From Micrococcus porci (GTDB taxonomy: Bacteria > Actinomycetota > Actinomycetes > Actinomycetales > Micrococcaceae), in assembly GCF_020097155.1 (NCBI RefSeq), contig NZ_CP083691.1:558001-622000 (forward strand): DNA of 64,000 nt, in the 5' to 3' direction. Shown here in pieces: positions 1 to 64,000 of this stretch. The notes under the pieces are model-generated. The model saw only the letters and a list, made by a program, of their open reading frames with translations, was not told where the DNA came from and did not search any database. Made by a program: the position numbers and the translations under genes. The stretch's first letter is position 1. Each line of letters begins with the position of its first letter.

Positions 1-1172
1 GCGCGGCCGCCGAGCAGCCCTGCGCGCTCCCGGATGTTCAGCACCCCGAACGAGCCGTCGGGCTGCGGCGCGTCCCGGGGTCGGCCGGGGTGCTGGGCGG
101 GGGACAGTTCACTGAGCACCCGCAGACGCACCTGCCCGGGGGACAGGGTGAAGAGCACCTGGCACGCGCCCCCGGCGGGGGCGTGCTTGACCACGTTGGT
201 GACCGCCTCGTGGGCGATCCGGTGGACGGTCGCGTCCACGTGGCGGGGCGCGCGCACCCCGTCCTGCTCCTGGACCTGCAGGTCGACGTCGAAGCCGTGC
301 GCGCGAAGCCGCGCGGCGGCGTCCCGGGCCGCCTGCGCGGAGGAGGTCACCAGCGCGGTGTCGAGAGCGTCCGGCGTGCCCGTGCCCCGGCGCGCGTCGA
401 CGTCGGTGCCGGCGTAGAGCACCTGGAGCAGGCCGCGCAGATTGGCGTGGGCCTGCCGGGCGACGTCGGCCACGGCGTCCGCCATCCGCTGCTGGGCGGC
501 GCGGTCGGGGGCGACGCGTATCGCCTGCGTCTGCATGGCCAGGACGGCGAGGTCCTGGGCCACCACGTCGTGCAGGTCGCGGGCCAGGCTGCGCCGGATG
601 TCGGCCGTGGCGCGGTCGCGCGCCTCCACGAGCTCGAGGTTGCGGCGGCGGGCGCGCTCCAGGGAGACCGACTCACGCCGCAGGAGCAGCCCCACGGCGG
701 TGCCCGCCAGTGCCGGCACCAGCATGAGCGGCAGCACGTCCAGGTGGTCGGGGCGGAGGGCGGCGGTGAGCACCGTGGTCGCCAGGAGGGTGCAGCTGAA
801 GACCACCAGGGGCGTCCTGGAGAGGTACAGGGCGGCGAACCCCATGGCCAGGCCCACGGTCACCACCGGCAGGGCGTAGAACCCCGAGGCCAGTGCGGAC
901 AGGACGAGCAGCGTGTAGCAGCCCATGAGGGCACGGGCGCCGGCGAGCGCCAGGACGAGCGTCACGCCGGTGCCGAGGGAGAAGAGGGCGTCGGCCGAGT
1001 CCAGCAGCCCGCCGCCCGGGCGGCCGGCCGCCCCGAGGGCCAGGTCCGCGGTCTCCCAGACCAGGAGGAGGCCACCGACCACGGCCAGCAGCCGGCGGAG
1101 GCGAGGGGAGAGCCGGCGCGGGGGTTCTGCCAGGAGGCCCCATGTGGCCCGGCCCCATGCTGGGACGTTCAC
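1..1172 (-). CDS. Membrane sensor histidine kinase (NarL/DesK type), cut by left window edge
   Basis: Sensor kinase expected to autophosphorylate and pass phosphate to the LuxR-type regulator encoded divergently at 1575. The reverse-strand frame gives about 150 residues of hydrophobic helices (roughly six membrane passes). A HisKA_3 dimerisation helix follows with RDLHDVVAQD (phosphoacceptor His near residue 201), then an HATPase with N box HEAVTN and a G box near GVLNIRERAGLLGG at the window edge. About 390 residues are visible and perhaps 35 C-terminal residues are missing. I chose the GTG at 1172; its ribosome site is weak. It lies 66 nt after the secreted-peptide gene on the same strand, so the two probably form an operon. 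A short-loop polytopic sensor domain beside a secreted peptide fits peptide sensing, but the ligand is inferred. Confidence 0.88.
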   Translation of the reverse strand, partial: MNVPAWGRATWGLLAEPPRRLSPRLRRLLAVVGGLLLVWETADLALGAAGRPGGGLLDSADALFSLGTGVTLVLALAGARALMGCYTLLVLSALASGFYALPVVTVGLAMGFAALYLSRTPLVVFSCTLLATTVLTAALRPDHLDVLPLMLVPALAGTAVGLLLRRESVSLERARRRNLELVEARDRATADIRRSLARDLHDVVAQDLAVLAMQTQAIRVAPDRAAQQRMADAVADVARQAHANLRGLLQVLYAGTDVDARRGTGTPDALDTALVTSSAQAARDAAARLRAHGFDVDLQVQEQDGVRAPRHVDATVHRIAHEAVTNVVKHAPAGGACQVLFTLSPGQVRLRVLSELSPAQHPGRPRDAPQPDGSFGVLNIRERAGLLGGR

Positions 1173-1238
1173 GTCGTCCAGTATGGGGCCGGGCCGGGTG
1201 CGGCCCGCAAGGTGCCGTCGGAGCCGCGTCGGGGGGGC

Positions 1239-1454
1239 TCAGCAGGGGATGATGGGCACGCGGCGGCAGATGTACCGGTAGAAGTCCGGGGACGCCGTCC
1301 CCGGGTCGGAGATCCGCATGTCGTGCCCCAGGGGGGAGACGGCGGGGGCGGCCGAGGCGGCCGGGGCGCCGATCATCAGCGCCGGGAGGACGGCGACGGC
1401 GACGAGGGTGGAGCGGAGGCGGGCGGCGGGGCGGGGTGCGGTGGTGGTGGTCAT
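1239..1454 (-). CDS. Small secreted peptide (71 aa), candidate pheromone of the bacteriocin locus
   Basis: This encodes 71 residues with a clear Sec signal: basic start (RPAARLRS), hydrophobic core, and an ASA-type cleavage site near residue 35. The predicted mature peptide is about 36 residues. It ends in a Cys-bounded loop, CRRVPIIPC (Cys63 and the C-terminal Cys71), which could form a disulfide or thiolactone ring. I recognise no family. It sits between the histidine kinase and the response regulator of the circular-bacteriocin locus. Its promoter carries two copies of the same 11-bp motif found at the bacteriocin promoters. Role as inducing peptide is inferred; it could also be an accessory antimicrobial or an immunity-related peptide. 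The ATG at 1454 lies just where transcription should start, suggesting a leaderless message. Confidence 0.7.
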   Translation of the reverse strand: MTTTTAPRPAARLRSTLVAVAVLPALMIGAPAASAAPAVSPLGHDMRISDPGTASPDFYRYICRRVPIIPC

Positions 1455-1461
1455 GCCCTCG

Positions 1462-1527
1462 AGCCTGCCCGCCCGGGGGAGGGATCCGCGACGCCCGTTC
1501 CGGCACACCCGCCTGTCCTTTCGGGCA
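1462..1527 (-). promoter_or_regulatory. Promoter of secreted-peptide/kinase operon with two phased motif copies
   Basis: Reading the minus strand, TGCCCGAAAGG (1527-1517) is followed 22 bp later by TGCCGGAACGG (1505-1495). Then 27 nt separate it from a weak -10 box CAGGCT (1467-1462). The ATG begins at 1454, so the transcript would be leaderless. Repeat spacing and distance to -10 match the two bacteriocin promoters to within 1 nt. Confidence 0.65.
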
Positions 1528-1535
1528 TGGTCGGC

Positions 1536-1568
1536 TGCCCGAAGCGACGGGGTCGGGGCCACTAGGGT
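1536..1568 (+). promoter_or_regulatory. Leaderless promoter of the response regulator, with motif variant
   Basis: TAGGGT at 1563-1568 lies 6 nt before the ATG at 1575. A motif variant TGCCCGAAGCG (1536-1546) lies 16 nt upstream of it, a different geometry from the other motif copies, so it may serve autoregulation rather than class II activation. Confidence 0.55.
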
Positions 1569-1574
1569 GGCCGC

Positions 1575-2252
1575 ATGGACGCCATCACCGTGCTGATCGT
1601 GGAGGACGAGCCCCTCCTCACCCAGGCCTATACGATGATCCTCGAGGCCGACCCCGGGATACGGGTGGTCGGCACCGCCTCCGACGGCGCCGCCGGGGTG
1701 GCCGAGCACGAGCGCCTGCGACCCGACGTGGTCCTCATGGACCTGCGGATGCCGGTGCTGGACGGTGTGGAGGCCACGGGGCGGATCATGCGGGAGCACC
1801 CGGAGGCGAAGGTGCTCGTGGTGACGTCCATGACCACGGAGGACTACCTCTCCCCGGCGCTGGCCAACGGTGCCGCCGGCTACCTCACCAAGGACACGGA
1901 CGCCGAGGGTCTGGTCCGCGCCGTGCGGGCCGTGGAGGCCGGGACCATGGCCCTGGGCCCGAGCATCGCCCGGGAGGTGGTGGACCTGCTGCTGCGCTCG
2001 GGCGTCGCTCCGCGCACGGACGCCCCGGCGTCGCCCCGCGACCTGCCCGAGGCACTGACACCCCGGGAGCAGGACGTGCTGGAGCTGCTGGCCGAGGGCC
2101 TGACCAACCAGGAGATGGCCGCCCGTCTCTACGTGTCCGACTCCACGGTCAAGTCCAACCTCGCCCGCGTGATGCACAAGCTCGGGGCCAACAACCGCGT
2201 GCAGGCCCTCGTGCTGGGGGTCCGGGCCGGCCTCGTCTCGATCCCGGGCTGA
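1575..2252 (+). CDS. LuxR/NarL-family response regulator
   Basis: This 225-residue protein has an N-terminal receiver domain (residues 3-120) with acidic pocket E10/D11, phosphoacceptor Asp56 (VVLMD) and Lys106 (YLTKD). A NarL-type helix-turn-helix follows (about 158-220, LTPREQDVLELL and NQEMAARLYVSDSTVKSNL). It is divergent from the kinase and immediately upstream of the circular-bacteriocin genes. The direct-repeat arrays at 2368-2443 and 4896-4906 are its most plausible binding sites, because tandem phased repeats before a poor -35 region are typical for NarL-type activators. The ATG at 1575 is supported by a leaderless promoter. Target assignment is inferred. Confidence 0.92.
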   Translation: MDAITVLIVEDEPLLTQAYTMILEADPGIRVVGTASDGAAGVAEHERLRPDVVLMDLRMPVLDGVEATGRIMREHPEAKVLVVTSMTTEDYLSPALANGAAGYLTKDTDAEGLVRAVRAVEAGTMALGPSIAREVVDLLLRSGVAPRTDAPASPRDLPEALTPREQDVLELLAEGLTNQEMAARLYVSDSTVKSNLARVMHKLGANNRVQALVLGVRAGLVSIPG

Positions 2253-2289
2253 CGCCGCGTCCCCTCCGTCCGTTCGGGCGGCCTCCCCC

Positions 2290-2317
2290 GCCCCGTCACC
2301 GCCTCCGGTGACGGGGC
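2290..2317 (+). terminator. Hairpin terminator after response regulator
   Basis: GCCCCGTCACC (2290-2300) and GGTGACGGGGC (2307-2317) form a perfect 11-bp stem with a 6-nt loop, 38 nt after the regulator stop codon. No T tract follows, as is usual in very GC-rich genomes. Confidence 0.75.
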
Positions 2318-2367
2318 GGCGTCATGTGCGGGGCGGTCAGAGGGCTCCCTCGGCCCGTGCGGCCCCC

Positions 2368-2475
2368 TGCCCGAACGGGTGCGCCCCCTGCCCGAACGGC
2401 TCGGGGATCATGCCCGAACGGCACGCTGAGCCTGCCGGAACGGCTGTATTCGGGCTGTGTGGCCCTCCGTAGATT
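2368..2475 (+). promoter_or_regulatory. Four phased 11-bp direct repeats and promoter of the bacteriocin precursor
   Basis: Copies lie at 2368-2378, 2389-2399 and 2411-2421 (all TGCCCGAACGG) and at 2433-2443 (TGCCGGAACGG), spaced 21, 22 and 22 bp. This places them on one face of the helix. After the last copy, 26 nt lead to TAGATT (2470-2475), a good -10 box without a recognisable -35. The leader to the ATG at 2557 is about 75 nt and ends in AAGGAG. The rest of the 2253-2556 gap holds only the terminator described above and one reverse-oriented variant (2280-2270). Confidence 0.8.
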
Positions 2476-2556
2476 CAGTGGTGTCGGAGCAGGAGAGATC
2501 CCGCGGCCGACGACCACCACACCGGATCCCGCGGGATCCCCATCGAAGGAGAACCC

Positions 2557-2847
2557 ATGTCCACCTCGCTCGTCGCCCTCGACTCCGCCGCCACCCGCCG
2601 CTCCGTCGGTGTCGCCGCCTCCCTGTCCGTGATCGGCCTGATCGTCGGCGGTGTCACCCTCGCCTGGGTGGCCGGCTCGCTCGGCATCTCCGCCTCCGCC
2701 GCCTCCCAGATCGTCAACGCCGTCCAGGTCGGAGGCCTGGCCCTGACCCTCGTGGGCGCCGCGTTCGGCTTCGGCGTGGGCTCCGCCTTCGTGGCCACCG
2801 TCCGCTGGTACATCCTCCGCAAGGGCAAGGCCGTCGCCATCGCCTGA
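2557..2847 (+). CDS. Circular bacteriocin precursor (circularin A/uberolysin type)
   Basis: This 96-residue precursor of a head-to-tail cyclised antimicrobial peptide has RBS AAGGAG before the ATG. Residues about 36-96 look like a mature circular bacteriocin: a 59-62 residue run of short Ala/Gly/Val/Ile-rich helices with LGISASAASQIVNAV near the start and a cationic segment RWYILRKGK before a hydrophobic end, AVAIA. The pattern LGIS-x-AA followed by I/V-V/D-N/I closely resembles circularin A and amylocyclicin as I remember them. The leader (about 35 residues) is long, as in amylocyclicin. The exact cyclisation residues are not certain; Leu35, Ala36, Trp37 or Val38 joined to Ala96 are candidates. 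The following genes (ATPase, DUF95 protein, polytopic proteins) are the partners expected for such peptides. Confidence 0.85.
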   Translation: MSTSLVALDSAATRRSVGVAASLSVIGLIVGGVTLAWVAGSLGISASAASQIVNAVQVGGLALTLVGAAFGFGVGSAFVATVRWYILRKGKAVAIA

Positions 2848-2864
2848 GCCCGACCCGGTGCGCC

Positions 2865-2902
2865 CCGGCCGGCCCGTCCGCCTCGGCGGGCGGGCCGGCC
2901 GG
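2865..2902 (+). terminator. Strong hairpin between precursor and downstream genes
   Basis: An 18-bp stem (2865-2882 with 2885-2902) carries only one G-T wobble and lies 17 nt after the precursor stop. It likely acts as a partial terminator or 3'-end stabiliser, giving excess precursor mRNA over transporter and maturation mRNA. The ATPase gene starts 60 nt later. Confidence 0.7.
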
Positions 2903-2962
2903 ACCGGGCGTCCCGCCCGGACGCCGCGACCCCTCCGCCCCTCCACCGAACGGAACCTCCCC

Positions 2963-3640
2963 ATGAACCCCGCCGCCCCGGCGCCGGCCATCCGCCTCGC
3001 GGACGTGAGCGCCGCCTACGACCGCCGTCGCCCCGTGTTCACGGGCGCGGACCTCGTCATCGACGGGCCGGGCCTGGTCCGCGTCCACGGCCGCAACGGC
3101 GGCGGCAAGTCCACTCTCATCGAGCTGGTGTCCGGCTACCTGCGCCCGTCGGACGGACAGGTGCGGATCGGCGGCCTGCCCGCCCACGACCCCCGTGCCC
3201 ATGAGCGGCGCCGCGTGTGCCGCACCGAGCCCGCCCTCTACCCCCTGATGGACGTGCACGACCACGTGGTGTTCGCCAGCCGGTGGGCCGGTGCGGACCC
3301 CGCGGAGGGACTGGCTCGGGCCGAGCGCTACGGGCTCGGCCCGTGGATGCACGCTCCCGCCCAGACCCTCTCCACCGGCAACCGCCGCCGCCTCTGGATC
3401 GTCCAGTGCACGGTCGGCGCCTTCGACACGGTGGTCCTCGACGAGCCGTTCAACGGGCTCGACGACGAGTCCTCCGCCGTCCTCGCCGCTGAGCTGGCCG
3501 CCTGGGCGCGCACCCGCTGCGTCGTCCTCATCTGCCACCTGCCCCCGCCGGGGCTGGCCTTCGACCGGGTGGTCCGCTGGCCCCCGGGACAGGCCGCCGC
3601 CGACCCCGCACCCCCCGCCGACCCAGGAGTCCGACCATGA
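2963..3640 (+). CDS. ABC transporter ATP-binding protein of the circular bacteriocin locus
   Basis: This 225-aa nucleotide-binding subunit has Walker A GRNGGGKST, a Q-loop region replaced by RTEPALYP, signature LSTGNRRRL, Walker B VVLDEPFNGLDD and H-loop ICHLP. It should energise export or immunity together with the membrane proteins encoded just downstream. I start at ATG 2963 (MNPAAPAP) rather than the in-frame 2858 codon, because the latter would translate the hairpin. The last 4 nt overlap the next gene (ATGA), implying coupled translation. It corresponds in role to the CirD/As-48D ATPases of known clusters by context. Confidence 0.88.
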   Translation: MNPAAPAPAIRLADVSAAYDRRRPVFTGADLVIDGPGLVRVHGRNGGGKSTLIELVSGYLRPSDGQVRIGGLPAHDPRAHERRRVCRTEPALYPLMDVHDHVVFASRWAGADPAEGLARAERYGLGPWMHAPAQTLSTGNRRRLWIVQCTVGAFDTVVLDEPFNGLDDESSAVLAAELAAWARTRCVVLICHLPPPGLAFDRVVRWPPGQAAADPAPPADPGVRP

Positions 3641-4266
3641 CCGCCGCTCTGGAGCGCGGGAGGCCCCTCGAGGGGGCCCCCGCGCGGCCCGCCACCCCAC
3701 ACCGTCGGGCCCGCTGCACCCCGCCGTGGCCCCGCCCCGGCGTCCTGGCCCTCGCTGCCGTGCTGGCTGCGCTCCTCGCCCTGGCCGGCGCCGCGGTCGG
3801 CCACTCCGCCGCCGGGTCCCTGCCGGCCGGGCTCCTGGGCGGCCCGCACACCTCCGACGCCGACTGGACGCTCACCGGGATCCTCGGCCGCAACCTCGGC
3901 GCCGCCCTGCTGGTCTTCGGCGGCGTGGTCACCGGCGGGGCCCTCACCGCCGTCACCCTGCCCCTCGTGGGCGTGTGGGTGGGGGCCACCCTCCGCCTCG
4001 CCCTCGACGCGGCAGGCTGGGAGGGCGCCGTCGGCGCCACGGTGCTCTACGCGCCCCTCGAGTTCGCGGGGGTGCTGCTGGCCGCCGTCGCCGGCCTGGT
4101 GCCCCTGGCCGCGGCGCTCCTGCGTCCCCGCGACGCCGACGTCGTCCCGGGCCCTCTCTCCCGGTATCTCGGCGCCCTGCCCTCGGCCTGCCTGCTGATC
4201 GGGTGCGCCCTCCTCCTCATCACCGCCGCCGGCGTCGTCGAGCACCTCGTGGTCTCGGGACGCTGA
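3637..4266 (+). CDS. SpoIIM/DUF95-family membrane protein
   Basis: The protein has 209 residues with about five membrane helices. The middle portion (NLGAALLVFGGVVTGGALT, then VGVWVGAT, then YAPLEFAGVLLAAVAGL) matches the DUF95/stage II sporulation protein M pattern, including a Pro-Leu-Glu-Phe motif within a helix. DUF95 proteins are a hallmark of circular bacteriocin clusters (CirC/As-48C type), where they are needed for production or immunity. A sporulation role is excluded by lineage. The first about 40 residues are Arg/Pro-rich and probably cytoplasmic. It overlaps the ATPase gene by 4 nt. Confidence 0.82.
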   Translation: MTAALERGRPLEGAPARPATPHRRARCTPPWPRPGVLALAAVLAALLALAGAAVGHSAAGSLPAGLLGGPHTSDADWTLTGILGRNLGAALLVFGGVVTGGALTAVTLPLVGVWVGATLRLALDAAGWEGAVGATVLYAPLEFAGVLLAAVAGLVPLAAALLRPRDADVVPGPLSRYLGALPSACLLIGCALLLITAAGVVEHLVVSGR

Positions 4267-4287
4267 CCCCCCAGGAAAGGACCTCCC

Positions 4288-4878
4288 ATGTCCAGCTCGT
4301 CCCCCGCCCTGCCCGTCACCGCCCTGCGCTTCCCCGAGCACTCCGCCCCCCGGCCCGGCGTGCCCGGCGCCGACGCCCCCGCCGGACCGCGCACCCGCGG
4401 CGCCGTCTCCTGGGGCGTGTACCTGGCCGTGTGCGCCGTCGCGGGCCTGCGCCTGCCGGCCATCCTCGAGGCCACCCGCGATCGCATCGCGGCGGAGGCC
4501 GGGGCCGACGCCGGCGGCGGCTTCGTGGACCTGGCGCTCGGCGTCACCGGCGTGCTCGCGGTGGTGGCGTTCGTCATCGTGTTCGCCCTGTACGTGTCCA
4601 CGGCCCGCCTCCTCGAGCGCCACACCCTGGCCCCCGCGCCGGGCTCGGTGGTCGGGGCGCACACCCTGGCGCTGGGCTGCACCCTGCTGTCCGTCCACGG
4701 GGCCGCCCTCCTCACGGGGACCCTGGCGCCGGTGCCCGTGCGCCTCGGGATCGCGGTGGCGGCCTCCGCGGCCGCGGTCGCCCTGCTGCGCGGCCAGCTC
4801 CCCACCGGATCGGCGCCCCGCCGGGTCGCCGCGGCCGCCACGGTGCTGCTGCTGTCCGCCCTGAGCGTCGCCTTCTGA
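4288..4878 (+). CDS. Polytopic membrane protein of bacteriocin locus, unknown family
   Basis: The 196-residue product begins with a Pro-rich tail of about 40 residues and then has five or six hydrophobic helices (for example VSWGVYLAVCAVAGL, GVTGVLAVVAFVIVFALYV and VAAAATVLLLSALSVAF). RBS AGGAAAGGA precedes the ATG. I recognise no domain. It lies 21 nt after the DUF95 gene and before a second internal promoter, so it belongs to the first transcriptional unit. It may be part of the export channel or a self-immunity protein. Known circular-bacteriocin immunity proteins are smaller and more basic, so this assignment is only a possibility. Confidence 0.8.
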   Translation: MSSSSPALPVTALRFPEHSAPRPGVPGADAPAGPRTRGAVSWGVYLAVCAVAGLRLPAILEATRDRIAAEAGADAGGGFVDLALGVTGVLAVVAFVIVFALYVSTARLLERHTLAPAPGSVVGAHTLALGCTLLSVHGAALLTGTLAPVPVRLGIAVAASAAAVALLRGQLPTGSAPRRVAAAATVLLLSALSVAF

Positions 4879-4895
4879 GGCCGGCGGCCCCGGGA

Positions 4896-4938
4896 TGCCC
4901 GAACGGGCGTAGTGACCGGCCGCGGCGCCCCCTAGATT
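4896..4938 (+). promoter_or_regulatory. Second motif-controlled promoter inside the bacteriocin locus
   Basis: TGCCCGAACGG (4896-4906) is followed by exactly 26 nt and then TAGATT (4933-4938) continuing CA. This is the same motif, distance and -10 as at the precursor promoter. A leader of about 45 nt ending in GAGAGGA reaches the ATG at 4986. A single full copy is present here; a degenerate partner may follow at 4913. Confidence 0.75.
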
Positions 4939-4985
4939 CACAACACCACCCCCGCCGGAGGACCCGGCCCGTCTGAGAGGACACC

Positions 4986-5393
4986 ATGCGTCTCACCACC
5001 ACCCATCTGCGCATCGCCCTGGGCGCCGTCGGCCTGCTGGGCCTCGGCGTCCTGGCCACCCTCCTCTGGGGCGGCGTGCTGCCGGCCGCCCTGAGCTCCA
5101 CCCAGCGGGGGATCGTCCTGACGGCGGCCGCGGTGGCGGCCGTGGCCCCGCTCCTGGGGGCCGTGCTGCCCGTCACCCGCATCGAGCGCCCGTCCAGCGC
5201 CGTGCTCCCCTCGTTGGGCCTGTTCGGCTTCGGCGTCCTGTTCACCGACGCCCTCGACGTGTTCCCGGTGCGGATCATCGTGATCCTCGGCGGCCTTCTG
5301 GCCCTGGCCGCCGTGGTCGCGGCCCTGTTCGGTGGACCCGAGCGCGCCGAGGCCGCCGAGGTGCCCGAGCGCACCGCCCATCGCTTCCACTGA
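4986..5393 (+). CDS. Small four-helix membrane protein, candidate immunity protein
   Basis: This 135-residue protein has four hydrophobic helices (LRIALGAVGLLGLGVLATLLW, IVLTAAAVAAVAPLLGAVL, VLPSLGLFGFGVLFTDAL, IIVILGGLLALAAVVAALF) and a short charged tail. RBS GAGAGGA precedes the ATG. No family is recognised. It has its own motif-controlled promoter, so it can be made together with but independently of the precursor. That would suit an immunity protein, and small polytopic proteins of similar layout protect producers of other circular bacteriocins. Function is inferred from position only. Confidence 0.78.
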   Translation: MRLTTTHLRIALGAVGLLGLGVLATLLWGGVLPAALSSTQRGIVLTAAAVAAVAPLLGAVLPVTRIERPSSAVLPSLGLFGFGVLFTDALDVFPVRIIVILGGLLALAAVVAALFGGPERAEAAEVPERTAHRFH

Positions 5394-5438
5394 CCGCACC
5401 GACCCCGGGCCGTGCGCCCCCGGACGGAGGACCCGCCC

Positions 5439-7094
5439 ATGAGCCCCACCCTCGCCGCCCCCGTCGGGACCGGCCATCACGCCGTCCCCCGGCCCGTCCC
5501 GGCCCCGGACGCGGGGTGGTCACGGGCCGCTCCCGCCCCGACTCCGCGCCGTCGCCTCAGCCTGCTGGCGGACCTGCGCTGCGCGGAGCTCCTCACCTCC
5601 CTGGGTCTGCGCATGTCCCTGCGCTCGGCGCGGCTGCTGCTCACGGTGGCGGCGGTCGCCGGGCCGGTGCTCCTGGTGCTCGCGGCGTTCGCCGGGGCAC
5701 GGTTCACGGCCCTGGTGCTGCCCCCGGGGGGGACCCTGGAGGCGCTGTCCGTGACCGTCCTGCCGCTGCTGTGCGGGCTGTCCCTGGGAGGTGTGATCCT
5801 GGCGGAGGCCGTGGGGCGGCAGCGGGAGACCGTCTCCGGCCATCCGAACATCCCGTACTTCCGCGCCCTGGACGTCCCGGCCACCCTGGTGCACGCGGTC
5901 TACGCGCTGCCCCGACTGCTCACGGCGGGCACCGTGTGGACGTGCGTGGGGGCGGGCGTTCTCGTGGCCTGCCTCAGCACGACGTCGGACGCCTCACCGT
6001 GGTGGGCGGCCGGCACGGCGCTGCTGGTCCTGCTGCCCGTGGCCCTCACGGCCGTCGCGTCGGCGGTGTCCCTGGCCGTCGCCTCCCGCCCACCCCGCGC
6101 CGGGGGGCCCGGGGTCCTGGCCGTCGGCGTCGGTGCCGCGGCGCTCGGTGCGTTCGCGGGGGCGGGGCTCGGCCGTCTGGCTGCGGGAGCGGCCAGCCGA
6201 CCCGGCCGGCGCCCGGGGGAGGTCTCACCGGTCACCGCGGTGCCGGGGCAGGAGCACGGAGTCGTGCTGCTGGCGGGCGGCGTCCTGCTCCTCGTCCTCG
6301 CCCTGGTCGGGGTGGCCGCCGGGCGCCGCCGCCTGCGTGCCCGCTCCTTCCCGCTCGCCGCGGCCGACCCCGTCCGCCTGCGCCGGCGGTCCGCGCCCGG
6401 CGGCGGTGCGCTCTCCTGGGCGTGGATGCTGTGGCGTCAGCGCCGAGGCTCCACCCGGTGGGCCGCGGAGCGTCGGGTGCTGTGGGGTCTGGCGCTCGTG
6501 GCCGGGGCCGCGGCCGGGGCCCGGGCCGTGGGCGTGGGCCGACTGGACGCCTCCCTGGCGGGGCTGCCGCACTCGCCGCTGCTGGAGGGCGACCCCGTGG
6601 GCGCCGTCCACACCGTGCTCGTGCTGGGCCTGACCATGGTGGGTGTGGCCCTCGGCGAGACCGCCCACGGCGACCTCGGGCGGCACCGCTTCGGCCGGCA
6701 CCTGCGCCAGGCTGTGGAGCTCGGCGCCCCGCTCGGGGTCACCGTGCGGGGCTGGATGCTGGCGTTGCTGGGTCCGGCCCTGCTGGGCGGGGTGTGTGCG
6801 GGGGTCGCTGCCGTGCTGGTGTGGCCGCCGGTCGGGGTGCTCGCCCCGGCCCTGGTGCTCGGCGGGGTGGGGGCCACGGTCCTGGCGGACCACCTCCTGC
6901 CCCCGCCGCGTACCGCGGACGGCGGAGTCGGGGAGGGGATGCTGACGGCCTTGCTGGCCCTGGTGCTGGCCTCCGGTCCTGCCGCCCTGCTGCTGGCGGG
7001 CGCCGGCCCCCTGGCGACGGCGGCCGGCGTCGCCCTCCTCCTCGTGGGCGCGGCGGCCTGCCTGGCCCGGCGTCTGTGCGTGCTGACCCCCTGA
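5439..7094 (+). CDS. Large polytopic membrane protein of the bacteriocin locus (CirB-like by size and context)
   Basis: This 551-residue protein has about 12 hydrophobic helices after a 45-residue Pro-rich N-terminus. A soluble RRR-rich loop lies mid-protein (about residues 300-330), and a second repeat-like half begins at VLGLTMVGVALGE. Start ATG 5439 is preceded by ACGGAGGA; the upstream GTG at 5412 lacks a ribosome site. No catalytic motif is visible. Circularin, uberolysin and AS-48 clusters each carry a polytopic protein of about this size required for maturation or secretion. This one is the only candidate here, possibly the permease for the ATPase or part of the cyclising machinery. 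It is the last gene of the locus; a weak hairpin (7099-7113) overlaps the convergent gene end. Confidence 0.8.
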   Translation: MSPTLAAPVGTGHHAVPRPVPAPDAGWSRAAPAPTPRRRLSLLADLRCAELLTSLGLRMSLRSARLLLTVAAVAGPVLLVLAAFAGARFTALVLPPGGTLEALSVTVLPLLCGLSLGGVILAEAVGRQRETVSGHPNIPYFRALDVPATLVHAVYALPRLLTAGTVWTCVGAGVLVACLSTTSDASPWWAAGTALLVLLPVALTAVASAVSLAVASRPPRAGGPGVLAVGVGAAALGAFAGAGLGRLAAGAASRPGRRPGEVSPVTAVPGQEHGVVLLAGGVLLLVLALVGVAAGRRRLRARSFPLAAADPVRLRRRSAPGGGALSWAWMLWRQRRGSTRWAAERRVLWGLALVAGAAAGARAVGVGRLDASLAGLPHSPLLEGDPVGAVHTVLVLGLTMVGVALGETAHGDLGRHRFGRHLRQAVELGAPLGVTVRGWMLALLGPALLGGVCAGVAAVLVWPPVGVLAPALVLGGVGATVLADHLLPPPRTADGGVGEGMLTALLALVLASGPAALLLAGAGPLATAAGVALLLVGAAACLARRLCVLTP

Positions 7095-7106
7095 GCGCGG
7101 GCTGGT

Positions 7107-10100
7107 TCAGCCCAGCGCCACCGTGACCTCACCGCCGGGCTCGAGCGTGTGCTCCCGGCCCGCGATGACCATCGGCACCTCGTGCCACATGCCCTCGCCG
7201 GCCGTCACCGTGACGTCCCGCTGGGTCATGTGGATGACCACGGGCTGCTGGTGGTACCGGATGGTGAACCGGGCGCCGGGCAGCTGGCGCGGCAGGCGCG
7301 GGTCCAGGCGGACGACGTCGTCGCGCGTCTCCAGCCCGGAGTAGCAGCGGATGACGGTGTCCACGGTGCCGGCCATCAGGCCCAGGTGGATGCCCTCGCG
7401 GGTGGTGCCGCCCTGGGTGTCGGACAGGTCGGACTCCAGCGCCTCGGTGAAGAGGTCCCAGGAGCGGTCCGGGTCCGTGCGGGCCGCCACCCAGGCGTGC
7501 ACCAGGCGGGACAGGGTGGAGCCGTGGGTGGAGCGCGCCTCGTAGTACTCCACGGTGCGCTCCAGCGCCTCCTGGTGCAGCTCGTAGCCCATGCGGCCAA
7601 GGATCTGCTCCAGCTCCGCACCGGAGAACAGGTAGGGGAGCATCAGGGTGTCGGCCTGCTTGGAGAGCTTGTACCGGTTGGTGGCGTCGCCCTCGGACTG
7701 CAGGATCAGGTCCATGCGGCCGATGTTCCCGTACTTGGCTCGGTAGCCCTCCCAGTCGAACTCGAGCAGGTCCTGGTAGCCCTCGAACTGCGCCAGGATG
7801 CCGGCCTCGGGGCCCTCGGTGAAGAACGGCACGGTGAGCTTGGCGGCGATCTCCTCCCAGCGGGCGATCTCCTCCTCGGTGACCTCCATGACCTCCGGCA
7901 GGCCGTCGTCGAGGGTGTCCAGCCAGCGCAGCAGGCGGGCGGTCTCGGAGAGCACCCAGGAGGTGAGCACGTTGGTGTACGCGTTGTTGCGCAGGCCGGA
8001 GCCGGGGGTCTCCGGGTAGCCGTCATGGAACTCGTCCGGGCCCATGACGCCGTGGATCTCGTACCGGCCGGTCTCCGCGTTGTGCAGGGTCATGGACGTG
8101 AAGAACCGGGAGATCTCGACGAGCATCTCGGCGGCGTAGTCCGAGATGAAGGAGGCGTCCTTGGTGATCTCGATGTACCTCAGCACGGAGTACGCGATGT
8201 CCAGGGAGACGTGGCGCTGGTTGTGGGAGTTGTCCGGCATCCACATGTGGGAGCGCGGGTTCCACAGCTCGGCGGGGGTCTCCTCGCGGCCGTCCGAGCC
8301 GGACTGCCACGGGTACATGGCGCCGGCCCAGCCCTCGGCCTGCGCGTTGGCCCGGGCCTCGTTGAGGCGGCGGTAGCGGTACATGAGGATGCCGCGGGTG
8401 ATCTCCGGGCGGCGCAGCGTGAGCATGGGGTAGACGAAGATCTCGTCCCAGAAGATGTGGCCGCGGTAGCCCTCGCCGTGCAGGCCGCGCGCCCCCACGG
8501 AGGCGTCCAGGTCGCGGCGCTTGCCGAACGCGGTCTGCAGCACGTGGTACGTGTGCAGGTTCAGGGCGAGCTGCTGGCGCAGGGAGGCGCCGTCCTTGCC
8601 CATCGTGGCGGCGGAGCCGACGGACGCGGAGCGCCCGGCCTCGAACACGGGCGCCTCGAACTCCTCGCCCTCGGCGAGCACGGCGGTGGAGCGGCGCTGG
8701 TTGCGGTGCTCCTCCGCGAGGTCGATCCGCACGGAGAAGCGGTCCCAGTTCATGCCCCAGCGCTGCTCGTGCAGGGTCAGCAGGTTGCGGAAGTTCTGGG
8801 CGCGCTGGACCTTCTTGATCGCCGACGCGTCGACGGAGGCGAGCGCGTGGTCGTGGGTGTTGGCCACGGCGGCGACCTTCTCCAGCACCAGCGGCACGTC
8901 CTGCTCGACGTGCAGGTGGATGTCCTGGCCCACCATGAGGTCCGAGCCCTCCACGGGGCGGCGGATCGGCTGGTGGTGGCCCTTGGGCGCCATCTGGCGG
9001 GTGCGCGCGGCGACGGCCACGTGCACGCGGGACTGGCTGGTGACGGTCTCCAGCAGGAGGGTCTCGCCGTCCACCTCGCGCGCCGCCACGGGCTCGAGGT
9101 GCTGGTTGGCGAGCGTGCGGTCGTCGGAGACGTTGAGGTTGGCCACGCGCCCGTCGACGAGCGTGCGCACCACCAGGTCGCCGGACCAGTTCTCCGCCTC
9201 CACGGTCAGCTCGATGGCGCCGAGGTGGCGGTCCGCGAGGGACTGGAACTGGCGGGTGTGCAGGGTGGTGATGCGGCCCTGGGCGTCCTCGAAGCGCATG
9301 GAGCGGGAGAGCACGCCGCGGCGCAGATCCATCTCCTGGTGGTAGTCCAGGAGCGTCTCCTCGCCCGGGATCAGCGGCCTGCCGCCCGCGGGGATGACCT
9401 GCAGCGGGGTCCAGTCCTGCATGTTCACCATGTGCTCGGTCTCCACCTGGCGCCCCTGCACCATGGAGGTCAGCCGGTTGAAGACGCCGGCCAGGTAGGT
9501 GCCGGGGTAGTGCACGTCGGAGATCCGGGTGCCGGGGATGGAGCCGCGGGTGCCCCAGTAGCCGTTGGCGAGCGTGCAGAGGACCTCGCGGGTGCCCTCG
9601 GTGGCGGGGTCGAAGTGGTCCCAGCGCAGCACCCAGGCGGCGTCGAACGGTGCGGTGGTGCGGTCGGCCAGGCGGAGGGTGCCGTAGTCCTTCACCACGA
9701 TGTGCGCGCCGGCGTCCTTGAGGCGGGGCTTGCCGCCCTCGCCGTGCTCGCGGTCCACGCCGATCACGAGGCCGAACCGGCCGTCCGCGGCGGCCTTCAC
9801 GCCGGAGACGGCGTCCTCGAGGACCATCGCGTCCGCGACGTCGACGCCGAGCTCGCGGGCGGCCTCCCAGAACATGGCGGGGTCGGGCTTGCCGGGCAGG
9901 CCGCGCTCGATCGCGGTGTGCCCGTCCACGATCACGGGGAAGTAGTCCAGGACGCCGCCGGCGGTGAGGACGGCGCGGGAGTTCTTGGAGGAGGTCACCA
10001 GGGCCACGGGCACGCCCTTGTCGCGCAGCTTCTCCAGCAGGTCGGTGGCCTCGGGGAACACGCGCACGCCGTCCCGCTCCAGGACCTTCTCGAAGAAGCC

Positions 10101-10484
10101 CTGCTTGCGCTCGGCCAGGGCGAGCACGGTCAGGTCGACGGGGGCGTCGGCGTCGTCGACCTCCGGCACGGTGAGCCCGCGGGAGGCGAAGAAGGCGCGC
10201 ACGCCGTCCTCGCGGGGGCGCCCGTCCACGTGGTGCAGGTAGTCGGCCTCCGGGTCGAAGGGGCGCAGGACCCCCGGGTCGGCGGCGACGGCGGCCCGGT
10301 TGGCGTCCAGCGCGCCGACGGCGGGCAGGGCCTGGTCGAAGAGCTCCTTCCACGCCGCGGCGTGCACGCCGGCGGTGTCCGTGATGACGCCGTCCATGTC
10401 GAAGATCACCGCGCGGTAGCGGCGGAGGCGGTGGCGGCGGGCGTTGCGGTCCTGCTGGTCCACGGGGGTGAGGGTCTGCGTCAC
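7107..10484 (-). CDS. HAD beta-phosphoglucomutase / glycoside hydrolase family 65 phosphorylase fusion
   Basis: This 1125-residue bifunctional enzyme starts with a HAD domain (1 to about 250): FDMDGVITDT with Asp29 nucleophile and Asp31 acid/base, VTSSK, and LEDAVSGVKAA. The GH65 part (about 290-1125) carries MYPWQSGSDGREE, MWMPDNSHNQRHVSLD and GVMGPDEFHDGYP, where Glu is the general acid. GH65 phosphorylases split an alpha-glucoside such as trehalose, kojibiose or maltose with phosphate to beta-glucose 1-phosphate. The HAD half would convert that to glucose 6-phosphate, so the fusion channels the product. In mycobacteria the two activities are on neighbouring genes. The substrate cannot be read from sequence. 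I chose GTG 10484; a possible -10 TAGGCT lies at 10593-10588. Confidence 0.88.
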   Translation of the reverse strand: MTQTLTPVDQQDRNARRHRLRRYRAVIFDMDGVITDTAGVHAAAWKELFDQALPAVGALDANRAAVAADPGVLRPFDPEADYLHHVDGRPREDGVRAFFASRGLTVPEVDDADAPVDLTVLALAERKQGFFEKVLERDGVRVFPEATDLLEKLRDKGVPVALVTSSKNSRAVLTAGGVLDYFPVIVDGHTAIERGLPGKPDPAMFWEAARELGVDVADAMVLEDAVSGVKAAADGRFGLVIGVDREHGEGGKPRLKDAGAHIVVKDYGTLRLADRTTAPFDAAWVLRWDHFDPATEGTREVLCTLANGYWGTRGSIPGTRISDVHYPGTYLAGVFNRLTSMVQGRQVETEHMVNMQDWTPLQVIPAGGRPLIPGEETLLDYHQEMDLRRGVLSRSMRFEDAQGRITTLHTRQFQSLADRHLGAIELTVEAENWSGDLVVRTLVDGRVANLNVSDDRTLANQHLEPVAAREVDGETLLLETVTSQSRVHVAVAARTRQMAPKGHHQPIRRPVEGSDLMVGQDIHLHVEQDVPLVLEKVAAVANTHDHALASVDASAIKKVQRAQNFRNLLTLHEQRWGMNWDRFSVRIDLAEEHRNQRRSTAVLAEGEEFEAPVFEAGRSASVGSAATMGKDGASLRQQLALNLHTYHVLQTAFGKRRDLDASVGARGLHGEGYRGHIFWDEIFVYPMLTLRRPEITRGILMYRYRRLNEARANAQAEGWAGAMYPWQSGSDGREETPAELWNPRSHMWMPDNSHNQRHVSLDIAYSVLRYIEITKDASFISDYAAEMLVEISRFFTSMTLHNAETGRYEIHGVMGPDEFHDGYPETPGSGLRNNAYTNVLTSWVLSETARLLRWLDTLDDGLPEVMEVTEEEIARWEEIAAKLTVPFFTEGPEAGILAQFEGYQDLLEFDWEGYRAKYGNIGRMDLILQSEGDATNRYKLSKQADTLMLPYLFSGAELEQILGRMGYELHQEALERTVEYYEARSTHGSTLSRLVHAWVAARTDPDRSWDLFTEALESDLSDTQGGTTREGIHLGLMAGTVDTVIRCYSGLETRDDVVRLDPRLPRQLPGARFTIRYHQQPVVIHMTQRDVTVTAGEGMWHEVPMVIAGREHTLEPGGEVTVALG

Positions 10485-10813
10485 GCGAGGAAGGCCTTTG
10501 CTCTCGGAGGCGGGGTGTGCGGGCGCGTCGGACGCGCCGGAACGGCGGTTCCGGGGCGCCGTCGCCGGCCGGGAATGCTTGAGGCCCAGCCTACGGGCGG
10601 GGCGGCGCCCGCGGGGAAGGGGTCGGGGGCCGGTGGGGGTGAGTCCGGTCACGGGACCGGTGTGCAGGAATGACGACGCCGGCGGGACCGGGCGGCCGGA
10701 TCTGCGTTGCCAGGGAATTGCCAGCCTTCACCCCGGGTCCCTCCATGTCCGGGTCGTACGGTGGAACCACTTCATCGAGGTGCGAGCGATGAAGGTGCGA
10801 GTGATGACAGATC

Positions 10814-10844
10814 GAGGGCCCCGGACGGCGAATCCGGGGCCCTC
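10814..10844 (-). terminator. Terminator of the rlmC operon; rest of 10485-10883 has no gene
   Basis: GAGGGCCCCGGA (10814-10825) pairs perfectly with TCCGGGGCCCTC (10833-10844), 40 nt beyond the rlmC stop. The remaining sequence between 10485 and 10813 shows no convincing coding frame. It holds a possible -10 (TAGGCT, minus strand 10593-10588) for the phosphorylase gene and a short imperfect repeat around 10780-10808. Confidence 0.75.
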
Positions 10845-10883
10845 GGTCACTCCAGGCCTCCCGTGCCGGGCGCCGGTGCACCC

Positions 10884-12092
10884 TCAGCGCCGGGCCAGCA
10901 GCACCAGCGTCTCGGCGTGGCCGGTCTGTGGGAACATGTCGAACACCTGCGCCCGCGCCACCCGGTAGGACGGCATCGCCGTGAGGTCCGTGGCCAGCGT
11001 GGCCGCGTTGCAGCTGGAGTACAGCACGAACGGCACCCCCGACTCCTCGAACCGGCCCGCCAGCTCGGCTCCGATGCCGCGCCGCGGCGGGTTCACGACG
11101 ACGGCGTCCGGCCGCGTCCCGCCCGGCGCCGCCAGCGCCGTCGTCGCGTCGCCGGCGGTGAAGCGCACGCGCTCGGCCACGCCGAGCTCGGCGGCCGCCT
11201 CCCGTGCGGCCTCGATCGCCTCCGCGCTCACCTCGAGCCCCCAGGCCTCGGCGACGCCCGCGCCGCCCTCGGCCACCGGCCGCGCCAGGTGGAACGCGAA
11301 GCCGCCCACGCCGCAGTACAGGTCCCAGGCCCGCTCCACGGGCGTCCCCCCCTCTGCCGCGGCCTCGGCCAGCCAGGCCGCCGCCGTCGCGTAGAGCCGC
11401 TGGGTGATGTCCGTGTTCGTCTGGAAGAACCCCTGCGGGCGCAGCCGCAGCCCGATCCCGTTGAGCTCCATGCGCAGCGTCGCGTCCCCGGCCAGGTGCA
11501 CCTCCTCGGGCCCCTCGGGCAGGGCCACGTGCTCGGGGTGCAGGTTCGCCGTCACGACGGCGGCCGGCGTGCCGAGCGCCGCGAGGGCCTCCCGCAGTGC
11601 GGGGACCTCGGGGCGCAGTGCCTCCAGCCGGTCCGCCGAGCGCAGCACGAAGCGGACCATGAGCTCGCGGTCGGGGGAGCGGGTGACGATCACGTTCTTC
11701 AGCTCGCCGGTGCGCGCCGCCACGTCGTACGGCTCGAGCCCGGCCGCCGTCACCGCGCCCGCGATCGCGTGGAACGCCGCCTCCATGCCGTCCTCGTAGA
11801 GCCCGCAGTCGCGCAGGTCCACGCCTGTGCCGTCGTGGTGCCGCGGGTGTTGGCGCGGGTCCAGGATGCCCAGGCGCGGGGCCGCCGCCGTGCCGGTCAC
11901 CACGAGCTTGGCCTTGTTGCGGAACCCGGACTCCGCCGACGCCGCGGGCGCCTCCCAGCGCGTGCGCGCGTCCGTGGCCTCGGCCAGCCGGGCGCGGACG
12001 GCCGCGTCCTTGTCCGCCAGCTGCGCGCCGTACGGCACGCCCATGAGGGCACAGGACCGGCACTCGCCGGCGTCGAAGTGGGGGCACTGCAT
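10884..12092 (-). CDS. rlmC: 23S rRNA (uracil-C5)-methyltransferase RlmC/RumB
   Basis: This 402-residue SAM-dependent enzyme forms 5-methyluridine in 23S rRNA. The N-terminus MQCPHFDAGECRSC and a later DCGLY supply the four cysteines of the 4Fe-4S cluster typical of RlmC, which lacks the TRAM domain of RlmD. The C-terminal Rossmann domain shows DLYCGVGGFAFHLA (SAM motif), VVNPPRRG and SSCNAATLATD with the catalytic Cys. The length is normal for RlmC-type proteins. It follows the HEAT-like gene by 17 nt on the same strand, so they are probably cotranscribed. Confidence 0.93.
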   Translation of the reverse strand: MQCPHFDAGECRSCALMGVPYGAQLADKDAAVRARLAEATDARTRWEAPAASAESGFRNKAKLVVTGTAAAPRLGILDPRQHPRHHDGTGVDLRDCGLYEDGMEAAFHAIAGAVTAAGLEPYDVAARTGELKNVIVTRSPDRELMVRFVLRSADRLEALRPEVPALREALAALGTPAAVVTANLHPEHVALPEGPEEVHLAGDATLRMELNGIGLRLRPQGFFQTNTDITQRLYATAAAWLAEAAAEGGTPVERAWDLYCGVGGFAFHLARPVAEGGAGVAEAWGLEVSAEAIEAAREAAAELGVAERVRFTAGDATTALAAPGGTRPDAVVVNPPRRGIGAELAGRFEESGVPFVLYSSCNAATLATDLTAMPSYRVARAQVFDMFPQTGHAETLVLLARR

Positions 12093-12109
12093 CGGGTCCG
12101 GGCCTCCGC

Positions 12110-12715
12110 TCAGGCCTGCGGGGTCGGGTCGAGCTCCGGGCGGTCCAGGCGCGCCGCCAGGTGGGCCAGCGCCAACTCGGCCGCCGTGGCCAGCTCCGGA
12201 TCCACGTCCATCACCAGGGCGCTCAGCACCGGCTCCACCGCGGAGAGGTCCTCCGCCCGGGCCAGGGCGCCCAGGGCCGACGCCGCGGCCTCCCGCACCT
12301 GCGGGTCCGCGTCCGACGCGCGGGCCGTCACCGCCTCCACGAGCGCCCGGCCCGCCTGGGCGTCCGCACGCAGCCGGTCGGCGCGGGCGGCCAGCACCAG
12401 CAGGGCCGCGGCGCGGACCTCGGGCTCGGGGGCGTCGAGCGCGGCCGCCAGGGCGCCGGCCGCGCCACGGTGCCAGACCACGCCGAGGGCCAGGGCGCCG
12501 GTCGCGCCGGGGGTGAGCTCGCCGTCGTCGCCGATCAGGTCCCGGGCCGCACCCGAGGTGACGTCCTCCGGCGTGGGGGCGCCCGTCAGCAGGCGCACCG
12601 CCAGGCCGGCGACGGCGGCCTCACCGCGCGCGGAGACCGCCGCCTCCACGCGCCGGGCCAGGCGCGTGTGCGGGGTCTGCGGCTCGACGGGCAGGGGGAG
12701 GTCGCGGGAAGTCAT
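12110..12715 (-). CDS. HEAT-repeat-like helical protein
   Basis: The 201-residue product is almost entirely Ala/Leu-rich helices in repeats of about 35 residues (for example EVRAAALLVLAARADRL, QVREAAASALGALARA, ELATAAELALAHLAARL), typical of HEAT/ARM scaffold folds. No catalytic motif is present, so it likely binds protein or nucleic acid. I start at ATG 12715, because the GGGAG ribosome site then has workable spacing; ATG 12724 is an alternative. It is the first gene of the unit with rlmC. The specific role is unknown. Confidence 0.78.
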   Translation of the reverse strand: MTSRDLPLPVEPQTPHTRLARRVEAAVSARGEAAVAGLAVRLLTGAPTPEDVTSGAARDLIGDDGELTPGATGALALGVVWHRGAAGALAAALDAPEPEVRAAALLVLAARADRLRADAQAGRALVEAVTARASDADPQVREAAASALGALARAEDLSAVEPVLSALVMDVDPELATAAELALAHLAARLDRPELDPTPQA

Positions 12716-12824
12716 GTCCGCCATTCTCCCGCACCGCCGGGACGGTCGCAGGCCCGTCGTCCATCGGGCTCTCCGGCAGTGACCACCGTCACAGTGGAGG
12801 AGGCGGCGGTGATACGTTCGACTC

Positions 12825-13781
12825 ATGATGCGTTCCGGTGCCCTGTCCCTCGACTTCCGGGCGGACAGCTTCGACCACCCCTCGGGTCTGGTGGACGCGG
12901 GCACCGCCATCGGCTGGATCGACAAGGTGGGCTACGCCGTCGCCGCGTCCTGGTCCGGGACCTACGTGCGCGCCCGCTACATGGGCACCATGCAGTTCCG
13001 CCACCCCGTCCCCGTGGACATGCGCGTCACCGTGCAGGGCCGGGTGGTCCGCACCCACGGCGCCGCGGTCCACGTCCAGCTCCGCCTGCTGCTGCCCGAG
13101 GTCCTCGACGACGACGGCCGCCCCGTCGTCTCCACCTCGACGCTCTCCGTGTACTACGCGGAGGAGGACGGCCAGATGCTCCAGGTGCCCGAGTGGACGC
13201 CCTCGACCCCCGACCAGATCGAGCGCGACGAGCGGGCGCGGGTGTCCAGCGTGGAGCGCCGCGGGATCGAGCAGGTCATGGCCCGGCTGCCGTTCCCCGA
13301 GCCCGGGCAGGAGCACGAGGAGATGACCACCCTCGCGTTCATCGCGCCCATGGCCGAGGCGTCCGTGGGCGGGACCGTGGCAGCCGGCGCCGTCATGCGC
13401 TGGCTGGACGAGGCGGCCGGCGTCTGCGCCGCCCGCTGGACCGGGCACGAGAACGTGGTGGCGGTGTTCGCCGGCGGCGTCCGGTTCGTCCGCCCCGTGA
13501 AGGTGGGCGACCTGGTGCGCGTGGACGCCCTGCTGGTCCACACCTCCGAGCGCTCCATGCACGTGGCGCTGCGCGTCCACGCCGGCCCCCGCCACCAGCG
13601 GGACCATCGGCTCGTCGCGCACTCGATCGCCGTGATGGTCGACGTCACACGTGAGGGCCGCGCGGAGTCCGTGCGCCCCTACGCCCCCGGGTCGCCGGCG
13701 GCCCACCGCCTGGAGGAGTCCGCCGTGGAGCTGGTGCGGCTGCGCTCCGAGGCCGGCGCGGTGTGGTCGGACCCGTCCTGA
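12825..13781 (+). CDS. Double-hotdog acyl-CoA thioesterase
   Basis: This 318-residue protein has two hotdog-fold halves (about 5-125 and 170-290). Each half carries the helix pattern GWIDKVGYAVAASW or RWLDEAAGVCAARW followed by a strand set. These are features of YciA/ACOT-type acyl-CoA hydrolases that cleave acyl-CoA to free acid and CoA. The conserved Asp is in the first helix of each half. A leaderless promoter (TACGTT at 12813-12818, 6 nt before ATG) supports the start. A second protein of the same architecture lies at 19003-20097, so the genome holds at least two paralogs. The acyl specificity is unknown. Confidence 0.85.
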   Translation: MMRSGALSLDFRADSFDHPSGLVDAGTAIGWIDKVGYAVAASWSGTYVRARYMGTMQFRHPVPVDMRVTVQGRVVRTHGAAVHVQLRLLLPEVLDDDGRPVVSTSTLSVYYAEEDGQMLQVPEWTPSTPDQIERDERARVSSVERRGIEQVMARLPFPEPGQEHEEMTTLAFIAPMAEASVGGTVAAGAVMRWLDEAAGVCAARWTGHENVVAVFAGGVRFVRPVKVGDLVRVDALLVHTSERSMHVALRVHAGPRHQRDHRLVAHSIAVMVDVTREGRAESVRPYAPGSPAAHRLEESAVELVRLRSEAGAVWSDPS

Positions 13782-13849
13782 CGGCGTCCCGGCCGGATCC
13801 CGGGCCCGTCCTGCTGTCCCCGCGGGGCGCGCGTTCGTAGACTGCGGGA

Positions 13850-15124
13850 ATGGAGACCCCTCGCCCCGCCGCGCCCGCCCGTCAGGAGTCCGTGGTGGGG
13901 TACGCCCTGCGGCGGGCCGCCGTAGCCGGGACCACCGCGTTCGTGGGCGTCCCCCTGGCCACCGCGGTGGCCGTGTCCGCGTACGACGCCTTCAAGCACC
14001 GCGGTCGCAAGCTGCGCCCGGCCGAGCGCCCCGGCACGTTCCAGGCCCAGGTCGGCCCGGACGCCCTGACCATCTACACCGCCGGCGACGACGTCTACGA
14101 CGCCATGATCCAGGCCATCGACGACGCGCGGGAGACCGTGAAGTTCGAGACGTTCATCTGGAAGGACGACGCCACCGGGCAGCGCTTCGTGGACGCCCTG
14201 AACCGGGCGGCGGCGCGCGGGGTGCAGGTGTGGGCCTCCTACGACGGGTTCGGGAACCTCCTGATCCCGCCGTCGTTCTACCGGCAGTTCGACCCGCGGG
14301 TGCGGGTGTTCCGCCTGCCCGCGTTCGCCCGCCCGCTGTGGCGGGGCGTGGTCCGCTACAGCGGGTTCAACCACTCGAAGATCCTCACCGTGGACGGGCG
14401 CGTGGGATTCGTGGGCGGCTACAACGTGGGCGACCTCTACGCGGCGCACTGGCGGGACACGCACCTGCGTGTGGAGGGCCCGGCCGTCTGGGGTCTGGAG
14501 CACTCCCTCTCCGTGCTGTGGAACGAGGGCTACACGGACATGGCGGAGATGCCGTGGACGCGCCCGGAGGAGTGGGAGGAGCGCACCGTGGTGGCGGCGA
14601 ACCTGCCCACGCAGCTGGTGTATCCCATCCGCAACACGTACCTGAACGCGATCGCGCGGGCGCAGGACCACATCTACATCTCGACGCCGTACTTCGTGCC
14701 CGACCGCCAGGTGCTGGACGCCCTCAAGGAGGCGGCCCGCCGCGGCGTGGACGTGCAGGTGCTGGTGCCGAAGGACTCGAACCACGTGGTCGCGGACTGG
14801 GTCTCGCGGGGCTTCTACTCGGAGATGCTGGACGCAGGGATCACGATCCTGCTCTACGCGGCGGGCATGATCCACGCGAAGACCGCGACGATCGACGGGC
14901 GGTGGGCCACCGTGGGCACCGCGAACATCGACCGCCTGTCCCTGTCCTTCAACTACGAGACGAACGTGTCCGTGGTGGACCGCGACTTCGCCGCCCGCAT
15001 GGAGGACGTGTTCCGCGCCGACGCCGCGCGGTCCGAGCGGATCCAGTCGCCGCGCTGGAAGGACCGCCACGGCCTGGCCCGCGTGGTCGAGAAGCTCCTG
15101 GTGCCGCTGCGCCCGCTCATGTGA
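13850..15124 (+). CDS. Phospholipase D-family cardiolipin synthase-like protein
   Basis: This 424-residue enzyme has two HKD motifs: HSKILTVDG within residues 175-195 and HAKTATIDG near 340. Each supplies the His/Lys/Asp set of a phosphatidyltransferase. A hydrophobic N-terminal helix (about 27-45) should anchor it to the membrane. It probably makes cardiolipin from two phosphatidylglycerols, or acts as a related PLD. It is compact compared with Escherichia coli ClsA, lacking the second N-terminal helix. TAGACT at 13838-13843, 6 nt before the ATG, indicates a leaderless transcript. The following 350 bp hold palindromic repeats. Confidence 0.85.
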   Translation: METPRPAAPARQESVVGYALRRAAVAGTTAFVGVPLATAVAVSAYDAFKHRGRKLRPAERPGTFQAQVGPDALTIYTAGDDVYDAMIQAIDDARETVKFETFIWKDDATGQRFVDALNRAAARGVQVWASYDGFGNLLIPPSFYRQFDPRVRVFRLPAFARPLWRGVVRYSGFNHSKILTVDGRVGFVGGYNVGDLYAAHWRDTHLRVEGPAVWGLEHSLSVLWNEGYTDMAEMPWTRPEEWEERTVVAANLPTQLVYPIRNTYLNAIARAQDHIYISTPYFVPDRQVLDALKEAARRGVDVQVLVPKDSNHVVADWVSRGFYSEMLDAGITILLYAAGMIHAKTATIDGRWATVGTANIDRLSLSFNYETNVSVVDRDFAARMEDVFRADAARSERIQSPRWKDRHGLARVVEKLLVPLRPLM

Positions 15125-15148
15125 GCTGAGCCGCCCCCGACCACCCCG

Positions 15149-15344
15149 CTTTCGTTCGCAAAACGGACGGCGCGCCCTCCGGTTTCGTGTGTGAAACGGA
15201 CGACGCGCCGCCTGCTTTCGTGCGTGACGTCGACGCCGGGTCGCACCGTGCCACCAGGGTGCGGCCCGGCGTCGTGGTGTGTGGCGTCCCTGTCACGCAC
15301 GACAGTGCGCGACACGCCGTCCGTTTCGCGCACGAAAACGCTGG
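15149..15344. repeat. REP-like palindromic repeat cluster
   Basis: Several copies of a TTTCGTNCG...AAACGGACG unit occur in both orientations. Examples are TTTCGTTCGCAAAACGGACG near 15150, TTTCGTGTGTGAAACGGACG near 15183 and CGTCCGTTTCGCGCACGAAA near 15320. The same family recurs at 32818, 42396, 49112 and inside copA at 51306. No coding function is seen; it fills most of the 348-bp gap 15125-15472. Confidence 0.75.
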
Positions 15345-15358
15345 GCGGGGAGGGTCCG

Positions 15359-15413
15359 TTGCATACCCCCTTGGGTATGTACTACCGTCGCGTGCACATA
15401 CCCCAGGGGGTAT
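15359..15413 (+). promoter_or_regulatory. Persulfide-operon promoter with two CsoR/CstR-type operators
   Basis: ATACCCCCTTGGGTAT (15363-15378) sits between -35 TTGCAT (15359-15364) and -10 TACCGT (15383-15388). A second operator, ATACCCCAGGGGGTAT (15398-15413), covers the transcript start. Such GC-tract palindromes flanked by AT are the established CsoR/CstR binding sites. Repression by the CstR-like product of 18384-18659 is the natural reading. Confidence 0.8.
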
Positions 15414-15472
15414 CTACCGAAGCCGGCTGAACGCCGTCGCCCCCGCACCATCCACGTCCCAGGAGGACCGCC

Positions 15473-16924
15473 ATGCTGCTCGAGCGCATCTACGACGAGG
15501 ACCTGTCCCAGGCCAGCTACTTCATCGGCTGCCAGGCGAAGAACGAGGCGATCGTGGTCGACCCCCGCCGCGACGTGCAGGAGTACCTGGACCTCGCCGC
15601 CCACCACGGCATGACCATCACCCACGTCACCGAGACCCACATCCACGCGGACTTCCTCTCCGGCACCCGCGAGCTCGCCGCCCGCACCGGCGCCCAGATC
15701 CACCTCTCCGGCGAGGGCGGCGAGGACTGGACCTACGGCTTCGAGGGCCACCTCCTCCACGACGGCGACACCATCCAGCTCGGCAACATCACCGTCCAGG
15801 CCATGCACACCCCGGGCCACACCCCGGAGCACCTGAGCTACCTGGTCACCGACGGCGCGTTCGCCGCGGCTCCCGGCTACTACCTCACCGGCGACTTCGT
15901 GTTCTCCGGCGACCTCGGCCGCCCCGACCTGCTGGACGAGGCTGCCGGCCTCCAGGACACTCGCTTCGCCGGCGCCACACAGCTCTTCCAGTCCCTGAAG
16001 GAGAAGTTCGTCAACCTGCCGGGCCATGTGCAGGTCTTCCCGGGCCACGGCTCCGGCTCCGCCTGCGGCAAGGCCCTCGGTGCCCTGCCCTCCACCACCG
16101 TCGGCTACGAGTCCACCTACGCCTGGTGGGCCGAGTACGTGGAGAACGACGACGAGCAGGGCTTCGTCGGCGAGCTGCTCGACGGCCAGCCCGACGCCCA
16201 CGCCTACTTCGCCCGCATGAAGAGGCAGAACAAGCAGGGCCCGGCCGTCCTCGGCGAGCTGACCCCGCTGGCCGAGCTGACCGGCGAGCAGGCCGTGGCG
16301 CGCGTGTCCGCCGGCGACGTCCTCGCGGACACCCGCCCCGTGGACCAGATCCACGCGGGCACCGTGCCCGGTGCCCTGGCCCTGCCGGCCAAGGACAAGA
16401 CCGCCACCCACATCGGCTGGGCCTACGACCCGGAGTCCGACGACGCCGCGATCATCCTGCTGGCCGACGCCCAGGACGACGCCGAGCAGATCCGCGCCCA
16501 CCTGATCCGCGTGGGCGTGGACGCCGCGGACGCGTTCGTCACCTCCCTGGACGCCTTCGACCTGCGGCCCACCGCCGTCATCTCCCCCGAGGAGCTGGAG
16601 CGGCGCATCCAGGACGGTGGGGTCGTCCCCGCCACCGCGGACGCCGCCCCCGCCGAGGACGGCCTGGCCCTGCTCGACGTGCGCAACCGCACCGAGCACG
16701 CGGACGGCACCGTGCCGGCGTCGGACGACGCCGAGGCCGCCCAGCTCAGCGCGGGCAAGGTGCTCTTCCACCAGGACCAGCTGCCGAAGGAGGCGACGAT
16801 CGTGACCTTCTGCCAGTCCGGCCTCCGCAACGTGGTGGCCGCCCAGGCCCTGCGCCGTGCCGGTTTCGACGTGGTGGAGCTCGACGGCTCCCACCTCGGC
16901 TGGCTGGGCCGGTCGCAGGCCTGA
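15473..16924 (+). CDS. CstB-like persulfide dioxygenase-sulfurtransferase
   Basis: This 483-residue protein starts with a metallo-beta-lactamase-fold persulfide dioxygenase (1-250) with THIHADF (His56, His58, Asp60), HTPGHTPEH and TGDFVFSGDLGR. A degenerate rhodanese domain and then an active C-terminal rhodanese domain with Cys447 (CQSGLRN) follow. In Staphylococcus CstB oxidises low-molecular-weight persulfide to thiosulfate, detoxifying hydrogen sulfide products. It is the first gene of the operon and lies directly behind two CstR-type operators. RBS AGGAGG precedes the ATG. The catalytic iron ligands are intact. Confidence 0.88.
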   Translation: MLLERIYDEDLSQASYFIGCQAKNEAIVVDPRRDVQEYLDLAAHHGMTITHVTETHIHADFLSGTRELAARTGAQIHLSGEGGEDWTYGFEGHLLHDGDTIQLGNITVQAMHTPGHTPEHLSYLVTDGAFAAAPGYYLTGDFVFSGDLGRPDLLDEAAGLQDTRFAGATQLFQSLKEKFVNLPGHVQVFPGHGSGSACGKALGALPSTTVGYESTYAWWAEYVENDDEQGFVGELLDGQPDAHAYFARMKRQNKQGPAVLGELTPLAELTGEQAVARVSAGDVLADTRPVDQIHAGTVPGALALPAKDKTATHIGWAYDPESDDAAIILLADAQDDAEQIRAHLIRVGVDAADAFVTSLDAFDLRPTAVISPEELERRIQDGGVVPATADAAPAEDGLALLDVRNRTEHADGTVPASDDAEAAQLSAGKVLFHQDQLPKEATIVTFCQSGLRNVVAAQALRRAGFDVVELDGSHLGWLGRSQA

Positions 16925-16961
16925 TCCCCACCTTCCCGACCTCCGACTCCCAAGGAGCACC

Positions 16962-17561
16962 ATGACCGTCAACGTCACCCCGATCACCCCCGCCGATCTC
17001 CAGCGCGAGCTGGCCCAGCACCCCGACACCGTCGTGATCGACGTGCGCACCCCCGGCGAGTTCGAGGCCCAGCACATCGCCGGCTCGTACAACGTGCCGC
17101 TCGATCTCATCCAGGAGCACGCCGCCGAGGTGGCGGCCCGCCTGGACGGCAAGGCCGTGCTCGTCTGCCAGTCCGGCAGCCGCGCCGGCACCGCCCTGGA
17201 CCGCCTGGCCGAGGCCGGCTTCACCCAGGCCCGCGTGCTGCGCGGCGGCATCGGCGCCTACGCCCAGGCCGGCGGCAGGGTGTCCGGCACCGGCTCCCGC
17301 TGGTCCATGGAGCGTCAGGTCCGCATGACGGCCGGCTCCCTCGCGCTGGCCGGGGCCGTGGCCTCCCAGCTCGGGCCGAAGCGGTTCGGCCTGGTGCCCG
17401 CCGCGATCGGTGCGGGCCTGTCCTGGTCCGCCGTATCCAACACGTGCGCCATGGCCTCGGTGCTCTCGACGATGCCGTGGAACCGCCCCACGGAGCAGCG
17501 CTCCGCGGACCAGGTCCTGGGTGCGCTGCCGGGTGCCGACGCGGACGGGGCGCGCGGCTGA
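16962..17561 (+). CDS. Rhodanese-like sulfurtransferase with C-terminal membrane domain
   Basis: This 199-residue protein has a rhodanese domain (1-100) with active Cys69 in CQSGSRAGT. A DUF2892/YgaP-like segment with two hydrophobic helices (about 120-160) follows, then a short hydrophilic tail. It would carry sulfane sulfur at the inner membrane and work with the CstB-like enzyme upstream and the TauE exporter downstream. AAGGAG precedes ATG 16962, which fixes the start; earlier in-frame codons lie inside cstB. Its stop overlaps the next start by 1 nt (TGATG). Confidence 0.87.
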   Translation: MTVNVTPITPADLQRELAQHPDTVVIDVRTPGEFEAQHIAGSYNVPLDLIQEHAAEVAARLDGKAVLVCQSGSRAGTALDRLAEAGFTQARVLRGGIGAYAQAGGRVSGTGSRWSMERQVRMTAGSLALAGAVASQLGPKRFGLVPAAIGAGLSWSAVSNTCAMASVLSTMPWNRPTEQRSADQVLGALPGADADGARG

Positions 17562-18325
17562 TGGTTCCCCTTGCCCTCTTGGTGGTGCTGGCCGCCGTCG
17601 TCGGCCTGCTGCTGGGGCTGATGGGCGGCGGCGGGTCCATCCTGACCGTGCCGCTGCTGACCCTGACGGCCGGGATGGACCCCCAGGAGGCCATCGCGGG
17701 CTCGCTCGTGATGGTCGGGGCCTCCTCCCTCGTGGCGGCGCTCGTCCACGCGACGCGCGGGGCGGTGGCCTGGCGCACGGGCCTCACCTTCGGGGCGGCC
17801 TCCATGGTGGGCGCCCTGGCCGGCGGGTTCGTCGGCCGGGACCTGCCGGGGCCGGTGCTGATGGTCGGTTTCGCAGTGATCATGCTGATCAGCGCGGTCA
17901 AGATGATCCGTCCCCGCCGGAAGGGCGCCGGGCACGACGACGCCGCGCCCGTCCCGCTGGGCCGCGTCCTGCTGCAGGGCGTGGGCGTCGGCCTCATCAC
18001 GGGTGTGGTGGGCGCGGGCGGCGGCTTCCTGATCGTGCCGGCGCTCGTGCTGCTGGCCCGGCTGCCGATGCCGGTGGCCGTGGGCACCTCGCTGCTCGTG
18101 ATCGCCATGAACTCCGCCATGGGCCTCGTCAGCCAACTGGGCGCCACGGCCCTGGACTGGGCCGTGCTGGGGCCGATGGCGGCCGCGGCGGCGGCGGCCG
18201 GCGTCGTGGGCGTGGTGCTGGCGCACCGGGTGCCGGCGGCGGCGCTCAAGCGCGGCTTCGGCTGGTTCGTGCTGGCGATGGGCGTGCTCATCCTGGCGCA
18301 GCAGGCGCTCGAACTGCTCCCTTGA
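17561..18325 (+). CDS. TauE/SafE-family sulfite/anion exporter
   Basis: This 254-residue membrane protein has about eight helices and the internal duplication typical of TauE/SafE (GLLLGLMGGGGSILTVPLL in the first half, GLITGVVGAGGGFLIVPALV in the second). The repeated Gly-rich motifs line the transport path in this family. In persulfide operons this protein is thought to export sulfite or thiosulfate made by the dioxygenase. It is translationally coupled to the rhodanese gene. The start at 17561 is chosen from that overlap. Confidence 0.88.
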   Translation: MVPLALLVVLAAVVGLLLGLMGGGGSILTVPLLTLTAGMDPQEAIAGSLVMVGASSLVAALVHATRGAVAWRTGLTFGAASMVGALAGGFVGRDLPGPVLMVGFAVIMLISAVKMIRPRRKGAGHDDAAPVPLGRVLLQGVGVGLITGVVGAGGGFLIVPALVLLARLPMPVAVGTSLLVIAMNSAMGLVSQLGATALDWAVLGPMAAAAAAAGVVGVVLAHRVPAAALKRGFGWFVLAMGVLILAQQALELLP

Positions 18326-18340
18326 CACCCCCGGGGGTAT
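18322..18340 (+). promoter_or_regulatory. CstR promoter and operator
   Basis: A perfect -35 TTGACA (18322-18327) overlaps the palindrome ACACCCCCGGGGGTAT (18325-18340), the same operator class as at 15363 and 15398. Binding would block polymerase, so the repressor probably controls itself. The -10 is unclear. Confidence 0.75.
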
Positions 18341-18383
18341 CCTTCCCCTGATCCCCGACTTCATCCCCGTGAAAGGACCCGCC

Positions 18384-18659
18384 GTGCGCACCGCCGACGC
18401 CGAGACCCAGCGCAAGATCCTCAACCGCCTCAAGCGGGCCCGTGGCCAGCTCGACGCCGTCATCCGTGAGGTCGAGGGCGAGGGCTCGTGCCGCGACGTG
18501 GTCACCCAGCTCTCCGCCGTCTCCACGGCACTGGACCGCGCCGGCTTCGCGATCGTCTCCTCCGCCATGAAGAACTGCGTGGCGGACCCGGAGAAGGCCC
18601 GCGAGGACGAGGGCCTCACCGTGGAGGAGCTGGAGAAGCTCTTCCTCTCCTTGGCCTGA
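18384..18659 (+). CDS. CsoR-family persulfide-sensing repressor (CstR-like)
   Basis: This 91-residue four-helix repressor (QRKILNRLKRARGQLDAV is the DNA-contact helix) has two cysteines, in GSCRDVV and KNCVAD. These are the pair that form a sulfur bridge in CstR. The His that copper CsoR places four residues before the second Cys is absent here (Ala), unlike the copper paralog at 53133. This supports persulfide rather than copper sensing. GTG 18384 is preferred over GTG 18369 because GAAAGGA lies between them. Target operators are at 15363, 15398 and 18325. Confidence 0.86.
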   Translation: MRTADAETQRKILNRLKRARGQLDAVIREVEGEGSCRDVVTQLSAVSTALDRAGFAIVSSAMKNCVADPEKAREDEGLTVEELEKLFLSLA

Positions 18660-18714
18660 CCCCCGCTCAGACATCCCCCTGACCACTCGTCTCCGTCCGA
18701 AAGGAACCCCCACC

Positions 18715-18909
18715 ATGTGCCGTCCTGCGACCTGCGACGTCTGCGGCAAGACCACCTGGGCCGGCTGCGGCCAGCACGTCGACTCCGTGAAGGCCTCCGT
18801 CCCCGCCGGCCAGTGGTGCGACGGCCGGCACACCCCGGCCGAGCAGGCCGCCGCCCGGAAGGACGCGCCCGCCCGGGGCGGCCTCCTGGCCACGCTGTTC
18901 GGCCGCTGA
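18715..18909 (+). CDS. Small cysteine-rich protein linked to the persulfide operon
   Basis: This 64-residue protein has a Cys set resembling a small zinc- or sulfur-binding site: MCRPATCDVCGKTTWAGCGQH (Cys2, 7, 10, 18) and a later QWCDG. RBS AAAGGA precedes the ATG. Similar short proteins with the pattern CxxCGKTTWxGCG are, from memory, widespread uncharacterised actinobacterial proteins. It follows cstR by 55 nt and a strong terminator comes after it, so it is probably the last operon gene. A role as persulfide carrier or metal-site protein is only a guess. Confidence 0.75.
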   Translation: MCRPATCDVCGKTTWAGCGQHVDSVKASVPAGQWCDGRHTPAEQAAARKDAPARGGLLATLFGR

Positions 18910-18950
18910 GCCGCCCGGGCGGCACGCCCGCCCGACCCCGCATCCGACCA

Positions 18951-18997
18951 CGACGACAGCGGGCCGCCTCCCCCGGGAGGGCGGCCCGCCGTCGTCG
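18951..18997. terminator. Bidirectional terminator
   Basis: GCGGGCCGCC (18959-18968) pairs with GGCGGCCCGC (18980-18989), extended by CGACGAC/GTCGTCG outer arms (18951-18957, 18991-18997). It lies between the convergent persulfide operon and the thioesterase gene and can serve both. Confidence 0.8.
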
Positions 18998-19002
18998 TCG
19001 GC

Positions 19003-20097
19003 TCAGTGCTCGCCGCGGTCCGGGCCCTCGCCGCGCTCCCGCAGCAGGTGGTCGGGCAGGCGGTTGCCCGGCGCCTTCGCGCGGATCTCCAGCAGGGTGC
19101 GGGCGTGGGCCCAGAGGGCGCGGTCCTCGTCGGTGACGGGCTTCCAGGCGGGCACGGGGACGGCGTCGCCGTGCTCGTCGCGGGCGACCATCACGGTGAG
19201 GCAGTTCGTGGTGAGCTGCAGGTCGTCGGTCTTGGGGTCCCCGGAGCGCACGTCCACGGCCACGTGCATGCCCTTGTTGCCCGTGTAGATCAGGCGGGCC
19301 TCCACCTCCACGAGGTCGCCGATATGCAGAGGCTTGAGGAAGCGGATGCCGCCGGAGAACACGGCCACCGTATCCCGCCCGGCCCAGCGCGAGGAGCACA
19401 GGTAGGCGGCGGTGTCGATCCACTCCATCACCGTGCCGCCGTGCACCTTGCCGCCCCAGTTGACGTCCGTGGGGGCGGCCAGGAAGCGCAGCACCACGCG
19501 CTCGGCGGTGCCGGCGTCGGTATGCCGCTGCGTCTTCATGGCGGCGGAGATCTCGTTGCGCACCGCGATCCGGGAGATCGCCCAGTCCCGCGCGAGCTCC
19601 TGCTCCAGGGAGCGCGGCACGAACTCGGGCACCGGCACGGGGCGCCCGTCCTCGCCCACGGCCACGAAGACGACGAGGCAACGCGCCGCCTCGGTGAGCT
19701 CGCCGGTCTTGGGGTCGCCGGAGCGGACGGTGGTGCTGATGTGCATGGACGAGGAGCCCGTGTGGAGGACGCTCGCGGTGACCTCCACCATCTGCCCGAC
19801 CTCCACGGCCTGCCTGAAGTGGATGTTGCCCACGTAGACGGTCACGCAGTAGCGGCCCGCCCAGGCGGTGGCCGCGGCGAACGCCGCCTTGTCCACCCAC
19901 TCCAGGACGCGGCCCGCGTCCACGGTGCCCGAGTGCCCCAGGTCGGTCGGGGCGGCCAGGAAGCGCAGGGTCACCTCGCGGCGGCGCTCGACGACGGGCG
20001 TGGCCGGCTCCGTCGGGGAGGCGGGGGCCGGCACGGGGCCGGGGGAGGGGCGCGCGGCGTCGGTCGAGGCGGGGGTGCGGGCGGCGTCGTCGGTCAT
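19003..20097 (-). CDS. Double-hotdog acyl-CoA thioesterase, second copy
   Basis: This 364-residue protein has a disordered Ala/Pro-rich N-terminus of about 45 residues and two hotdog halves. The key segments are HSGTVDAGRVLEWVDKAAF and WGGKVHGGTVMEWIDTAAYL, each with the catalytic-type Asp in the helix, and SSSMHISTTVRSGD / NKGMHVAVDVRSGD strands. It should hydrolyse acyl-CoAs, as the paralog at 12825 should. The internal repeats are more alike here than in that paralog. CATCAT six nt before ATG 20097 fits a leaderless start. It converges on the persulfide operon with a shared terminator. Confidence 0.85.
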   Translation of the reverse strand: MTDDAARTPASTDAARPSPGPVPAPASPTEPATPVVERRREVTLRFLAAPTDLGHSGTVDAGRVLEWVDKAAFAAATAWAGRYCVTVYVGNIHFRQAVEVGQMVEVTASVLHTGSSSMHISTTVRSGDPKTGELTEAARCLVVFVAVGEDGRPVPVPEFVPRSLEQELARDWAISRIAVRNEISAAMKTQRHTDAGTAERVVLRFLAAPTDVNWGGKVHGGTVMEWIDTAAYLCSSRWAGRDTVAVFSGGIRFLKPLHIGDLVEVEARLIYTGNKGMHVAVDVRSGDPKTDDLQLTTNCLTVMVARDEHGDAVPVPAWKPVTDEDRALWAHARTLLEIRAKAPGNRLPDHLLRERGEGPDRGEH

Positions 20098-20128
20098 GGG
20101 GCCATGATGCCCGCTCCCCCCGGTGGCG

Positions 20129-21088
20129 TCAGGGATGCGCCGTGTGATGGGCGTCGTCCGCGGCGATGGCGGCCGTCTCCAGCTGGAATGTGGAGTGCGG
20201 CACCGCCAGCGGGAAGTGCTCGCGGGTGCACTCGCGGAGCTGCTCGAGGATCTGCGCGGCGTGCCCATCGGTGAAGCAGCCGTCCTCCACCACCACATGG
20301 GCCGTGAGCACCGGGAGCCCGGTGGCGACCGTGGAGGCGTGCAGGTCGTGGACCTCCAGCACGTGCTCGACCTCCAGCAGGTGGGTGCGCACCTCGTCGA
20401 GGTCGAGGCCCTCCGGGGTGAACTCCAGCAGCACCCGCAGCGTCTGCCGCAGCAGGGACACCGCCCGGGGGACGATCAGCACCACGATCAGCAGGCCGGC
20501 CACGGCGTCCGCGCGGGTCCACCCGGTGACCGCGACGACGGCGGCCGCCGCGATCACGCCCAGCGAGCCCAGGGCGTCGTTGACCACCTCCAGGAACGCC
20601 GCCCGCATGCTCAGGTTGGCCCCGCGGGAGGAGGCGAGCACGGCCGCCGCCGCCAGGTTCGCGGCGAGGCCGAGCACGCCGAACAGGAGCATCCCGGTGC
20701 CGTCCACCGCCGGGGGCTCCACCAGCCGGCGCACCGCCTCGACGGCGGAGTAGGCGCCCACGAGCAGCAGCAGCGCCGCCTGGCCCAGGGCGGCCACGAC
20801 CTCCAGGCGACGCAGCCCCCAGGTGCGCCGCGGCGTCGCCGGACGCGCCATGAGGATCGCGGCGACGAGGGCGACCGCCAGCCCGGAGGCGTCGGTGACG
20901 GCGTGGGCGGTGTCCGTGAGCAGGGCCAGCGAGCCGGTCAGGGCCGCGCCCACCGCCTGCGCGAGGACCACGGTCCCCGCCAGGGCCAGGGCGATCCACA
21001 GGCGCCGCCGCAGGGCCGGGTCCGCGGCGGCCTCCTCCGGCGAGGGGCCGTGCGCGTGGTCGTGGTGGTGCTCGTGAGGGGTGGACAT
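20129..21088 (-). CDS. Cation diffusion facilitator metal exporter
   Basis: This 319-residue transporter has a His-rich N-terminus (HEHHHDHAHG), six membrane helices and a cytoplasmic C-terminal domain. Site-forming residues are in TDTAHAVTDASG (Asp/His/Asp of helix II) and EVVNDALGSLGV (helix V, Asn-Asp in place of the usual His-x3-Asp). This arrangement fits CzcD/ZitB-type zinc or related divalent-metal/proton antiporters, though the helix V change could alter selectivity. RBS GGAGGAG precedes ATG 21088. It is divergent from the rRNA methyltransferase gene. Confidence 0.87.
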   Translation of the reverse strand: MSTPHEHHHDHAHGPSPEEAAADPALRRRLWIALALAGTVVLAQAVGAALTGSLALLTDTAHAVTDASGLAVALVAAILMARPATPRRTWGLRRLEVVAALGQAALLLLVGAYSAVEAVRRLVEPPAVDGTGMLLFGVLGLAANLAAAAVLASSRGANLSMRAAFLEVVNDALGSLGVIAAAAVVAVTGWTRADAVAGLLIVVLIVPRAVSLLRQTLRVLLEFTPEGLDLDEVRTHLLEVEHVLEVHDLHASTVATGLPVLTAHVVVEDGCFTDGHAAQILEQLRECTREHFPLAVPHSTFQLETAAIAADDAHHTAHP

Positions 21089-21162
21089 CGGGCTCCTCCT
21101 CGGGGTCGTTCCGACCCTACTGCGGCCCTGTGCCGTCCGGGCCCCCGCCTAGGATAGCGGAC

Positions 21163-22017
21163 ATGTCCTCCGAGTCCCCCGCACAGCCCGCCTCCGCCGA
21201 CCAGCCCGCCGAGGCTCCCGCCGGTGTCATCGTCGACCCGAAGGACGCCCGCCTCCGCAAGGTCCGCGAGCTGCTCAAGGGGAAGAACAAGGCCTCGCGC
21301 GCCATCATCGTGGACGACGAGGAGAACCTCCTTGCCGCCCTCGCCGCCGGCGTCGAGCTGTTCACCGTCTTCCACGGGGAGGACGCCGAGCTGCCCGCCG
21401 CGCTCGCGGCCGTCCTGCCCGCGGACCAGGACGTGCAGGTCGTCTCCACGCACGCCGCCAAGGAGCTGTTCGGCGTCGAGCGCCGCTCGCGGGTCTTCGC
21501 CCTGGCCCGCCGTCCCAAGCCGCTGACGGTGGCGGAGGTGCTGGAGCACCCCGGGGACGTGCTCGTGCTGGACGGGGTGAAGCTGATGGGCAACATCGGC
21601 GCGATCACGCGTTCGGCGCGCGCCCTGGGCGCCGCGGGCCTGGTCCTGGTGGACGCGGACCTCGCCTCCGTCACGGACCGCCGCCTCATCCGCGCCTCCC
21701 GCGGCATGGTGTTCTCCCTGCCGGTGGCGCTGGCCTCGGCGGACGACGTCGCCGCGCAGCTGGCCGAGGCCGGCGTCCCGCTGGTCTCGCTGGACCTGGG
21801 CTCGGAGAAGGCCCTAGACTCCGTGGCGGAGATCCCCGGGCGCGTGGCGCTGTTGCTCGGCTCGGAGAAGCACGGGCCCTCCGCCCGGCTCGCCGAGACG
21901 GCCGAGCACACCGTCAGCATCACGATCCACCCCGAGGTGGAGTCCCTGAACGTCTCCGTCTCCGCCGCGCTGGCGCTCTACGAGCGCCGCGCGTCGAACC
22001 CGCTCCCGCAGGCCTGA
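21163..22017 (+). CDS. TsnR/NshR-type 23S rRNA 2'-O-methyltransferase (thiopeptide resistance family)
   Basis: This 284-residue SpoU-fold enzyme has an N-terminal L30-like RNA-binding domain (about 20-120) and a knotted SAM domain (125-280). Family motifs are VLDGVKLMGNIGAITRSARALGAAG, split as DGVKLMGNIGAI, DADLASVTDRRLIRASRG, LLLGSEKHGPS and ESLNVSVS. The order and spacing match thiostrepton- and nosiheptide-resistance methyltransferases, which methylate A1067 of 23S rRNA. That makes it a plausible thiopeptide (thiostrepton, micrococcin) resistance gene; a housekeeping TrmH-type role remains possible. TAGGAT at 21150-21155 indicates a leaderless message. The ABC exporter pair follows. Confidence 0.8.
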   Translation: MSSESPAQPASADQPAEAPAGVIVDPKDARLRKVRELLKGKNKASRAIIVDDEENLLAALAAGVELFTVFHGEDAELPAALAAVLPADQDVQVVSTHAAKELFGVERRSRVFALARRPKPLTVAEVLEHPGDVLVLDGVKLMGNIGAITRSARALGAAGLVLVDADLASVTDRRLIRASRGMVFSLPVALASADDVAAQLAEAGVPLVSLDLGSEKALDSVAEIPGRVALLLGSEKHGPSARLAETAEHTVSITIHPEVESLNVSVSAALALYERRASNPLPQA

Positions 22018-22145
22018 CGCCCGGGTCACGGCCCGGCGTGCCGAGCGCCCCAGGCCGCCGGAGTGCTTCAGGCGTTCTCTCTTCCCAGGTGTGTGTCGCC
22101 TGACCGCACCCCGCCCGCCCCGTCCACGCCTCGCGAGGGAGTCCC

Positions 22146-23903
22146 ATGCTCTGGACCCTGCTGCGCCGCCACCTGAACCCCTACGCGGGCGCCGTGACGG
22201 CGGTGATCGTGCTGCAGCTGGTCAGCACGCTCGCCATGCTCTACCTGCCCAGCCTCAACGCCAGGATCATCGACGAGGGCGTGGCCCGCGGGGACACCGC
22301 CCGGATCTGGGACCTGGGCCTCGTCATGCTCGGCGTGGCCGCGGTGCAGGTGGTCGCCGCGATCAGCGCGGTCTGGTTCGGCGCGAAGGCGTCCATGGGC
22401 GTGGGCCGCGACCTGCGCCGCGCCGTGTACACCCGGGTGGACGGGTTCTCCGCGGAGGAGCTGGGCCGGTTCGGCGCGGCCACCCTCATCACCCGCGGAA
22501 CCAACGACGTCAACCAGGTGCAGATGCTCACCCTGATGGCCCTGAACTTCATGGTGGCGGTGCCCATCATGGCGGTCGGCGGCATCGTCATGGCCGTCCG
22601 CGAGGACGCCGGGCTCTCCTGGCTGGTGTGGGTGTCCGTGCCGCTGCTGCTGGTCATCGTCGGGTTCATCGTGTCCCGCCTGATGCCCCTGTTCCAACGC
22701 ATGCAGGACGACATCGACGCCGTCAACGGCGTCATGCGCGAGCAGGTCATGGGCATCCGCGTGGTGCGGGCCTTCGTCCGGCAGGACCACGAGGCGGCCC
22801 GCTTCACGGACGCCAACCAGGCGTTGACGGACACCTCCGTGAGGATCGGCCGGCTGTTCGTGCTGCTGGGTCCGGTGATCACCATGGTGCTGCACCTGGC
22901 CACCGCGGCCGTGCTGTGGTTCGGCGGGCACCGGGTGGACCAGGGACTCGTGCAGATCGGCTCCCTGACGGCGTTCATGCAGTACCTCCTGCAGATCCTC
23001 ATGGCCGTGATGATGGGCACCTTCATGATGATGATGCTCCCGCGCGCCGTGATCTCCGCCCGCCGCATCGGCGAGGTCCTGGACACCGCCCCCACCCTCG
23101 GCGAGCCGGTGCACCCGGTGACCCCCGAGCGTCGGGAGGGCCGCGTGGAGCTGCGGGACGTGACCTTCGCGTACCCGGGCGCCGAGGCGCCCGTCCTGGA
23201 CGGGGTGTCCTTCACCGCGGAGCCCGGCACCACGACGGCGATCATCGGCGCCACCGGCTCCGGCAAGTCCACGCTGGTCAACCTCATCCCGCGCCTCTAC
23301 GACGCCACGTCCGGGCAGGTGCTGGTGGACGGCGTGCCCGTCACCGACCTGGCCCGCGCCGAGCTGACCGACGCCGTGGCGATCGTCCCGCAGAAGCCGT
23401 ACCTGTTCTCCGGGACGGTCCGGGACAACATGCGCTTCGGCGCCCCCGAGGCCACCGACGAGCAGATCTGGGCGGCGCTCGAGACCGCGCAGGCCGCGGA
23501 CTTCGTGCGCGAGCGCACCACCGGCGAGGGGGAGACCGCCGCGTCCGGCCTGGACTCGAGCCTGTCCCAGGGCGGCACGGACGTCTCCGGCGGCCAGCGC
23601 CAGCGCCTGTCCATTGCCCGCGCCCTCGTCGCGGACCCCCGGATCCTCCTCTTCGACGACTCCTTCTCCGCGCTCGACGTCACCACCGACGCGACGCTGC
23701 GGGCCGCCCTGGACGCGAGCGCCGCGCAGACGACGCGCGTCGTCGTCGCCCAGCGGGTGGCCACCATCACCGACGCCGACCAGATCGTGGTGCTGGAGGC
23801 CGGCCGCGTGGTGGGGCGCGGCACCCACGCCGAGCTGCTGGCCGGCAACGAGACCTACCGGCAGATCGTGGACTCCCAGGTCCGTGAGGAGGAGCTGGCA
23901 TGA
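22146..23903 (+). CDS. Heterodimeric ABC exporter, subunit with degenerate ATP site
   Basis: This 585-residue half-transporter has six membrane helices (1-310) and an NBD with Walker A GATGSGKST, intact signature VSGGQRQR, and a Walker B ending ILLFDDS, where the catalytic Glu is Asp. VVAQRVAT replaces the switch His with Gln. These changes mark the non-hydrolysing half of a TM287/288-type heterodimer, whose partner is the next gene (4-nt overlap, ATGA). Such pumps export drugs, lipids or peptides. RBS GAGGGAG precedes the ATG. Position after a thiopeptide-resistance-type methyltransferase hints at drug efflux, but the substrate is unknown. Confidence 0.9.
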   Translation: MLWTLLRRHLNPYAGAVTAVIVLQLVSTLAMLYLPSLNARIIDEGVARGDTARIWDLGLVMLGVAAVQVVAAISAVWFGAKASMGVGRDLRRAVYTRVDGFSAEELGRFGAATLITRGTNDVNQVQMLTLMALNFMVAVPIMAVGGIVMAVREDAGLSWLVWVSVPLLLVIVGFIVSRLMPLFQRMQDDIDAVNGVMREQVMGIRVVRAFVRQDHEAARFTDANQALTDTSVRIGRLFVLLGPVITMVLHLATAAVLWFGGHRVDQGLVQIGSLTAFMQYLLQILMAVMMGTFMMMMLPRAVISARRIGEVLDTAPTLGEPVHPVTPERREGRVELRDVTFAYPGAEAPVLDGVSFTAEPGTTTAIIGATGSGKSTLVNLIPRLYDATSGQVLVDGVPVTDLARAELTDAVAIVPQKPYLFSGTVRDNMRFGAPEATDEQIWAALETAQAADFVRERTTGEGETAASGLDSSLSQGGTDVSGGQRQRLSIARALVADPRILLFDDSFSALDVTTDATLRAALDASAAQTTRVVVAQRVATITDADQIVVLEAGRVVGRGTHAELLAGNETYRQIVDSQVREEELA

Positions 23904-25909
23904 GCGAGCAGCTGACCGACCAGGAGATCGTCGAGCTGCAGGAGTCCGGGGCCACCGACGAGTGGGGCGGCGGTCCCGGCCGCAAGGCCAAGGCGTTCTG
24001 GCCCTCCGCGAAGCGCCTGCTGGGCCTGTTCCGCACCGAGAAGGCCGGGCTCGCGCTCGTGGCCGCCATGGTGCTCGTGGCCGTGGTGTTCAACGTGTGG
24101 GCGCCGCACGTGCTCGGCCGCGCCATGGACGTGCTGTTCGGTGGCGTGATCTCCAAGGGGATGCCCGCCGGCGTGAGCCGGGAGCAGGTCATCGAGGGCC
24201 TGCGCGGGCAGGGTCAGGGCCAGGCCGCGGACATGCTCTCCGGCATGGACTTCACGCCCGGCCAGGGGATCGACTTCGACGCCCTCGCCCGGCTGATCCT
24301 CACCGTGCTCGGCATGTACGTGGTGGCCCAGGGCTTCATGTGGCTGCAGGGCCGCGTCCTCAACGACGTCGTCATGCGGATCGTCTTCCGCCTGCGCGAG
24401 CAGATCGAGGCCAAGCTGAACCGGCTGCCCCTGAGCCACTTCGACACCCGCCAGCGCGGCGACCTGCTCTCCCGCGCCACCAACGACGTCGACAACGTCC
24501 AGCAGGCCATGCAGCAGGCGTTCGCCACGCTCGTGTACTCGGTGCTGACCATCTTCGGCATCGTCGGGATGATGTTCTGGCTGTCCTGGGAGCTGGCCTT
24601 GATCGCCCTGATCGCGCTGCCCGTGGCCGGCGTCGTGGTCGGCGTGGTCGGCAAGAAGTCCCAGGCCCTGTTCACGGCGCAGTGGCGCGAGACCGGCCGG
24701 CTCAACGGGCACATCGAGGAGTCCTTCACCGGGCACGAGCTGGTCACCGTGTTCGGCCGGCAGCGGGACATGGCCGAGCGCTTCGACGAGCGCAACGACG
24801 CCATGTACGAGGCCTCCTTCAAGGCCCAGTTCTACTCCGGGATGATCATGCCGATCATGCAGTGGGTGAACTGGCTGGGCTACGTGGGCATCGCCGTCGT
24901 GGGCGGCCTGCGCGTGGCCAACGGCCAGATGACCCTGGGCGCCGTGACCGCGTTCATCCAGTACTCCCGCGAGTTCAACCAGCCGCTGGGCCAGGTGGCC
25001 GGCATGTCCAACATGCTGATCTCCGGCGTGGCCTCGGCCGAGCGCATCTTCGAGCTGCTCGACGAGCCGGAGGAGGAGCCGGACGACGTCGTCGCGGCCC
25101 GGGCGGACGACGACGTCGCCCACCTCCCGCAGCCCGTGGCGGGGCGCGTGGAGTTCGAGCACGTGCGCTTCTCCTACACGGAGGCGAAGCCGCTCATCAC
25201 GGACCTGAACCTGGTGGCGGAGCCGGGGCAGACGATCGCGATCGTGGGCCCCACCGGCGCGGGCAAGACCACGCTGGTGAACCTCATCATGCGGTTCTAC
25301 GAGGTGGACGGCGGTCGCATCCTGCTGGATGGCGTGGACACCCGCCGGGTGCCGCGCCAGGAGCTGCGCGCGGCCACGGGCATGGTGCTGCAGGACGCGG
25401 TACTGTTCGGCGGCACCATCCGGGAGAACATCCGGTACGGCCGGCTGGAGGCCACGGACGAGGAGGTCCTCGCGGCGGCGAAGGCCACCTACGTGGACCG
25501 CTTCGTCCACACGCTCCCGGACGGCTACGACACCGTGATCGAGCAGGATGCCTCGAACATCTCCGCGGGCGAGCGGCAGCTCATCACCATCGCCCGCGCG
25601 TTCCTCGCCCAGCCGTCCCTGCTCATCCTGGACGAGGCGACCTCCTCCGTGGACACCCGCACCGAGGTGCTCGTGCAGCAGGCCATGGCGGCGCTGCGCA
25701 ACGACCGCACGTCCTTCGTGATCGCCCACCGCCTGAGCACCATCCGCGACGCGGACGTGATCCTGGTGATGGAGCACGGGGACATCGTGGAGCAGGGTTC
25801 GCACGAGGAGCTCCTGGCCGCCCGGGGCGCGTACCACCGGCTCTACACGAGCCAGTTCCGGGGCGGGGAGGACGAGCACCACGACGACGGCGCGCCCGCC
25901 TCGCGCTAG
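23900..25909 (+). CDS. Heterodimeric ABC exporter, catalytic subunit
   Basis: This 669-residue half-transporter has a longer N-terminus (about 45 residues before the first helix) and an inserted loop of about 50 residues after helix 1. Its NBD has Walker A GPTGAGKTT, Walker B LLILDEATSSVD with the catalytic Glu and switch His in VIAHRLST. Its signature is changed to ISAGERQL. Complementing the upstream subunit, this gives one canonical and one degenerate site. It ends with an acidic/His tail (EDEHHDDG). The ATGA overlap fixes the start. Confidence 0.9.
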   Translation: MSEQLTDQEIVELQESGATDEWGGGPGRKAKAFWPSAKRLLGLFRTEKAGLALVAAMVLVAVVFNVWAPHVLGRAMDVLFGGVISKGMPAGVSREQVIEGLRGQGQGQAADMLSGMDFTPGQGIDFDALARLILTVLGMYVVAQGFMWLQGRVLNDVVMRIVFRLREQIEAKLNRLPLSHFDTRQRGDLLSRATNDVDNVQQAMQQAFATLVYSVLTIFGIVGMMFWLSWELALIALIALPVAGVVVGVVGKKSQALFTAQWRETGRLNGHIEESFTGHELVTVFGRQRDMAERFDERNDAMYEASFKAQFYSGMIMPIMQWVNWLGYVGIAVVGGLRVANGQMTLGAVTAFIQYSREFNQPLGQVAGMSNMLISGVASAERIFELLDEPEEEPDDVVAARADDDVAHLPQPVAGRVEFEHVRFSYTEAKPLITDLNLVAEPGQTIAIVGPTGAGKTTLVNLIMRFYEVDGGRILLDGVDTRRVPRQELRAATGMVLQDAVLFGGTIRENIRYGRLEATDEEVLAAAKATYVDRFVHTLPDGYDTVIEQDASNISAGERQLITIARAFLAQPSLLILDEATSSVDTRTEVLVQQAMAALRNDRTSFVIAHRLSTIRDADVILVMEHGDIVEQGSHEELLAARGAYHRLYTSQFRGGEDEHHDDGAPASR

Positions 25910-25917
25910 GGCGTCCG

Positions 25918-26529
25918 GTGACCCCGGTGCGGGGCGACGCCGGCACCCAGGCGTTGGCCGCCGTCGTCGCCGCGACGCGGGACCACCGCATGACGTTCCC
26001 CATCCAGGCGCGGGTGAGCCTCACGAGCCCGCACCAACCGGAGCCGGAGGTGTACGAGGTCCGGGCGCGCGGTGACGGCGGTTTCGCGGCCTGGTCTGCG
26101 CGGCACGATCTCTTCTACGACCCGCGCACGGGACAGGAGCGGCTGGTGGTCCACGCGTCACCAGGGCGGGAGGGCTTCACCCGGGAATGGGTGTGGCCGT
26201 GGTTGTCCCCGTCGCACCGGGTGCTGGCGATGTTCGCCCCCGCCGAGCTGGGGATCTGGGGCGGGAACCATGACCAGCACCGGGTGTGCGCGGCCCGCTG
26301 GCTGGGCGAGTGCGCCGTGCGGGTGGACCTGGTCCGCCGAGAGGAGCCGGCGGGGAGCGAGGCCACGGGGTATGCGGAGGTGGATCTCGGCAACGCCGTG
26401 GTCACGCGGATGCTCCTGGACGGCGAGGCCTACGTCCTGGAGGCGGCGCGCGTCGTCGACGACGGGGACGTGACCGGGCCGGTCGTCGGTCCGCACCTGC
26501 CGGGGTGGCCGCGCTCATTCGTCCCCTGA
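25918..26529 (+). CDS. Hypothetical protein after the ABC exporter
   Basis: The 203-residue reading frame has no recognised domain. It is soluble and Trp/His-containing (REWVWPWLSPSHRVL, AELGIWGGNHDQHRV), with no signal peptide or membrane helix. The GTG at 25918, 8 nt after the exporter stop, would allow coupled translation; ATG 25990 (MTFPIQAR) is the alternative start and would give 179 residues. Codon usage stays strongly GC-rich at third positions, supporting a real gene, and the composition changes only after its end. Function is unknown. Confidence 0.65.
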   Translation: MTPVRGDAGTQALAAVVAATRDHRMTFPIQARVSLTSPHQPEPEVYEVRARGDGGFAAWSARHDLFYDPRTGQERLVVHASPGREGFTREWVWPWLSPSHRVLAMFAPAELGIWGGNHDQHRVCAARWLGECAVRVDLVRREEPAGSEATGYAEVDLGNAVVTRMLLDGEAYVLEAARVVDDGDVTGPVVGPHLPGWPRSFVP

Positions 26530-26604
26530 GATTGCGCATCCGTCACGCGCAGGACCCTCTTGACTCCCTGGTGGGGCACGTCTGTGGACCGACCGAGAAT
26601 TCTC

Positions 26605-26633
26605 TGGACACAGGGCGAGCACCTTCATAGCGT
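26605..26633 (+). promoter_or_regulatory. Promoter of lactococcin-972-like locus
   Basis: TGGACA (26605-26610), a 17-nt spacer and TAGCGT (26628-26633) form a good sigma-70-type promoter. The leader of about 40 nt ends in AAGGAGGAG before ATG 26679. Confidence 0.65.
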
Positions 26634-26678
26634 GTGACATAGCTCACGACTGAGCGTGAACCATGAAGGAGGAGCGAC

Positions 26679-27005
26679 ATGGGTATGAAGCAGCGGATTT
26701 CTAAGGTCGGTGCCGACGTGGCCGTCGCTGGACTGTTGGCCGTCTCCGGTGCGGTGCCAGGGCAGGCGCTGACGGACTCCGGTCGGCAGGACTGCAGCGC
26801 AGGAGGTGGGTACGTGGGAGCACGAGGCGAACAGCAACGCTACGGGGACCGAATGTCATTCGATGTGGGTGGACGGACCACCAAGGTGGTGAACAGGTAC
26901 ACCTACGGCTTCGACTCAGGACTTCGCATGTCCCAGAACTGGCGGGTCAGCTCCGAATCGCTCCTCCTGTCGGGCACCTACGGCTACTGCTACTACCCGT
27001 ACTGA
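26679..27005 (+). CDS. Secreted lactococcin 972-like protein
   Basis: This 108-residue exported protein has a signal peptide (basic start, hydrophobic VAVAGLLAVSGAVPG, cleavage near QALT at residue 31). The mature part is about 76 residues: GGGY near the start, then VVNRYTYGFDSG, a central QNWRVSS and an aromatic end, YGYCYYPY. This order (Gly-rich start, VVN, W, terminal Tyr cluster) is that of the lactococcin 972 family, which blocks septum formation by binding lipid II. Two Cys residues, absent from lactococcin 972, could form a disulfide. Similarity is weak and judged by eye. The downstream adaptor/ATPase/FtsX genes resemble export or immunity partners of that family. Confidence 0.6.
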   Translation: MGMKQRISKVGADVAVAGLLAVSGAVPGQALTDSGRQDCSAGGGYVGARGEQQRYGDRMSFDVGGRTTKVVNRYTYGFDSGLRMSQNWRVSSESLLLSGTYGYCYYPY

Positions 27006-27018
27006 CTCGCCGGCACCG

Positions 27019-27765
27019 ATGACTTCATTACGCATTCCTGCGACGGCCGCCCTGGTGGCGGCCGTCGCCCTGACCCTCACCGGCTGCGTCGGTCGGGAGT
27101 CTGCGGGCCTCGGCGGTTCATCCACGGTCGCCGCTCCCCCCACCGCGACGGCCGAGAAGACCTGGGACGCCTCGCAGTGGGTTCCCACCGAGAGGATCGA
27201 ACCCCTCCTGACGACGGAAGCGGAGAAAGAGGCGGCCCAGCGAGAACAAGTGGAGCGCATGGCGCGGGAAGCTGGAACCCCGGAACTGCTTCAGGTGCGG
27301 CGTATGGATTGGTCGTCGACCACCCTGGAGTCGTCTCAGAAGATCGGCGAGTGCATGGCGGCCGCCGGATTTCCCGTGGAGGTCACCCCCACGGGTGGTC
27401 TTCGCTACCCGACTCCACCAGAATCGCAGAAGCGCGCGTGGAATCTCGCTGAGAACACCTGTGCGGTCAAGCACCCAGTGGACCCTGCCTATGCCCATGA
27501 CTGGACGGAACCGCAGCTGCGCCTCGTCTACGACTACTGGGACCAGTACCTCATCCCTTGCCTCGAGGCCCAGGGCTTGCACGTGGACACGAGTTCCCGT
27601 CCATCCAAAGAATCCTTTGTGACCTCCTTCTTCACGCAGGACCGCCACGACTGGTGGCCCTTCAGTACCACCATGGTCGGAGTCTCGGAGGAACGGAAGG
27701 CCCATATCGCCCAGACCTGCCCGGAGCTGCCGCCACCGGACGTCTTCTGGGGAACGGCCCCATGA
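27019..27765 (+). CDS. Secreted lipoprotein of the lactococcin-972-like locus
   Basis: This 248-residue lipoprotein has a lipobox LTGC (Cys23) after a hydrophobic signal, so it should be anchored outside the membrane. The rest is hydrophilic with scattered Cys (GECMAAAGF, ENTCAVK, IPCLEAQG, AQTCPEL) that may pair. No family is recognised. It follows the bacteriocin-like gene by 13 nt and overlaps the next gene by 4 nt. An immunity lipoprotein would fit this place. Base composition is visibly less GC-rich than in flanking genes, suggesting transfer. Confidence 0.78.
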   Translation: MTSLRIPATAALVAAVALTLTGCVGRESAGLGGSSTVAAPPTATAEKTWDASQWVPTERIEPLLTTEAEKEAAQREQVERMAREAGTPELLQVRRMDWSSTTLESSQKIGECMAAAGFPVEVTPTGGLRYPTPPESQKRAWNLAENTCAVKHPVDPAYAHDWTEPQLRLVYDYWDQYLIPCLEAQGLHVDTSSRPSKESFVTSFFTQDRHDWWPFSTTMVGVSEERKAHIAQTCPELPPPDVFWGTAP

Positions 27766-28817
27766 CCCGCCCCGCCCGCTGGGCCGCCCTCGTCCTCGCG
27801 GTGGTGCTCGTCGCCGCCCTCGCCTTCTGGGCTGGCCGGGTCACGCTCACCCCGCCGGCCCAGGCCGAGCAGCGTCCATCCGAGGACGCCGTCGTCACCG
27901 TCGCCGAGCAAGAGCTCGGCCGTGTCATCACCCTCGGCGTGTCCGTGACCCGCGAGCAGGCGCCGGCCGCCGTGAACGCGCTGTCCGGCGTCGTCACCCG
28001 GGCCGGGCAGTCCGGTGAGGTGGCCGCCGGGGATGTGCTGTACGCCGTCGCGCAGAAGCCCGTGATCGCCGTGCAGGGTGAGCTGCCTCAGTGGCGGGCC
28101 CTCGGCGAGGGCGCCACCGGCAGCGATGTCACCGCGTTCCAGCGCATGCTCACCGCCACGGGGACGAAGGTGAAGGCCACCGGGACCTGGGACGAGGCCA
28201 CCGCCACGGCCTGGAACGCCTGGCTCACCACACGGGGTTACCCGGCCGCGGACACCGTGGAGCTGGGCCAGCTCGTGGTGCTGGAGTCGCTCCCCACCGC
28301 GCTGAGCGTGGACGCGAAGGCCACGGCCGTCGGCGGGACGCTCGCCGGCGGCGAGACCATCGTCGCCCGCCCCGGTGATGAGCCCACGTTCGCCATCGAG
28401 GTCAACCAGGACCAGGCCGCCATGATCCCGGCCGGCACCGCGGTGACGGTGCCCCACGGCGAACACGAATGGAAGGCCGTCGCCGGCGAGTCCATCTCCG
28501 ACGAGCAGGGCCTGATCCGCATCACCCTCACCGCCCCGGACGGCGGCGTGGTCTGCGGGGAGGACTGCGACACCCTGCCCGCCGACCCCACCACTTCCCT
28601 GCTCTCCCAGGTCAGCGTGGTCCCGCCCGTCTCCGGGCCCGTGGTCCCCGTGTCCGCCCTGCGCACCCAGCCAGACGGCGCCGCGACGGTCACGGTGGTC
28701 CGGGACGGCGCCGCGGAGGACCGCACCGTCACCGTCCTCGGCTCCGCCGACGGCCTCGCCGTCGTGGACGGCGTGGACGCCGGCGAGCAGGTGCGCGTGC
28801 TGAACGGCACCCGATGA
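27762..28817 (+). CDS. Membrane-anchored peptidoglycan-binding adaptor (MacA/HlyD-like)
   Basis: This 351-residue protein has an N-terminal membrane anchor (ALVLAVVLVAALAFWAG), a peptidoglycan-binding helical unit (about 105-165, GSDVTAFQRMLTATG and WDEATATAWNAW) and C-terminal beta-rich adaptor-like segments (SGPVVPVSALRT, DGLAVVDGV-DAGEQV). This layout is seen in adaptor proteins that accompany MacB-type ABC transporters in Gram-positives. It overlaps the ATPase gene by 4 nt. It probably links the transporter to the cell wall for export of, or protection from, the secreted peptide. Confidence 0.82.
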   Translation: MTRPARWAALVLAVVLVAALAFWAGRVTLTPPAQAEQRPSEDAVVTVAEQELGRVITLGVSVTREQAPAAVNALSGVVTRAGQSGEVAAGDVLYAVAQKPVIAVQGELPQWRALGEGATGSDVTAFQRMLTATGTKVKATGTWDEATATAWNAWLTTRGYPAADTVELGQLVVLESLPTALSVDAKATAVGGTLAGGETIVARPGDEPTFAIEVNQDQAAMIPAGTAVTVPHGEHEWKAVAGESISDEQGLIRITLTAPDGGVVCGEDCDTLPADPTTSLLSQVSVVPPVSGPVVPVSALRTQPDGAATVTVVRDGAAEDRTVTVLGSADGLAVVDGVDAGEQVRVLNGTR

Positions 28818-29500
28818 CGGGGCCCGCCACCCCGGGCACGCCCGCCGCCCCGGGCACGCCCGCCGCCCTCGCCGTCGAGGACCTGCGCTTCGCCTACACC
28901 CGCGCCGCCGAGGAGCTGTTCGACGGCCTCACCCACGCGTTCACGCCGGGCGGCGTCACCGCCCTCACCGGACCCTCCGGGCGCGGCAAGTCCACCCTCC
29001 TGTACGTGCTCGGGCTCATGCTCACGCCCACCTCCGGAGTGGTGCGCCTCGGTGACGTCGACGCCTCCACCCGCCCGGACCGGGAGCGCTCCCGCCTGCG
29101 CGCCACCTCCGTGGGATTCGTGTTCCAGGACTCGGAGCTGGACCCGTCCCGCCCCATCCTGGACTCCGTGGTGGAGCCCGGCCTCTACGCCGGGCTGGAG
29201 CGCCAGACGCTCGAGGACCGGGCACGGGCGCTGCTCGAGCGCTTCGGCCTCGCCCACCGCGCCGACCACCGGCCCGGGCAGGTCTCCGGCGGGCAGGCGC
29301 AGCGGGTGGCCGTGTGCCGCGCCCTCGTGAACGCGCCCGCCGTCGTCCTCGCGGACGAGCCCACGGGCAACCTCGACCCGGACAACGCCGGCCTCGTCAT
29401 GGACGCCCTCGCCGATGCCGCCGCCGAGGGGCGCACCGTGGTGGTCGCCACCCACGACCCCGCCGTCGTCGCCCGCGCCGACGAGGTGGTGCGGCTGTGA
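28814..29500 (+). CDS. MacB/LolD-type ABC ATPase
   Basis: This 228-residue ATPase has Walker A GPSGRGKST, Q-loop FVFQDSELDP, signature VSGGQAQRVA, Walker B VVLADEPTGNLD and H-loop VATHDP. ADEPTGNLD is diagnostic of the LolD/MacB class that works with FtsX-like permeases. Its start carries a repeated Gly-Thr-Pro-Ala-Ala-Pro segment. It overlaps the adaptor gene by 4 nt and is followed 16 nt later by the permease. Confidence 0.9.
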   Translation: MTGPATPGTPAAPGTPAALAVEDLRFAYTRAAEELFDGLTHAFTPGGVTALTGPSGRGKSTLLYVLGLMLTPTSGVVRLGDVDASTRPDRERSRLRATSVGFVFQDSELDPSRPILDSVVEPGLYAGLERQTLEDRARALLERFGLAHRADHRPGQVSGGQAQRVAVCRALVNAPAVVLADEPTGNLDPDNAGLVMDALADAAAEGRTVVVATHDPAVVARADEVVRL

Positions 29501-29516
29501 ACCGGGAGGACCGCCC

Positions 29517-30611
29517 ATGAACCTGCGCACCCTGCTGCGTGAAGCCGTCACCGCCGCACGCACCTCTCCCGTGCCCTCCGCCCTCGTGCTGCTCGTGGTG
29601 GCCGCCATGTGCTTCGCCGCCGTGGCCACCGTGGGCAGGCAGGCCGCCACCGAGGCGGCCGTCGCCGCAGAGCTCTCCGGCCCCGGCGCCCGCGTGCTCA
29701 CCGTCACCGACACCGGCGGCACCGGTTTCCTCACCGGCGCCACCGCGGCCACCCTCGCCGGACTCGACACCGCCGAGGCCGCCCTCGCCCGGGACTCGCC
29801 CATGGACGCCGTGAACACCTGGATCGGCCGGGGCGGCGCCCGCGTGGCCGTGACGAACGTGGTCGGCACCCTGGACCGTGGCATCGAGCTGACCCGCGGC
29901 CGCCTGCCCGCCCCCGGCGAGGTGGTGGTCCCCGAGGCCAAGCTCGCCGAGCTCGGCCTCGCCCAGCCCTCCGGAGCGATCGAGGCCACGGACGGCCGCC
30001 AGTGGGCCGTCGTCGGGGCGTTCCAGGCCCAGGACCCCTTCCAGGACCTCGACGGCTACGCCCTCACCGTCCCCGCCGCCCCGGACGCCCTCGTGATGCA
30101 GCAGGTCCGCGTCCTCGCCGCCGACACCGCCGGCACCCGCGCCATGCAGGAGGCCGCGCTCGCCGTGATCGACCCCGACCCGCGCGCCTCCTCCATCCAG
30201 ACCGCCCGTGCCCTCTCCGCCGGCAACCAGGTGATCACCGGCGAGCTCGCCGGGCTCGGACGCTCCCTGTTGCTGCTGATCCTCGGAGCCGGCGCGTTCT
30301 TCGTGTCCATCGTGGTGCTCGCCGACGTCCTCATCCGCCGCCGCGACCTCGGCCGCCGCCGCACCCTCGGCATCGGCCGCGGAGACCTGATCCTGCTCGT
30401 GGCCGTGCGCACCGCCGTGCCTGCGCTGCTGGGCGCCGTGCTGGGCTCCGGAGCCGGGTACGCCGTCGTCGCCGGCCAGGGCGGGACGCTGGGGGTGGAC
30501 TTCGTGGCGGCGGTGGCCGTGCTGGCCGCCCTCACCGCGCTGCTGGCCAGCCTCGCCCCGGCGGCGTTCGCCGCGTTCCGCGACCCCGTGCGGGTGATGC
30601 GGACGGCGTGA
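29517..30611 (+). CDS. FtsX-like ABC permease
   Basis: This 364-residue permease has one N-terminal helix (ALVLLVVAAMCFAAVATVG), an extracytoplasmic domain of about 190 residues and three C-terminal helices. These include ILGAGAFFVSIVVLADVLI and VAVLAALTALLASLAPAAF, plus the cytoplasmic RRRDLGRRRTLGIGRGD coupling segment typical of FtsX/MacB domains. With the ATPase upstream it forms a mechanotransmission-type transporter that moves peptides from the outer leaflet or membrane surface. RBS GGGAGGA precedes ATG 29517. Confidence 0.88.
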   Translation: MNLRTLLREAVTAARTSPVPSALVLLVVAAMCFAAVATVGRQAATEAAVAAELSGPGARVLTVTDTGGTGFLTGATAATLAGLDTAEAALARDSPMDAVNTWIGRGGARVAVTNVVGTLDRGIELTRGRLPAPGEVVVPEAKLAELGLAQPSGAIEATDGRQWAVVGAFQAQDPFQDLDGYALTVPAAPDALVMQQVRVLAADTAGTRAMQEAALAVIDPDPRASSIQTARALSAGNQVITGELAGLGRSLLLLILGAGAFFVSIVVLADVLIRRRDLGRRRTLGIGRGDLILLVAVRTAVPALLGAVLGSGAGYAVVAGQGGTLGVDFVAAVAVLAALTALLASLAPAAFAAFRDPVRVMRTA

Positions 30612-30674
30612 GGGGTGGCGGGCGGGCCCGCTCACCGGCGGGCACCCCGCCCGCGCACCGCTACCCTCGGGAGC

Positions 30675-32189
30675 ATGCCCGCCTCACCCGCCGCGCCCCC
30701 GCCTGCCCTCACGCCGCTCCAGCGGCAGTCGGTGCTGCGCACCCTGCGCACCCCGCGGTGGCTGGGCACCGAGGTGCTGGCCGCAGTCGTGGTGGCGCTC
30801 GCCCTGATCCCGGAGGCCATCGCGTTCTCGATCATCGCGGGCGTGGATCCGCGCGTCGGGCTGTTCGCGTCCTTCACCATGGCCGTCACCACCGCGGTCG
30901 TGGGCGGTCGCCCCGCCATGATCTCCGCGGCCACGGGCGCCGTCGCCCTGGTGGTGGCCCCGCTGTCCCACGCGCACGGGCTGGACCACCTCATCGCGGC
31001 GATCATCCTCGGCGGGCTGATCCAGGTGGCGCTCGGGCTGCTCGGCGTGGCCCGACTCATACGGTTCATCCCGCGCTCGGTGATGGTGGGATTCGTGAAC
31101 GCGCTGGCCATCCTCGTGTTCACCTCCCAGCTCCCGGAGCTGATCGGCGTCCCGTGGCTCGTGTACCCGCTCACCGCGCTCGCGCTGGGCATCGTGCTGC
31201 TGCTGCCGCGCCTGACCACGGCGGTGCCGTCCACGCTCGTGGCGATCGTCGTCGTGACGGCCCTCGTGATGGCCGCCGGCTGGTCCGTGCCGCGCGTGGG
31301 GGACCGGGGCGAGCTGCCGGACGCCCTGCCCGGCCTGTTCGTGCCGGACGTGCCGCTGACCTGGGAGACGCTGCGGCTGATCCTGCCGTTCAGCGTGGGC
31401 ATGGCCGTGGTGGGGCTGCTCGAGTCCCTGCTCACGGCCAAGCTCGTGGACGACGTCACGGACACCCGCTCGGACAAGACCCGCGAGTCCTGGGGGCAGG
31501 GCGTGGCGAACATCGTCTCCGGCTTGTTCGGCGGCATGGGTGGCTGTGCAGTGGTGGGCCAGACCATGATGAACGTGAAGGCCAACGGCGCCCGCACCCG
31601 CATCTCCACGTTCCTGGCCGGCGTGCTCCTGCTGGTGCTCGTGGTGGCGCTCGGGGACCTCGTGGGGCAGATCCCCATGGCCGCGCTCGTGGGCGTGATG
31701 GTGTTCGTGGCCGGCGCCGCCTTCGACTGGCACTCCGTGCGCCCCGCCACCCTGCGCGCCATGCCCCGCTCCGAGACGGCCGTGATGCTCCTGACCGTGC
31801 TCGCCACCGTGGTCACCCACAACCTGGCGATCGGCGTGGGCGTCGGCGTGCTCACCGCGATGGTGCTGTTCGCGCAGCGGGTCTCGCGGCTCGCGCGCGT
31901 GGAGCGCGTGGTGACGGACGACAACGGCGGCACCGCCGTCTACCGCGTGCACGGCGAGCTGTTCTTCGCCTCCTCCAACGACCTCTACTCGCAGTTCGAG
32001 TACGCGCTGGACCCGCCGCGCGTCGTGATCGACCTGAGCGCGGCCCACGTGTGGGACGCCTCCACGGTGGCGGCGCTGGACGCCGTGGTGACGAAGTACG
32101 CGCAGCACGGGATCGCCGCCGAGGTGACGGGGCTGAACGAGGCCAGCGCCGCCATGCACGCCCGGCTCACCGGGCGCACGGGGGCCTGA
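30675..32189 (+). CDS. SulP-family anion transporter with STAS domain
   Basis: This 504-residue carrier has about 11-12 membrane helices, including the family start ALIPEAIAFSIIAGVDPRVGL and FGGMGGCAVVGQTMMN. A C-terminal STAS domain (about 415-500) contains VVIDLSAAHVWDASTVAALD. SulP proteins move sulfate, bicarbonate or dicarboxylates. The substrate is not evident here; no cysteine-biosynthesis or carbonic anhydrase gene is adjacent. TACCCT at 30662-30667 and ATG 30675 point to a leaderless transcript; the upstream in-frame codon at 30615 is rejected for that reason. Confidence 0.9.
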   Translation: MPASPAAPPPALTPLQRQSVLRTLRTPRWLGTEVLAAVVVALALIPEAIAFSIIAGVDPRVGLFASFTMAVTTAVVGGRPAMISAATGAVALVVAPLSHAHGLDHLIAAIILGGLIQVALGLLGVARLIRFIPRSVMVGFVNALAILVFTSQLPELIGVPWLVYPLTALALGIVLLLPRLTTAVPSTLVAIVVVTALVMAAGWSVPRVGDRGELPDALPGLFVPDVPLTWETLRLILPFSVGMAVVGLLESLLTAKLVDDVTDTRSDKTRESWGQGVANIVSGLFGGMGGCAVVGQTMMNVKANGARTRISTFLAGVLLLVLVVALGDLVGQIPMAALVGVMVFVAGAAFDWHSVRPATLRAMPRSETAVMLLTVLATVVTHNLAIGVGVGVLTAMVLFAQRVSRLARVERVVTDDNGGTAVYRVHGELFFASSNDLYSQFEYALDPPRVVIDLSAAHVWDASTVAALDAVVTKYAQHGIAAEVTGLNEASAAMHARLTGRTGA

Positions 32190-32201
32190 GGGGCGGGCGC
32201 C

Positions 32202-32756
32202 TCAGGCGCCGCGCCGCGCGTCGACGGCGAGGAAGGCCAGCATGGCCGCGCCCGCCAGCACCGCCGCCACCGCGCCCGCCGGGGCCCCGACCACGGCCGC
32301 CGCGATCACCCCCGCCAGTCCGATCGCCGTCAGCGACCCGCCCAGCCACGCGAACACGCGCGCCCCGAACGCGGAGGCGAACGGGATGAAGTGCAGCCCC
32401 ACCGCCATCACGACGACGGCGGGCTGGGCCGCCTCGATGCCCAGCGCCCGCACCAGGTGGGGCGAGGCGATGATCAGCGCGACCATGCCGAGCACGCTGA
32501 GCCCGTAGATGGGGCCGGCGTGGCGGGAGGGGGCGCCGACGTCGCGCAGGCGCCGCGGGGCGAGGAAGACCGCCCAGGCCGCCGCGGCGAGCAGCGCGAT
32601 CCAGGCGACGAGCGTGACGGTCGGCCAGGGGAAGGGCAACTCGGGGCGGCTGAGCAGCATGAACAGGCTGCCGCCGACCATGCCGACGACCGCCCCGAGG
32701 ACGGCCGGGTGCATCGGATGCGCGATGCCGCGTGCGTGTGTGGAGTCCCGTTCCAT
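32202..32756 (-). CDS. Hypothetical membrane protein
   Basis: This 184-residue protein has about six hydrophobic helices (VLGAVVGMVGGSLFMLLS, WIALLAAAAWAVFLA, LSVLGMVALIIASP, VVVMAVGLHFIPFA, AIGLAGVIAAAVVGAP and a C-terminal helix). No family is recognised, though HFIPFA within a helix resembles small DUF membrane proteins. It starts at ATG 32756 with CATACT six nt upstream (leaderless); the longer frame would translate the upstream repeats. Convergent to the SulP gene, with only 12 nt between stops. Confidence 0.75.
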   Translation of the reverse strand: MERDSTHARGIAHPMHPAVLGAVVGMVGGSLFMLLSRPELPFPWPTVTLVAWIALLAAAAWAVFLAPRRLRDVGAPSRHAGPIYGLSVLGMVALIIASPHLVRALGIEAAQPAVVVMAVGLHFIPFASAFGARVFAWLGGSLTAIGLAGVIAAAVVGAPAGAVAAVLAGAAMLAFLAVDARRGA

Positions 32757-32817
32757 GCGGCCAGTATGCCGGGAGTGCGGGTGCGCGGGTACGGGTGTGA
32801 GCGGGGGCGCCTGGAGG

Positions 32818-32879
32818 CTCCCGTTTCCCGCACGAAAGTGCCCGGGGAGGCTCCCGTTTCCCGCACGAAAGTGCCGGGG
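32818..32879. repeat. 33-bp tandem duplication of REP-like unit
   Basis: The unit GTTTCCCGCACGAAAGTGCC occurs at 32823 and again at 32856, exactly 33 bp apart, with GGGGAGGCTCCC between. Sequence and period match the duplicated element inside copA (51306 and 51339). Confidence 0.85.
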
Positions 32880-32887
32880 GCCCGGCC

Positions 32888-33301
32888 TCAGGCGGCCATG
32901 AACTCCCACTGGTGGCCGTCCGGGTCGACCACCTGACGGGAGTGCACGCCGGTGGCGGTCATGTCCTCCTGCAGTTCGTCCGGGAGGGGCACCTCGGAGC
33001 CCCCGGCCTCGACGGCGGCGCGCACGAGCGCGTCCACGGCGCCCCGGTCCGGGGCGGTGAGCTGGAGGAGGACGGAGTTGGTGGTGAGGCAGTCGGCGAT
33101 CTCACGGTCGCCGATGAAGTCGGTGTAGAAGCCGGGGCTGAGGTACATGGCGAAGGTGGACTCGGTGAGCTGCACGCACACCGAGTTCTCGTCCGAGAAG
33201 TCCTCGTCGATGTCCGCCCCCATGGACGTCCAGAACTCGCGGATGCGCTCCGTGTCCGTGGAGGGCAGGTTGATGTACACCGGCTGGGAGAACAGGGCCA
33301 T
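32888..33301 (-). CDS. VOC-family (glyoxalase-like) protein
   Basis: This 137-residue protein has the beta-alpha-beta-beta-beta pattern of the vicinal oxygen chelate fold: SQPVYINLPSTDTERIREFWTSMGAD at the start (read as two short motifs, VYINLPSTD and FWTSMGAD), AMYLSPGFYTDF centrally, and VVDPDGHQWEFM at the end. It resembles extradiol-dioxygenase-like proteins of unknown substrate. Metal ligands are incomplete, so enzymatic activity is uncertain. TACCGT seven nt before ATG 33301 indicates a leaderless message. Confidence 0.85.
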   Translation of the reverse strand: MALFSQPVYINLPSTDTERIREFWTSMGADIDEDFSDENSVCVQLTESTFAMYLSPGFYTDFIGDREIADCLTTNSVLLQLTAPDRGAVDALVRAAVEAGGSEVPLPDELQEDMTATGVHSRQVVDPDGHQWEFMAA

Positions 33302-33389
33302 GACCAGCACGGTAGACCAGCGGGTCCGCACGGGGCCAACCGCGCCGCCCGGCCGGTGGCGTGGCCGGGGCCGTTGGTAGCGTGGCGGC

Positions 33390-34364
33390 ATGAGCGTTCC
33401 TCCTCCCGGCCCGCACGACGCCGGCGCCCTCCCCCCGCCCGGATCCACGGCCCCCACGTCGGCCGCCGGAGAGGCTCCCGAGGGCTGGCCGCCTGCCGGG
33501 TGGCCGGGCCGTGCGTCCGCCGGAGGGGCGCCGCAGGGCTGGCCGCCCTCGGGCTGGCCGGGACGCACCGCCTCCGCGCGGACCGCGCCCAGCTGGGAGC
33601 CGGGCCGCCTGCACTGGGGGGACGCCGCCGTCGTCGTCCTCTACGTGCTGATGATGGTGGTGGGCCTCGGATACCTGCTGGCGGTGCTGCTGGGCCTGGC
33701 GCCGCGCGACCCCGCCGCGATGGACGTGATGGACGGGTTCCGGGTGAACCTGGTCAGCTACGCGGTGCTGGTGGTGGCCGTGCTGGCGGTCTCGTGGCGG
33801 CCGCTGGTGGCCTCGCTGCGCGTGTTCGCCACGCACACCTGGCTGAAGATCCTGCTGCTGCCGGCCCTGTGGCTGGTCACCGTCCTGGTCAACGCGCTGC
33901 TGCTCTCCCTCATCGGGCAGGCGCAGACCAGCGCCAACCAGGCCGCGCTGGAGGAGATGACCACCCAGGCGCCCGCGCTGGGCATGGTGCTGATGACGGT
34001 GGTCGGCGCGCCGATCGTCGAGGAGTACCTCTTCCGTCACCTGCTGGTGGGCAAGCTCTCCCGCTGGATCAACGTGTGGGTGTGCGCCGCGATCTCCGTG
34101 GCCGCGTTCACGCTGCTGCACTTCCTGGGCACGGGCGGGGACTTCCAGTGGGTGGAGACCGTTCCGTACCTGACGCTCGCGGTGACCATCACCGTGACCT
34201 ACGTGCTGATCGGCAGGTCCTTCGGGTACGCGGTGCTGCTGCACATGGTGAACAACGGCATCGCGATCGCCATGCTGTACCTGGTGGCCCCGCTGCTGCC
34301 CTCCGCCCCGGCGCCCGTGGGCCCGGGCGCGCTGCTCTCCCCGCTGCTGGCCCTGCTCGGCTGA
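33390..34364 (+). CDS. CPBP-family intramembrane protease
   Basis: This 324-residue protein has a Pro/Gly/Trp-rich cytoplasmic N-terminus with near-repeats (EGWPPAGWPGR, QGWPPSGWPGR) followed by about eight membrane helices. Catalytic motifs of CPBP/Abi proteases are present: EEYLFRH (motif 1), FTLLHFLG (motif 2) and HMVNN (motif 3). Relatives process prenylated proteins or act in bacteriocin self-protection; the role here is not shown by context. TAGCGT at 33378-33383 gives a leaderless start. The MATE gene begins 1 nt after its stop. Confidence 0.87.
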   Translation: MSVPPPGPHDAGALPPPGSTAPTSAAGEAPEGWPPAGWPGRASAGGAPQGWPPSGWPGRTASARTAPSWEPGRLHWGDAAVVVLYVLMMVVGLGYLLAVLLGLAPRDPAAMDVMDGFRVNLVSYAVLVVAVLAVSWRPLVASLRVFATHTWLKILLLPALWLVTVLVNALLLSLIGQAQTSANQAALEEMTTQAPALGMVLMTVVGAPIVEEYLFRHLLVGKLSRWINVWVCAAISVAAFTLLHFLGTGGDFQWVETVPYLTLAVTITVTYVLIGRSFGYAVLLHMVNNGIAIAMLYLVAPLLPSAPAPVGPGALLSPLLALLG

Positions 34365-34365
34365 C

Positions 34366-35733
34366 GTGCCCTCCCGCCCCCCTCACGACGACGCCGCCCC
34401 GGCCCCGGAGGACCGCCGCGCCCTGGCCCGGCAGGTCCTCGGCCTGGCGGTGCCCGCGTTCGGGGCGCTGATCGCCGAGCCGCTGTTCCTGCTGGCGGAC
34501 ACGGCGATCGTCGGGCACCTCGGCACGGCCCAGCTGGCCGGCGTCGGCGTGGGGACCACGGTGCTGCACACCGTGACCGGGCTGCTGGTGTTCCTGGCCT
34601 ACGCCACCACGCCCGCGGTGGCGCGCATGGTGGGCGCCGGGAACCCGGCCGGCGCCCTGGACCGCGGCCGGGACGGCATGTGGCTGGGGCTGATGCTGGG
34701 CTTCGTGCTGGGCGCGGCCGGTTGGCTGGCCGCCCCGTGGCTGACCGGTGCGCTCGGCGCCGCGGGGGAGGTTCATTCCCACGCCACGGAGTACCTGCGC
34801 TGGTCCATGCCGGGGCTGCCCGCGCTGCTGGCCGTGCTCGCCGCCACCGGCGTGCTGCGCGGCCTGCAGGACACGGTGACGCCGCTGGTGGTGGCCGGTG
34901 GCGGGTTCGCGGTGAACATCGGGCTGAACTGGGCGCTCGTCTACGGGGCCGGGCTGGGGGTGGCGGGCTCAGCGATCGGCACCGCGGCCGTGCAGTGGGC
35001 CATGCTCGCCGTGTACCTGGCGGTGCTGGCGCCACGGTTCCGGGCGGCCGGCACCCGGCCGGGACCTCGGGCGGACGGGCTGCGGGCCACCGCGCAGGTC
35101 GGCTCCTGGCTGATGCTGCGCACCGCGAGCCTGCGGGCGGCCATCCTCATCACCGTGGCCGCGGCGACCGGCCTGGGGGACGTCACCCTGGCCGCGCACC
35201 AGCTGGTGTTCACGCTGTACTCCACGCTCGCGTTCGCCCTCGACGCCCTCGCCATCGCCGCGCAGGCGCTCATCGGCGCGGAGCTCGGCGCGTCCCGCCC
35301 GCGCACGGCCCGGCGCCTGACGGACCTCATGGTGCGCTGGGGGCTGGGCTTCGGTGTCGTCACAGGGGCGGGCCTGGCCGCCGCCGCGTGGGCGCTGCCC
35401 CCGCTGTTCACCCCGGACCCGGGCGTGCACGCCGCCGCGACCGCAGGGCTGCTGGTCCTCGCGCTCAGCCAGCCGGTGGCCGGGTACGTGTTCGTGCTGG
35501 ACGGGGTGCTGATCGGCGCCGGCGATGCGCGGTACCTGGCGCTGGCCGGCGTCGTGAACCTGGCCGTCTACGCGCCGGTGCTGTGGGGGCTGGCACGGCT
35601 CGCGGCAGGTGGGGCCGACGCCGGGGCGCAGGTCGCGCTGCTGTGGCTCGGGTTCGCCGGGGTGTACCTGGGGATGCGCGCGGCGACCCTCGGCCTGCGC
35701 GCCCGCCGGGACGCCTGGATGCGCCTGGGCTGA
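34366..35733 (+). CDS. MATE-family efflux transporter (DinF-like)
   Basis: This 455-residue antiporter has 12 hydrophobic helices in two homologous halves. Family landmarks are LADTAIVGHLGTAQLAGVG, ATGVLRGLQDTVTPL and DALAIAAQALIGAELGA, which match the DinF branch. It likely exports cationic drugs or metabolites using a proton or sodium gradient. It starts with GTG 34366, directly behind the CPBP protease stop, indicating one transcript and coupled translation. Confidence 0.9.
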   Translation: MPSRPPHDDAAPAPEDRRALARQVLGLAVPAFGALIAEPLFLLADTAIVGHLGTAQLAGVGVGTTVLHTVTGLLVFLAYATTPAVARMVGAGNPAGALDRGRDGMWLGLMLGFVLGAAGWLAAPWLTGALGAAGEVHSHATEYLRWSMPGLPALLAVLAATGVLRGLQDTVTPLVVAGGGFAVNIGLNWALVYGAGLGVAGSAIGTAAVQWAMLAVYLAVLAPRFRAAGTRPGPRADGLRATAQVGSWLMLRTASLRAAILITVAAATGLGDVTLAAHQLVFTLYSTLAFALDALAIAAQALIGAELGASRPRTARRLTDLMVRWGLGFGVVTGAGLAAAAWALPPLFTPDPGVHAAATAGLLVLALSQPVAGYVFVLDGVLIGAGDARYLALAGVVNLAVYAPVLWGLARLAAGGADAGAQVALLWLGFAGVYLGMRAATLGLRARRDAWMRLG

Positions 35734-35765
35734 GCCCCGCCGGGGCCGCTCCGTAGACTGGGGCG

Positions 35766-36347
35766 GTGACTTCCCCGCAGACCCCCCTCGAGATCTCGTC
35801 CGAGGTGTTCAAGCCCGTCCTCATCCGCGCCGGCGTCGCGCTGATCTTCGGCCTGACCACCGTGTTCGTGCAGAACCCGGGGCTGACCTGGATGAAGGTG
35901 GCCTTCGCGCTGTACCTCGTGTTCTCCGGGTCCGCCCTCTGGGAGTACCTGCGCCGCGATCCGGTCCCCGTGGGCATGCGCTCCCCGCTGTCCCTGGCCG
36001 CCGCCGCGTGGATGCTCGGCACGGTGGTGCTGGTGATCATGGGGTCCCCGGCCGCCGTGGGGATCGTGGTGGGCCTGGCCCTGCTGGCCGGCGGCGCCGC
36101 CGAGCTCACGGCGTGGGCGCGGTTCCGCCGCGAGTTCATCCCCGCCCGAGACCAGCTGTGGACCGGCCTGGTCGGCGCGCTCTCCGGTCTCGGCGTCCTC
36201 GTCGGCGCGGTGCAGGGCTTCGGCCCGCACGCGCTGCTGGGCATCGCCGGCGGCGGGGCGATCATCGTGGGCGTTCTCATGCTGATCTCCGGCCTCGGTT
36301 TCCACCACGAGGTCCGCCGCGACCGGGGCACTGCCAAGGGCCTCTGA
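35766..36347 (+). CDS. Hypothetical membrane protein (HdeD-like layout)
   Basis: This 193-residue protein has six evenly spaced hydrophobic helices in three pairs, short loops and a charged tail (FHHEVRRDRG). The arrangement is like HdeD/DUF308-type proteins, but I cannot assign it firmly. TAGACT at 35754-35759 and GTG 35766 indicate a leaderless GTG start. It stands alone between the MATE gene and the next small membrane protein gene. Confidence 0.77.
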   Translation: MTSPQTPLEISSEVFKPVLIRAGVALIFGLTTVFVQNPGLTWMKVAFALYLVFSGSALWEYLRRDPVPVGMRSPLSLAAAAWMLGTVVLVIMGSPAAVGIVVGLALLAGGAAELTAWARFRREFIPARDQLWTGLVGALSGLGVLVGAVQGFGPHALLGIAGGGAIIVGVLMLISGLGFHHEVRRDRGTAKGL

Positions 36348-36433
36348 GCGTCGTGCGGCGTAGACTGGGTCCGCCCGACCGGCGGTCCGACCACCGCCTG
36401 CGTCCCCCGCCGTCCATCCGTAGGAGCCCCGCC

Positions 36434-36829
36434 GTGAGCGCTCAGTCCCCCCGTCCGTCCGACGACCGCACCCGTCCCGGTGCCGGCCGACCGGCTCGCG
36501 GCGGCCTGCGCACCACCGTGAAGGGCCCGCTGGTGTTCTCCGCGGTGCTCGGCCTCGTCGGCGGCGTCGTGGCCGCGCTGACCGCCTCCGGCGGCACCGC
36601 CAACCCCCTGCGCATCGACATCGGCCTGATCGCGTTCGGCGTGTTCTTCATGACCTCGCTGGTGGTGGTGGCCATGCTGCAGCTGGCCTCCCGCGAGAAC
36701 CCGGACCACCTTTCCCGGGGCTCCGGCGTGAACCGCTCCTCCGAGGAGACCTTCCAGCGCCGGGCCGCCGAGCGCCGGGCCAAGGCCGCCGCCGAGCGCC
36801 GCGCCGCCCAGGGCGACGCCGGCCGCTGA
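36434..36829 (+). CDS. Small membrane protein with charged coiled tail
   Basis: The 131-residue protein has two membrane helices (VFSAVLGLVGGVVAALTA and IGLIAFGVFFMTSLVVVAML) between a basic N-terminus and a long, Ala/Arg/Glu-rich helical tail (RRAAERRAKAAAERRA). No family is recognised. GTG 36434 has GGAG upstream; promoter -10 TAGACT at 36361-36366 leaves a leader of about 60 nt. Such tails often bind nucleic acid or membranes, but the role is unknown. Confidence 0.75.
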   Translation: MSAQSPRPSDDRTRPGAGRPARGGLRTTVKGPLVFSAVLGLVGGVVAALTASGGTANPLRIDIGLIAFGVFFMTSLVVVAMLQLASRENPDHLSRGSGVNRSSEETFQRRAAERRAKAAAERRAAQGDAGR

Positions 36830-36873
36830 CCCGTCCGCGCCGCCGGTCGACGGGGCGCCCCGGCCCCGGGCCG

Positions 36874-37351
36874 TCAGCACCCGACCTTCGCGGCCACCTG
36901 GCGCAGCGCGCGGGCGGAGGCCTGCAGGCGGGCGATCTCCGAGGAGTCCAGCCCCGGGGGGCACCACCCGTTGCACTCCGGTCGGTCCCACCACGGAGGG
37001 CATCGAGAGCGCAACGTCCTCGAGCCCTCGCGTCCCCTGCATCACCGTCGAGACGGACAGGATGGCGTGCTGGTCCCGCAGCACGACCCCGAGCAGGCGC
37101 GTCGTGGCCACGCCCACGGCGTAGTTCGTGGAGCCCTTGCCCTGGATCACCTCGTAGGCGGCGTGCATGACCTGGTGGGCGATCGCGTCGAGCTGCTCCC
37201 GGGTGAACACGGGCTGGGCCGCCTCCGGCCAGGACAGCAGGGGCACGGAGCCGATCCGGGCGGAGCTCCACGCGGAAAGCCCGGTGATGCGCCGGGCGAC
37301 GGGCGTGAGCACGTCCACGGGGTTGGTCACCGGCACGAGCAGCGCCTCGGG
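36874..37351 (-). pseudogene. L-lactate dehydrogenase remnant
   Basis: The reverse strand reads a decayed LDH. EALLVPVTNPVDVL (substrate-loop region) is followed at once by AWSSARIGSVPLLSW. This means about 45 residues containing the catalytic His motif GEHGD have been deleted. The C-terminal domain continues normally (VIQGKGSTNYAVG, LSMPSVVG, VQRVVPP) and then shifts frame near 36958. The correct end (LDSSEIARLQASARALRQ) continues in another frame to the stop at 36874-36876. The N-terminal NAD-binding half is absent. Three separate lesions make function impossible. Confidence 0.85.
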
Positions 37352-37399
37352 GCGGGTGTCAGCGGGCCCGGAGCCGCGGGGCGGGGACCCGTGCCGGGC

Positions 37400-38272
37400 T
37401 CAGTCCTTCGCGGCCTTCTTCTTGTGCTTCTCGGACTTCTTGGACTTCTCCCTCTTGCCCTTCTTCCCCTCGGCGGCGGCCTCCGACTCCTTCTCCGCCT
37501 TCTTCTTCGCGGCCCTCCTGGCCTTCTTCTCGGACTTGGACTTCTTGTCCTTGGTGGAGTCCTTCTTCACAGGCTCCTGCACTGCGGACTCGACACCCTC
37601 CGCGGCCTCGATCGCCTCGAGGTCCGTCGCGTCCTGGGGATCTGCCTCCGGGGCGACCTCCGGCAGGGGTGCGGCGTCGGCGGCCTCGACGTCGGCCTGG
37701 GTGTCCTCCGCCTCGGCGAGGCGGGCGCGGTAGCTGCGCACGTGGGTGCGGTTGGCGCAGTTGGCGGCGTCGCAGAAGCGCTTGGAGCGGTTGCGGCTGG
37801 CGTCGACGAGCGTGTTCTCGCAGTCCTCGCCGGCGCAGACCCGCAGGCGGGTGAGCTCGCCCTCGAGGGCGGCCTCGGTCAGGGCCAGGGCCGCCATGGC
37901 GGTGAGGCGCTCCACGGCGTCGGCGGGCACCTGGGCGGGGGCGAGGTCGGCGGATCCGTCGGACACCTCGAGGCGCAGGGGGCCGGTCTCGGCGAGCAGC
38001 TCGTTCACCGCGGCGACGGCGGCGGGCACGTCCTCGGCGTCCGCGGCGGCCCACAGCTCGGTCAGGCGGGCGCGCAGCTCGTGGGCGCGGGTGCGGGCCG
38101 CGGCGGCCACGCGCAGCCGGGACTCGCCCTCCTGCAGCTCGGGGACCAGCGCCGGCAGCTGCGTGCCGGCGGTGAGCCGCTCCTCCGCCTCCTGACCGCC
38201 GCGCACACCCGGCGCGGTGTTGAGGAACGCGGAGATCGAGGCCAGGCGGGCGAGGGTGTGGGGGGAGAGCAT
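37400..38272 (-). CDS. CGNR zinc-finger/ABATE-domain protein with lysine-rich tail
   Basis: This 290-residue protein has an N-terminal helical ABATE-type domain (about 5-140), then a CGNR-type zinc finger (LRVCAGEDCENTLVD, then SKRFCDAANCANRTHVRSYR). Four Cys are present, but the signature CGNR reads CANR. The last about 55 residues are almost only Lys/Glu/Ala/Ser (KKDSTKDKKSKSEKKA), a likely nucleic-acid-binding tail. Proteins of this type are presumed transcription regulators. The ATG at 38272 follows a 20-nt GC-rich stretch without a clear ribosome site. Confidence 0.82.
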   Translation of the reverse strand: MLSPHTLARLASISAFLNTAPGVRGGQEAEERLTAGTQLPALVPELQEGESRLRVAAAARTRAHELRARLTELWAAADAEDVPAAVAAVNELLAETGPLRLEVSDGSADLAPAQVPADAVERLTAMAALALTEAALEGELTRLRVCAGEDCENTLVDASRNRSKRFCDAANCANRTHVRSYRARLAEAEDTQADVEAADAAPLPEVAPEADPQDATDLEAIEAAEGVESAVQEPVKKDSTKDKKSKSEKKARRAAKKKAEKESEAAAEGKKGKREKSKKSEKHKKKAAKD

Positions 38273-38461
38273 GGCCCCAGGGTACGGGGCGGCCCTGCCT
38301 CAGACCCGGGTATGAGGTCAGATGGACAAGAGTACTGACTTCATGCGTACCCCTTCACGTGGCACGCCCCCCGCACGATCATGGCGACCGCGAGCGGACA
38401 CCTCCGATCGGGTCATCACCCACCCTCGCGCCGATCGGCGCCCTTCTCCCGAGGGAGAGCC

Positions 38462-38930
38462 ATGTCCATGTCGAAGAGGATCTTCGCCGGTGACCTCATC
38501 GCCGGTGCCCTCGGCGCGGGTGCCGCACCTGCATCCGCTGCGCTCTCCGAGTGTCCGTCCGGCAAGGTGCGCCTCGTCACGGACGCCTATGACGGCGGCT
38601 CGTGCTACGCCATGAACTCGTGCACCGACAACTACGACGTCGGCGGCTGGTTCAACGACCGGGCCTCGTCCTGGCGCACCACCGGCGGCTGCTGGTCCGG
38701 CGTCGAGCCCATCCCCGCCTCGAACTCTGACAGAAGGACCGCCGTGCCCACCCCTGCCATCGACGCCCGTGGTGTCAGCCTGCGTTTCGTCAGCGGCCCC
38801 GAGGTGGTGACGGCGTTGGAGGGGGTCACGGTCCCCTTCCGGCACGGTGAGCTCGTGGCGGTCATGGGGGTCTCCGGCTCCGGCAAGACGTCCCTGCTGA
38901 ACGTCGTCGCCGGGCTGGAGGCTCCCGACC
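38462..38930 (+). pseudogene. Secreted I36-like peptide fused in frame to a truncated ABC ATPase
   Basis: ATG 38462 opens a signal peptide (cleavage near ASAAL, residue 28) and a mature domain with CPSGKVRLVTDAYDGGSCYA and WFNDRASSWRTTGGCW, the pattern of the peptidase-inhibitor I36/crystallin-like family. Instead of stopping, the frame runs past an out-of-frame TGA (38727) and the ribosome site AGAAGGA into GTG 38744. That codon begins an ABC ATPase (RGVSLRFV, Walker A MGVSGSGKTS). The ATPase ends abruptly after AGLEAPD, before its signature and Walker B. So the ATPase is dead; the peptide may still be made as a longer fusion. Confidence 0.72.
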
Positions 38931-39887
38931 AGGTCCCGCCACGGGGTCGGGGCCACTCCCACGGGCCTGCTGCGGTCGCGGTTGATCACCTCGGCGGGAG
39001 GCACCTGGCTGGCCCTGCTGCTGTGCGGGCTGCAGGCCGTCCTCACCACGGGAACTGTCACACTGGTGACCAGCGGTGTGCAGACATTCACTGCATCCCT
39101 CGTGTCTGCGGTGCCCGCAGACCAGGCCCAGCTGGCCGTGCTCAACATCGACGACGCCGGCGTGTCCACCAGGCTCGCCCAGGAGGTCCGGCGAGAGATC
39201 GACGCTCCGGAAGACTTCGGCTACCGCCAGGTGGAGGCACCGACCTCCGCCCAGGACGGGCCCGTCGTCGTCGTGGAGACACCGCGCCAAGCGGCGGACG
39301 TCCTGGGGTTGCGGAAGCTCGACCCCCAGGCCGAGGAGGGGCTGCGGCAGGGGGGTGCACTCCGCGCGCTTCAAGCGCCCGAGGGCGAGCTCTCCGTGGT
39401 GGACCCGCACGCGGCGGATCCGACGAGGGTTTCTGCGAGGCTGGCCACATTCCCGGTCATCGTCGTCGAAGGAGCGCAGGGTTCGCTGGCACAGGGCGGC
39501 GCCGTGATCCTCGCCTCGACCGCGGCGAGGCTGCCGGCCCCGGTGTCGCGTGAGGTCGCGCATGTGTTCCCACGTCTGACTCCTGAGCAGCAGGCGCTGG
39601 CCGCGCGGCTGCCCCAGGAGCTCCACGTCAATCCGGACTGGATGGACCTGCCGAAGCCGCCGGACACGATGCCGATCCCGCCCGCCGTCACGTGTGGTGC
39701 GGCGGTGCTGTCCGCCGTCGACAGCGCGCTGGGCGTGCTGACGGTGACGGCGCTGCAAGGGGTTCCCCTGGACCTTCACGTCCCCTGGACGCTGGTGGGC
39801 ATCATGGCCGGCGGCACGGTCCTCGCCTTCGTCGGTGCCCTGTGGCTGGCCCTGCGGAACCTCTCGGTGCGCGAGCGCATGGAGTGA
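38931..39887 (+). pseudogene. Truncated FtsX-like permease remnant
   Basis: Directly at the ATPase breakpoint, another frame reads ATPTGLLRSRL followed by a membrane helix (TWLALLLCGLQAVLTTG), a long extracytoplasmic stretch and two C-terminal helices ending WTLVGIMAGGTVLAFVGALW. This is an FtsX/MacB-type permease missing its start and probably some interior. A deletion joined the ATPase's beginning to the permease out of frame. The sequence 38984-39887 stays open, so decay is fairly recent. The layout, secreted peptide then MacB-type transporter, parallels the intact locus at 26.6-30.6 kb. Confidence 0.7.
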
Positions 39888-40050
39888 GGCATGCCCCGAC
39901 CGAACCGCAGTCACTGACTGAGACAGTCTGCTGTGGCGTCGCTCACGTCGGCTAGCCTGACCGGGAATCCCGGGCGACCACCCCGTTGTCGGCGGGATGC
40001 AGCCAGAAGGGGCGCCGGTGCGCTCCCACACCCACAACCAGGAGTCCCCC

Positions 40051-41709
40051 ATGTCGCAGAACTCCGAGGCGCCGGGCCGCCTCTCGGCAGGCCACCTCAT
40101 CGTCAAGACGCTCGAGTCCCACGGTGTGCGGCGCGTGTACTCGGTGCCCGGTGAGTCCTACCTGGACGTCCTGGACGGGCTGCACGACTCCGCGCAGATC
40201 GAGAACGTCGTCTGCCGCCACGAGGGCGGCGCCACCTACATGGCCGAGGCCGACGGCAAGATGAACGAGGTCCCCGGCATCGCGATGGTGACCCGCGGCC
40301 CCGGCGCCGCGAACGCCCACGTGGGCCTGCACACCGCGTGGCAGGACTCCACCGCGATGGTCCTGTTCGTTGGCCTGATCCCGTTCGAGCACCGCGACCG
40401 CGAGGCCTTCCAGGAGTTCGACCCGCACGCGTGGTTCGACTCCGGCGCCAAGCGCGTGATGGTCCTGGACCACCCGGAGCGCGCCTCCGAGATCGTGGCC
40501 GAGGCCATGTTCGCCGCCGCGTCCGGCCGCCCGGGCCCCGTCGTCGTCGGCCTGCCGGAGGACATCATCCGCGTGGAGGTGGACGCGCACCTGCACCCGC
40601 AGATCCCCGTGGCCCCCGGCGGCATGACCGTGGAGGACTGGAAGTCCCTGCACGCCGCGCTCAAGGAGTCCCAGAAGCCCCTGTTCATCACCGGCGGCAA
40701 CGACTGGACCGACGCCGGCGCCGAGGCGCTGACCTCCTGGCTCGAGGACCACAAGATCCCCGCCGCGGCCGAGTGGCGCTGCGAGGGCACCGTGCCGTTC
40801 TCCTCCCCGTCCTACGTGGGGCCCATCGGCTACGGCCGCCCCGACTTCACGCAGCACCTGCTGGAGGAGACGGACCTGATCGTGTTCGTCGGGACCGTGC
40901 CGGGCGACGTCGTCACCGACGGCTTCACCATCCGCCAGAACTGGGACAAGAAGAACTTCCTGGTCACCATCGACCCGTCCCTGCGCGGCCGCTCCGGCCC
41001 CGTCTCCCACCAGATCGTGGCGAAGCCGGACGTGTTCGTGCGCGACCTGGTCCGCATGGACCTCGCCGTGAAGCCGGAGTGGGAGGCGTGGACCTCCCGC
41101 CTGCGCGGCCAGCAGGAGGAGTTCGCGGCGCTGCCCGCCGCCGAACCGGGTGACGGCCAGGCGAAGATGGCCACCCTCATGGCCACCCTCATGCCGAAGC
41201 TGCCGAAGGACTCGATGATCTCCCTCGGCGCCGGCGAGCACACCAACTGGGCCCACCGCTACTTCCCCACCGAGGGCTACCGCGCCATGATCTCGGCCCG
41301 CAACGGCTCCATGGGCTACTCGGTGCCGGGCGCCGTGGCCGCGTCGCTGAACTTCCCGGACCGCACCGTGGTGACCATCGCCGGCGACGGCGAGTTCCTC
41401 ATGAACGGCCAGGAGCTGGCGACCGCCGCGCAGTACGGCGCCACGCCCCTCGTGATCGTCATGGACAACCAGGAGTACGGCACCATCCGCACCCATCAGG
41501 AGCGCGAGTACCCCGAGCGCGTCTCCGGCACCCAGCTGAAGAACCCCGACTTCGCCGCCATGGCCGAGGCGTTCGGCGGCTTCGGGGTGCGCGTGGAGCA
41601 GGACGCGGACGTGCCGGCGGCCGTGGACGCGGCGCTCAAGGCCGTCCAGGAGGAGGGCCGGTTCGCGCTCATCCACCTGATCGTGGAGCAGCGCGTCAAG
41701 GCCTACTGA
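40051..41709 (+). CDS. Thiamine pyrophosphate-dependent enzyme (acetolactate synthase-like)
   Basis: This 552-residue protein has the three-domain layout of the POX/AHAS family: a PYR domain with catalytic Glu in VPGESYLDVLDGL, a central domain, and a PP domain with GDGEFLMNGQELATAAQYG (Mg-TPP motif GDG-x24-N). It lacks the FAD-binding signature of true acetolactate synthase, and no small subunit gene is adjacent, so it may be a decarboxylase or a catabolic enzyme. RBS CAGGAG precedes ATG 40051; a -10 TAGCCT lies at 39952-39957. Confidence 0.85.
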   Translation: MSQNSEAPGRLSAGHLIVKTLESHGVRRVYSVPGESYLDVLDGLHDSAQIENVVCRHEGGATYMAEADGKMNEVPGIAMVTRGPGAANAHVGLHTAWQDSTAMVLFVGLIPFEHRDREAFQEFDPHAWFDSGAKRVMVLDHPERASEIVAEAMFAAASGRPGPVVVGLPEDIIRVEVDAHLHPQIPVAPGGMTVEDWKSLHAALKESQKPLFITGGNDWTDAGAEALTSWLEDHKIPAAAEWRCEGTVPFSSPSYVGPIGYGRPDFTQHLLEETDLIVFVGTVPGDVVTDGFTIRQNWDKKNFLVTIDPSLRGRSGPVSHQIVAKPDVFVRDLVRMDLAVKPEWEAWTSRLRGQQEEFAALPAAEPGDGQAKMATLMATLMPKLPKDSMISLGAGEHTNWAHRYFPTEGYRAMISARNGSMGYSVPGAVAASLNFPDRTVVTIAGDGEFLMNGQELATAAQYGATPLVIVMDNQEYGTIRTHQEREYPERVSGTQLKNPDFAAMAEAFGGFGVRVEQDADVPAAVDAALKAVQEEGRFALIHLIVEQRVKAY

Positions 41710-41746
41710 GGCCGGCGGCGCGGCGCGGTCCGCGCCGCCCCTCCGG

Positions 41747-42307
41747 TCAGGCCGCCGTCGTGGGGACGTCGAAGCGCAGCTTGGGCACCGGGAAGGGCGC
41801 ACCGTCGAGGCCCGCCTCGACCCGGTCCCGCAGCACGCCCCCGCACGCACGGATCGTGGCCACGGAGGCCGTGTTCGTCTCGTCGCACGTGAGCAGGGCG
41901 GTGGACACCCCGTGCGCGGCCAGCAGCGTCAGCGCGCCGCGCAGCAGGCGGACGGCGTGCCCCCGCCGCCGGAACGCGGGGCGCACCGCGTAGCCCACGT
42001 GCCCGTTGACGTGCCGCAGCGCCTCGTTCAGCTCCCACCGCACGGACACCCGGCCCACCAGCTCGCCGTTCTCGTCCACGCCCACGTAGAAGGACGCGGG
42101 CACCCGGCCGGGTTCGACGTCGCCGCGCGCCTCGGCGGCGAACGCGCGGCGGATCGCGGGGAAGGAGCGGGTGCCGGCCATCAGGAAGTCGAACCCCTCC
42201 CGATGCAGCTCGGCGTCCGCTTCGCGCGCCGCGATCTCGTCCGCGGCGCGCAGTGGGCGCAACAGGAGGCCGTCCACGGTGACGGTGGGGCTGGGGTCCG
42301 GGAGCAT
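41747..42307 (-). CDS. GNAT-family N-acetyltransferase
   Basis: This 186-residue protein has LLLRPLRAADE at the start and the acetyl-CoA site VNGHVGYAVRPAFRRRGHAVRLL (core pattern RxxGxA), then CDETNTASVATIRACGG near the end, as in RimJ/YjdJ-like acetyltransferases. Its target (small molecule or protein N-terminus) is not evident. TACACT six nt before ATG 42307 implies a leaderless message. It is convergent with the TPP-enzyme gene. Confidence 0.88.
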   Translation of the reverse strand: MLPDPSPTVTVDGLLLRPLRAADEIAAREADAELHREGFDFLMAGTRSFPAIRRAFAAEARGDVEPGRVPASFYVGVDENGELVGRVSVRWELNEALRHVNGHVGYAVRPAFRRRGHAVRLLRGALTLLAAHGVSTALLTCDETNTASVATIRACGGVLRDRVEAGLDGAPFPVPKLRFDVPTTAA

Positions 42308-42395
42308 GCGCCGAGTGTACGAGGGTGGACGCCGGGCGTGGCCGCGTGAGCCGCCCGCCGCCCCAGCCCTCCTCCCCTCCCCACCCCCGCGCCGT

Positions 42396-42450
42396 GAGCC
42401 AGACGTTTCGGTCGTGACCAGTCCCTGATTGCAGCCGAAACGTCTGGCTC
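42396..42450. repeat. Perfect 16-bp inverted repeat
   Basis: GAGCCAGACGTTTCGG (42396-42411) and CCGAAACGTCTGGCTC (42435-42450) form a perfect stem with a 23-nt loop in the gap between the GNAT and DUF779 genes (42308-42602). The GTTTCGG core resembles the REP family at other sites. No T tract follows. Confidence 0.8.
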
Positions 42451-42602
42451 GCGGCGACGTACGTAGCCCAGCGCGCGACCCAGCCCACGGCACAGCTCAC
42501 GGTGCGCCCGCCAGGCCTCCCCCGACGCCAGCTGGGGTGACGTGGATCACGTTCGAGGCTAGGGTGTGGGGACCGACGATCGCCCATCCCCAGGAGGTCG
42601 CG

Positions 42603-43040
42603 ATGACCGTGTCGTCCTCGTCGGCGGAGCACGCGCCCGCGCTCGAGGCTCGCCCCGAGCTGCCGGGCGAGACCGTGTCCCGCGTCGCCATGACGCCCGC
42701 GGCGCTCGCGCTGATCCGCCGACTCCTCCCGATCCATGGCCCGCTCATGTTCCACCAGTCCGGCGGCTGCTGCGACGGCTCCGCGCCCATGTGCTATCCC
42801 GCCGGCGACTTCACGACCGGCGCCGCCGACGTCCGGCTGGGCACCTTCGTGGTGCCGGCCGAGGGGGACCAGGCCGCCGTGGAGATCCCGTTCTGGATGT
42901 CCGCCGCCCAGTTCGAGTACTGGAAGCACACCCACCTCACCCTGGACGTGGTGGACGGGCGCGGCTCCGGCTTCTCCGTCGAGGCGCCCGAGGGCAAGCG
43001 GTTCCTGATCCGCTCGCGGTTGATGGCCGGCTCGGGATGA
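42603..43040 (+). CDS. DUF779-family protein
   Basis: This 145-residue protein has HQSGGCCDGSAPMCYPAGDF (conserved Cys cluster), VEIPFWMSAAQFEYWKHTH and a C-terminal GRGSGFSVEAPEG. These are hallmarks of DUF779, a family found next to aldehyde dehydrogenases across actinobacteria and proteobacteria. Its biochemical role is not established; the Cys pair suggests metal or redox chemistry. RBS AGGAGG precedes ATG 42603. It overlaps the GAF regulator gene by 4 nt and precedes aldehyde and alcohol dehydrogenases. Confidence 0.86.
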   Translation: MTVSSSSAEHAPALEARPELPGETVSRVAMTPAALALIRRLLPIHGPLMFHQSGGCCDGSAPMCYPAGDFTTGAADVRLGTFVVPAEGDQAAVEIPFWMSAAQFEYWKHTHLTLDVVDGRGSGFSVEAPEGKRFLIRSRLMAGSG

Positions 43041-44506
43041 GCTCGACCCTCGCCACCGGCGCCTACCGGCGTGCCGTGGACCGGGCCCACGAGTCCCTTG
43101 CCGCGGTCCGCCTGTCGCTCGCACCGTCGTCGCCCACCGCTCCGACCGGCGCGGACCAGGGCCTGCGCGCCGCCCTCCAGGGGCTGCGCCGGGAGGTCCG
43201 CGAGTCCTGGCTGCGCTCCCTCGGCGTCCTCACCCCCGCGGGGTCGGCCCTCGACGCGGGGGCGTCCGCGACCGCGCCCGCGGTGCCCGGCCAGACCGAC
43301 CCGGCCACCCTCTCCGACGACGACCTCGCCGCCGCCCGCCGCGAGCAGCGCCTCGCGGTGGCCCTGCCGGTGGTCCGCCGCATGCTCATCCAGCCCGCGG
43401 CCGAGGCCGGGATGCTCGCCGCGATCGGCAACGCGCGCGGCCACCTGCTGTGGGTCGAGGGCGACCGGACCGCGGTGCGCCACGCCGAGGCCTTGGGCTT
43501 CGTGGCCGGCGCCGACTGGTCCGAGGCGTCGATGGGCACCTCCGCCCCCGGCATCGTCCTCGCGACCGGCGCCCCCACGCAGGTCAGCCGCGGCGAGCAC
43601 CTGAGCCCGCGCGTGCACCCGTGGAGCTGTTCGGCCGTCCCGCTCACGGACCCGGCCACCGGGCGGCTCGTCGGGGTCCTGGACCTCACGGGCGGCGAGG
43701 ACGCCGTCAGCCACCTCGCCCTGCCGCTGCTCCAGACCACCGTGGACGCCGTGCACGCCGCCTGGCGGGACCTGCCCGCCCCGTCCCGGGGCCGTTCCCG
43801 CGGCACCGTCCCGACGCCGGGCCCCTCGGCCCCGCCGTCCGTCTCGCCGGGGCCGAGCCCCGCCGCTGCGCCGCACCGTCACGACGCCGCCGCGGGCCTG
43901 CTGCGCGTCACCGGCCACCTGCCGCCCACCCTGGACGGGGTCGAGCTCACCGGCCGGCACGCCGAGATCCTCACCCTCCTCGCGTGGCACGGCCCGGGCC
44001 TGACCGGCGCCGAGCTCGAGGTCGCGCTGTATCCGGAGGAGACGGTCGGGCCCCGGTCCGCGCCGGGCGACGCCCCCGCCCGCGCCATCTCGCTGCGCGC
44101 CGAGGTGCATCGGCTCCGCCGGGCGCTGCGGGACGTGGGGGCGCGGGTGGAGCTGCTGTCCCGGCCGTACCGGCTCGTGGGGGCGGTGCACGCGGACCTG
44201 CTGTGCGCGCGGGAGGCGCTGCGCGCCGGGGATCTGGACCGTGCGCTGCACGCGGCGGCCGGGCCGGTGCTGCCGCGGTCGGCGTCCCCCGGCGTCGCCT
44301 CGATCCGCGCGGAGCTGGGGGAGGCGCTGCGCGAGGCCGTCGCCCAGGACGCGGATGTCGAACAGCTCTGGGCCTACCTGGGCCGCCCCGAGGCCCGCGA
44401 CGACGTCGAGCTCTGGGGCGCCGCCCTGCGTCTGCTGCCGGCGGACTCGCCGCGGCGCGCGCTCGCCGTGGCCACCCTCGAGCGGATCGAGCGGGACCTG
44501 ACCTGA
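43037..44506 (+). CDS. GAF-domain transcription regulator of alcohol/aldehyde operon
   Basis: This 489-residue protein starts with an AcoR-like sensor part: a helical region and GAF domain (about 110-235, WVEGDRTAVRHAEALGF and WSCSAVPLTDPATGRLVGVLDLTGG). A Pro/Ser-rich linker follows. A C-terminal winged-helix-like domain (about 295-370, LTGRHAEILTLLAWH and LRRALRDVGARVELLSRPYRL) and a helical tail complete it. Classic AcoR has a sigma-54 AAA domain; here it is missing, as expected in a lineage without sigma-54. It probably senses an alcohol, aldehyde or acetoin and controls the operon. Confidence 0.8.
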   Translation: MSSTLATGAYRRAVDRAHESLAAVRLSLAPSSPTAPTGADQGLRAALQGLRREVRESWLRSLGVLTPAGSALDAGASATAPAVPGQTDPATLSDDDLAAARREQRLAVALPVVRRMLIQPAAEAGMLAAIGNARGHLLWVEGDRTAVRHAEALGFVAGADWSEASMGTSAPGIVLATGAPTQVSRGEHLSPRVHPWSCSAVPLTDPATGRLVGVLDLTGGEDAVSHLALPLLQTTVDAVHAAWRDLPAPSRGRSRGTVPTPGPSAPPSVSPGPSPAAAPHRHDAAAGLLRVTGHLPPTLDGVELTGRHAEILTLLAWHGPGLTGAELEVALYPEETVGPRSAPGDAPARAISLRAEVHRLRRALRDVGARVELLSRPYRLVGAVHADLLCAREALRAGDLDRALHAAAGPVLPRSASPGVASIRAELGEALREAVAQDADVEQLWAYLGRPEARDDVELWGAALRLLPADSPRRALAVATLERIERDLT

Positions 44507-44628
44507 CCCGGCCCGCCCCTCGCCGGCACTCGGCTGCAACCTTCGTGCAACCTCCTTGTGACTAGCGTCACATCCACGGCAGGGCGCCGCCCGGCGCCGA
44601 GGCAACCGCAGGCAAAGGAGCCAGCACC

Positions 44629-46152
<1,524 letters not shown>

Positions 46153-46204
46153 GCCGACGCCGGCACTGCACGCCCCCTCCCCACTCCACGAAAGGTGATC
46201 CACC

Positions 46205-47236
46205 ATGACCACGATGAAAGCAGCCGTCGTCAGCCAGTTCGGCAAAGAGGCCGACGTCAAGGAGGTCGAGCGCCCGACGCCCGGCCAGCACCAAGCGCTC
46301 GTGAAGCTCATCTCCTCGGGCGTCTGTCACACGGACCTGCACGCGATGGAGGGCGACTGGCCGGTGAAGCCGACCCCGCCGTTCATCCCGGGCCACGAGG
46401 GCGTGGGCATCGTCGAGGAGGTCGGACCCGACGTCGAGAACCTCAAGGTCGGGGACATGGTCGGCAACGCGTGGCTGTGGGGAGCGTGCGGCCACTGCCA
46501 GTACTGCCGCACCGGGTGGGAGACCCTGTGCGAGGAGCAGATCAACGGCGGCTACTCCATGAACGGGTCCTTCGGCGAGTACATGCTCGTGGACGCCCGC
46601 TACGCGCCCGTGATCCCCGAGGGCGCGGACCCGATGGAGGTCGGCCCGATCCTGTGCGCCGGCGTCACGGTGTACAAGGGGCTGAAGCAGACCGAGGTGC
46701 GGCCCGGGCAGTGGGTCGTGATCTCCGGCATCGGCGGCCTGGGGCACATCGCGGTGCAGTACGCCGTGGCGATGGGCATGCGCGTGGTGGCCGTGGACGT
46801 CGCGGACGACAAGCTGGCGCTCGCCTCCCGGCACGGCGCGGAGCTGACCGTGAACGCGAACGTCGCGGACCCCTCCGTGGAGATCCAGGAGAAGATCGGC
46901 GGCGCCCACGGCGTGCTCGTCACGGCCGTGCACCCGCAGGCGTTCGGCCAGGCCATCGCGATGACCCGCCGCGGCGGCACCATCGTGTTCAACGGCCTGC
47001 CCCCGGGCGACTTCCCCGCGCCGATCTTCGACATCGTCCTCAAGGGCCTGACCATCCGCGGCTCGATCGTGGGCACCCGTCAGGACATGGTCGAGGCGCT
47101 CGAGTTCTATGCGGCCGGGAAGATCCACCCGACGTTCCACACCCGTCCGCTCACCGAGATCAACGACGTGTTCGAGGAGATGCGCCACGGCAAGATCGAG
47201 GGCCGCGTCGTCATCGACTACGCCATGCAGGACTGA
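46205..47236 (+). CDS. adhP: Zinc alcohol dehydrogenase (AdhP type)
   Basis: This 343-residue medium-chain dehydrogenase has catalytic zinc ligands in GVCHTDLHA and GHEGVG with a later Cys near PILCAGVT. Structural zinc is bound by the Cys set CGHCQYCRTGWETLC. The NAD fold carries GIGGLGHIAVQYA. Sequence pattern and length match AdhP/propanol-preferring enzymes, which interconvert primary alcohols and aldehydes. It is 52 nt downstream of the aldehyde dehydrogenase with RBS GAAAGGTG, so ethanol can be taken to acetate by the two enzymes. Confidence 0.93.
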   Translation: MTTMKAAVVSQFGKEADVKEVERPTPGQHQALVKLISSGVCHTDLHAMEGDWPVKPTPPFIPGHEGVGIVEEVGPDVENLKVGDMVGNAWLWGACGHCQYCRTGWETLCEEQINGGYSMNGSFGEYMLVDARYAPVIPEGADPMEVGPILCAGVTVYKGLKQTEVRPGQWVVISGIGGLGHIAVQYAVAMGMRVVAVDVADDKLALASRHGAELTVNANVADPSVEIQEKIGGAHGVLVTAVHPQAFGQAIAMTRRGGTIVFNGLPPGDFPAPIFDIVLKGLTIRGSIVGTRQDMVEALEFYAAGKIHPTFHTRPLTEINDVFEEMRHGKIEGRVVIDYAMQD

Positions 47237-47267
47237 CGTGTCGCCTGGGCATCCGCTGGGCGCGGGG

Positions 47268-47343
47268 TAGTATCGATACATCACGCGCACCAGTGCGACG
47301 GCGGTCGTCCCGCCCGGAGATCCGGGTCGGGGCGGCCGCCGTC
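47268..47343 (+). ncRNA. Promoter-like box plus structured region: terminator or small RNA
   Basis: TAGTAT (47268-47273), followed by TATCGATA, is among the best -10 boxes in the window, yet no + strand gene follows. It leads into GACGGCGG (47297-47304) paired with CCGCCGTC (47336-47343), with a GC-rich inner stem. The hairpin can terminate adhP, and the box could start an RNA of about 65 nt. I see no -35. Confidence 0.35.
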
Positions 47344-47390
47344 GTCGTCGCGGGGACGGGGCGGGCCGCGGCGATTCCGGTGCGCGAGCC

Positions 47391-48293
47391 TCAGCGGGCC
47401 CCGGCCGGGGCGACGCCGTCGCGCAGCCACTCCAGCGTGGCCGGCCAGAAGGTCGACGCGAACCGCGCGTGGAACAGTCCGAAGTGCCCGATCTCCCCGA
47501 CACCGAGCTCCTCCGGCCGCACCCGCCAGCGCACCGTCCGCCGACCCGGCGAGTAGGAGTCCGCGCGGTCGAGGGCGGCGTCGGTGCCGAAGTCGTCGTC
47601 CACGGGCGCCACGATCAGCGCGTCCGCCGTGAACGCGGCCAGACGACGGCGCAGCTCGTCCCGGCCGGCGACGGTGCGGGCGCTCGCAGTGAAGTCGCGG
47701 CGACTGCGCGCCCAGTCCAGGGCGACCCCGCGCGGCAGGTCCTCGAGCCAGCCGAGCCGCCGCCCCGGGAAGTGACCGCGGGCCAGCGTGACCATCGGCA
47801 TCAGTGCGTGCCAGCGCGCCCACATCCGCGCCCTCCCCGGCCGCGCCCGGTAGTCCCGCCAGTGGGCGTGCTGCCCGCCCACGGCCACGTGCCGGGCCAC
47901 ATGCCGCGCCTCGTCCGCGAGCCCGATGCCGAACCCGCCGTAGCTGTGACCCACCGTCAGGAGGGGGCCGGGCAGGTGCGTCCGGGCCCAGCCGAGCACG
48001 GCGTCCGCGTCGAGGGCGCCCCAGTCCGCCCACCGCGCCCGCCGGGCCACGGCGAACGGCGCGCGGGACTCCCCGACGCCCCGGTAGTCGAACGTGACCG
48101 CGTGGAACCCGTGGCCGGCGAGGAACTCGGCGTAGCGCCGGTAGTACGTGGCCTTCACCCCGGTCGCCGGGGCGATCACCACCGCGCCGGCGGGCCGGGC
48201 CGGGGGCGTCGTCGTGGGGGCGAAGTGGCGGGCCGCGAGCACGAAGCCGTCGCGGGCGCGGAGGCGCACGAGGGTGGAGGTGGTCTGCGTCAC
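47391..48293 (-). CDS. Alpha/beta hydrolase
   Basis: This 300-residue protein has nucleophile elbow GHSYGG (Ser), oxyanion region PATGVKATYYRRYAEFLAG, FDYRGVGES, an acid in APVDDDFG and the catalytic His in GHFGLFHARF. This resembles COG4757-type predicted hydrolases of unknown substrate. It starts with GTG 48293; TAGGGT six nt upstream (minus 48305-48300) gives a leaderless transcript. It is divergent from the PaaI-like gene, with only 48 bp between them. Confidence 0.85.
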   Translation of the reverse strand: MTQTTSTLVRLRARDGFVLAARHFAPTTTPPARPAGAVVIAPATGVKATYYRRYAEFLAGHGFHAVTFDYRGVGESRAPFAVARRARWADWGALDADAVLGWARTHLPGPLLTVGHSYGGFGIGLADEARHVARHVAVGGQHAHWRDYRARPGRARMWARWHALMPMVTLARGHFPGRRLGWLEDLPRGVALDWARSRRDFTASARTVAGRDELRRRLAAFTADALIVAPVDDDFGTDAALDRADSYSPGRRTVRWRVRPEELGVGEIGHFGLFHARFASTFWPATLEWLRDGVAPAGAR

Positions 48294-48341
48294 GCCGCCA
48301 CCCTAGGCACGGGGCGGCGCGACCTGCGACACAATGGGCCC

Positions 48342-48782
48342 ATGACTGACACCCCCCAGAGCTCGTCCGGCCAGAGCCGGGACGAGATCCTCGCCCGCCT
48401 CGAGGAGATCTACGCGAACGACCCCGCGGTGCGCGAGCACGACGTCACCCTCGGGGAGGTGGCCGAGGGCCGCGTGGTGCTGCACCGCGACGTCACCGCG
48501 GGCATGGTGAACTCCCACGAGATCTGCCACGGCGGCTTCCTGTTCCACCTCGCGGACTCGGCGCTGGCGTACTGCGTGGCGACCTTCGGCGCCGCCCCCG
48601 TCACCCGGCGCGCCGAGATCACCTACGTGGCGCCCGCCAAGCTCGGCGCGCACCTCGTGGCGACCGCCCGCCAGTCGGTGGAGTTCGGCCGCGACCGCAT
48701 GATCGAGGTCGGCATCGAGGCGGACGGCCAGCTCGTCGCCTGGTTCACCGGCCACTCCACGAGCCCGCGGGTGCACGCATGA
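48342..48782 (+). CDS. PaaI-like hotdog thioesterase
   Basis: This 146-residue protein has the PaaI signature MVNSHEICHGGFLFHLADSALAYC (core HGGFLFHLAD with the catalytic Asp) and AEITYVAPAKLG. PaaI hydrolyses phenylacetyl-CoA and hydroxylated derivatives in phenylacetate breakdown; no paa genes are adjacent here, so it may be a general proofreading thioesterase. CACAAT at 48330-48335, six nt before ATG 48342, suggests a leaderless start. It overlaps the next reading frame by 4 nt. Confidence 0.87.
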   Translation: MTDTPQSSSGQSRDEILARLEEIYANDPAVREHDVTLGEVAEGRVVLHRDVTAGMVNSHEICHGGFLFHLADSALAYCVATFGAAPVTRRAEITYVAPAKLGAHLVATARQSVEFGRDRMIEVGIEADGQLVAWFTGHSTSPRVHA

Positions 48783-49095
48783 GCGCCGGGCAGGACGCGA
48801 CGACGGCCGGGCCGGTCGTCGAGTCGGTGGAGCTGCACGTGGCCGCGGGAGCGGAGGCGGCGTTCGAGGCCGCCGTCGCCGAGGCCGAGCCGCTGTTCCG
48901 GGACGGGGCGCGACGTCCTTCGCACTGTCCCGACAGGTGGAGGACCCGGCGCGCTACCGGCTGCTGATCGGCTGGCGCACGCTCGAGGACCACACCGTGG
49001 GCTTCCGCGAGTCCGACGCGTTCCTCGCGTGGCGGGCGCTCGTCACCCCGCACCTGGCGCAGCCGCCGGCCGCGACCCACTGGTCCGCCGTCTGA
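48779..49095 (+). pseudogene. Frameshifted antibiotic-biosynthesis-monooxygenase (ABM) domain protein
   Basis: ATG 48779 overlaps the thioesterase stop (ATGA) and reads VESVELHVAAGAEAAFEAAV, then loses the frame near 48910 and stops at 48967. The next frame continues with TSFALSRQVEDPARYRLLIGW and DAFLAWRALVTPHL to a stop at 49095. The two parts together make one normal ABM-like dimeric alpha/beta-barrel domain of about 105 residues. A single-base indel in the run GACGGGGCGCGAC is the likely cause; a sequencing error cannot be excluded. Confidence 0.72.
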
Positions 49096-49111
49096 CCCCC
49101 GCACCCCCCGC

Positions 49112-49221
49112 TTTCGTTCGGGAAACGGCGGTCGTCAGCGCGTTTTCGTTCGGGAAACGGCGCGAGGGCTGACCGTTTCCCGAACGAAAGTCCTCGACAC
49201 GCCGCCGTTTCCCGAACGAAA
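49112..49221. repeat. REP-like array: two direct and two inverted copies
   Basis: TTTCGTTCGGGAAACGGCG lies at 49112-49130 and 49144-49162. Its reverse complement lies at about 49173-49189 and 49203-49221. The spacing is 32 bp between copies on each side. The whole region can fold into one large cruciform between the ABM and SRPBCC genes. Confidence 0.88.
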
Positions 49222-49240
49222 GTGCGGAGACGCGGTCGGC

Positions 49241-49795
49241 TCAGAGGTGGCGGCCCGCCAGCCGCGTGAGGCTCGACTGGATGCCACGCCCGTTGTCCGC
49301 CGGCACCCGCAGCAGCTCGTATGCGCGGCGCACGGCCGGCCGGGCCCACGAGTAGTCGAAGGTCTCGGTGACCTCGGTGGTGCCGTCCCCGTTGTCCTGG
49401 AAAGCCCAGCGCCACCGGTGTCCGCCCGGGTGGGCCCACTCCACGAGCTCGTCCTCGTCGACGGCGGTGGCGGTCAGCGTCATCGTGTACGGCACCCCGT
49501 ACTTCCGCATGGCCACACGGAACCGGTCGCCCACGGCCAGCCTGTGCGGCCCACTCACCTTCGGCCGCACGGTCCCGGACCCGTCCGCCTCGTGATGGCG
49601 GTGCGGGTCCGCGAGCATCGCCCACAGCTCCTGCGCCGGCGCGGCCACGGTGGCCCGGTAGGACACCTGGTGCTCGCCGGTCTCCACGCGCTCGGGCCAC
49701 GCCGCCTGCGGGGCGGACTGCGGCAGCCCGGACGAGGACGGCGCGGCGGGCTCGGTCTCGGGGGTGGCGGGAGAGGGGGTCGGCTCGGTGCTCAT
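49241..49795 (-). CDS. SRPBCC-family protein
   Basis: This 184-residue protein has a disordered Pro/Glu-rich N-terminus (about 45 residues) and an SRPBCC/START-like domain: HQVSYRATVAAPAQELWAMLADP, then FRVAMRKYGVPYTMTLTATAVDE, then GGHRWRWAFQDNGDGTTEVTETFDY. Such folds bind hydrophobic ligands. Related proteins are called polyketide cyclase/dehydrase, without proof of activity. TAGACT just before ATG 49795 indicates a leaderless message. Confidence 0.84.
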   Translation of the reverse strand: MSTEPTPSPATPETEPAAPSSSGLPQSAPQAAWPERVETGEHQVSYRATVAAPAQELWAMLADPHRHHEADGSGTVRPKVSGPHRLAVGDRFRVAMRKYGVPYTMTLTATAVDEDELVEWAHPGGHRWRWAFQDNGDGTTEVTETFDYSWARPAVRRAYELLRVPADNGRGIQSSLTRLAGRHL

Positions 49796-49906
49796 GCCGC
49801 CCAGTCTAAGAACTGCCGCGAACACCGGAAGCGGAGGCGACGGCACCCCTCGGCGGGACACCACAGGACTCTTGCCGGGGGCCCGCCCCGGGCCTAGGGT
49901 CAGGTC

Positions 49907-50320
49907 ATGGGCGCATGGGGCAGAAACGTCTTCCAGAACGACACGGCGTTGGACATCGTGGACGAGGTCCTCGACGGCACCTTCGACCTGGACGAGTTCC
50001 GCAGGAACTTCCGTCGCGACGAGGACGAGGGCTACCTGACCGCGAGTCAGGGCGCGGCACTCCTCGCCCTCGGGGCGCTCGTGCGGATCGCCCGCAACGA
50101 GGACCACGCCGACCTCGAGGCCCTGCTCGAGCACGCGGAGACGGACGAGGTGGACCTGACCGCCTTCATCGACCAGTTCTCGGACGAGGACATCGAGACC
50201 CTGCGCGAGCTGATCGGCGTGGTCATCCGCGAGCCCTCCTGCTCCGAGCTCTACCAGCTCTGGGAGGAGTCCGGCGAGCTCGAGCAGTGGCTCGAGTACT
50301 CCCGCGAATGTCTGCCCTGA
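49907..50320 (+). CDS. DUF4259-like protein
   Basis: This 137-residue protein begins MGAWGRNVFQNDTALDIVDE, the typical start of DUF4259 (MGxWGxxxFxND). It has acidic helices throughout and C-terminal ELYQLWEESGE. The family's function is unknown. TAGGGT at 49895-49900, six nt before ATG 49907, gives a leaderless transcript. It is convergent with copA. Confidence 0.82.
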   Translation: MGAWGRNVFQNDTALDIVDEVLDGTFDLDEFRRNFRRDEDEGYLTASQGAALLALGALVRIARNEDHADLEALLEHAETDEVDLTAFIDQFSDEDIETLRELIGVVIREPSCSELYQLWEESGELEQWLEYSRECLP

Positions 50321-50371
50321 CCGGCCAGCCGGGCCGGGGTGGACCCGGCCGGCGCTCGGCCCCGCCCCGGC

Positions 50372-52867
50372 TCACCGCGCGTAGCGGGTGAGCCGCAGCG
50401 AGTTCAGCACCACGAGCACGCTCGAGGCCGCCATCGCGCCGCCGGCGATCATCGGGTTGAGCAGGCCCAGGGCCGCGACCGGGATGCCGAGCACGTTGTA
50501 GAGGAACGCCCAGAACAGGTTCATCCGGATGATCCCCAGGGTGCGGCGGCTCAGGTCGAGCGCCTGGACCACCTGGTGCAGGTCATCGCCCATCACGGTG
50601 ATCTGCGCGGCCTCGCGGGCCACGTCCGTCCCCGAACCCATGGCGATGCCCATGTCCGCCGCGGCGAGCGCCGGGGCGTCGTTGACGCCGTCGCCCACCA
50701 TGGCCACCACGCGACCCTCAGACTGGAGCCGGCGGACCACGTCCACCTTGTCCTCGGGGCGCACGCCGGCCACCACGTCCTCGGCCGGGATCCCGACGGC
50801 GTCCGCCACCTGGGTGGCGACGGCGGCGTTGTCGCCGGTCACCAGCAGCGGGCGCAGGCCGAGCTCCTTGAGCCGGGCGATCGCGTCGGCGGAGGTGTCC
50901 TTCACGGTGTCCCGGACGGACAGGACGCCCGCCACGCGGCCGCCGACCGCGACCCACACGGCCGTGGCGCCAGCCTGCTCCGCGGCCTCGAACGCGGCCC
51001 GGTGCTCGGCGGGGATGCCGCCGTCGAGGGCGGTCTCGAGGACGGAGCCGCGGCCGACGGCCACGCGGACCGGGGCCGGGCCGGCGGCGCCGTGCGCGCC
51101 GGAGGCGAGGGCGCCGTCGTCGTGGGGGAGGGCGACCAGCCCGGACACGCCGCCGCCGGCCGTGGAGGCGAAGTCCGCCACGTCGGGCACGGTCAGGCCG
51201 CGCTCCTCGGCGCCGGTCACGATCGCGCGGGCAATCGGGTGCTCGGACCCGCGCTCGACGGCGGCCGCCAGGGTCAGCAGGAGGTCGGTGGCCCGGTCCG
51301 GCGCCGTTTCGGCCACGAAAGCGCTCCGGGGAGCGTCCGTTTCGGCCACGGAAGCGCTCCGGGAGGCGCCCGTGTCGGTGACGAAGGCGGGGTCGAGGAC
51401 GAGCACGTCCGCCAGCGCCATGCGGCCTTCGGTCACGGTGCCGGTCTTGTCCAGCACGATCGTGTCCACGGTGCGCGAGTCCTCGAGCACCTCGGGGCCG
51501 CGGATGAGGATGCCCAGCTGCGAGGCGCGGCCGGTGCCGGCCAGGAGGCCGACCGGGGTCGCCAGGCCGAGGGCGCACGGGCACGCGATCACGAGCACGG
51601 CCACGCCGGCGCGCAGCGCGGACGGCAGGTCGCCGGTCACGAGCATCCACACCGCGAAGGTCAGCACGGCCAGCCCCAGGACCACCGGCACGAACACCGC
51701 GGAGATCCGGTCCGCCAGGCGGGCGACGCGCGCCTTGCCGGTCTGCGCGTCCGCCACGAGGCGGCCCATCTGGGCGAGCGTGGTGTCCGCGCCCACCCGG
51801 GTGGCGCGGGCGACCAGCCGGCCGGAGGTGTTCAGGGTGGCCCCGGTGACGGCGTCTCCGGGGCCGACCTCCACGGGCACGGACTCGCCCGTGAGCAGGG
51901 AGGCGTCCACGGCGGAGGTGCCCTCGAGCACCTCGGCGTCCGTGGGCACCTTCTCGCCGGGGCGGATCAGCACGACGTCGCCCGGCGCGAGGGACTCGGC
52001 GGGCACCGTGCGCTCGTCGTGGGTCTCGGGGTCGTAGAGGGTGGCCTGGGCCGCGCCCAGGTCCAGGAGGGCCCGCAGTGCGGCGCCGGCCTCACGCTTG
52101 GCGCGGGCCTCGAGCCAGCGGCCCAGCAGCAGGAACGTGGTGATGACCGCGGCCGCCTCGAAGTACAGGCTGTGGTGGGCCATCTCCGCCATGGTCCCGC
52201 CCACGTGGGCGGTCATGTCCGGCGCCAGGATCAGCTCCACGGCCGAGAAGGAGAAGGAGACGAGCACGCCCAGGGACACGAGGGTGTCCATCGTGGACGA
52301 GCCGTGCCGGGCCGCGCGGAACGCCGCCGAGTGGAACGGCCACGCCGCCCACAGCGCCACGGGCGCCGCCAGGGCGAACGCGACCCAGCCCCAGTGCGGG
52401 AACTGCAGCGCCGGGACCATGGAGATCAGCACGAGCGGCACCGTCAGCACCGCCGCGCCGATCAGGCGCGGCTTCAGCACGTCCTCACCCGGACCGTGGG
52501 CCATGTGGTCGTGGTGGTCCACGCCGTCATGGTCCGCGGCGTGCTCCTCGCCGTGGCCCTCGCCGTGCTCGGAGGTGTGCGCGTGCCCGGCGTGCCCGGC
52601 CGGCGGGGCGGGACGGCGCACGGTGGCGCCGTACCCGGCCTTCTCGACGGCGGCCACGAGCTCCTCGTCCGACACGTCGGCGGGCGCGGTGACGGTGGCC
52701 TGCTCGAGCGGCAGGTTCACGGACGCCGTGACGCCCTCGAGCTTGCCCAGCTTGCGCTCGACGCGGCCCACGCACGAGGCGCAGGTCATGCCGGTGACGT
52801 CCAGGTCGACGCGGCGGGTGGTCTCGGACTGCGGGCCGGCCGGTGCGGAGGAGGCGGGGTGGGTCAT
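50372..52867 (-). CDS. copA: Copper-exporting P1B-type ATPase
   Basis: This 831-residue pump has an N-terminal heavy-metal domain GMTCASC (residues 25-90) and a His/Asp/Glu-rich linker (about 93-128, repeated His pairs). Eight membrane helices follow with the metal site IACPCALG, the phosphorylation loop DKTGTVTEG and the hinge GDGVNDAPAL. It exports Cu(I) from the cytoplasm, being loaded by the CopZ-like chaperone upstream. A 33-bp REP-like element has been duplicated in frame in the nucleotide-binding domain (SVAETDAPRSAFVAETAPD). The catalytic residues are intact, so the insertion is probably tolerated. It follows copZ by 5 nt. Confidence 0.94.
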   Translation of the reverse strand: MTHPASSAPAGPQSETTRRVDLDVTGMTCASCVGRVERKLGKLEGVTASVNLPLEQATVTAPADVSDEELVAAVEKAGYGATVRRPAPPAGHAGHAHTSEHGEGHGEEHAADHDGVDHHDHMAHGPGEDVLKPRLIGAAVLTVPLVLISMVPALQFPHWGWVAFALAAPVALWAAWPFHSAAFRAARHGSSTMDTLVSLGVLVSFSFSAVELILAPDMTAHVGGTMAEMAHHSLYFEAAAVITTFLLLGRWLEARAKREAGAALRALLDLGAAQATLYDPETHDERTVPAESLAPGDVVLIRPGEKVPTDAEVLEGTSAVDASLLTGESVPVEVGPGDAVTGATLNTSGRLVARATRVGADTTLAQMGRLVADAQTGKARVARLADRISAVFVPVVLGLAVLTFAVWMLVTGDLPSALRAGVAVLVIACPCALGLATPVGLLAGTGRASQLGILIRGPEVLEDSRTVDTIVLDKTGTVTEGRMALADVLVLDPAFVTDTGASRSASVAETDAPRSAFVAETAPDRATDLLLTLAAAVERGSEHPIARAIVTGAEERGLTVPDVADFASTAGGGVSGLVALPHDDGALASGAHGAAGPAPVRVAVGRGSVLETALDGGIPAEHRAAFEAAEQAGATAVWVAVGGRVAGVLSVRDTVKDTSADAIARLKELGLRPLLVTGDNAAVATQVADAVGIPAEDVVAGVRPEDKVDVVRRLQSEGRVVAMVGDGVNDAPALAAADMGIAMGSGTDVAREAAQITVMGDDLHQVVQALDLSRRTLGIIRMNLFWAFLYNVLGIPVAALGLLNPMIAGGAMAASSVLVVLNSLRLTRYAR
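51306..51370. repeat. REP-like 33-bp tandem repeat inside copA
   Basis: GTTTCGGCCACGAAAGCGCT (51306) and GTTTCGGCCACGGAAGCGCT (51339) lie 33 bp, or 11 codons, apart, so the reading frame is kept. The unit resembles the intergenic repeats at 32823/32856. Confidence 0.85.
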
Positions 52868-52872
52868 GGGGC

Positions 52873-53091
52873 TCAGCCCTCCACCAGCGTGTAGCCGGCC
52901 TCCTCGACGGCGGCGCGCGCGGCGGCGGGGCCGAGGGGGCCCTCGGAGGTGACGGTGGCGGTGGACACGCCCCCGGCGTTCAGGTCCACGTCCACGGCGG
53001 AGACGCCGGCGATCTCACCGAGCTCCTCTCGGACGGAGGCGACGCAGTGGCCGCAGGTCATGCCGGTGATCTTCAGGTCGGTGGTGGTCAT
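52873..53091 (-). CDS. copZ: CopZ-like copper chaperone
   Basis: This 72-residue heavy-metal-associated domain has the Cu(I) site GMTCGHC and the ferredoxin-like fold ending AVEEAGYTLVEG. It should ferry copper to the CopA N-terminal domain. It is the middle gene of csoR-copZ-copA, with ATG 53091 chosen by domain boundary. Confidence 0.92.
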   Translation of the reverse strand: MTTTDLKITGMTCGHCVASVREELGEIAGVSAVDVDLNAGGVSTATVTSEGPLGPAAARAAVEEAGYTLVEG

Positions 53092-53132
53092 CTCATGCTC
53101 CTCGTGCGGTGGTGGGTGGGCGACGGCGCCGG

Positions 53133-53447
53133 TCAGCGCAGCAGGCGGCCGAGGGCGGCCGTCGCCTCGGCGACCTTCTCGTCGATGAGCTCGGTGCGGC
53201 CTTCTGCCTCGGCCTGCACCGCGGCCTCCGCCACGCAGTGCCGCAGGTGGTCCTCCACCAGGCCCAGGCTCACAGCATGCAAAGCCTTGGTGGCGGCGGC
53301 CACCTGGGTGAGGACGTCGATGCAGTAGACGTCCTCCTCCACCATGCGGTGGATGCCGCGGACCTGGCCCTCGATGCGCTTGAGGCGCTTGAGGTACGCC
53401 TCGCGCTGGGGGGAGTAGCCGGGCCCGGCGTGCCGATCGTGCTCCAT
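53133..53447 (-). CDS. csoR: Copper-sensing repressor CsoR
   Basis: This 104-residue CsoR-family repressor has the copper ligands Cys in DVYCIDVL and His/Cys in HLRHCV (HxxxC with His four before Cys: EDHLRHC). These are the residues lacking in the persulfide paralog at 18384. DNA-contact helix YLKRLKRIEGQVRGIHRM. Cu(I) binding should release it from the operator at 53459. ATG 53447 fits a leaderless start; the upstream frame would cross the operator. It is first in the csoR-copZ-copA operon. Confidence 0.92.
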   Translation of the reverse strand: MEHDRHAGPGYSPQREAYLKRLKRIEGQVRGIHRMVEEDVYCIDVLTQVAAATKALHAVSLGLVEDHLRHCVAEAAVQAEAEGRTELIDEKVAEATAALGRLLR

Positions 53448-53458
53448 GCCTCGAAGAT

Positions 53459-53475
53459 ATACCCCTAGGGGGTAT
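53459..53475 (-). promoter_or_regulatory. CsoR operator of the copper operon
   Basis: ATACCCCTAGGGGGTAT (53459-53475) overlaps the likely -10 (TATATC or TATCTT, minus strand), 12 nt before the CsoR ATG. Occupied by apo-CsoR it would block the promoter of the whole operon. Confidence 0.82.
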
Positions 53476-53527
53476 CCCGCAAGGAGAGCTCCCCCCACGG
53501 GGGAGAGGCTCCCCCAGGGGAGCGGGC

Positions 53528-54286
53528 TCAGGCGGCCGGGTCCGCCGCCCCGCCCTGCTCCTCACCCTCGAGGGCGGTCAGCTCGGCGATCAGGCCGCGG
53601 ACCTGCAGGTCCAGGGCGTCGCGGACCCCGCGGACCTGCTCCAGGGCCAGGCCGCGGATCGAGGGCACGGACCAGTGCTGGACCTCCACGCCCGCGGGGA
53701 CGTCCAGGAGGTCCTCCTCGGCGCCGTCGAACAGCACCACCAGCTGGGCCGCCTGCAGGATGTCCCGATCCACGCCCTTGGGGAACGCGTGGTGCAGGGG
53801 CAGGCCGATCTCGTTCATCACGTCCAGCGCCATCGGCAGCACGCTCCCCGCCGGGGAGGTGCCCGCCGAGCGGGAGGCCACCGTGCCGCCCGAGCGGTTC
53901 TCGAGCAGCGCGGCGGCCATCTGGGAGCGACCGGCGTTGCCGTGGCAGACGAAGAGCACGCGCGGGTGCCGGGACTCCACGGAGCCCTGCGCGATGGCGC
54001 GGGCGCGCAGCCGGGCGGCGGCGTAGTTGGCCGCGGTGACGGGCAGCATCTCCGGGTGGCGGGTGGTGCGGGCCAGGCGCGCGTAGGAGTCCTCCAGCAG
54101 GGCCCGGGCCATGGCCACGTCCCCGACCTCCGGGTAGCGGGCGTGCAGATGCTCCGCCTCGCGGTCCAGGACGTGGGAGGCCATCCCCTCGGGGGCCGGC
54201 GCCACCACGGGCAGCGCGCCCGTGGGGTCCAGGGGGACGTCCGCGGCGGGGAGGTCGGCGGCGGGGTCGGAGGGATGCGGGGCCAC
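53528..54286 (-). CDS. Low-molecular-weight phosphatase/arsenate reductase with three-helix N-domain
   Basis: This 252-residue protein has an N-terminal helical domain (about 30-105, HLHARYPEVGDVAMARALLEDSYARL, here split as HARYPEVGDVAMARALLEDSYA). An LMW-PTP/ArsC domain follows with P-loop VLFVCHGNAGRSQMAAALL, active Cys, and an acid in the C-terminal part (HWSVPSI instead of the usual DPxxxP). The N-domain resembles the three-helix unit of actinobacterial arsenate-mycothiol transferases. It could reduce arsenate or dephosphorylate tyrosine. The GTG at 54286 has GAAGGAG upstream. It lies near, but is transcribed separately from, the copper operon. Confidence 0.8.
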   Translation of the reverse strand: MAPHPSDPAADLPAADVPLDPTGALPVVAPAPEGMASHVLDREAEHLHARYPEVGDVAMARALLEDSYARLARTTRHPEMLPVTAANYAAARLRARAIAQGSVESRHPRVLFVCHGNAGRSQMAAALLENRSGGTVASRSAGTSPAGSVLPMALDVMNEIGLPLHHAFPKGVDRDILQAAQLVVLFDGAEEDLLDVPAGVEVQHWSVPSIRGLALEQVRGVRDALDLQVRGLIAELTALEGEEQGGAADPAA

Positions 54287-54410
54287 GCCTGCTCCTTCGG
54301 CTCGGGGGCGCGGGGGCCGCGCCGGGTCTGACAACGGTAACGGCCGCGGCGTCCGCCTGCGCGCGACGCCACGGGCACGACGGCATGGGCACGTGAGCCA
54401 GAATGGGGGC

Positions 54411-55664
54411 ATGCCCCCCGTCCCGTCCGTCGCCGTCGCGGCGCTCGCCGCCCGCGCCCTCTCCCCGTCCGGGTCGGCCGCCGGGCGCGTGCCGGCGTTC
54501 GCCCGCGCCGTCGTGTGGGCGCGTGAGGACACCGTGCGGGTCGGCGTCGGCGGGCACACGGTCCTGCTCGACGGCCCCGACCGCCTGCGGCGGCTCTCCG
54601 CGCTCTGGCGCGCCGCCGTCGCCGCCCGCCCGGAGCCGGCCTCCCCCGCGCTGGCCTGGGTGTCCTCCGCGTTCGACGACGCCTCGCCCGTCCCCTCCGT
54701 GCTGCGCGTGCCCGCCCGCGTGCTCCAGGCCGGCCCCGACGGCGTCGTCGAGGTGCCGGTGGCCATGCCGCGGGAGGCGCTCGCGGCCGCGGTGGCCGCC
54801 TGCCCGGGGGCGCGCCTGACGGAGGCCGGCGAGGTCCCCCTCCCCGCCGACGACCCCGCCCTGGCCTGGGACGACGCCGGGTACGCGGCCGGCGTCGAGG
54901 AGGTCGTCGCGCGGATGGAGGCCTCGGCGGGCGCCCTGAGCAAGGTGGTGGTGAGCCGCACGGAGACCGTGCCGGCGGGCGAGGACAGGCTGTGGGCCGC
55001 CGTCGACGCCCTGCGCGCGGAGTATCCGCAGACGTGGACCTTCGCGGTCGGCGGGCTCGTGGGCGCCACCCCGGAGATGCTCGCCACCCGGCGGGACGGG
55101 GTGGTCGCCTCACGCGTGCTGGCCGGCTCCCTCCCCCGCGGCGTGGACGAGGGCGACGACGCCCGGCTGCGCGCCCGGCTGGCCGCCGACCCGCGTCTGC
55201 TCCGCGAGCACCACTGGGCGGCACGGTCCGTGCTCGACGCGCTGGCGCCCGTCGTGGAGCTGGAGGACGCGCATCCGGCGCCGTTCGTGCTGACCCTGCC
55301 CAACGTGCACCACCTGGCCACGGACGTGCGCGGGCGACTGCGCCCGGGAGAGGGGGCCGTCCTGGACGTGGTGGCGGCGCTGCACCCCACGGCGGCCGTC
55401 GGCGGCACCCCCACCGCGGAGGCCCTGGAGGTGATCCGCGCGGTGGAGCCGGTGGACCGGGGCCGCTACGCGGGGCCGGTGGGCTGGCTGGACCAGGACG
55501 GCGACGGCGAGATCGCCCTGGCCCTGCGGTGCGGCCAGCAGGTGCCCGGCGGCGTCCGGCTGCAGGCGGGCGGCGGGATCGTCCCCGGGGCCGCGGCCGA
55601 GGAGGAGGTCGTCGAGGTGGGGGTCAAGCTCCTGCCCATGCGCCGGGCCCTCGGCGTCGCCTGA
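54411..55664 (+). CDS. menF: Isochorismate synthase (MenF/EntC family)
   Basis: This 417-residue chorismate-binding enzyme has the family segments LSKVVVSRTETV, FAVGGLVGATPEML, LAGSLPRG, TLPNVHHLATDVRG, HPTAAVGGTP and GRYAGPVGWLDQDGDGE. These supply the Mg ligands and chorismate site. It converts chorismate to isochorismate for menaquinone, the main quinone of this lineage; no siderophore genes are nearby. CAGAAT at 54399-54404 precedes ATG 54411. A strong terminator follows. Confidence 0.9.
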   Translation: MPPVPSVAVAALAARALSPSGSAAGRVPAFARAVVWAREDTVRVGVGGHTVLLDGPDRLRRLSALWRAAVAARPEPASPALAWVSSAFDDASPVPSVLRVPARVLQAGPDGVVEVPVAMPREALAAAVAACPGARLTEAGEVPLPADDPALAWDDAGYAAGVEEVVARMEASAGALSKVVVSRTETVPAGEDRLWAAVDALRAEYPQTWTFAVGGLVGATPEMLATRRDGVVASRVLAGSLPRGVDEGDDARLRARLAADPRLLREHHWAARSVLDALAPVVELEDAHPAPFVLTLPNVHHLATDVRGRLRPGEGAVLDVVAALHPTAAVGGTPTAEALEVIRAVEPVDRGRYAGPVGWLDQDGDGEIALALRCGQQVPGGVRLQAGGGIVPGAAAEEEVVEVGVKLLPMRRALGVA

Positions 55665-55705
55665 GCGGGGTCGGTGCGGCGGGCGCAACGACCCGGACAT
55701 GCGTC

Positions 55706-55743
55706 GACGGCGGCCGGTCAGTCTGGCTGAACCGGCCGCCGTC
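55706..55743 (+). terminator. Terminator after menF
   Basis: GACGGCGGCCGGT (55706-55718) and ACCGGCCGCCGTC (55731-55743) form a perfect 13-bp stem with a 12-nt loop, between menF and the convergent small gene at 55776; it can serve both. Confidence 0.85.
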
Positions 55744-55775
55744 GGGCGGAGGAGTGCGTGTGGCGCGCGGGGCGC

Positions 55776-56075
55776 TCACGCGGCGTGGCGCGCGTGCGTG
55801 ATGGTCATGTGGGCCGGAGCCGCGGCCATGGCCTCGAGGCGGTTCAGGGCCTCCCGCTCGGTGAGGGCCGGCAGGTAGGTGGTGAGGCGGGCCTCGGCCT
55901 CGAGCTCGGCGGTGACCTCGGCGACGGTGGTGCGCACGTCGGCGGCGGGCACGGAGCCGTCGAATCGACGGATCAGGGTGCCGGCGATGCGCTCGAGGAC
56001 GCGCTGCTGCATGGTGGTGTCGGGGTGGACGGGCATGTGGTGCTGGGTGGTCAGGGTCGCGGTCATGGCGATCAC
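55776..56075 (-). CDS. Small helical protein resembling the phosphatase three-helix domain
   Basis: This 99-residue protein is mainly helical: [54 protein letters not shown] (read as [18 protein letters not shown] and [13 protein letters not shown]). The pattern is like the three-helix domain attached to actinobacterial LMW phosphatases, including the neighbour at 53528, but here it stands alone. GTG 56075 or ATG 56066 may be the start; GAAAGGA favours the GTG. Three pairs of PHO-box-like repeats lie upstream. Function unknown, phosphate-related regulation suspected. Confidence 0.75.
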
Positions 56076-56157
56076 CGTGTCCTTTCGGGGCGGGGCCCCT
56101 TCGATGCGTGCGGACGGGGACGTCCGCGGTGCGGTCGGTGGCGTCCGCCCTCCGTAA

Positions 56158-56294
56158 GTGAACGGAAGGTGAACAACTTGTTAACCACTCTAGATGAATT
56201 CTCGGTGAACGCAACCCTGTGGGGGCCGTCGGCGGACGGCCTCGGCCCGGATTCCGCGGATTCATGCGGATCGCCAGGTAAACGGAAGGTGAAC
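56158..56294 (-). promoter_or_regulatory. Three PHO-box-like direct-repeat pairs
   Basis: On the minus strand GTTCACC-type heptamers occur as pairs spaced 11 bp: 56174/56163, 56210/56199 (the second degenerate) and 56294/56283 (GTTTACC). The 14-mer AACGGAAGGTGAAC is repeated exactly at 56161 and 56281. Tandem 11-bp GTTCACC units are the established PhoP box of Streptomyces. The boxes point toward the gene at 55776-56075. The remaining gap 56076-56477 is GC-rich with an unusually AT-rich core (56170-56205) and shows no gene. Confidence 0.65.
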
Positions 56295-56477
56295 TGGTCA
56301 GGGCCCTGGGCATGGCCGTGGGCGGGGCCAGGCCCTGAGCCCGCCCCGGAGCCCGCCCCGGGGCCCGGCCCCGGGCCCCCCGGGGATCTTGCGGGCGGGA
56401 CACGCCGCTTCGGGGTCGGGCGAGGCGGCGTGTCCCGCCCGGAAAGTCCGGAGGTGGGCCCGCTGGACAGGGGTGGG

Positions 56478-57905
56478 ATGATGGAGGGGATGTCTGACTA
56501 CACGCCCCGCCGCCCCGGCTCCAAGCCCACCCCCGCCCGCCAGAAGGACCGCGCCGGCAAGCCCGCGCTCGGCCGCCCGCGACGCGGGATGATCGACGAG
56601 CCCGAGGCCCGGCAGCTCGCCGAGGACCGCGAGCGGATGCACCGCGCCGGCGTCGGGCACCAGCTCTCCGCCCCGCCGCGCCGCGCCGCCGAGGTGGACG
56701 CGGACCGTCCCCAGGTGATGCCCAAGACCGAGGGCTGGCAGCAGCCCATGGGCCCGGACGGGCGCCCGCAGCTGCAGTTCAAGCAGCCGCGCGTCTCCCA
56801 GCCGCCGCAGCACCTGGCGGACATGACACTGGCCGAGCGTCAGGCCAAGGCCAAGGAGATCGGCCTGCCGGCGTTCCGCGCCAAGCAGCTCTCCGTGCAC
56901 TACTTCGAGCACTTCACCACGGACCCGGAGCAGATGACGGACCTGCCCAAGGGCAAGCGCGAGGAGATCGCGGAGGCGTTCTTCCCGCCGCTGCTCACCG
57001 AGGTCCGCCGCCTGACCACGGACCGCGGGGACACCGTGAAGTTCCTCTGGCGGCTGTTCGACGGCGCCCTCGTGGAGTCCGTGCTCATGCGCTACCCGGG
57101 GCGCGTCACCCTGTGCGTGTCCTCCCAGGCCGGCTGCGGCATGAACTGCCCGTTCTGCGCCACCGGCCAGGCAGGTCTGACGCGCAACATGTCCACGGCG
57201 GAGATCGTGGAGCAGATCGTCCGCGCCAACCAGGTGATCGCCGAGGGCGGCCTGGGGGGCACGCGCCGGGACGGCGGGCACGACGCCGACCGCGTCACCA
57301 ACGTGGTGTTCATGGGCATGGGCGAGCCCCTGGCCAACTACAAGCGCGTGATGGCGGCCGTGCACCGCATGGTGGACCCGGCCCCCGAGGGCCTGGGCAT
57401 GTCCGCCCGGCACGTCACCCTCTCCACGGTGGGCCTGGTCCCGGCCATCAAGAAGCTCGCCCAGGAGGGCGTGCCGCTAACGTTCGCGCTGTCCCTCCAC
57501 GCGCCGGACGACGAGCTGCGTGACGAGCTGATCCCCGTGAACGCCCGGTGGAAGGCCGACGAGGCGATCGACGCCGCCTACGAGTACTTCCTGGCCACCG
57601 GCCGGCGCGTCTCCATCGAGTACGCGCTGATCAAGGACATGAACGACCACGCCTGGCGCGCGGACCTGCTGGCCAAGAAGCTCAACGCCCGCGGCAAGGG
57701 CTGGGTCCACGTGAACCCCATTCCGCTGAACCCGACGCCGGGCTCCATCTGGACGGCCTCGGAGAAGGACGTGACGCGGGAGTTCGTGGACCGGCTCAAC
57801 GCGGCCGGCATCCCGGCCACGCTGCGCGACACCCGTGGCAAGGAGATCGACGGCGCCTGCGGCCAGCTCGCCGCCGACGACGAGGACGTCGCGGCCCGGG
57901 CCTGA
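56478..57905 (+). CDS. rlmN: 23S rRNA/tRNA adenine-C2 methyltransferase RlmN
   Basis: This 475-residue radical-SAM enzyme has [12 protein letters not shown] (Cys220, 224, 227, cluster ligands), [21 protein letters not shown], the N-terminal helical domain from about 110, and the C-terminal mechanistic Cys in EIDGACGQL. It methylates A2503 of 23S rRNA and A37 of some tRNAs. The protein has an extra N-terminus of about 100 residues that is basic and Pro-rich, compared with E. coli RlmN. Start is uncertain: ATG 56478, 56481 or 56490 (GGAGGGG lies just before the last). Confidence 0.92.
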
Positions 57906-58006
57906 GCCGGGCCGGCCGGCGTCGGGGTGGAGTGTGCGGAGCACAAGGGGTTCGTGCACTTATTCGCGGACGCCGCCGTGCTCGGCCGATCGGTCACGGG
58001 CAGGGC

Positions 58007-58049
58007 CGAGGCCCTGGGCGACGCCACGCCGACGGCACCCAGGGCCTCG
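58007..58049. terminator. Hairpin between rlmN and the PNPOx-like gene
   Basis: CGAGGCCCTGGG (58007-58018) pairs with CCCAGGGCCTCG (58038-58049), 12 bp with a 19-nt loop. It lies between convergent genes (stops at 57905 and 58083) and can terminate both. Confidence 0.8.
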
Positions 58050-58082
58050 TGAGTCGCCCCCGCGGGGCGGGATGTCGGGCGG

Positions 58083-58565
58083 TCAGAACTCGACGGTGTC
58101 GTGGTCGCCGGGGCGGGCCTCGCCGCCGGTGACCTTCGCCTTCACGATCTCCACGACGGAGGCCGCGCCGCCGCCGTCCCAGTACTCGGCGGAGTCGGCC
58201 TGCACGCGGACCAGCACGATCTGCGGGTCCTCGGGGCGCGCGCCCTCGCCGAAGAACGCCTCGGTGGCGGAGTTCCAGTACTCCGTCTTGCGGGCCTCGT
58301 CGCGGACGATCTCGCCGTGGCCGGCCACGGAGGCCCAGAAGCCCTTCTCCTGCACGGCCACGTTCACGGGGCGGCCGGCCGAGTCCTGCGCGGCGTCGCC
58401 CGTGGCGCGGGTGATGAACCACAGCACGCCCGGCTCCTGCTCCACCTCCTGCACCGCCATGGGGCGGGAGGCCAGGGTGCCGTCCTCCTCGGCGGTCGTG
58501 AGCATCACGACGCCGGCCTTCTCGATCTTCTCCAGCAGCGCGGTGCGGGGATCCTGCTCGGTCAT
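58083..58565 (-). CDS. Pyridoxamine 5'-phosphate oxidase-like general stress protein
   Basis: This 160-residue protein has the split-barrel flavin fold: VVMLTTAEEDGTLASRPMAVQ at the start (as LTTAEEDGTLASRPM), LWFITRATG, FWASVAGHGEIVRDEARKTEYWN and VRVQADSAEYWDG. This is the general-stress-26/PNPOx-like group, probably binding FMN or F420 and reducing unknown substrates. RBS AAGGAGGA precedes ATG 58565. Single-gene unit. Confidence 0.88.
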   Translation of the reverse strand: MTEQDPRTALLEKIEKAGVVMLTTAEEDGTLASRPMAVQEVEQEPGVLWFITRATGDAAQDSAGRPVNVAVQEKGFWASVAGHGEIVRDEARKTEYWNSATEAFFGEGARPEDPQIVLVRVQADSAEYWDGGGAASVVEIVKAKVTGGEARPGDHDTVEF

Positions 58566-58699
58566 GTCGTCCTCCTTGCGTCTCGCGCGCCCGCGCCGTC
58601 GGCGGGCGTCGTGGGGGCCACGCTAGGCGAGCCCCGGCGGCGGAGGCCAGGGCTCCGGGGCGCCGATGACGCGGTCGGCCGGAGCCCGGAGGCGTCGGT

Positions 58700-59170
58700 T
58701 CAGCGGGCGAGGCGCGCCGCGAGGACCTCCACACCGAGCGCGTAGCCCTGCGTGCCGGCGCCGGCGATCACCGTCGTCGCCACCGCAGAGACGACCGAGT
58801 GGTGCCGGAACTCCTCCCGGGCGTGGATGTTGGTGATGTGCACCTCCACGATCGGCACGGGCACCGCCGCCAGGGCGTCCCGGATGGCCACGGAGGTGTG
58901 GCTGTACGCCGCCGGGTTGATGAGGATCCCGGAGAAGCCCGTGCGGGCCTCCTGGATCCAGTCCACGAGCTCCCCCTCGTGGTTGGACTGCCGGAAGTCC
59001 ACCTCCAGGCCGTGCTCGGCGGCGCGGGCCGCGGTGAGCGCCCGCACGTCCTCGAGGGTCTCGAACCCGTACTTCTCCGGCTCGCGGGTGCCCAACATGT
59101 TCAGGTTGGGCCCGTTGAGGACCAGCAGCGGCAGTCGGGCGGCGGTGGCGGCGGGCATGGAGTCGGTCAT
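58700..59170 (-). CDS. aroQ: Type II 3-dehydroquinate dehydratase
   Basis: This 156-residue enzyme has [21 protein letters not shown] (catalytic Tyr and Arg, seen as [13 protein letters not shown] and KYG), [29 protein letters not shown] and [18 protein letters not shown]. These are the complete type II dehydroquinase motifs. It forms 3-dehydroshikimate in the shikimate pathway. TACGCT six nt before ATG 59170 indicates a leaderless transcript. It is divergent from the aldo/keto reductase gene and not with other aro genes. Confidence 0.95.
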
Positions 59171-59261
59171 GGGGCCAGCGTAGGCCGGGGCGCCCCCGGA
59201 GGCATCGCCCCTGGTGGGGGGCGGGTGACGGCGGCACAATGGGGGAGAGGAGGCATCCGTC

Positions 59262-60161
59262 ATGAGCACCGATAGCAGGCACACCGCCATCCCCGTGGAC
59301 GAGACCCCCGTCCCCGAGACCCTGACGCTCACCGGGACGGGCGTGGACGGCGTCGAGATGCCGCGGATCGGCCTGGGCACCTGGCCGCTGCGGGGCGCGG
59401 AGGCGCGCGACGCCGTCGAGCAGGCCCTGCGGATCGGCTACCGCCATGTGGACACCGCCCAGAACTACGGGAACGAGGACGCCGTCGGCGAGGGGATCGC
59501 GGCCGCGATCCACGCCGGCGTGCTGGACCGCGACCAGCTGTTCGTCACCACCAAGGTCAACCGGGAGCACCACGGCGACGCGCGGACGGTGCGCGCCGCC
59601 GTCGAGTGCCGGCTGCGCGTGCTCGGCCTGGAGCACGTGGACCTGGTGCTCGTGCACTGGCCGAACCCGGACCAGGACCGCTACCTCGAGACCGCCTGGT
59701 CCCTGTCCGAGCTGGCCGAGGACGGCCGGATCCGCGCCTGGGGCGTCTCCAACTTCACCCCCGCGCACCTGGACCGGCTGGCCGGGGCCGGGCTGCGGGC
59801 GCCCGTGGACCAGATCGAGGTCGGGCCGCTCCGGCAGTCGCCGGCGTGGCAGGAGGGCGTGCGCGCCCACGGCGCCGCGATCACCGCGTACTCGCCGCTG
59901 GGCCGGGCCGACCAGGACCTGGGCGCCCTGGAGCCCGTGGCCGCCGCGGCCGCGCGCACGGGACGGACGCCCGCCCAGGTGGTGCTGCGCTGGCACCTGC
60001 AGTCCGGCCGGGCCGCCGTGCCCAAGTCCGTCGACCCCGCGCGCCAGGCGCAGAACCTGGACGTGTTCTCCTTCGCGCTGACCGCCGAGGAGATGGCCGC
60101 GATCGACGCCCTCGACACCGGCGAGGGGCCGCGCCGCCACCCCGACGAGTTCGGACACTGA
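59262..60161 (+). CDS. Aldo/keto reductase
   Basis: This 299-residue NADPH-dependent reductase has [10 protein letters not shown], the catalytic tetrad Asp/Tyr in [14 protein letters not shown], Lys in FVTTKVN and His in VLVHWPNP. The cofactor pattern is [19 protein letters not shown]. It resembles 2,5-diketo-gluconate reductase-type AKRs; the natural substrate is unknown. RBS GAGAGGAGG precedes ATG 59262. The N-terminus has about 25 extra residues. Confidence 0.9.
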
Positions 60162-60239
60162 CCCTCGGCGGAATAGCCCCCTGACCGGCGTCGTTGGACC
60201 TGGGGAGACCGATCCCGCCCGATTCGAGAGGACCCCACC

Positions 60240-60674
60240 ATGGCCACCACCGACCTCACCCTCGAGGCCTTCGGCACCACCGTCTCCGAGAACGACACCG
60301 TCCTGGTCGACTTCTGGGCGGAGTGGTGCGGCCCCTGCAAGATGTTCGGCCCCGTCTTCGAGACCGCCTCGGAGAAGCACCAGAACGTGGTGTTCGCCAA
60401 GGTGGACACCGAGGACCAGCAGCAGCTCGCCGCGATGGCCGGCATCACCTCCATCCCCACGCTCATGGCGTTCCGCGGCGGCGTCCTGGTGTTCTCCCAG
60501 GCCGGCGCGCTGCCCGGCCAGGCCCTCGACCAGCTGATCGACCAGGTCACGGCCCTGGACATCGCCGAGGTCCGCGCCATGGCGGAGCAGCAGGGCGCGC
60601 AGGACGCCGAGCCCTCCGAGGAGGAGGCCGTGCAGTCCGCCGCCGCGCAGCTCGACGACGTCAACGGCCGCTGA
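60240..60674 (+). CDS. Thioredoxin with C-terminal extension
   Basis: This 144-residue protein is a standard thioredoxin (1-108) with WCGPC (Cys30, Cys33) and cis-Pro in SIPTLMAF, plus an acidic Gln/Glu/Ala tail of about 35 residues. It reduces disulfides in the cytoplasm. The tail is absent in E. coli TrxA and may be a disordered linker. RBS GAGAGGA precedes the ATG. It ends 12 nt before the convergent idi gene's stop. Confidence 0.92.
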   Translation: MATTDLTLEAFGTTVSENDTVLVDFWAEWCGPCKMFGPVFETASEKHQNVVFAKVDTEDQQQLAAMAGITSIPTLMAFRGGVLVFSQAGALPGQALDQLIDQVTALDIAEVRAMAEQQGAQDAEPSEEEAVQSAAAQLDDVNGR

Positions 60675-60686
60675 GCGTCCCCCCGC

Positions 60687-61259
60687 TCAGCGGGGGCCGA
60701 ACGCCCCCTGCTCCCACTGCATCACCAGCCACGGGCTGAACACCCGGGGCACGGAGGCCAGCGCGGCCGTCAGGTCCGCGACCTCCACCCAGCACCACTC
60801 GGCGACCTCGTCCCGCTCCGGGACGGGGTCGCCGTCGCATTCCGCGCGGAACACGGGGCAGACCTCGTGCTCCTCGACGCCGCCGGCGTCCGCGGCCCGG
60901 TACCGGAAGCCCGGCAGCAGCGGGGTCACCTCCCGCACGCCGACCCCCAGCTCCTGCGGGGCGCGCCGCAGCACGGCCTCCGCCGGGGCCTCACCGGGGG
61001 CGGGATGCCCGCAGAACCCGTTGGTCCACACGCCGCCGAACGCCTTCTTGCCCAGGGCGCGGCGGGTGAGGAGGAACCGGCCGTCCGGCCCGTAGACGTG
61101 GCAGGAGAACGCCAGGTGCAGCGGCGTGCCGCCGTCCGCCGCGTTCCGGTGGACGCTGGCCTTCGCCTCCGTGCCGATCGGCGCGCCGTCGGCGCCGAGC
61201 AGCACCACGCGCTCCTCGACCTCCTCGACGGTGCGGGGGTCCGACGGTCCCTGCTGCAT
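60687..61259 (-). CDS. idi: Isopentenyl-diphosphate delta-isomerase type I
   Basis: This 190-residue Nudix-fold enzyme has FLLTRRALGKKAFGGVWTNGFCGHP (catalytic Cys in GFCGHP; seen as TRRALGKKAFGGVWTN), PGEAPAEAVLRRAPQELG and the acid set EEHEVCPVF with DEVAEWCWV. It interconverts IPP and DMAPP, feeding the carotenoid genes that begin at 61940. GGGAGGA ahead of ATG 61259 supports this start. It is divergent from the MarR regulator with a 105-bp shared promoter region. Confidence 0.94.
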   Translation of the reverse strand: MQQGPSDPRTVEEVEERVVLLGADGAPIGTEAKASVHRNAADGGTPLHLAFSCHVYGPDGRFLLTRRALGKKAFGGVWTNGFCGHPAPGEAPAEAVLRRAPQELGVGVREVTPLLPGFRYRAADAGGVEEHEVCPVFRAECDGDPVPERDEVAEWCWVEVADLTAALASVPRVFSPWLVMQWEQGAFGPR

Positions 61260-61290
61260 CTCACGTCCTCCCTGGCCTGGGCTCACGGGG

Positions 61291-61351
61291 TTGACAGCAC
61301 CTGCGTGCCCCCGAGTATTGTCTAGATGGCAAGACTACTAGATTTTCTAGA
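61291..61351 (+). promoter_or_regulatory. Carotenoid-operon promoter with CTAG-type inverted repeats
   Basis: TTGACA (61291-61296) and TATTGT (61316-61321) form the promoter (19-nt spacer). TCTAGA at 61321-61326 and CTAGATTTTCTAG (61338-61350) form palindromes at the transcript start. CTAG is rare in such GC-rich DNA, so three copies in 30 bp are likely an operator, probably for the MarR-type product itself. Confidence 0.65.
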
Positions 61352-61364
61352 GAAAGGGGTGGAC

Positions 61365-61943
61365 GTGCCGGAGGCCATCCAGTCCCTCGACGCCGCCTCG
61401 ACGGCTCTCCGGGAATCGCCGATGCTGAGCCCGATCTCCGAGCCCGCCCCCGCGATCCGACCCGTCTCGGGCGAGCTCAAGGGCGTGACGTCGGCCGCTC
61501 GCACCCTTCGCAGGATCATCCGGCTCAACGCGCAGATCCGCGTGCAGATGCGCCTGCTCATGGGCCTGAACGAGACCGACTACGCCGCGCTCTCCGTGCT
61601 CATGCGCGCCCCTACCGGGCCCACGGAGCTCGCCCGGAACCTGCACTTGACGACGGCGGCCACCACCGCCGTCGTCGACCGCCTGGTGTCCGGCGGCCAC
61701 GCCGTCCGCGAGCCCCATCCCCAGGACCGCCGGCGCACGCTGGTGCGGGCGCTGCCGGAGTCCCGCAGCCAGGCCATGGCGGAGGTCCAGCCGATGGTGG
61801 ACATGGTCGGGGACGCGATGTCCGGCATGACCGACCAGGACCGGGCCGCCGTGGAGCGGTTCCTGGACAGCGTGGCGGACCACATGGATGCCTGGCGCGA
61901 CGACCTCACCGCCCGCGTCACCCAGCAGGCGGAGCAGCCGTGA
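61365..61943 (+). CDS. MarR-family regulator at head of carotenoid operon
   Basis: This 192-residue protein has an N-terminal extension of about 45 residues, then a winged helix: NETDYAALSVLMRAPTGPTELARNLHLTTAATTAVVDRLVSGG (as TELARNLHLTTAATTAVVDRL) with the wing REPHPQDRRRTLV. GTG 61365 with AAAGGGG five nt upstream is chosen; ATG 61326 lies inside the transcript start region. It is coupled to crtE by a GTGA overlap and probably represses its own operon and perhaps idi. The ligand is unknown. Confidence 0.87.
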   Translation: MPEAIQSLDAASTALRESPMLSPISEPAPAIRPVSGELKGVTSAARTLRRIIRLNAQIRVQMRLLMGLNETDYAALSVLMRAPTGPTELARNLHLTTAATTAVVDRLVSGGHAVREPHPQDRRRTLVRALPESRSQAMAEVQPMVDMVGDAMSGMTDQDRAAVERFLDSVADHMDAWRDDLTARVTQQAEQP

Positions 61944-63133
61944 ACCCCCTCGCCGCCGGCATCGGCGGGGCCGCCCCGTGGTCGGCCTCGGCCGCGACCC
62001 CCGGCCTCGACGACGCCGGGCGCGCCCGAGCCGCCGTGCGGGCCGAGCTGGACCGCGTCTTCGCGGAGACCCCGCTCTGCGCGGACGCCCCGGACTCCTT
62101 CCACCTGCTGTGGGCGCGGCTCCGCGAGGCGGTCTCGGGCGGCAAGCTGGTGCGCCCCCGCCTGGTGGACCTGGGCTGGCGGACCGTGCGCCGGGCCCCG
62201 GCGTCCTCCGGTGTCCCCCGCGGCGGCACGGGGGAGGAGGAGGCCGCCGACCTGCGCGCGGTGGCGCGTGTGGGCGCCGCGTTCGAGCTGCTGCACGCCG
62301 CGCTGATCGTCCACGACGACGTGATCGACCGGGACGACCTGCGCCGCGGCCGGCCCACCGTGGCCGAGCAGTACCGCCGTGACGCGGTGCGCGACGGCGT
62401 CCCCGCCGGGGAGGCCGAGCACGTGGGCCGCTCCGCCGGGATCATCGCCGGGGACCTGCTGCTCACCGCAGCCTTCCGCCTGGCGGCGGCCTCCGGGGCC
62501 CGCGTCCGCGCCGCCGAGGCGGCCGAGAGCGTGTTCCGCGCCGCCTCCGCGGCGGCCGCCGGGGAGCTGGAGGACGTCCTCCTGGCCCTGCACCGCCACA
62601 CCGGGCACCACCCCGAGGCCGGGCGGATCCTCACCATGGAGCGGCTCAAGACCGCCGGCTACTCGTTCGAGGAGCCGCTGCGGGCCGGGGCCCTCCTGGC
62701 CGGGGCGGACCCGGCCCACGCCGAGGCCCTCGCCGAGGCCGGGGCCCTGCTCGGCGTCGCCTACCAGGTGGTCGACGACGTCCTCGGCACCGCGGGGGAC
62801 CCCGCCGTCACCGGCAAGCCCCACGACGCGGACCTGCGGGAGGGGAAGGCCACCCTGCTCACGGCGCACGGCCGCCGCGACCCCCGGGCGCGCGCCGCCC
62901 TGGACCGCGTGGCCCGCGCCGAACGGCACGGTGAGGACCTCGGCGAGCTGGCCGCCGCCGTCGCCGAGGCCCGCGCGGCCCTCGTGGATGCCGGCTCCGT
63001 GGAGCACGCGCTCGGCGTCGCCGAGGAGCTCGTGGACCAGGCGCGCGCCCTGCTGGACGCCCTGCCCATGGCCCCCGCCGAGCGGGCCGAGTTCGCCGCC
63101 ACGTGCGGTCAGATCCTGCAGCGGGAGGCCTGA
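61940..63133 (+). CDS. crtE: Geranylgeranyl/farnesyl diphosphate synthase (carotenoid CrtE)
   Basis: This 397-residue prenyltransferase has a first Asp-rich motif IVHDDVIDRDDLRRGRP and a second motif VAYQVVDDVLGTAGDP. A further LREGKATLL segment is typical of long-chain E-polyprenyl synthases. It extends IPP/DMAPP to the C15-C20 precursor for the phytoene synthase encoded next. GTG 61940 overlaps the MarR stop. Order crtE-crtB matches the sarcinaxanthin cluster known from Micrococcus luteus. Confidence 0.9.
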   Translation: MNPLAAGIGGAAPWSASAATPGLDDAGRARAAVRAELDRVFAETPLCADAPDSFHLLWARLREAVSGGKLVRPRLVDLGWRTVRRAPASSGVPRGGTGEEEAADLRAVARVGAAFELLHAALIVHDDVIDRDDLRRGRPTVAEQYRRDAVRDGVPAGEAEHVGRSAGIIAGDLLLTAAFRLAAASGARVRAAEAAESVFRAASAAAAGELEDVLLALHRHTGHHPEAGRILTMERLKTAGYSFEEPLRAGALLAGADPAHAEALAEAGALLGVAYQVVDDVLGTAGDPAVTGKPHDADLREGKATLLTAHGRRDPRARAALDRVARAERHGEDLGELAAAVAEARAALVDAGSVEHALGVAEELVDQARALLDALPMAPAERAEFAATCGQILQREA

Positions 63134-63134
63134 G

Positions 63135-64000
63135 ATGACCGGGACGACGACGCCCCCCGCCCCGGCCGGGCCGGAGTGCGGCACGGTCCGCGCCCGCACG
63201 GGGGAGACGGACCTGGAGCTCTACACCGCCACCGCCCTGCGGGTGGCCGGGGAGGTGATCGGGCGGTATTCGACGTCGTTCTCCTGGGCCTGCCGGGTCC
63301 TGCCCCCGGACGCCCGCCGGGACATCGCCGCGATCTACGCCATGGTCCGCGTGGCCGACGAGGTGGTGGACGGCGCCGCCGAGGAGGCGGGGCTCCCCGT
63401 CGCGCGGGTGGCCGCCGGGCTCGACGCCTACGAGCGGGCCTGCGAGGACGCCATGGACACCGGGTTCTCCACGGACCTGGTGCTGCACGCCTTCGCGGAC
63501 GTGTCCCGCCGGCACGGCATCACCGCCGAGCTGACCCGGCCGTTCTTCGTCTCCATGCGCGCGGACCTCACCGTGGCCGAGCACGGGGAGGACTCGCTGG
63601 CCGCGTACATCCACGGCTCCGCCGAGGTGGTGGGCCTGATGTGCCTTCAGGTGTTCCTCTCGATGGACGGCACGCGCGCGGACGGCCCCGCCGACCGGGC
63701 CGCCCTGCGCGCCGCGGCCTCCCGGCTGGGGGCCGCCTTCCAGAAGGTGAACTTCCTGCGGGACCTGGCCGCGGACCACGACGCCCTGGGCCGCACCTAC
63801 TTCTCCGGGGCCGCCCCGGAGGCGCTCACCGAGGAGCGCAAGGCCGAGCTGCTCGCGGACCTCGACGCGGACCTGGACGCCTCCCTGCCCGGCATCCTCG
63901 CCCTCGACCCCCGCGCGGCCCGGGCCGTGCTGCTGGCCCACGGGCTGTTCGCCGAGCTCTCCCGGCGCCTGGCCGCCACCCCCGCCGCCGAGCTGGCCCG
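63135..64000 (+). CDS. crtB: Phytoene synthase CrtB, cut by right window edge
   Basis: The first 288 residues are visible. Squalene/phytoene synthase motifs are YSTSFSWACRVLPPDARRD, YAMVRVADEVVDG (first Asp-rich, DEVVD) and FQKVNFLRDLAADHDALGRTYF (second, shown as NFLRDLAADHDALGR). It condenses two geranylgeranyl diphosphates to phytoene. ATG 63135 follows the crtE stop by 1 nt, implying coupling. Further crt genes should lie beyond 64000. Confidence 0.92.
   Translation, partial: MTGTTTPPAPAGPECGTVRARTGETDLELYTATALRVAGEVIGRYSTSFSWACRVLPPDARRDIAAIYAMVRVADEVVDGAAEEAGLPVARVAAGLDAYERACEDAMDTGFSTDLVLHAFADVSRRHGITAELTRPFFVSMRADLTVAEHGEDSLAAYIHGSAEVVGLMCLQVFLSMDGTRADGPADRAALRAAASRLGAAFQKVNFLRDLAADHDALGRTYFSGAAPEALTEERKAELLADLDADLDASLPGILALDPRAARAVLLAHGLFAELSRRLAATPAAELA

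What the first reader, a model, noticed from the sequence alone, without database searches (positions are those of the whole stretch)
2368..7094. Complete circular (head-to-tail cyclised) bacteriocin locus in a Micrococcus-like actinobacterium
Seen: a 96-residue precursor whose last about 60 residues match the circularin A/uberolysin/amylocyclicin pattern (LGISASAAS start, hydrophobic helices, RWYILRKGK patch, AVAIA end), then an ABC ATPase, a DUF95/SpoIIM membrane protein, two small membrane proteins and a 551-residue polytopic protein in one direction. Established: ATPase, DUF95 protein and a large polytopic protein accompany every studied circular bacteriocin (cir, ubl, as-48). Inference: the locus makes a new circular bacteriocin. 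I know of no characterised one from Micrococcus.
Basis: partly seen in the sequence, partly recalled or inferred. Interest (0 to 1): 0.95.

Follow-up and report, generated by a model that had tools for sequence, protein, structure and literature searches.

The report
Circular bacteriocin locus with own pheromone
A Micrococcus genome carries the genes for a predicted ring-shaped antibacterial peptide and, right beside them, a sensor kinase, a response regulator and a small two-cysteine peptide that would likely be the signal switching it on, the sort of trigger that a 2018 review said was still unidentified for this class.

Summary
Window 2557-2847 encodes a 96-aa precursor above Pfam's class IId cut-off (PF09221), with 26 homologs besides its own. 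ATPase, SpoIIM/DUF95-like, two small membrane and 551-aa polytopic genes follow; the whole set recurs beside the precursor in four other Micrococcaceae loci, in other orders. Alignment to solved NKR-5-3B and AS-48 puts the predicted ring at V38-A96 (cyclic mass 5715.6 Da). Cyclisation and killing are untested; AlphaFold did not show the saposin fold.

At 1-2252 lie a sensor kinase, a LuxR-type response regulator and, between them, a 71-aa secreted-looking peptide ending C-RRVPIIP-C. Such a peptide lies in 8 of 8 bacteriocin loci with this divergent pair; over all loci scanned, in 33 of 38 divergent pairs, against 2 of 19 other regulators. Only the two cysteines (and the start) are invariant. 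Boxes TGCCSGAACGG lie upstream of the peptide, bacA and 135/551-aa genes; box-N26-TAGATTC occurs genome-wide only at the last two. I conclude: a new circular bacteriocin driven by an autoinducing Cys-loop peptide (predicted). The bacteriocin is a new member of a known kind; the signal family looks new.

The parts
1..1172 (-). sensor histidine kinase (HisKA_3), 412 aa; its 3' end lies 67 bases left of the window; four hydrophobic segments in residues 28-164
   Evidence: PF07730 42.6 bits; segments; full frame in L008
1239..1454 (-). 71-aa secreted-looking peptide, predicted pheromone precursor, ends C-RRVPIIP-C
   Evidence: no Pfam match
1242..1268 (-). C-terminal two-cysteine loop (residues 63-71), predicted signal core
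   Evidence: only M1 and the two Cys are invariant among 26 peptides chosen for alignment
1495..1527 (-). two operator-like boxes, TGCCGGAACGG (1495-1505) and TGCCCGAAAGG (1517-1527, one mismatch), 22 bp apart, upstream of the peptide gene
1575..2252 (+). NarL/LuxR-type response regulator, 225 aa
   Evidence: PF00072 and PF00196 above cut-off
2368..2443 (+). four operator-like boxes TGCCSGAACGG at 2368, 2389, 2411, 2433 (21-22 bp apart)
2470..2476 (+). TAGATTC, predicted -10 region of bacA, 26 nt after the last box
2557..2847 (+). circular bacteriocin precursor (bacA here), 96 aa, predicted leader 1-37
   Evidence: PF09221 26.8 bits, above cut-off
2668..2844 (+). predicted circular core V38-A96, 59 aa, cyclic average mass 5715.6 Da
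   Evidence: residue 1 of NKR-5-3B and of AS-48 falls on V38 by alignment; mass
2963..3640 (+). ABC transporter ATPase, 225 aa
   Evidence: PF00005 57.5 bits; 70% identity in L009
3637..4266 (+). SpoIIM/DUF95-like membrane protein, 209 aa
   Evidence: PF01944 below cut-off here (15.0 bits); 12 of 19 family members match at E <= 1e-3
4288..4878 (+). 196-aa membrane protein of the cluster
   Evidence: conserved in relatives
4896..4939 (+). operator-like box TGCCCGAACGG, 26 nt, TAGATTC: second predicted promoter of the cluster
4986..5393 (+). 135-aa membrane protein with four hydrophobic segments
5439..7094 (+). 551-aa polytopic membrane protein, about 10 segments
   Evidence: no Pfam match at E <= 0.1 for 10 of 10 members scanned

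Best explanation
This locus encodes a class IId circular-bacteriocin-type precursor with an ABC ATPase, a SpoIIM/DUF95-like protein and three further membrane proteins likely serving its maturation, export and immunity, and beside them a sensor kinase, a response regulator and an intervening small two-cysteine peptide that is predicted to be the secreted pheromone switching the bacteriocin genes on. Shown by sequence: the gene set, its conservation across genera, the two-cysteine peptide between divergent kinase and regulator genes, and the shared TGCCSGAACGG boxes. Inferred: the peptide leaves by Sec, is cut and closed into a disulfide loop (C63-C71), and accumulates with cell density; the loop binds the membrane part of the kinase; the phosphorylated regulator binds the tandem boxes at the peptide promoter (positive feedback), the bacA promoter and the promoter before the 135/551-aa genes. 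Inferred for the product: the leader is removed after W37, V38 and A96 are ligated head to tail, the ring is exported, and it permeabilises membranes of competing Gram-positive bacteria while the producer is protected by the membrane proteins.
For: Bacteriocin: PF09221 above cut-off; 26 homologs besides its own, all matching TIGR03651 at E <= 0.01; NKR-5-3B E 7.3e-5 and AS-48 E 0.0014 by profile; DUF95 family 12 of 19 at E <= 1e-3; all six genes recur beside bacA in L009, L006, L010 and L032, three gene orders in all. Signal: peptide in 8 of 8 bacteriocin loci with a divergent kinase/regulator pair; 33 of 38 divergent pairs against 2 of 19 other regulators in the loci scanned; in nine of these intervals 0-6 of 500 dinucleotide shuffles had such an ORF; loop variable, only the Cys kept. 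Circuit: TGCCSGAACGG-N20..32-TAGATTC matches genome-wide only at the two cluster promoters of this genome and once, at bacA, in G001, each with exactly 26 nt; reversed-pattern control 0. A box pair 22 bp apart stands in the same register at bacA and at the peptide gene (6 of 200 shuffles reach the score).
Against: TIGR03651 and SpoIIM scores of the window's own proteins are below the curated cut-offs. AlphaFold models (pLDDT 65.8 for the precursor; 86.2, pTM 0.51, for residues 36-96) are helical without a saposin-like PDB match. The box alone is not exclusive: TGCCCGAACGG occurs 7 times in the genome, 4 in this cluster and 3 elsewhere, with 4 matches of the reversed control. A shared bacA/peptide element was convincing only in the window: of seven loci compared, five were no better than shuffles (15 to 140 of 200) and the L035 match was GC-rich; L012 was not compared. 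Five of 38 divergent pairs, all genus g13, have no such peptide, and three of the 44 divergent rows held a second, doubtful hit to the same rule. At 14 of 23 bacA loci no regulator was found nearby. In L012 the pair lies about 4 kb from a weak bacA that the profile search did not report. The rule was written after seeing the first peptides. Nothing has been measured.
Confidence: 0.72

Rival explanations
1. The cluster makes a circular bacteriocin, but the two-cysteine peptide is not a signal: it is a second antimicrobial or an accessory secreted peptide, and the kinase senses something else, such as envelope stress or redox.
For: Small Cys-loop peptides can be antimicrobial (general knowledge); the kinase's best NCBIfam matches are UhpB, NarX, MadS and LiaS types, all far below their cut-offs, so no ligand can be read from it.
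Against: The same peptide type sits between divergent kinase/regulator genes near gcvT and gcvP in nine Micrococcus genomes (among them G001, whose bacteriocin cluster is elsewhere) and in nine further loci without a circular bacteriocin; its loop differs between species; its own promoter carries the box pair found at bacA.
Confidence: 0.2
2. The 59-residue core is exported without ring closure and acts as a linear, leaderless-like helical bacteriocin.
For: AlphaFold of the linear chain is helical with no saposin match; leaderless bacteriocins exist in Actinomycetota (PMC11580447, passages).
Against: An N-terminal extension of about 20-35 residues or more in every homolog aligned, V38 falling on residue 1 of two solved circular bacteriocins, and a DUF95-like partner, a protein that PMC11580447 calls class-defining for circular bacteriocins.
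Confidence: 0.07
3. The cluster is silent or decayed.
For: Only 2 of 11 Micrococcus genomes have it.
Against: All frames are open; near-identical precursors (P0001, 98%) and signal peptides (P0031, 99%) exist on other contigs; the promoter layout is kept in G001.
Confidence: 0.05

Closest known systems
Circularin A / uberolysin / enterocin NKR-5-3B / AS-48 circular bacteriocins (PF09221, TIGR03651)
   Same: core with the LGIS-type start, hydrophobic helices, cationic patch; ABC ATPase, SpoIIM/DUF95-like and large polytopic partners; residue 1 of NKR-5-3B and AS-48 falls on V38
   Different: below the TIGR03651 cut-off; AWVAGSLGIS junction nearly invariant; core ends in Ala; large polytopic protein without Pfam match; two-cysteine peptide module beside it
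Predicted AS-48-type cluster of Micrococcus luteus (PMC5695211, passages)
   Same: genus and compound class
   Different: grouped there with AS-48, its contig ending after the AS-48D1 homologue; its sequence was not compared here
Kinase/regulator genes near butyrivibriocin AR10, circularin, uberolysin and NKR-5-3B clusters (PMC6131525, passages)
   Same: two-component genes beside circular bacteriocin genes; the review already sees hints of three-component quorum sensing
   Different: activators there not identified; here a candidate peptide lies between kinase and regulator
ComQXPA quorum sensing of Bacillus (recalled, not from a call)
   Same: peptide plus multi-pass kinase plus LuxR-type regulator
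   Different: no further gene between kinase and regulator here; two-cysteine loop; divergent layout; ComQ was not searched for elsewhere
Three-component bacteriocin regulation in Firmicutes (plantaricin, blp, agr types; recalled)
   Same: peptide, kinase, regulator and tandem direct repeats about two helical turns apart upstream of regulated genes
   Different: LuxR/GerE-type regulator instead of LytTR; apparent Sec-type front instead of a double-glycine leader

Membership tests
class IId circular bacteriocins (PF09221) | precursor matches PF09221 at its gathering score | tested here: met
   26.8 against 23.6 bits
class IId circular bacteriocins (PF09221) | SpoIIM/DUF95 partner gene | tested here: met
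   met through homologs: the window protein itself is below cut-off (15.0 against 26.9 bits); of 19 aligned homologs (this one included; a 20th, L063, left out as overlong) 12 match PF01944 at E <= 1e-3 and 16 at E <= 1
class IId circular bacteriocins (PF09221) | ABC ATPase and large polytopic partner | tested here: met
   PF00005; relatives of the 551-aa protein in 10 further bacA loci
class IId circular bacteriocins (PF09221) | saposin-like four- to five-helix fold | tested here: inconclusive
   AlphaFold of the linear chain, pLDDT 86.2, pTM 0.51, helical, no PDB match; the ring bond cannot be modelled here
class IId circular bacteriocins (PF09221) | head-to-tail peptide bond and killing activity | not testable with these tools
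   needs mass spectrometry and assay
NCBIfam subfamily TIGR03651 (circularin A/uberolysin) | score at or above the curated cut-off | tested here: not met
   25.2 against 30.7 bits, E 1.5e-5; window plus 26 homologs all match at E <= 0.01, best 2.2e-8. Related to, not filed in, this subfamily
three-component peptide quorum sensing | peptide gene linked to a kinase/regulator pair | tested here: met
   8 of 8 bacteriocin loci with the divergent pair; 33 of 38 divergent pairs scanned
three-component peptide quorum sensing | export signal on the peptide | tested here: inconclusive
   hydrophobic segment 17-35; no signal-peptide predictor at hand, cleavage site read by eye
three-component peptide quorum sensing | common operator at signal gene and output genes | tested here: met
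   window only; not shown in the other loci compared
three-component peptide quorum sensing | peptide activates the kinase | not testable with these tools
   bench test proposed
agr type (AgrBDCA; features recalled) | LytTR regulator and one-cysteine thiolactone peptide | tested here: not met
   regulator is GerE/LuxR type; two cysteines

The most novel reading that the evidence does not exclude
A new family of peptide pheromones in Actinomycetota: Sec-exported precursors whose last residues form a C-x4-7-C loop, each read by its own divergently encoded kinase and LuxR-type regulator. In Micrococcaceae one branch is a core system near gcvT/gcvP whose loop differs from species to species, and other branches have been recruited to switch on circular bacteriocins, giving the missing activator of a circular-bacteriocin cluster.
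Probability: 0.6. Interest if true: 0.86.

Novelty: new variant of a known kind. Interest (0 to 1): 0.73.

Why it matters
A 2018 review of circular bacteriocins says their regulation is largely unknown, that kinase and regulator genes near some clusters hint at three-component quorum sensing, and that the activators have not been identified (PMC6131525, passages). Here a candidate activator, its receptor, its regulator, its DNA boxes and the output lie in about 7 kb, so the question can be tested with one synthetic peptide and one reporter. If true, it would also give Micrococcus and relatives a peptide language between cells, and a handle to switch on silent bacteriocin clusters.

Tried and rejected
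Single-sequence search of the precursor against the PDB found only a chance hit; profiles worked. Structure route: precursor model too poor, its single PDB hit meaningless; the core model gave no PDB, VIA or viral match. PDB search with the DUF95 profile: none at E <= 1. Pfam on the 551-aa family: none at E <= 0.1 in 10 of 10 scanned (L034, cut by its contig end, was left out). Plasmid records: no bacA match at E <= 1e-5. Rfam over the window: none at gathering score. Peptide-family searches in the protein database scored only the 7,992 and 7,989 candidates sharing most words and reached close relatives without informative names. The three TGCCCGAACGG sites elsewhere in the genome (L064-L066) had no relative of any gene of this locus within the stretch fetched. 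Idea that the operator is shared in every lineage: rejected. Idea that the peptide module belongs to bacteriocins alone: rejected. Idea that other regulators never have such a peptide: corrected; an upstream-only scan gave 0 of 17, a two-sided scan 2 of 19.
Full report
OBSERVATION. The precursor (2557-2847) passes Pfam's gathering score for class IId circular bacteriocins (PF09221, 26.8 against 23.6 bits) and falls short of NCBIfam's subfamily cut-off (TIGR03651, 25.2 against 30.7 bits). A database search gave 27 proteins at E <= 1e-3, one of them (P0018) a shorter call of the window's own gene; where a source names the organism it is an actinobacterium (Micrococcus sp., Nesterenkonia, Arthrobacter, Nocardioides, Mycetocola, Glycomyces), the rest are unnamed. 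The window protein and the 26 others (alignment A1) all match TIGR03651 at E <= 0.01. Conservation begins at AWVAGSLGIS and runs to the C-terminus; the front is variable.

CORE. A profile of 37 sequences matches the solved circular bacteriocins NKR-5-3B (E 7.3e-5) and AS-48 (E 0.0014 and 0.0053 for its two sequences). Residue 4 of NKR-5-3B lies on S41 and residue 2 of AS-48 on A39, so residue 1 of both falls on V38. The predicted ring is V38-A96, 59 residues, cyclic average mass 5715.6 Da, pI of the linear chain 11.1. The VAGALG start of circularin A (recalled) agrees. A 37-residue leader is within the 2 to 48 residues given for the class (PMC6131525). AlphaFold did not decide the fold: precursor pLDDT 65.8; residues 36-96 pLDDT 86.2, pTM 0.51, helical, no PDB match. 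The linear chain lacks the ring bond, so I count this as inconclusive.

PARTNERS. The ATPase, SpoIIM/DUF95-like, 196-aa, 135-aa and 551-aa proteins all recur beside bacA in G001 (L009), Arthrobacter ulcerisalmonis (L006), G036 (L010) and G341 (L032). The order is A-ATPase-DUF95-196-135-551 in the window, A-135-551-ATPase-DUF95-196 in L009 and A-DUF95-196-135-551-ATPase in L006, L010 and L032. Other bacA loci show a part of the set. Of 19 aligned DUF95-like proteins (a twentieth, L063, left out), 12 match SpoIIM at E <= 1e-3, best 2.3e-9. The group is patchy: 17 of 395 genomes of the family, 3 of 396 of the order and 2 of 394 of the class, each count including this genome and the samples overlapping; 2 of 11 Micrococcus genomes. 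The flanking gene (7107-10652) is in 11 of 11 Micrococcus genomes and lies beside the cluster in G001 too.

THE MISSING HALF: A SIGNAL MODULE. Left of bacA lie a LuxR-type regulator (1575-2252) and, divergent from it, a HisKA_3 kinase (1-1172 and 67 bases beyond). Between them, on the kinase strand, is a 71-aa ORF with a hydrophobic front and the end RYICRRVPIIPC. In the other bacteriocin loci with a divergent kinase/regulator pair a small ORF of the same make-up lies at the same place, with another loop: CKFFRSC (L009), CLLLRLC (L006 and L032), CYLFGC (L010), CGFLFLRWC (L035), CSFLFLRWC (L036), CKLAGWLCPK (L012). That is 8 of 8. L012 is the weakest: its bacA was found by the single sequence (E 2.4e-4) but not reported by the profile, and the pair lies about 4 kb away. 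L034 ends inside the regulator and could not be judged; 14 further bacA loci of 23 showed no regulator at E <= 0.01 in the stretch fetched. In dinucleotide shuffles of nine such intervals (these eight and L061) an ORF meeting the rule turned up in 0 to 6 of 500. The rule was made after seeing the first peptides, so the wider survey is the better test.

SURVEY. I scanned regulator paralogs from Micrococcus genomes and the 30 best loci returned for the A. ulcerisalmonis regulator in 245 family genomes, of which 201 had a match. On a two-sided scan, after removing six repeated loci from 44 divergent rows (repeats checked), 33 of 38 divergent pairs have the peptide (32 of 37 if L101 and L102, identical in sequence from two genomes, count once); the five without are all from genus g13. 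Three divergent rows (L012, L113, L115) held a second, doubtful hit. Among other arrangements 2 of 19 distinct regulators (21 rows) have one, the same peptide in G005 and G007. Nine of the 33 are orthologs near gcvT and gcvP in nine of 11 Micrococcus genomes, this one included (L078); two of these nine were missed by an earlier form of the scan (L075; L076). In an alignment of 26 peptides that I chose, only M1 and the two cysteines are invariant. The regulator tree puts the bacteriocin-linked regulators in at least three lineages and the gcv-linked ones in one well-supported clade. Nine further peptide loci, one of them only 3.9 kb long, had no match to the bacteriocin or DUF95 profiles. So the module is wider than its link with bacteriocins.

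CIRCUIT. TGCCSGAACGG stands four times upstream of bacA (2368, 2389, 2411, 2433), once before the 135-aa gene (4896) and, on the other strand, once exactly and once with one mismatch upstream of the peptide gene (5' ends 1505, 1527). With one mismatch allowed, the 64-kb window has 9 matches of TGCCCGAACGG against 2.69 expected, none of 100 shuffles reaching 9; a further one-mismatch site lies at the regulator's 3' side (2270) and one at 40381. In the whole genome the exact 11-mer occurs 7 times, 4 of them here, so the box alone is not exclusive. The box followed by 20-32 nt and TAGATTC was sought in both whole genomes: two matches here, one in G001, all in the cluster and all with exactly 26 nt; the reversed-pattern control gave none. 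At the peptide gene and at bacA two boxes 22 bp apart stand in the same register over 38 nt; 6 of 200 shuffles reach that score. For the six other lineages or loci compared the result was not significant (L009, L036, L006, L032, L010) or, in L035, lay in GC-rich sequence that I do not accept. Binding is inferred.

MECHANISM. Predicted: the peptide is exported, trimmed and oxidised to a loop, reports density through the kinase, and through the regulator raises its own gene and the two bacteriocin promoters; the precursor is cut after W37, closed from V38 to A96 and exported; the membrane proteins protect the producer.

KNOWN AND NEW. The bacteriocin is a new member of a known class. Earlier mining found 2 actinobacterial precursors against 6,925 from Firmicutes (PMC8534725, passages) and an AS-48-type cluster in M. 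luteus (PMC5695211, passages). A 2018 review says that kinase and regulator genes lie near some circular clusters, hinting at three-component quorum sensing, but that their activators are not identified (PMC6131525, passages); PMC7132975 also suggests quorum control (passages). The listings of searches (10 to 20 papers shown of 21 to 254 each) showed no report of such a peptide family in Actinomycetota; subscription papers and preprints are not held, so this is a limited negative.

Noticed in passing
L078:8310-8522 (G000:C1:87309-87521): The same genome has a second two-cysteine peptide (ends CTVFPFMCDER) between a divergent kinase and regulator near gcvT/gcvP; orthologs with other loops in eight further Micrococcus genomes.
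   Followed up: partly
L061:6523-12082 (G001:C24): A regulator of the window's clade, a kinase and a peptide (ends CRWLPTWCYGR) beside an ABC ATPase, a 510-aa protein and a weakly DUF3267-like (zincin) protein: possibly another signal-driven export or bacteriocin cluster.
   Followed up: partly
window 7107-10652 and G001:C127:18959-21886: Both Micrococcus clusters sit next to the same conserved gene, with different internal gene order: perhaps a shared insertion site.
   Followed up: partly
L037:9426-10019 (G247): Two tandem bacA-like precursors in one cluster.
   Followed up: no
L084:8084-8260 (G007) and L073:8893-9069 (G005): The same two-cysteine peptide (ends CLILNRCR) lies between co-directional regulator and kinase genes, in the opposite orientation.
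   Followed up: no
L100, L103, L105, L107, L111 (genus g13): Divergent kinase/regulator pairs of the same family without a recognisable two-cysteine peptide.
   Followed up: partly
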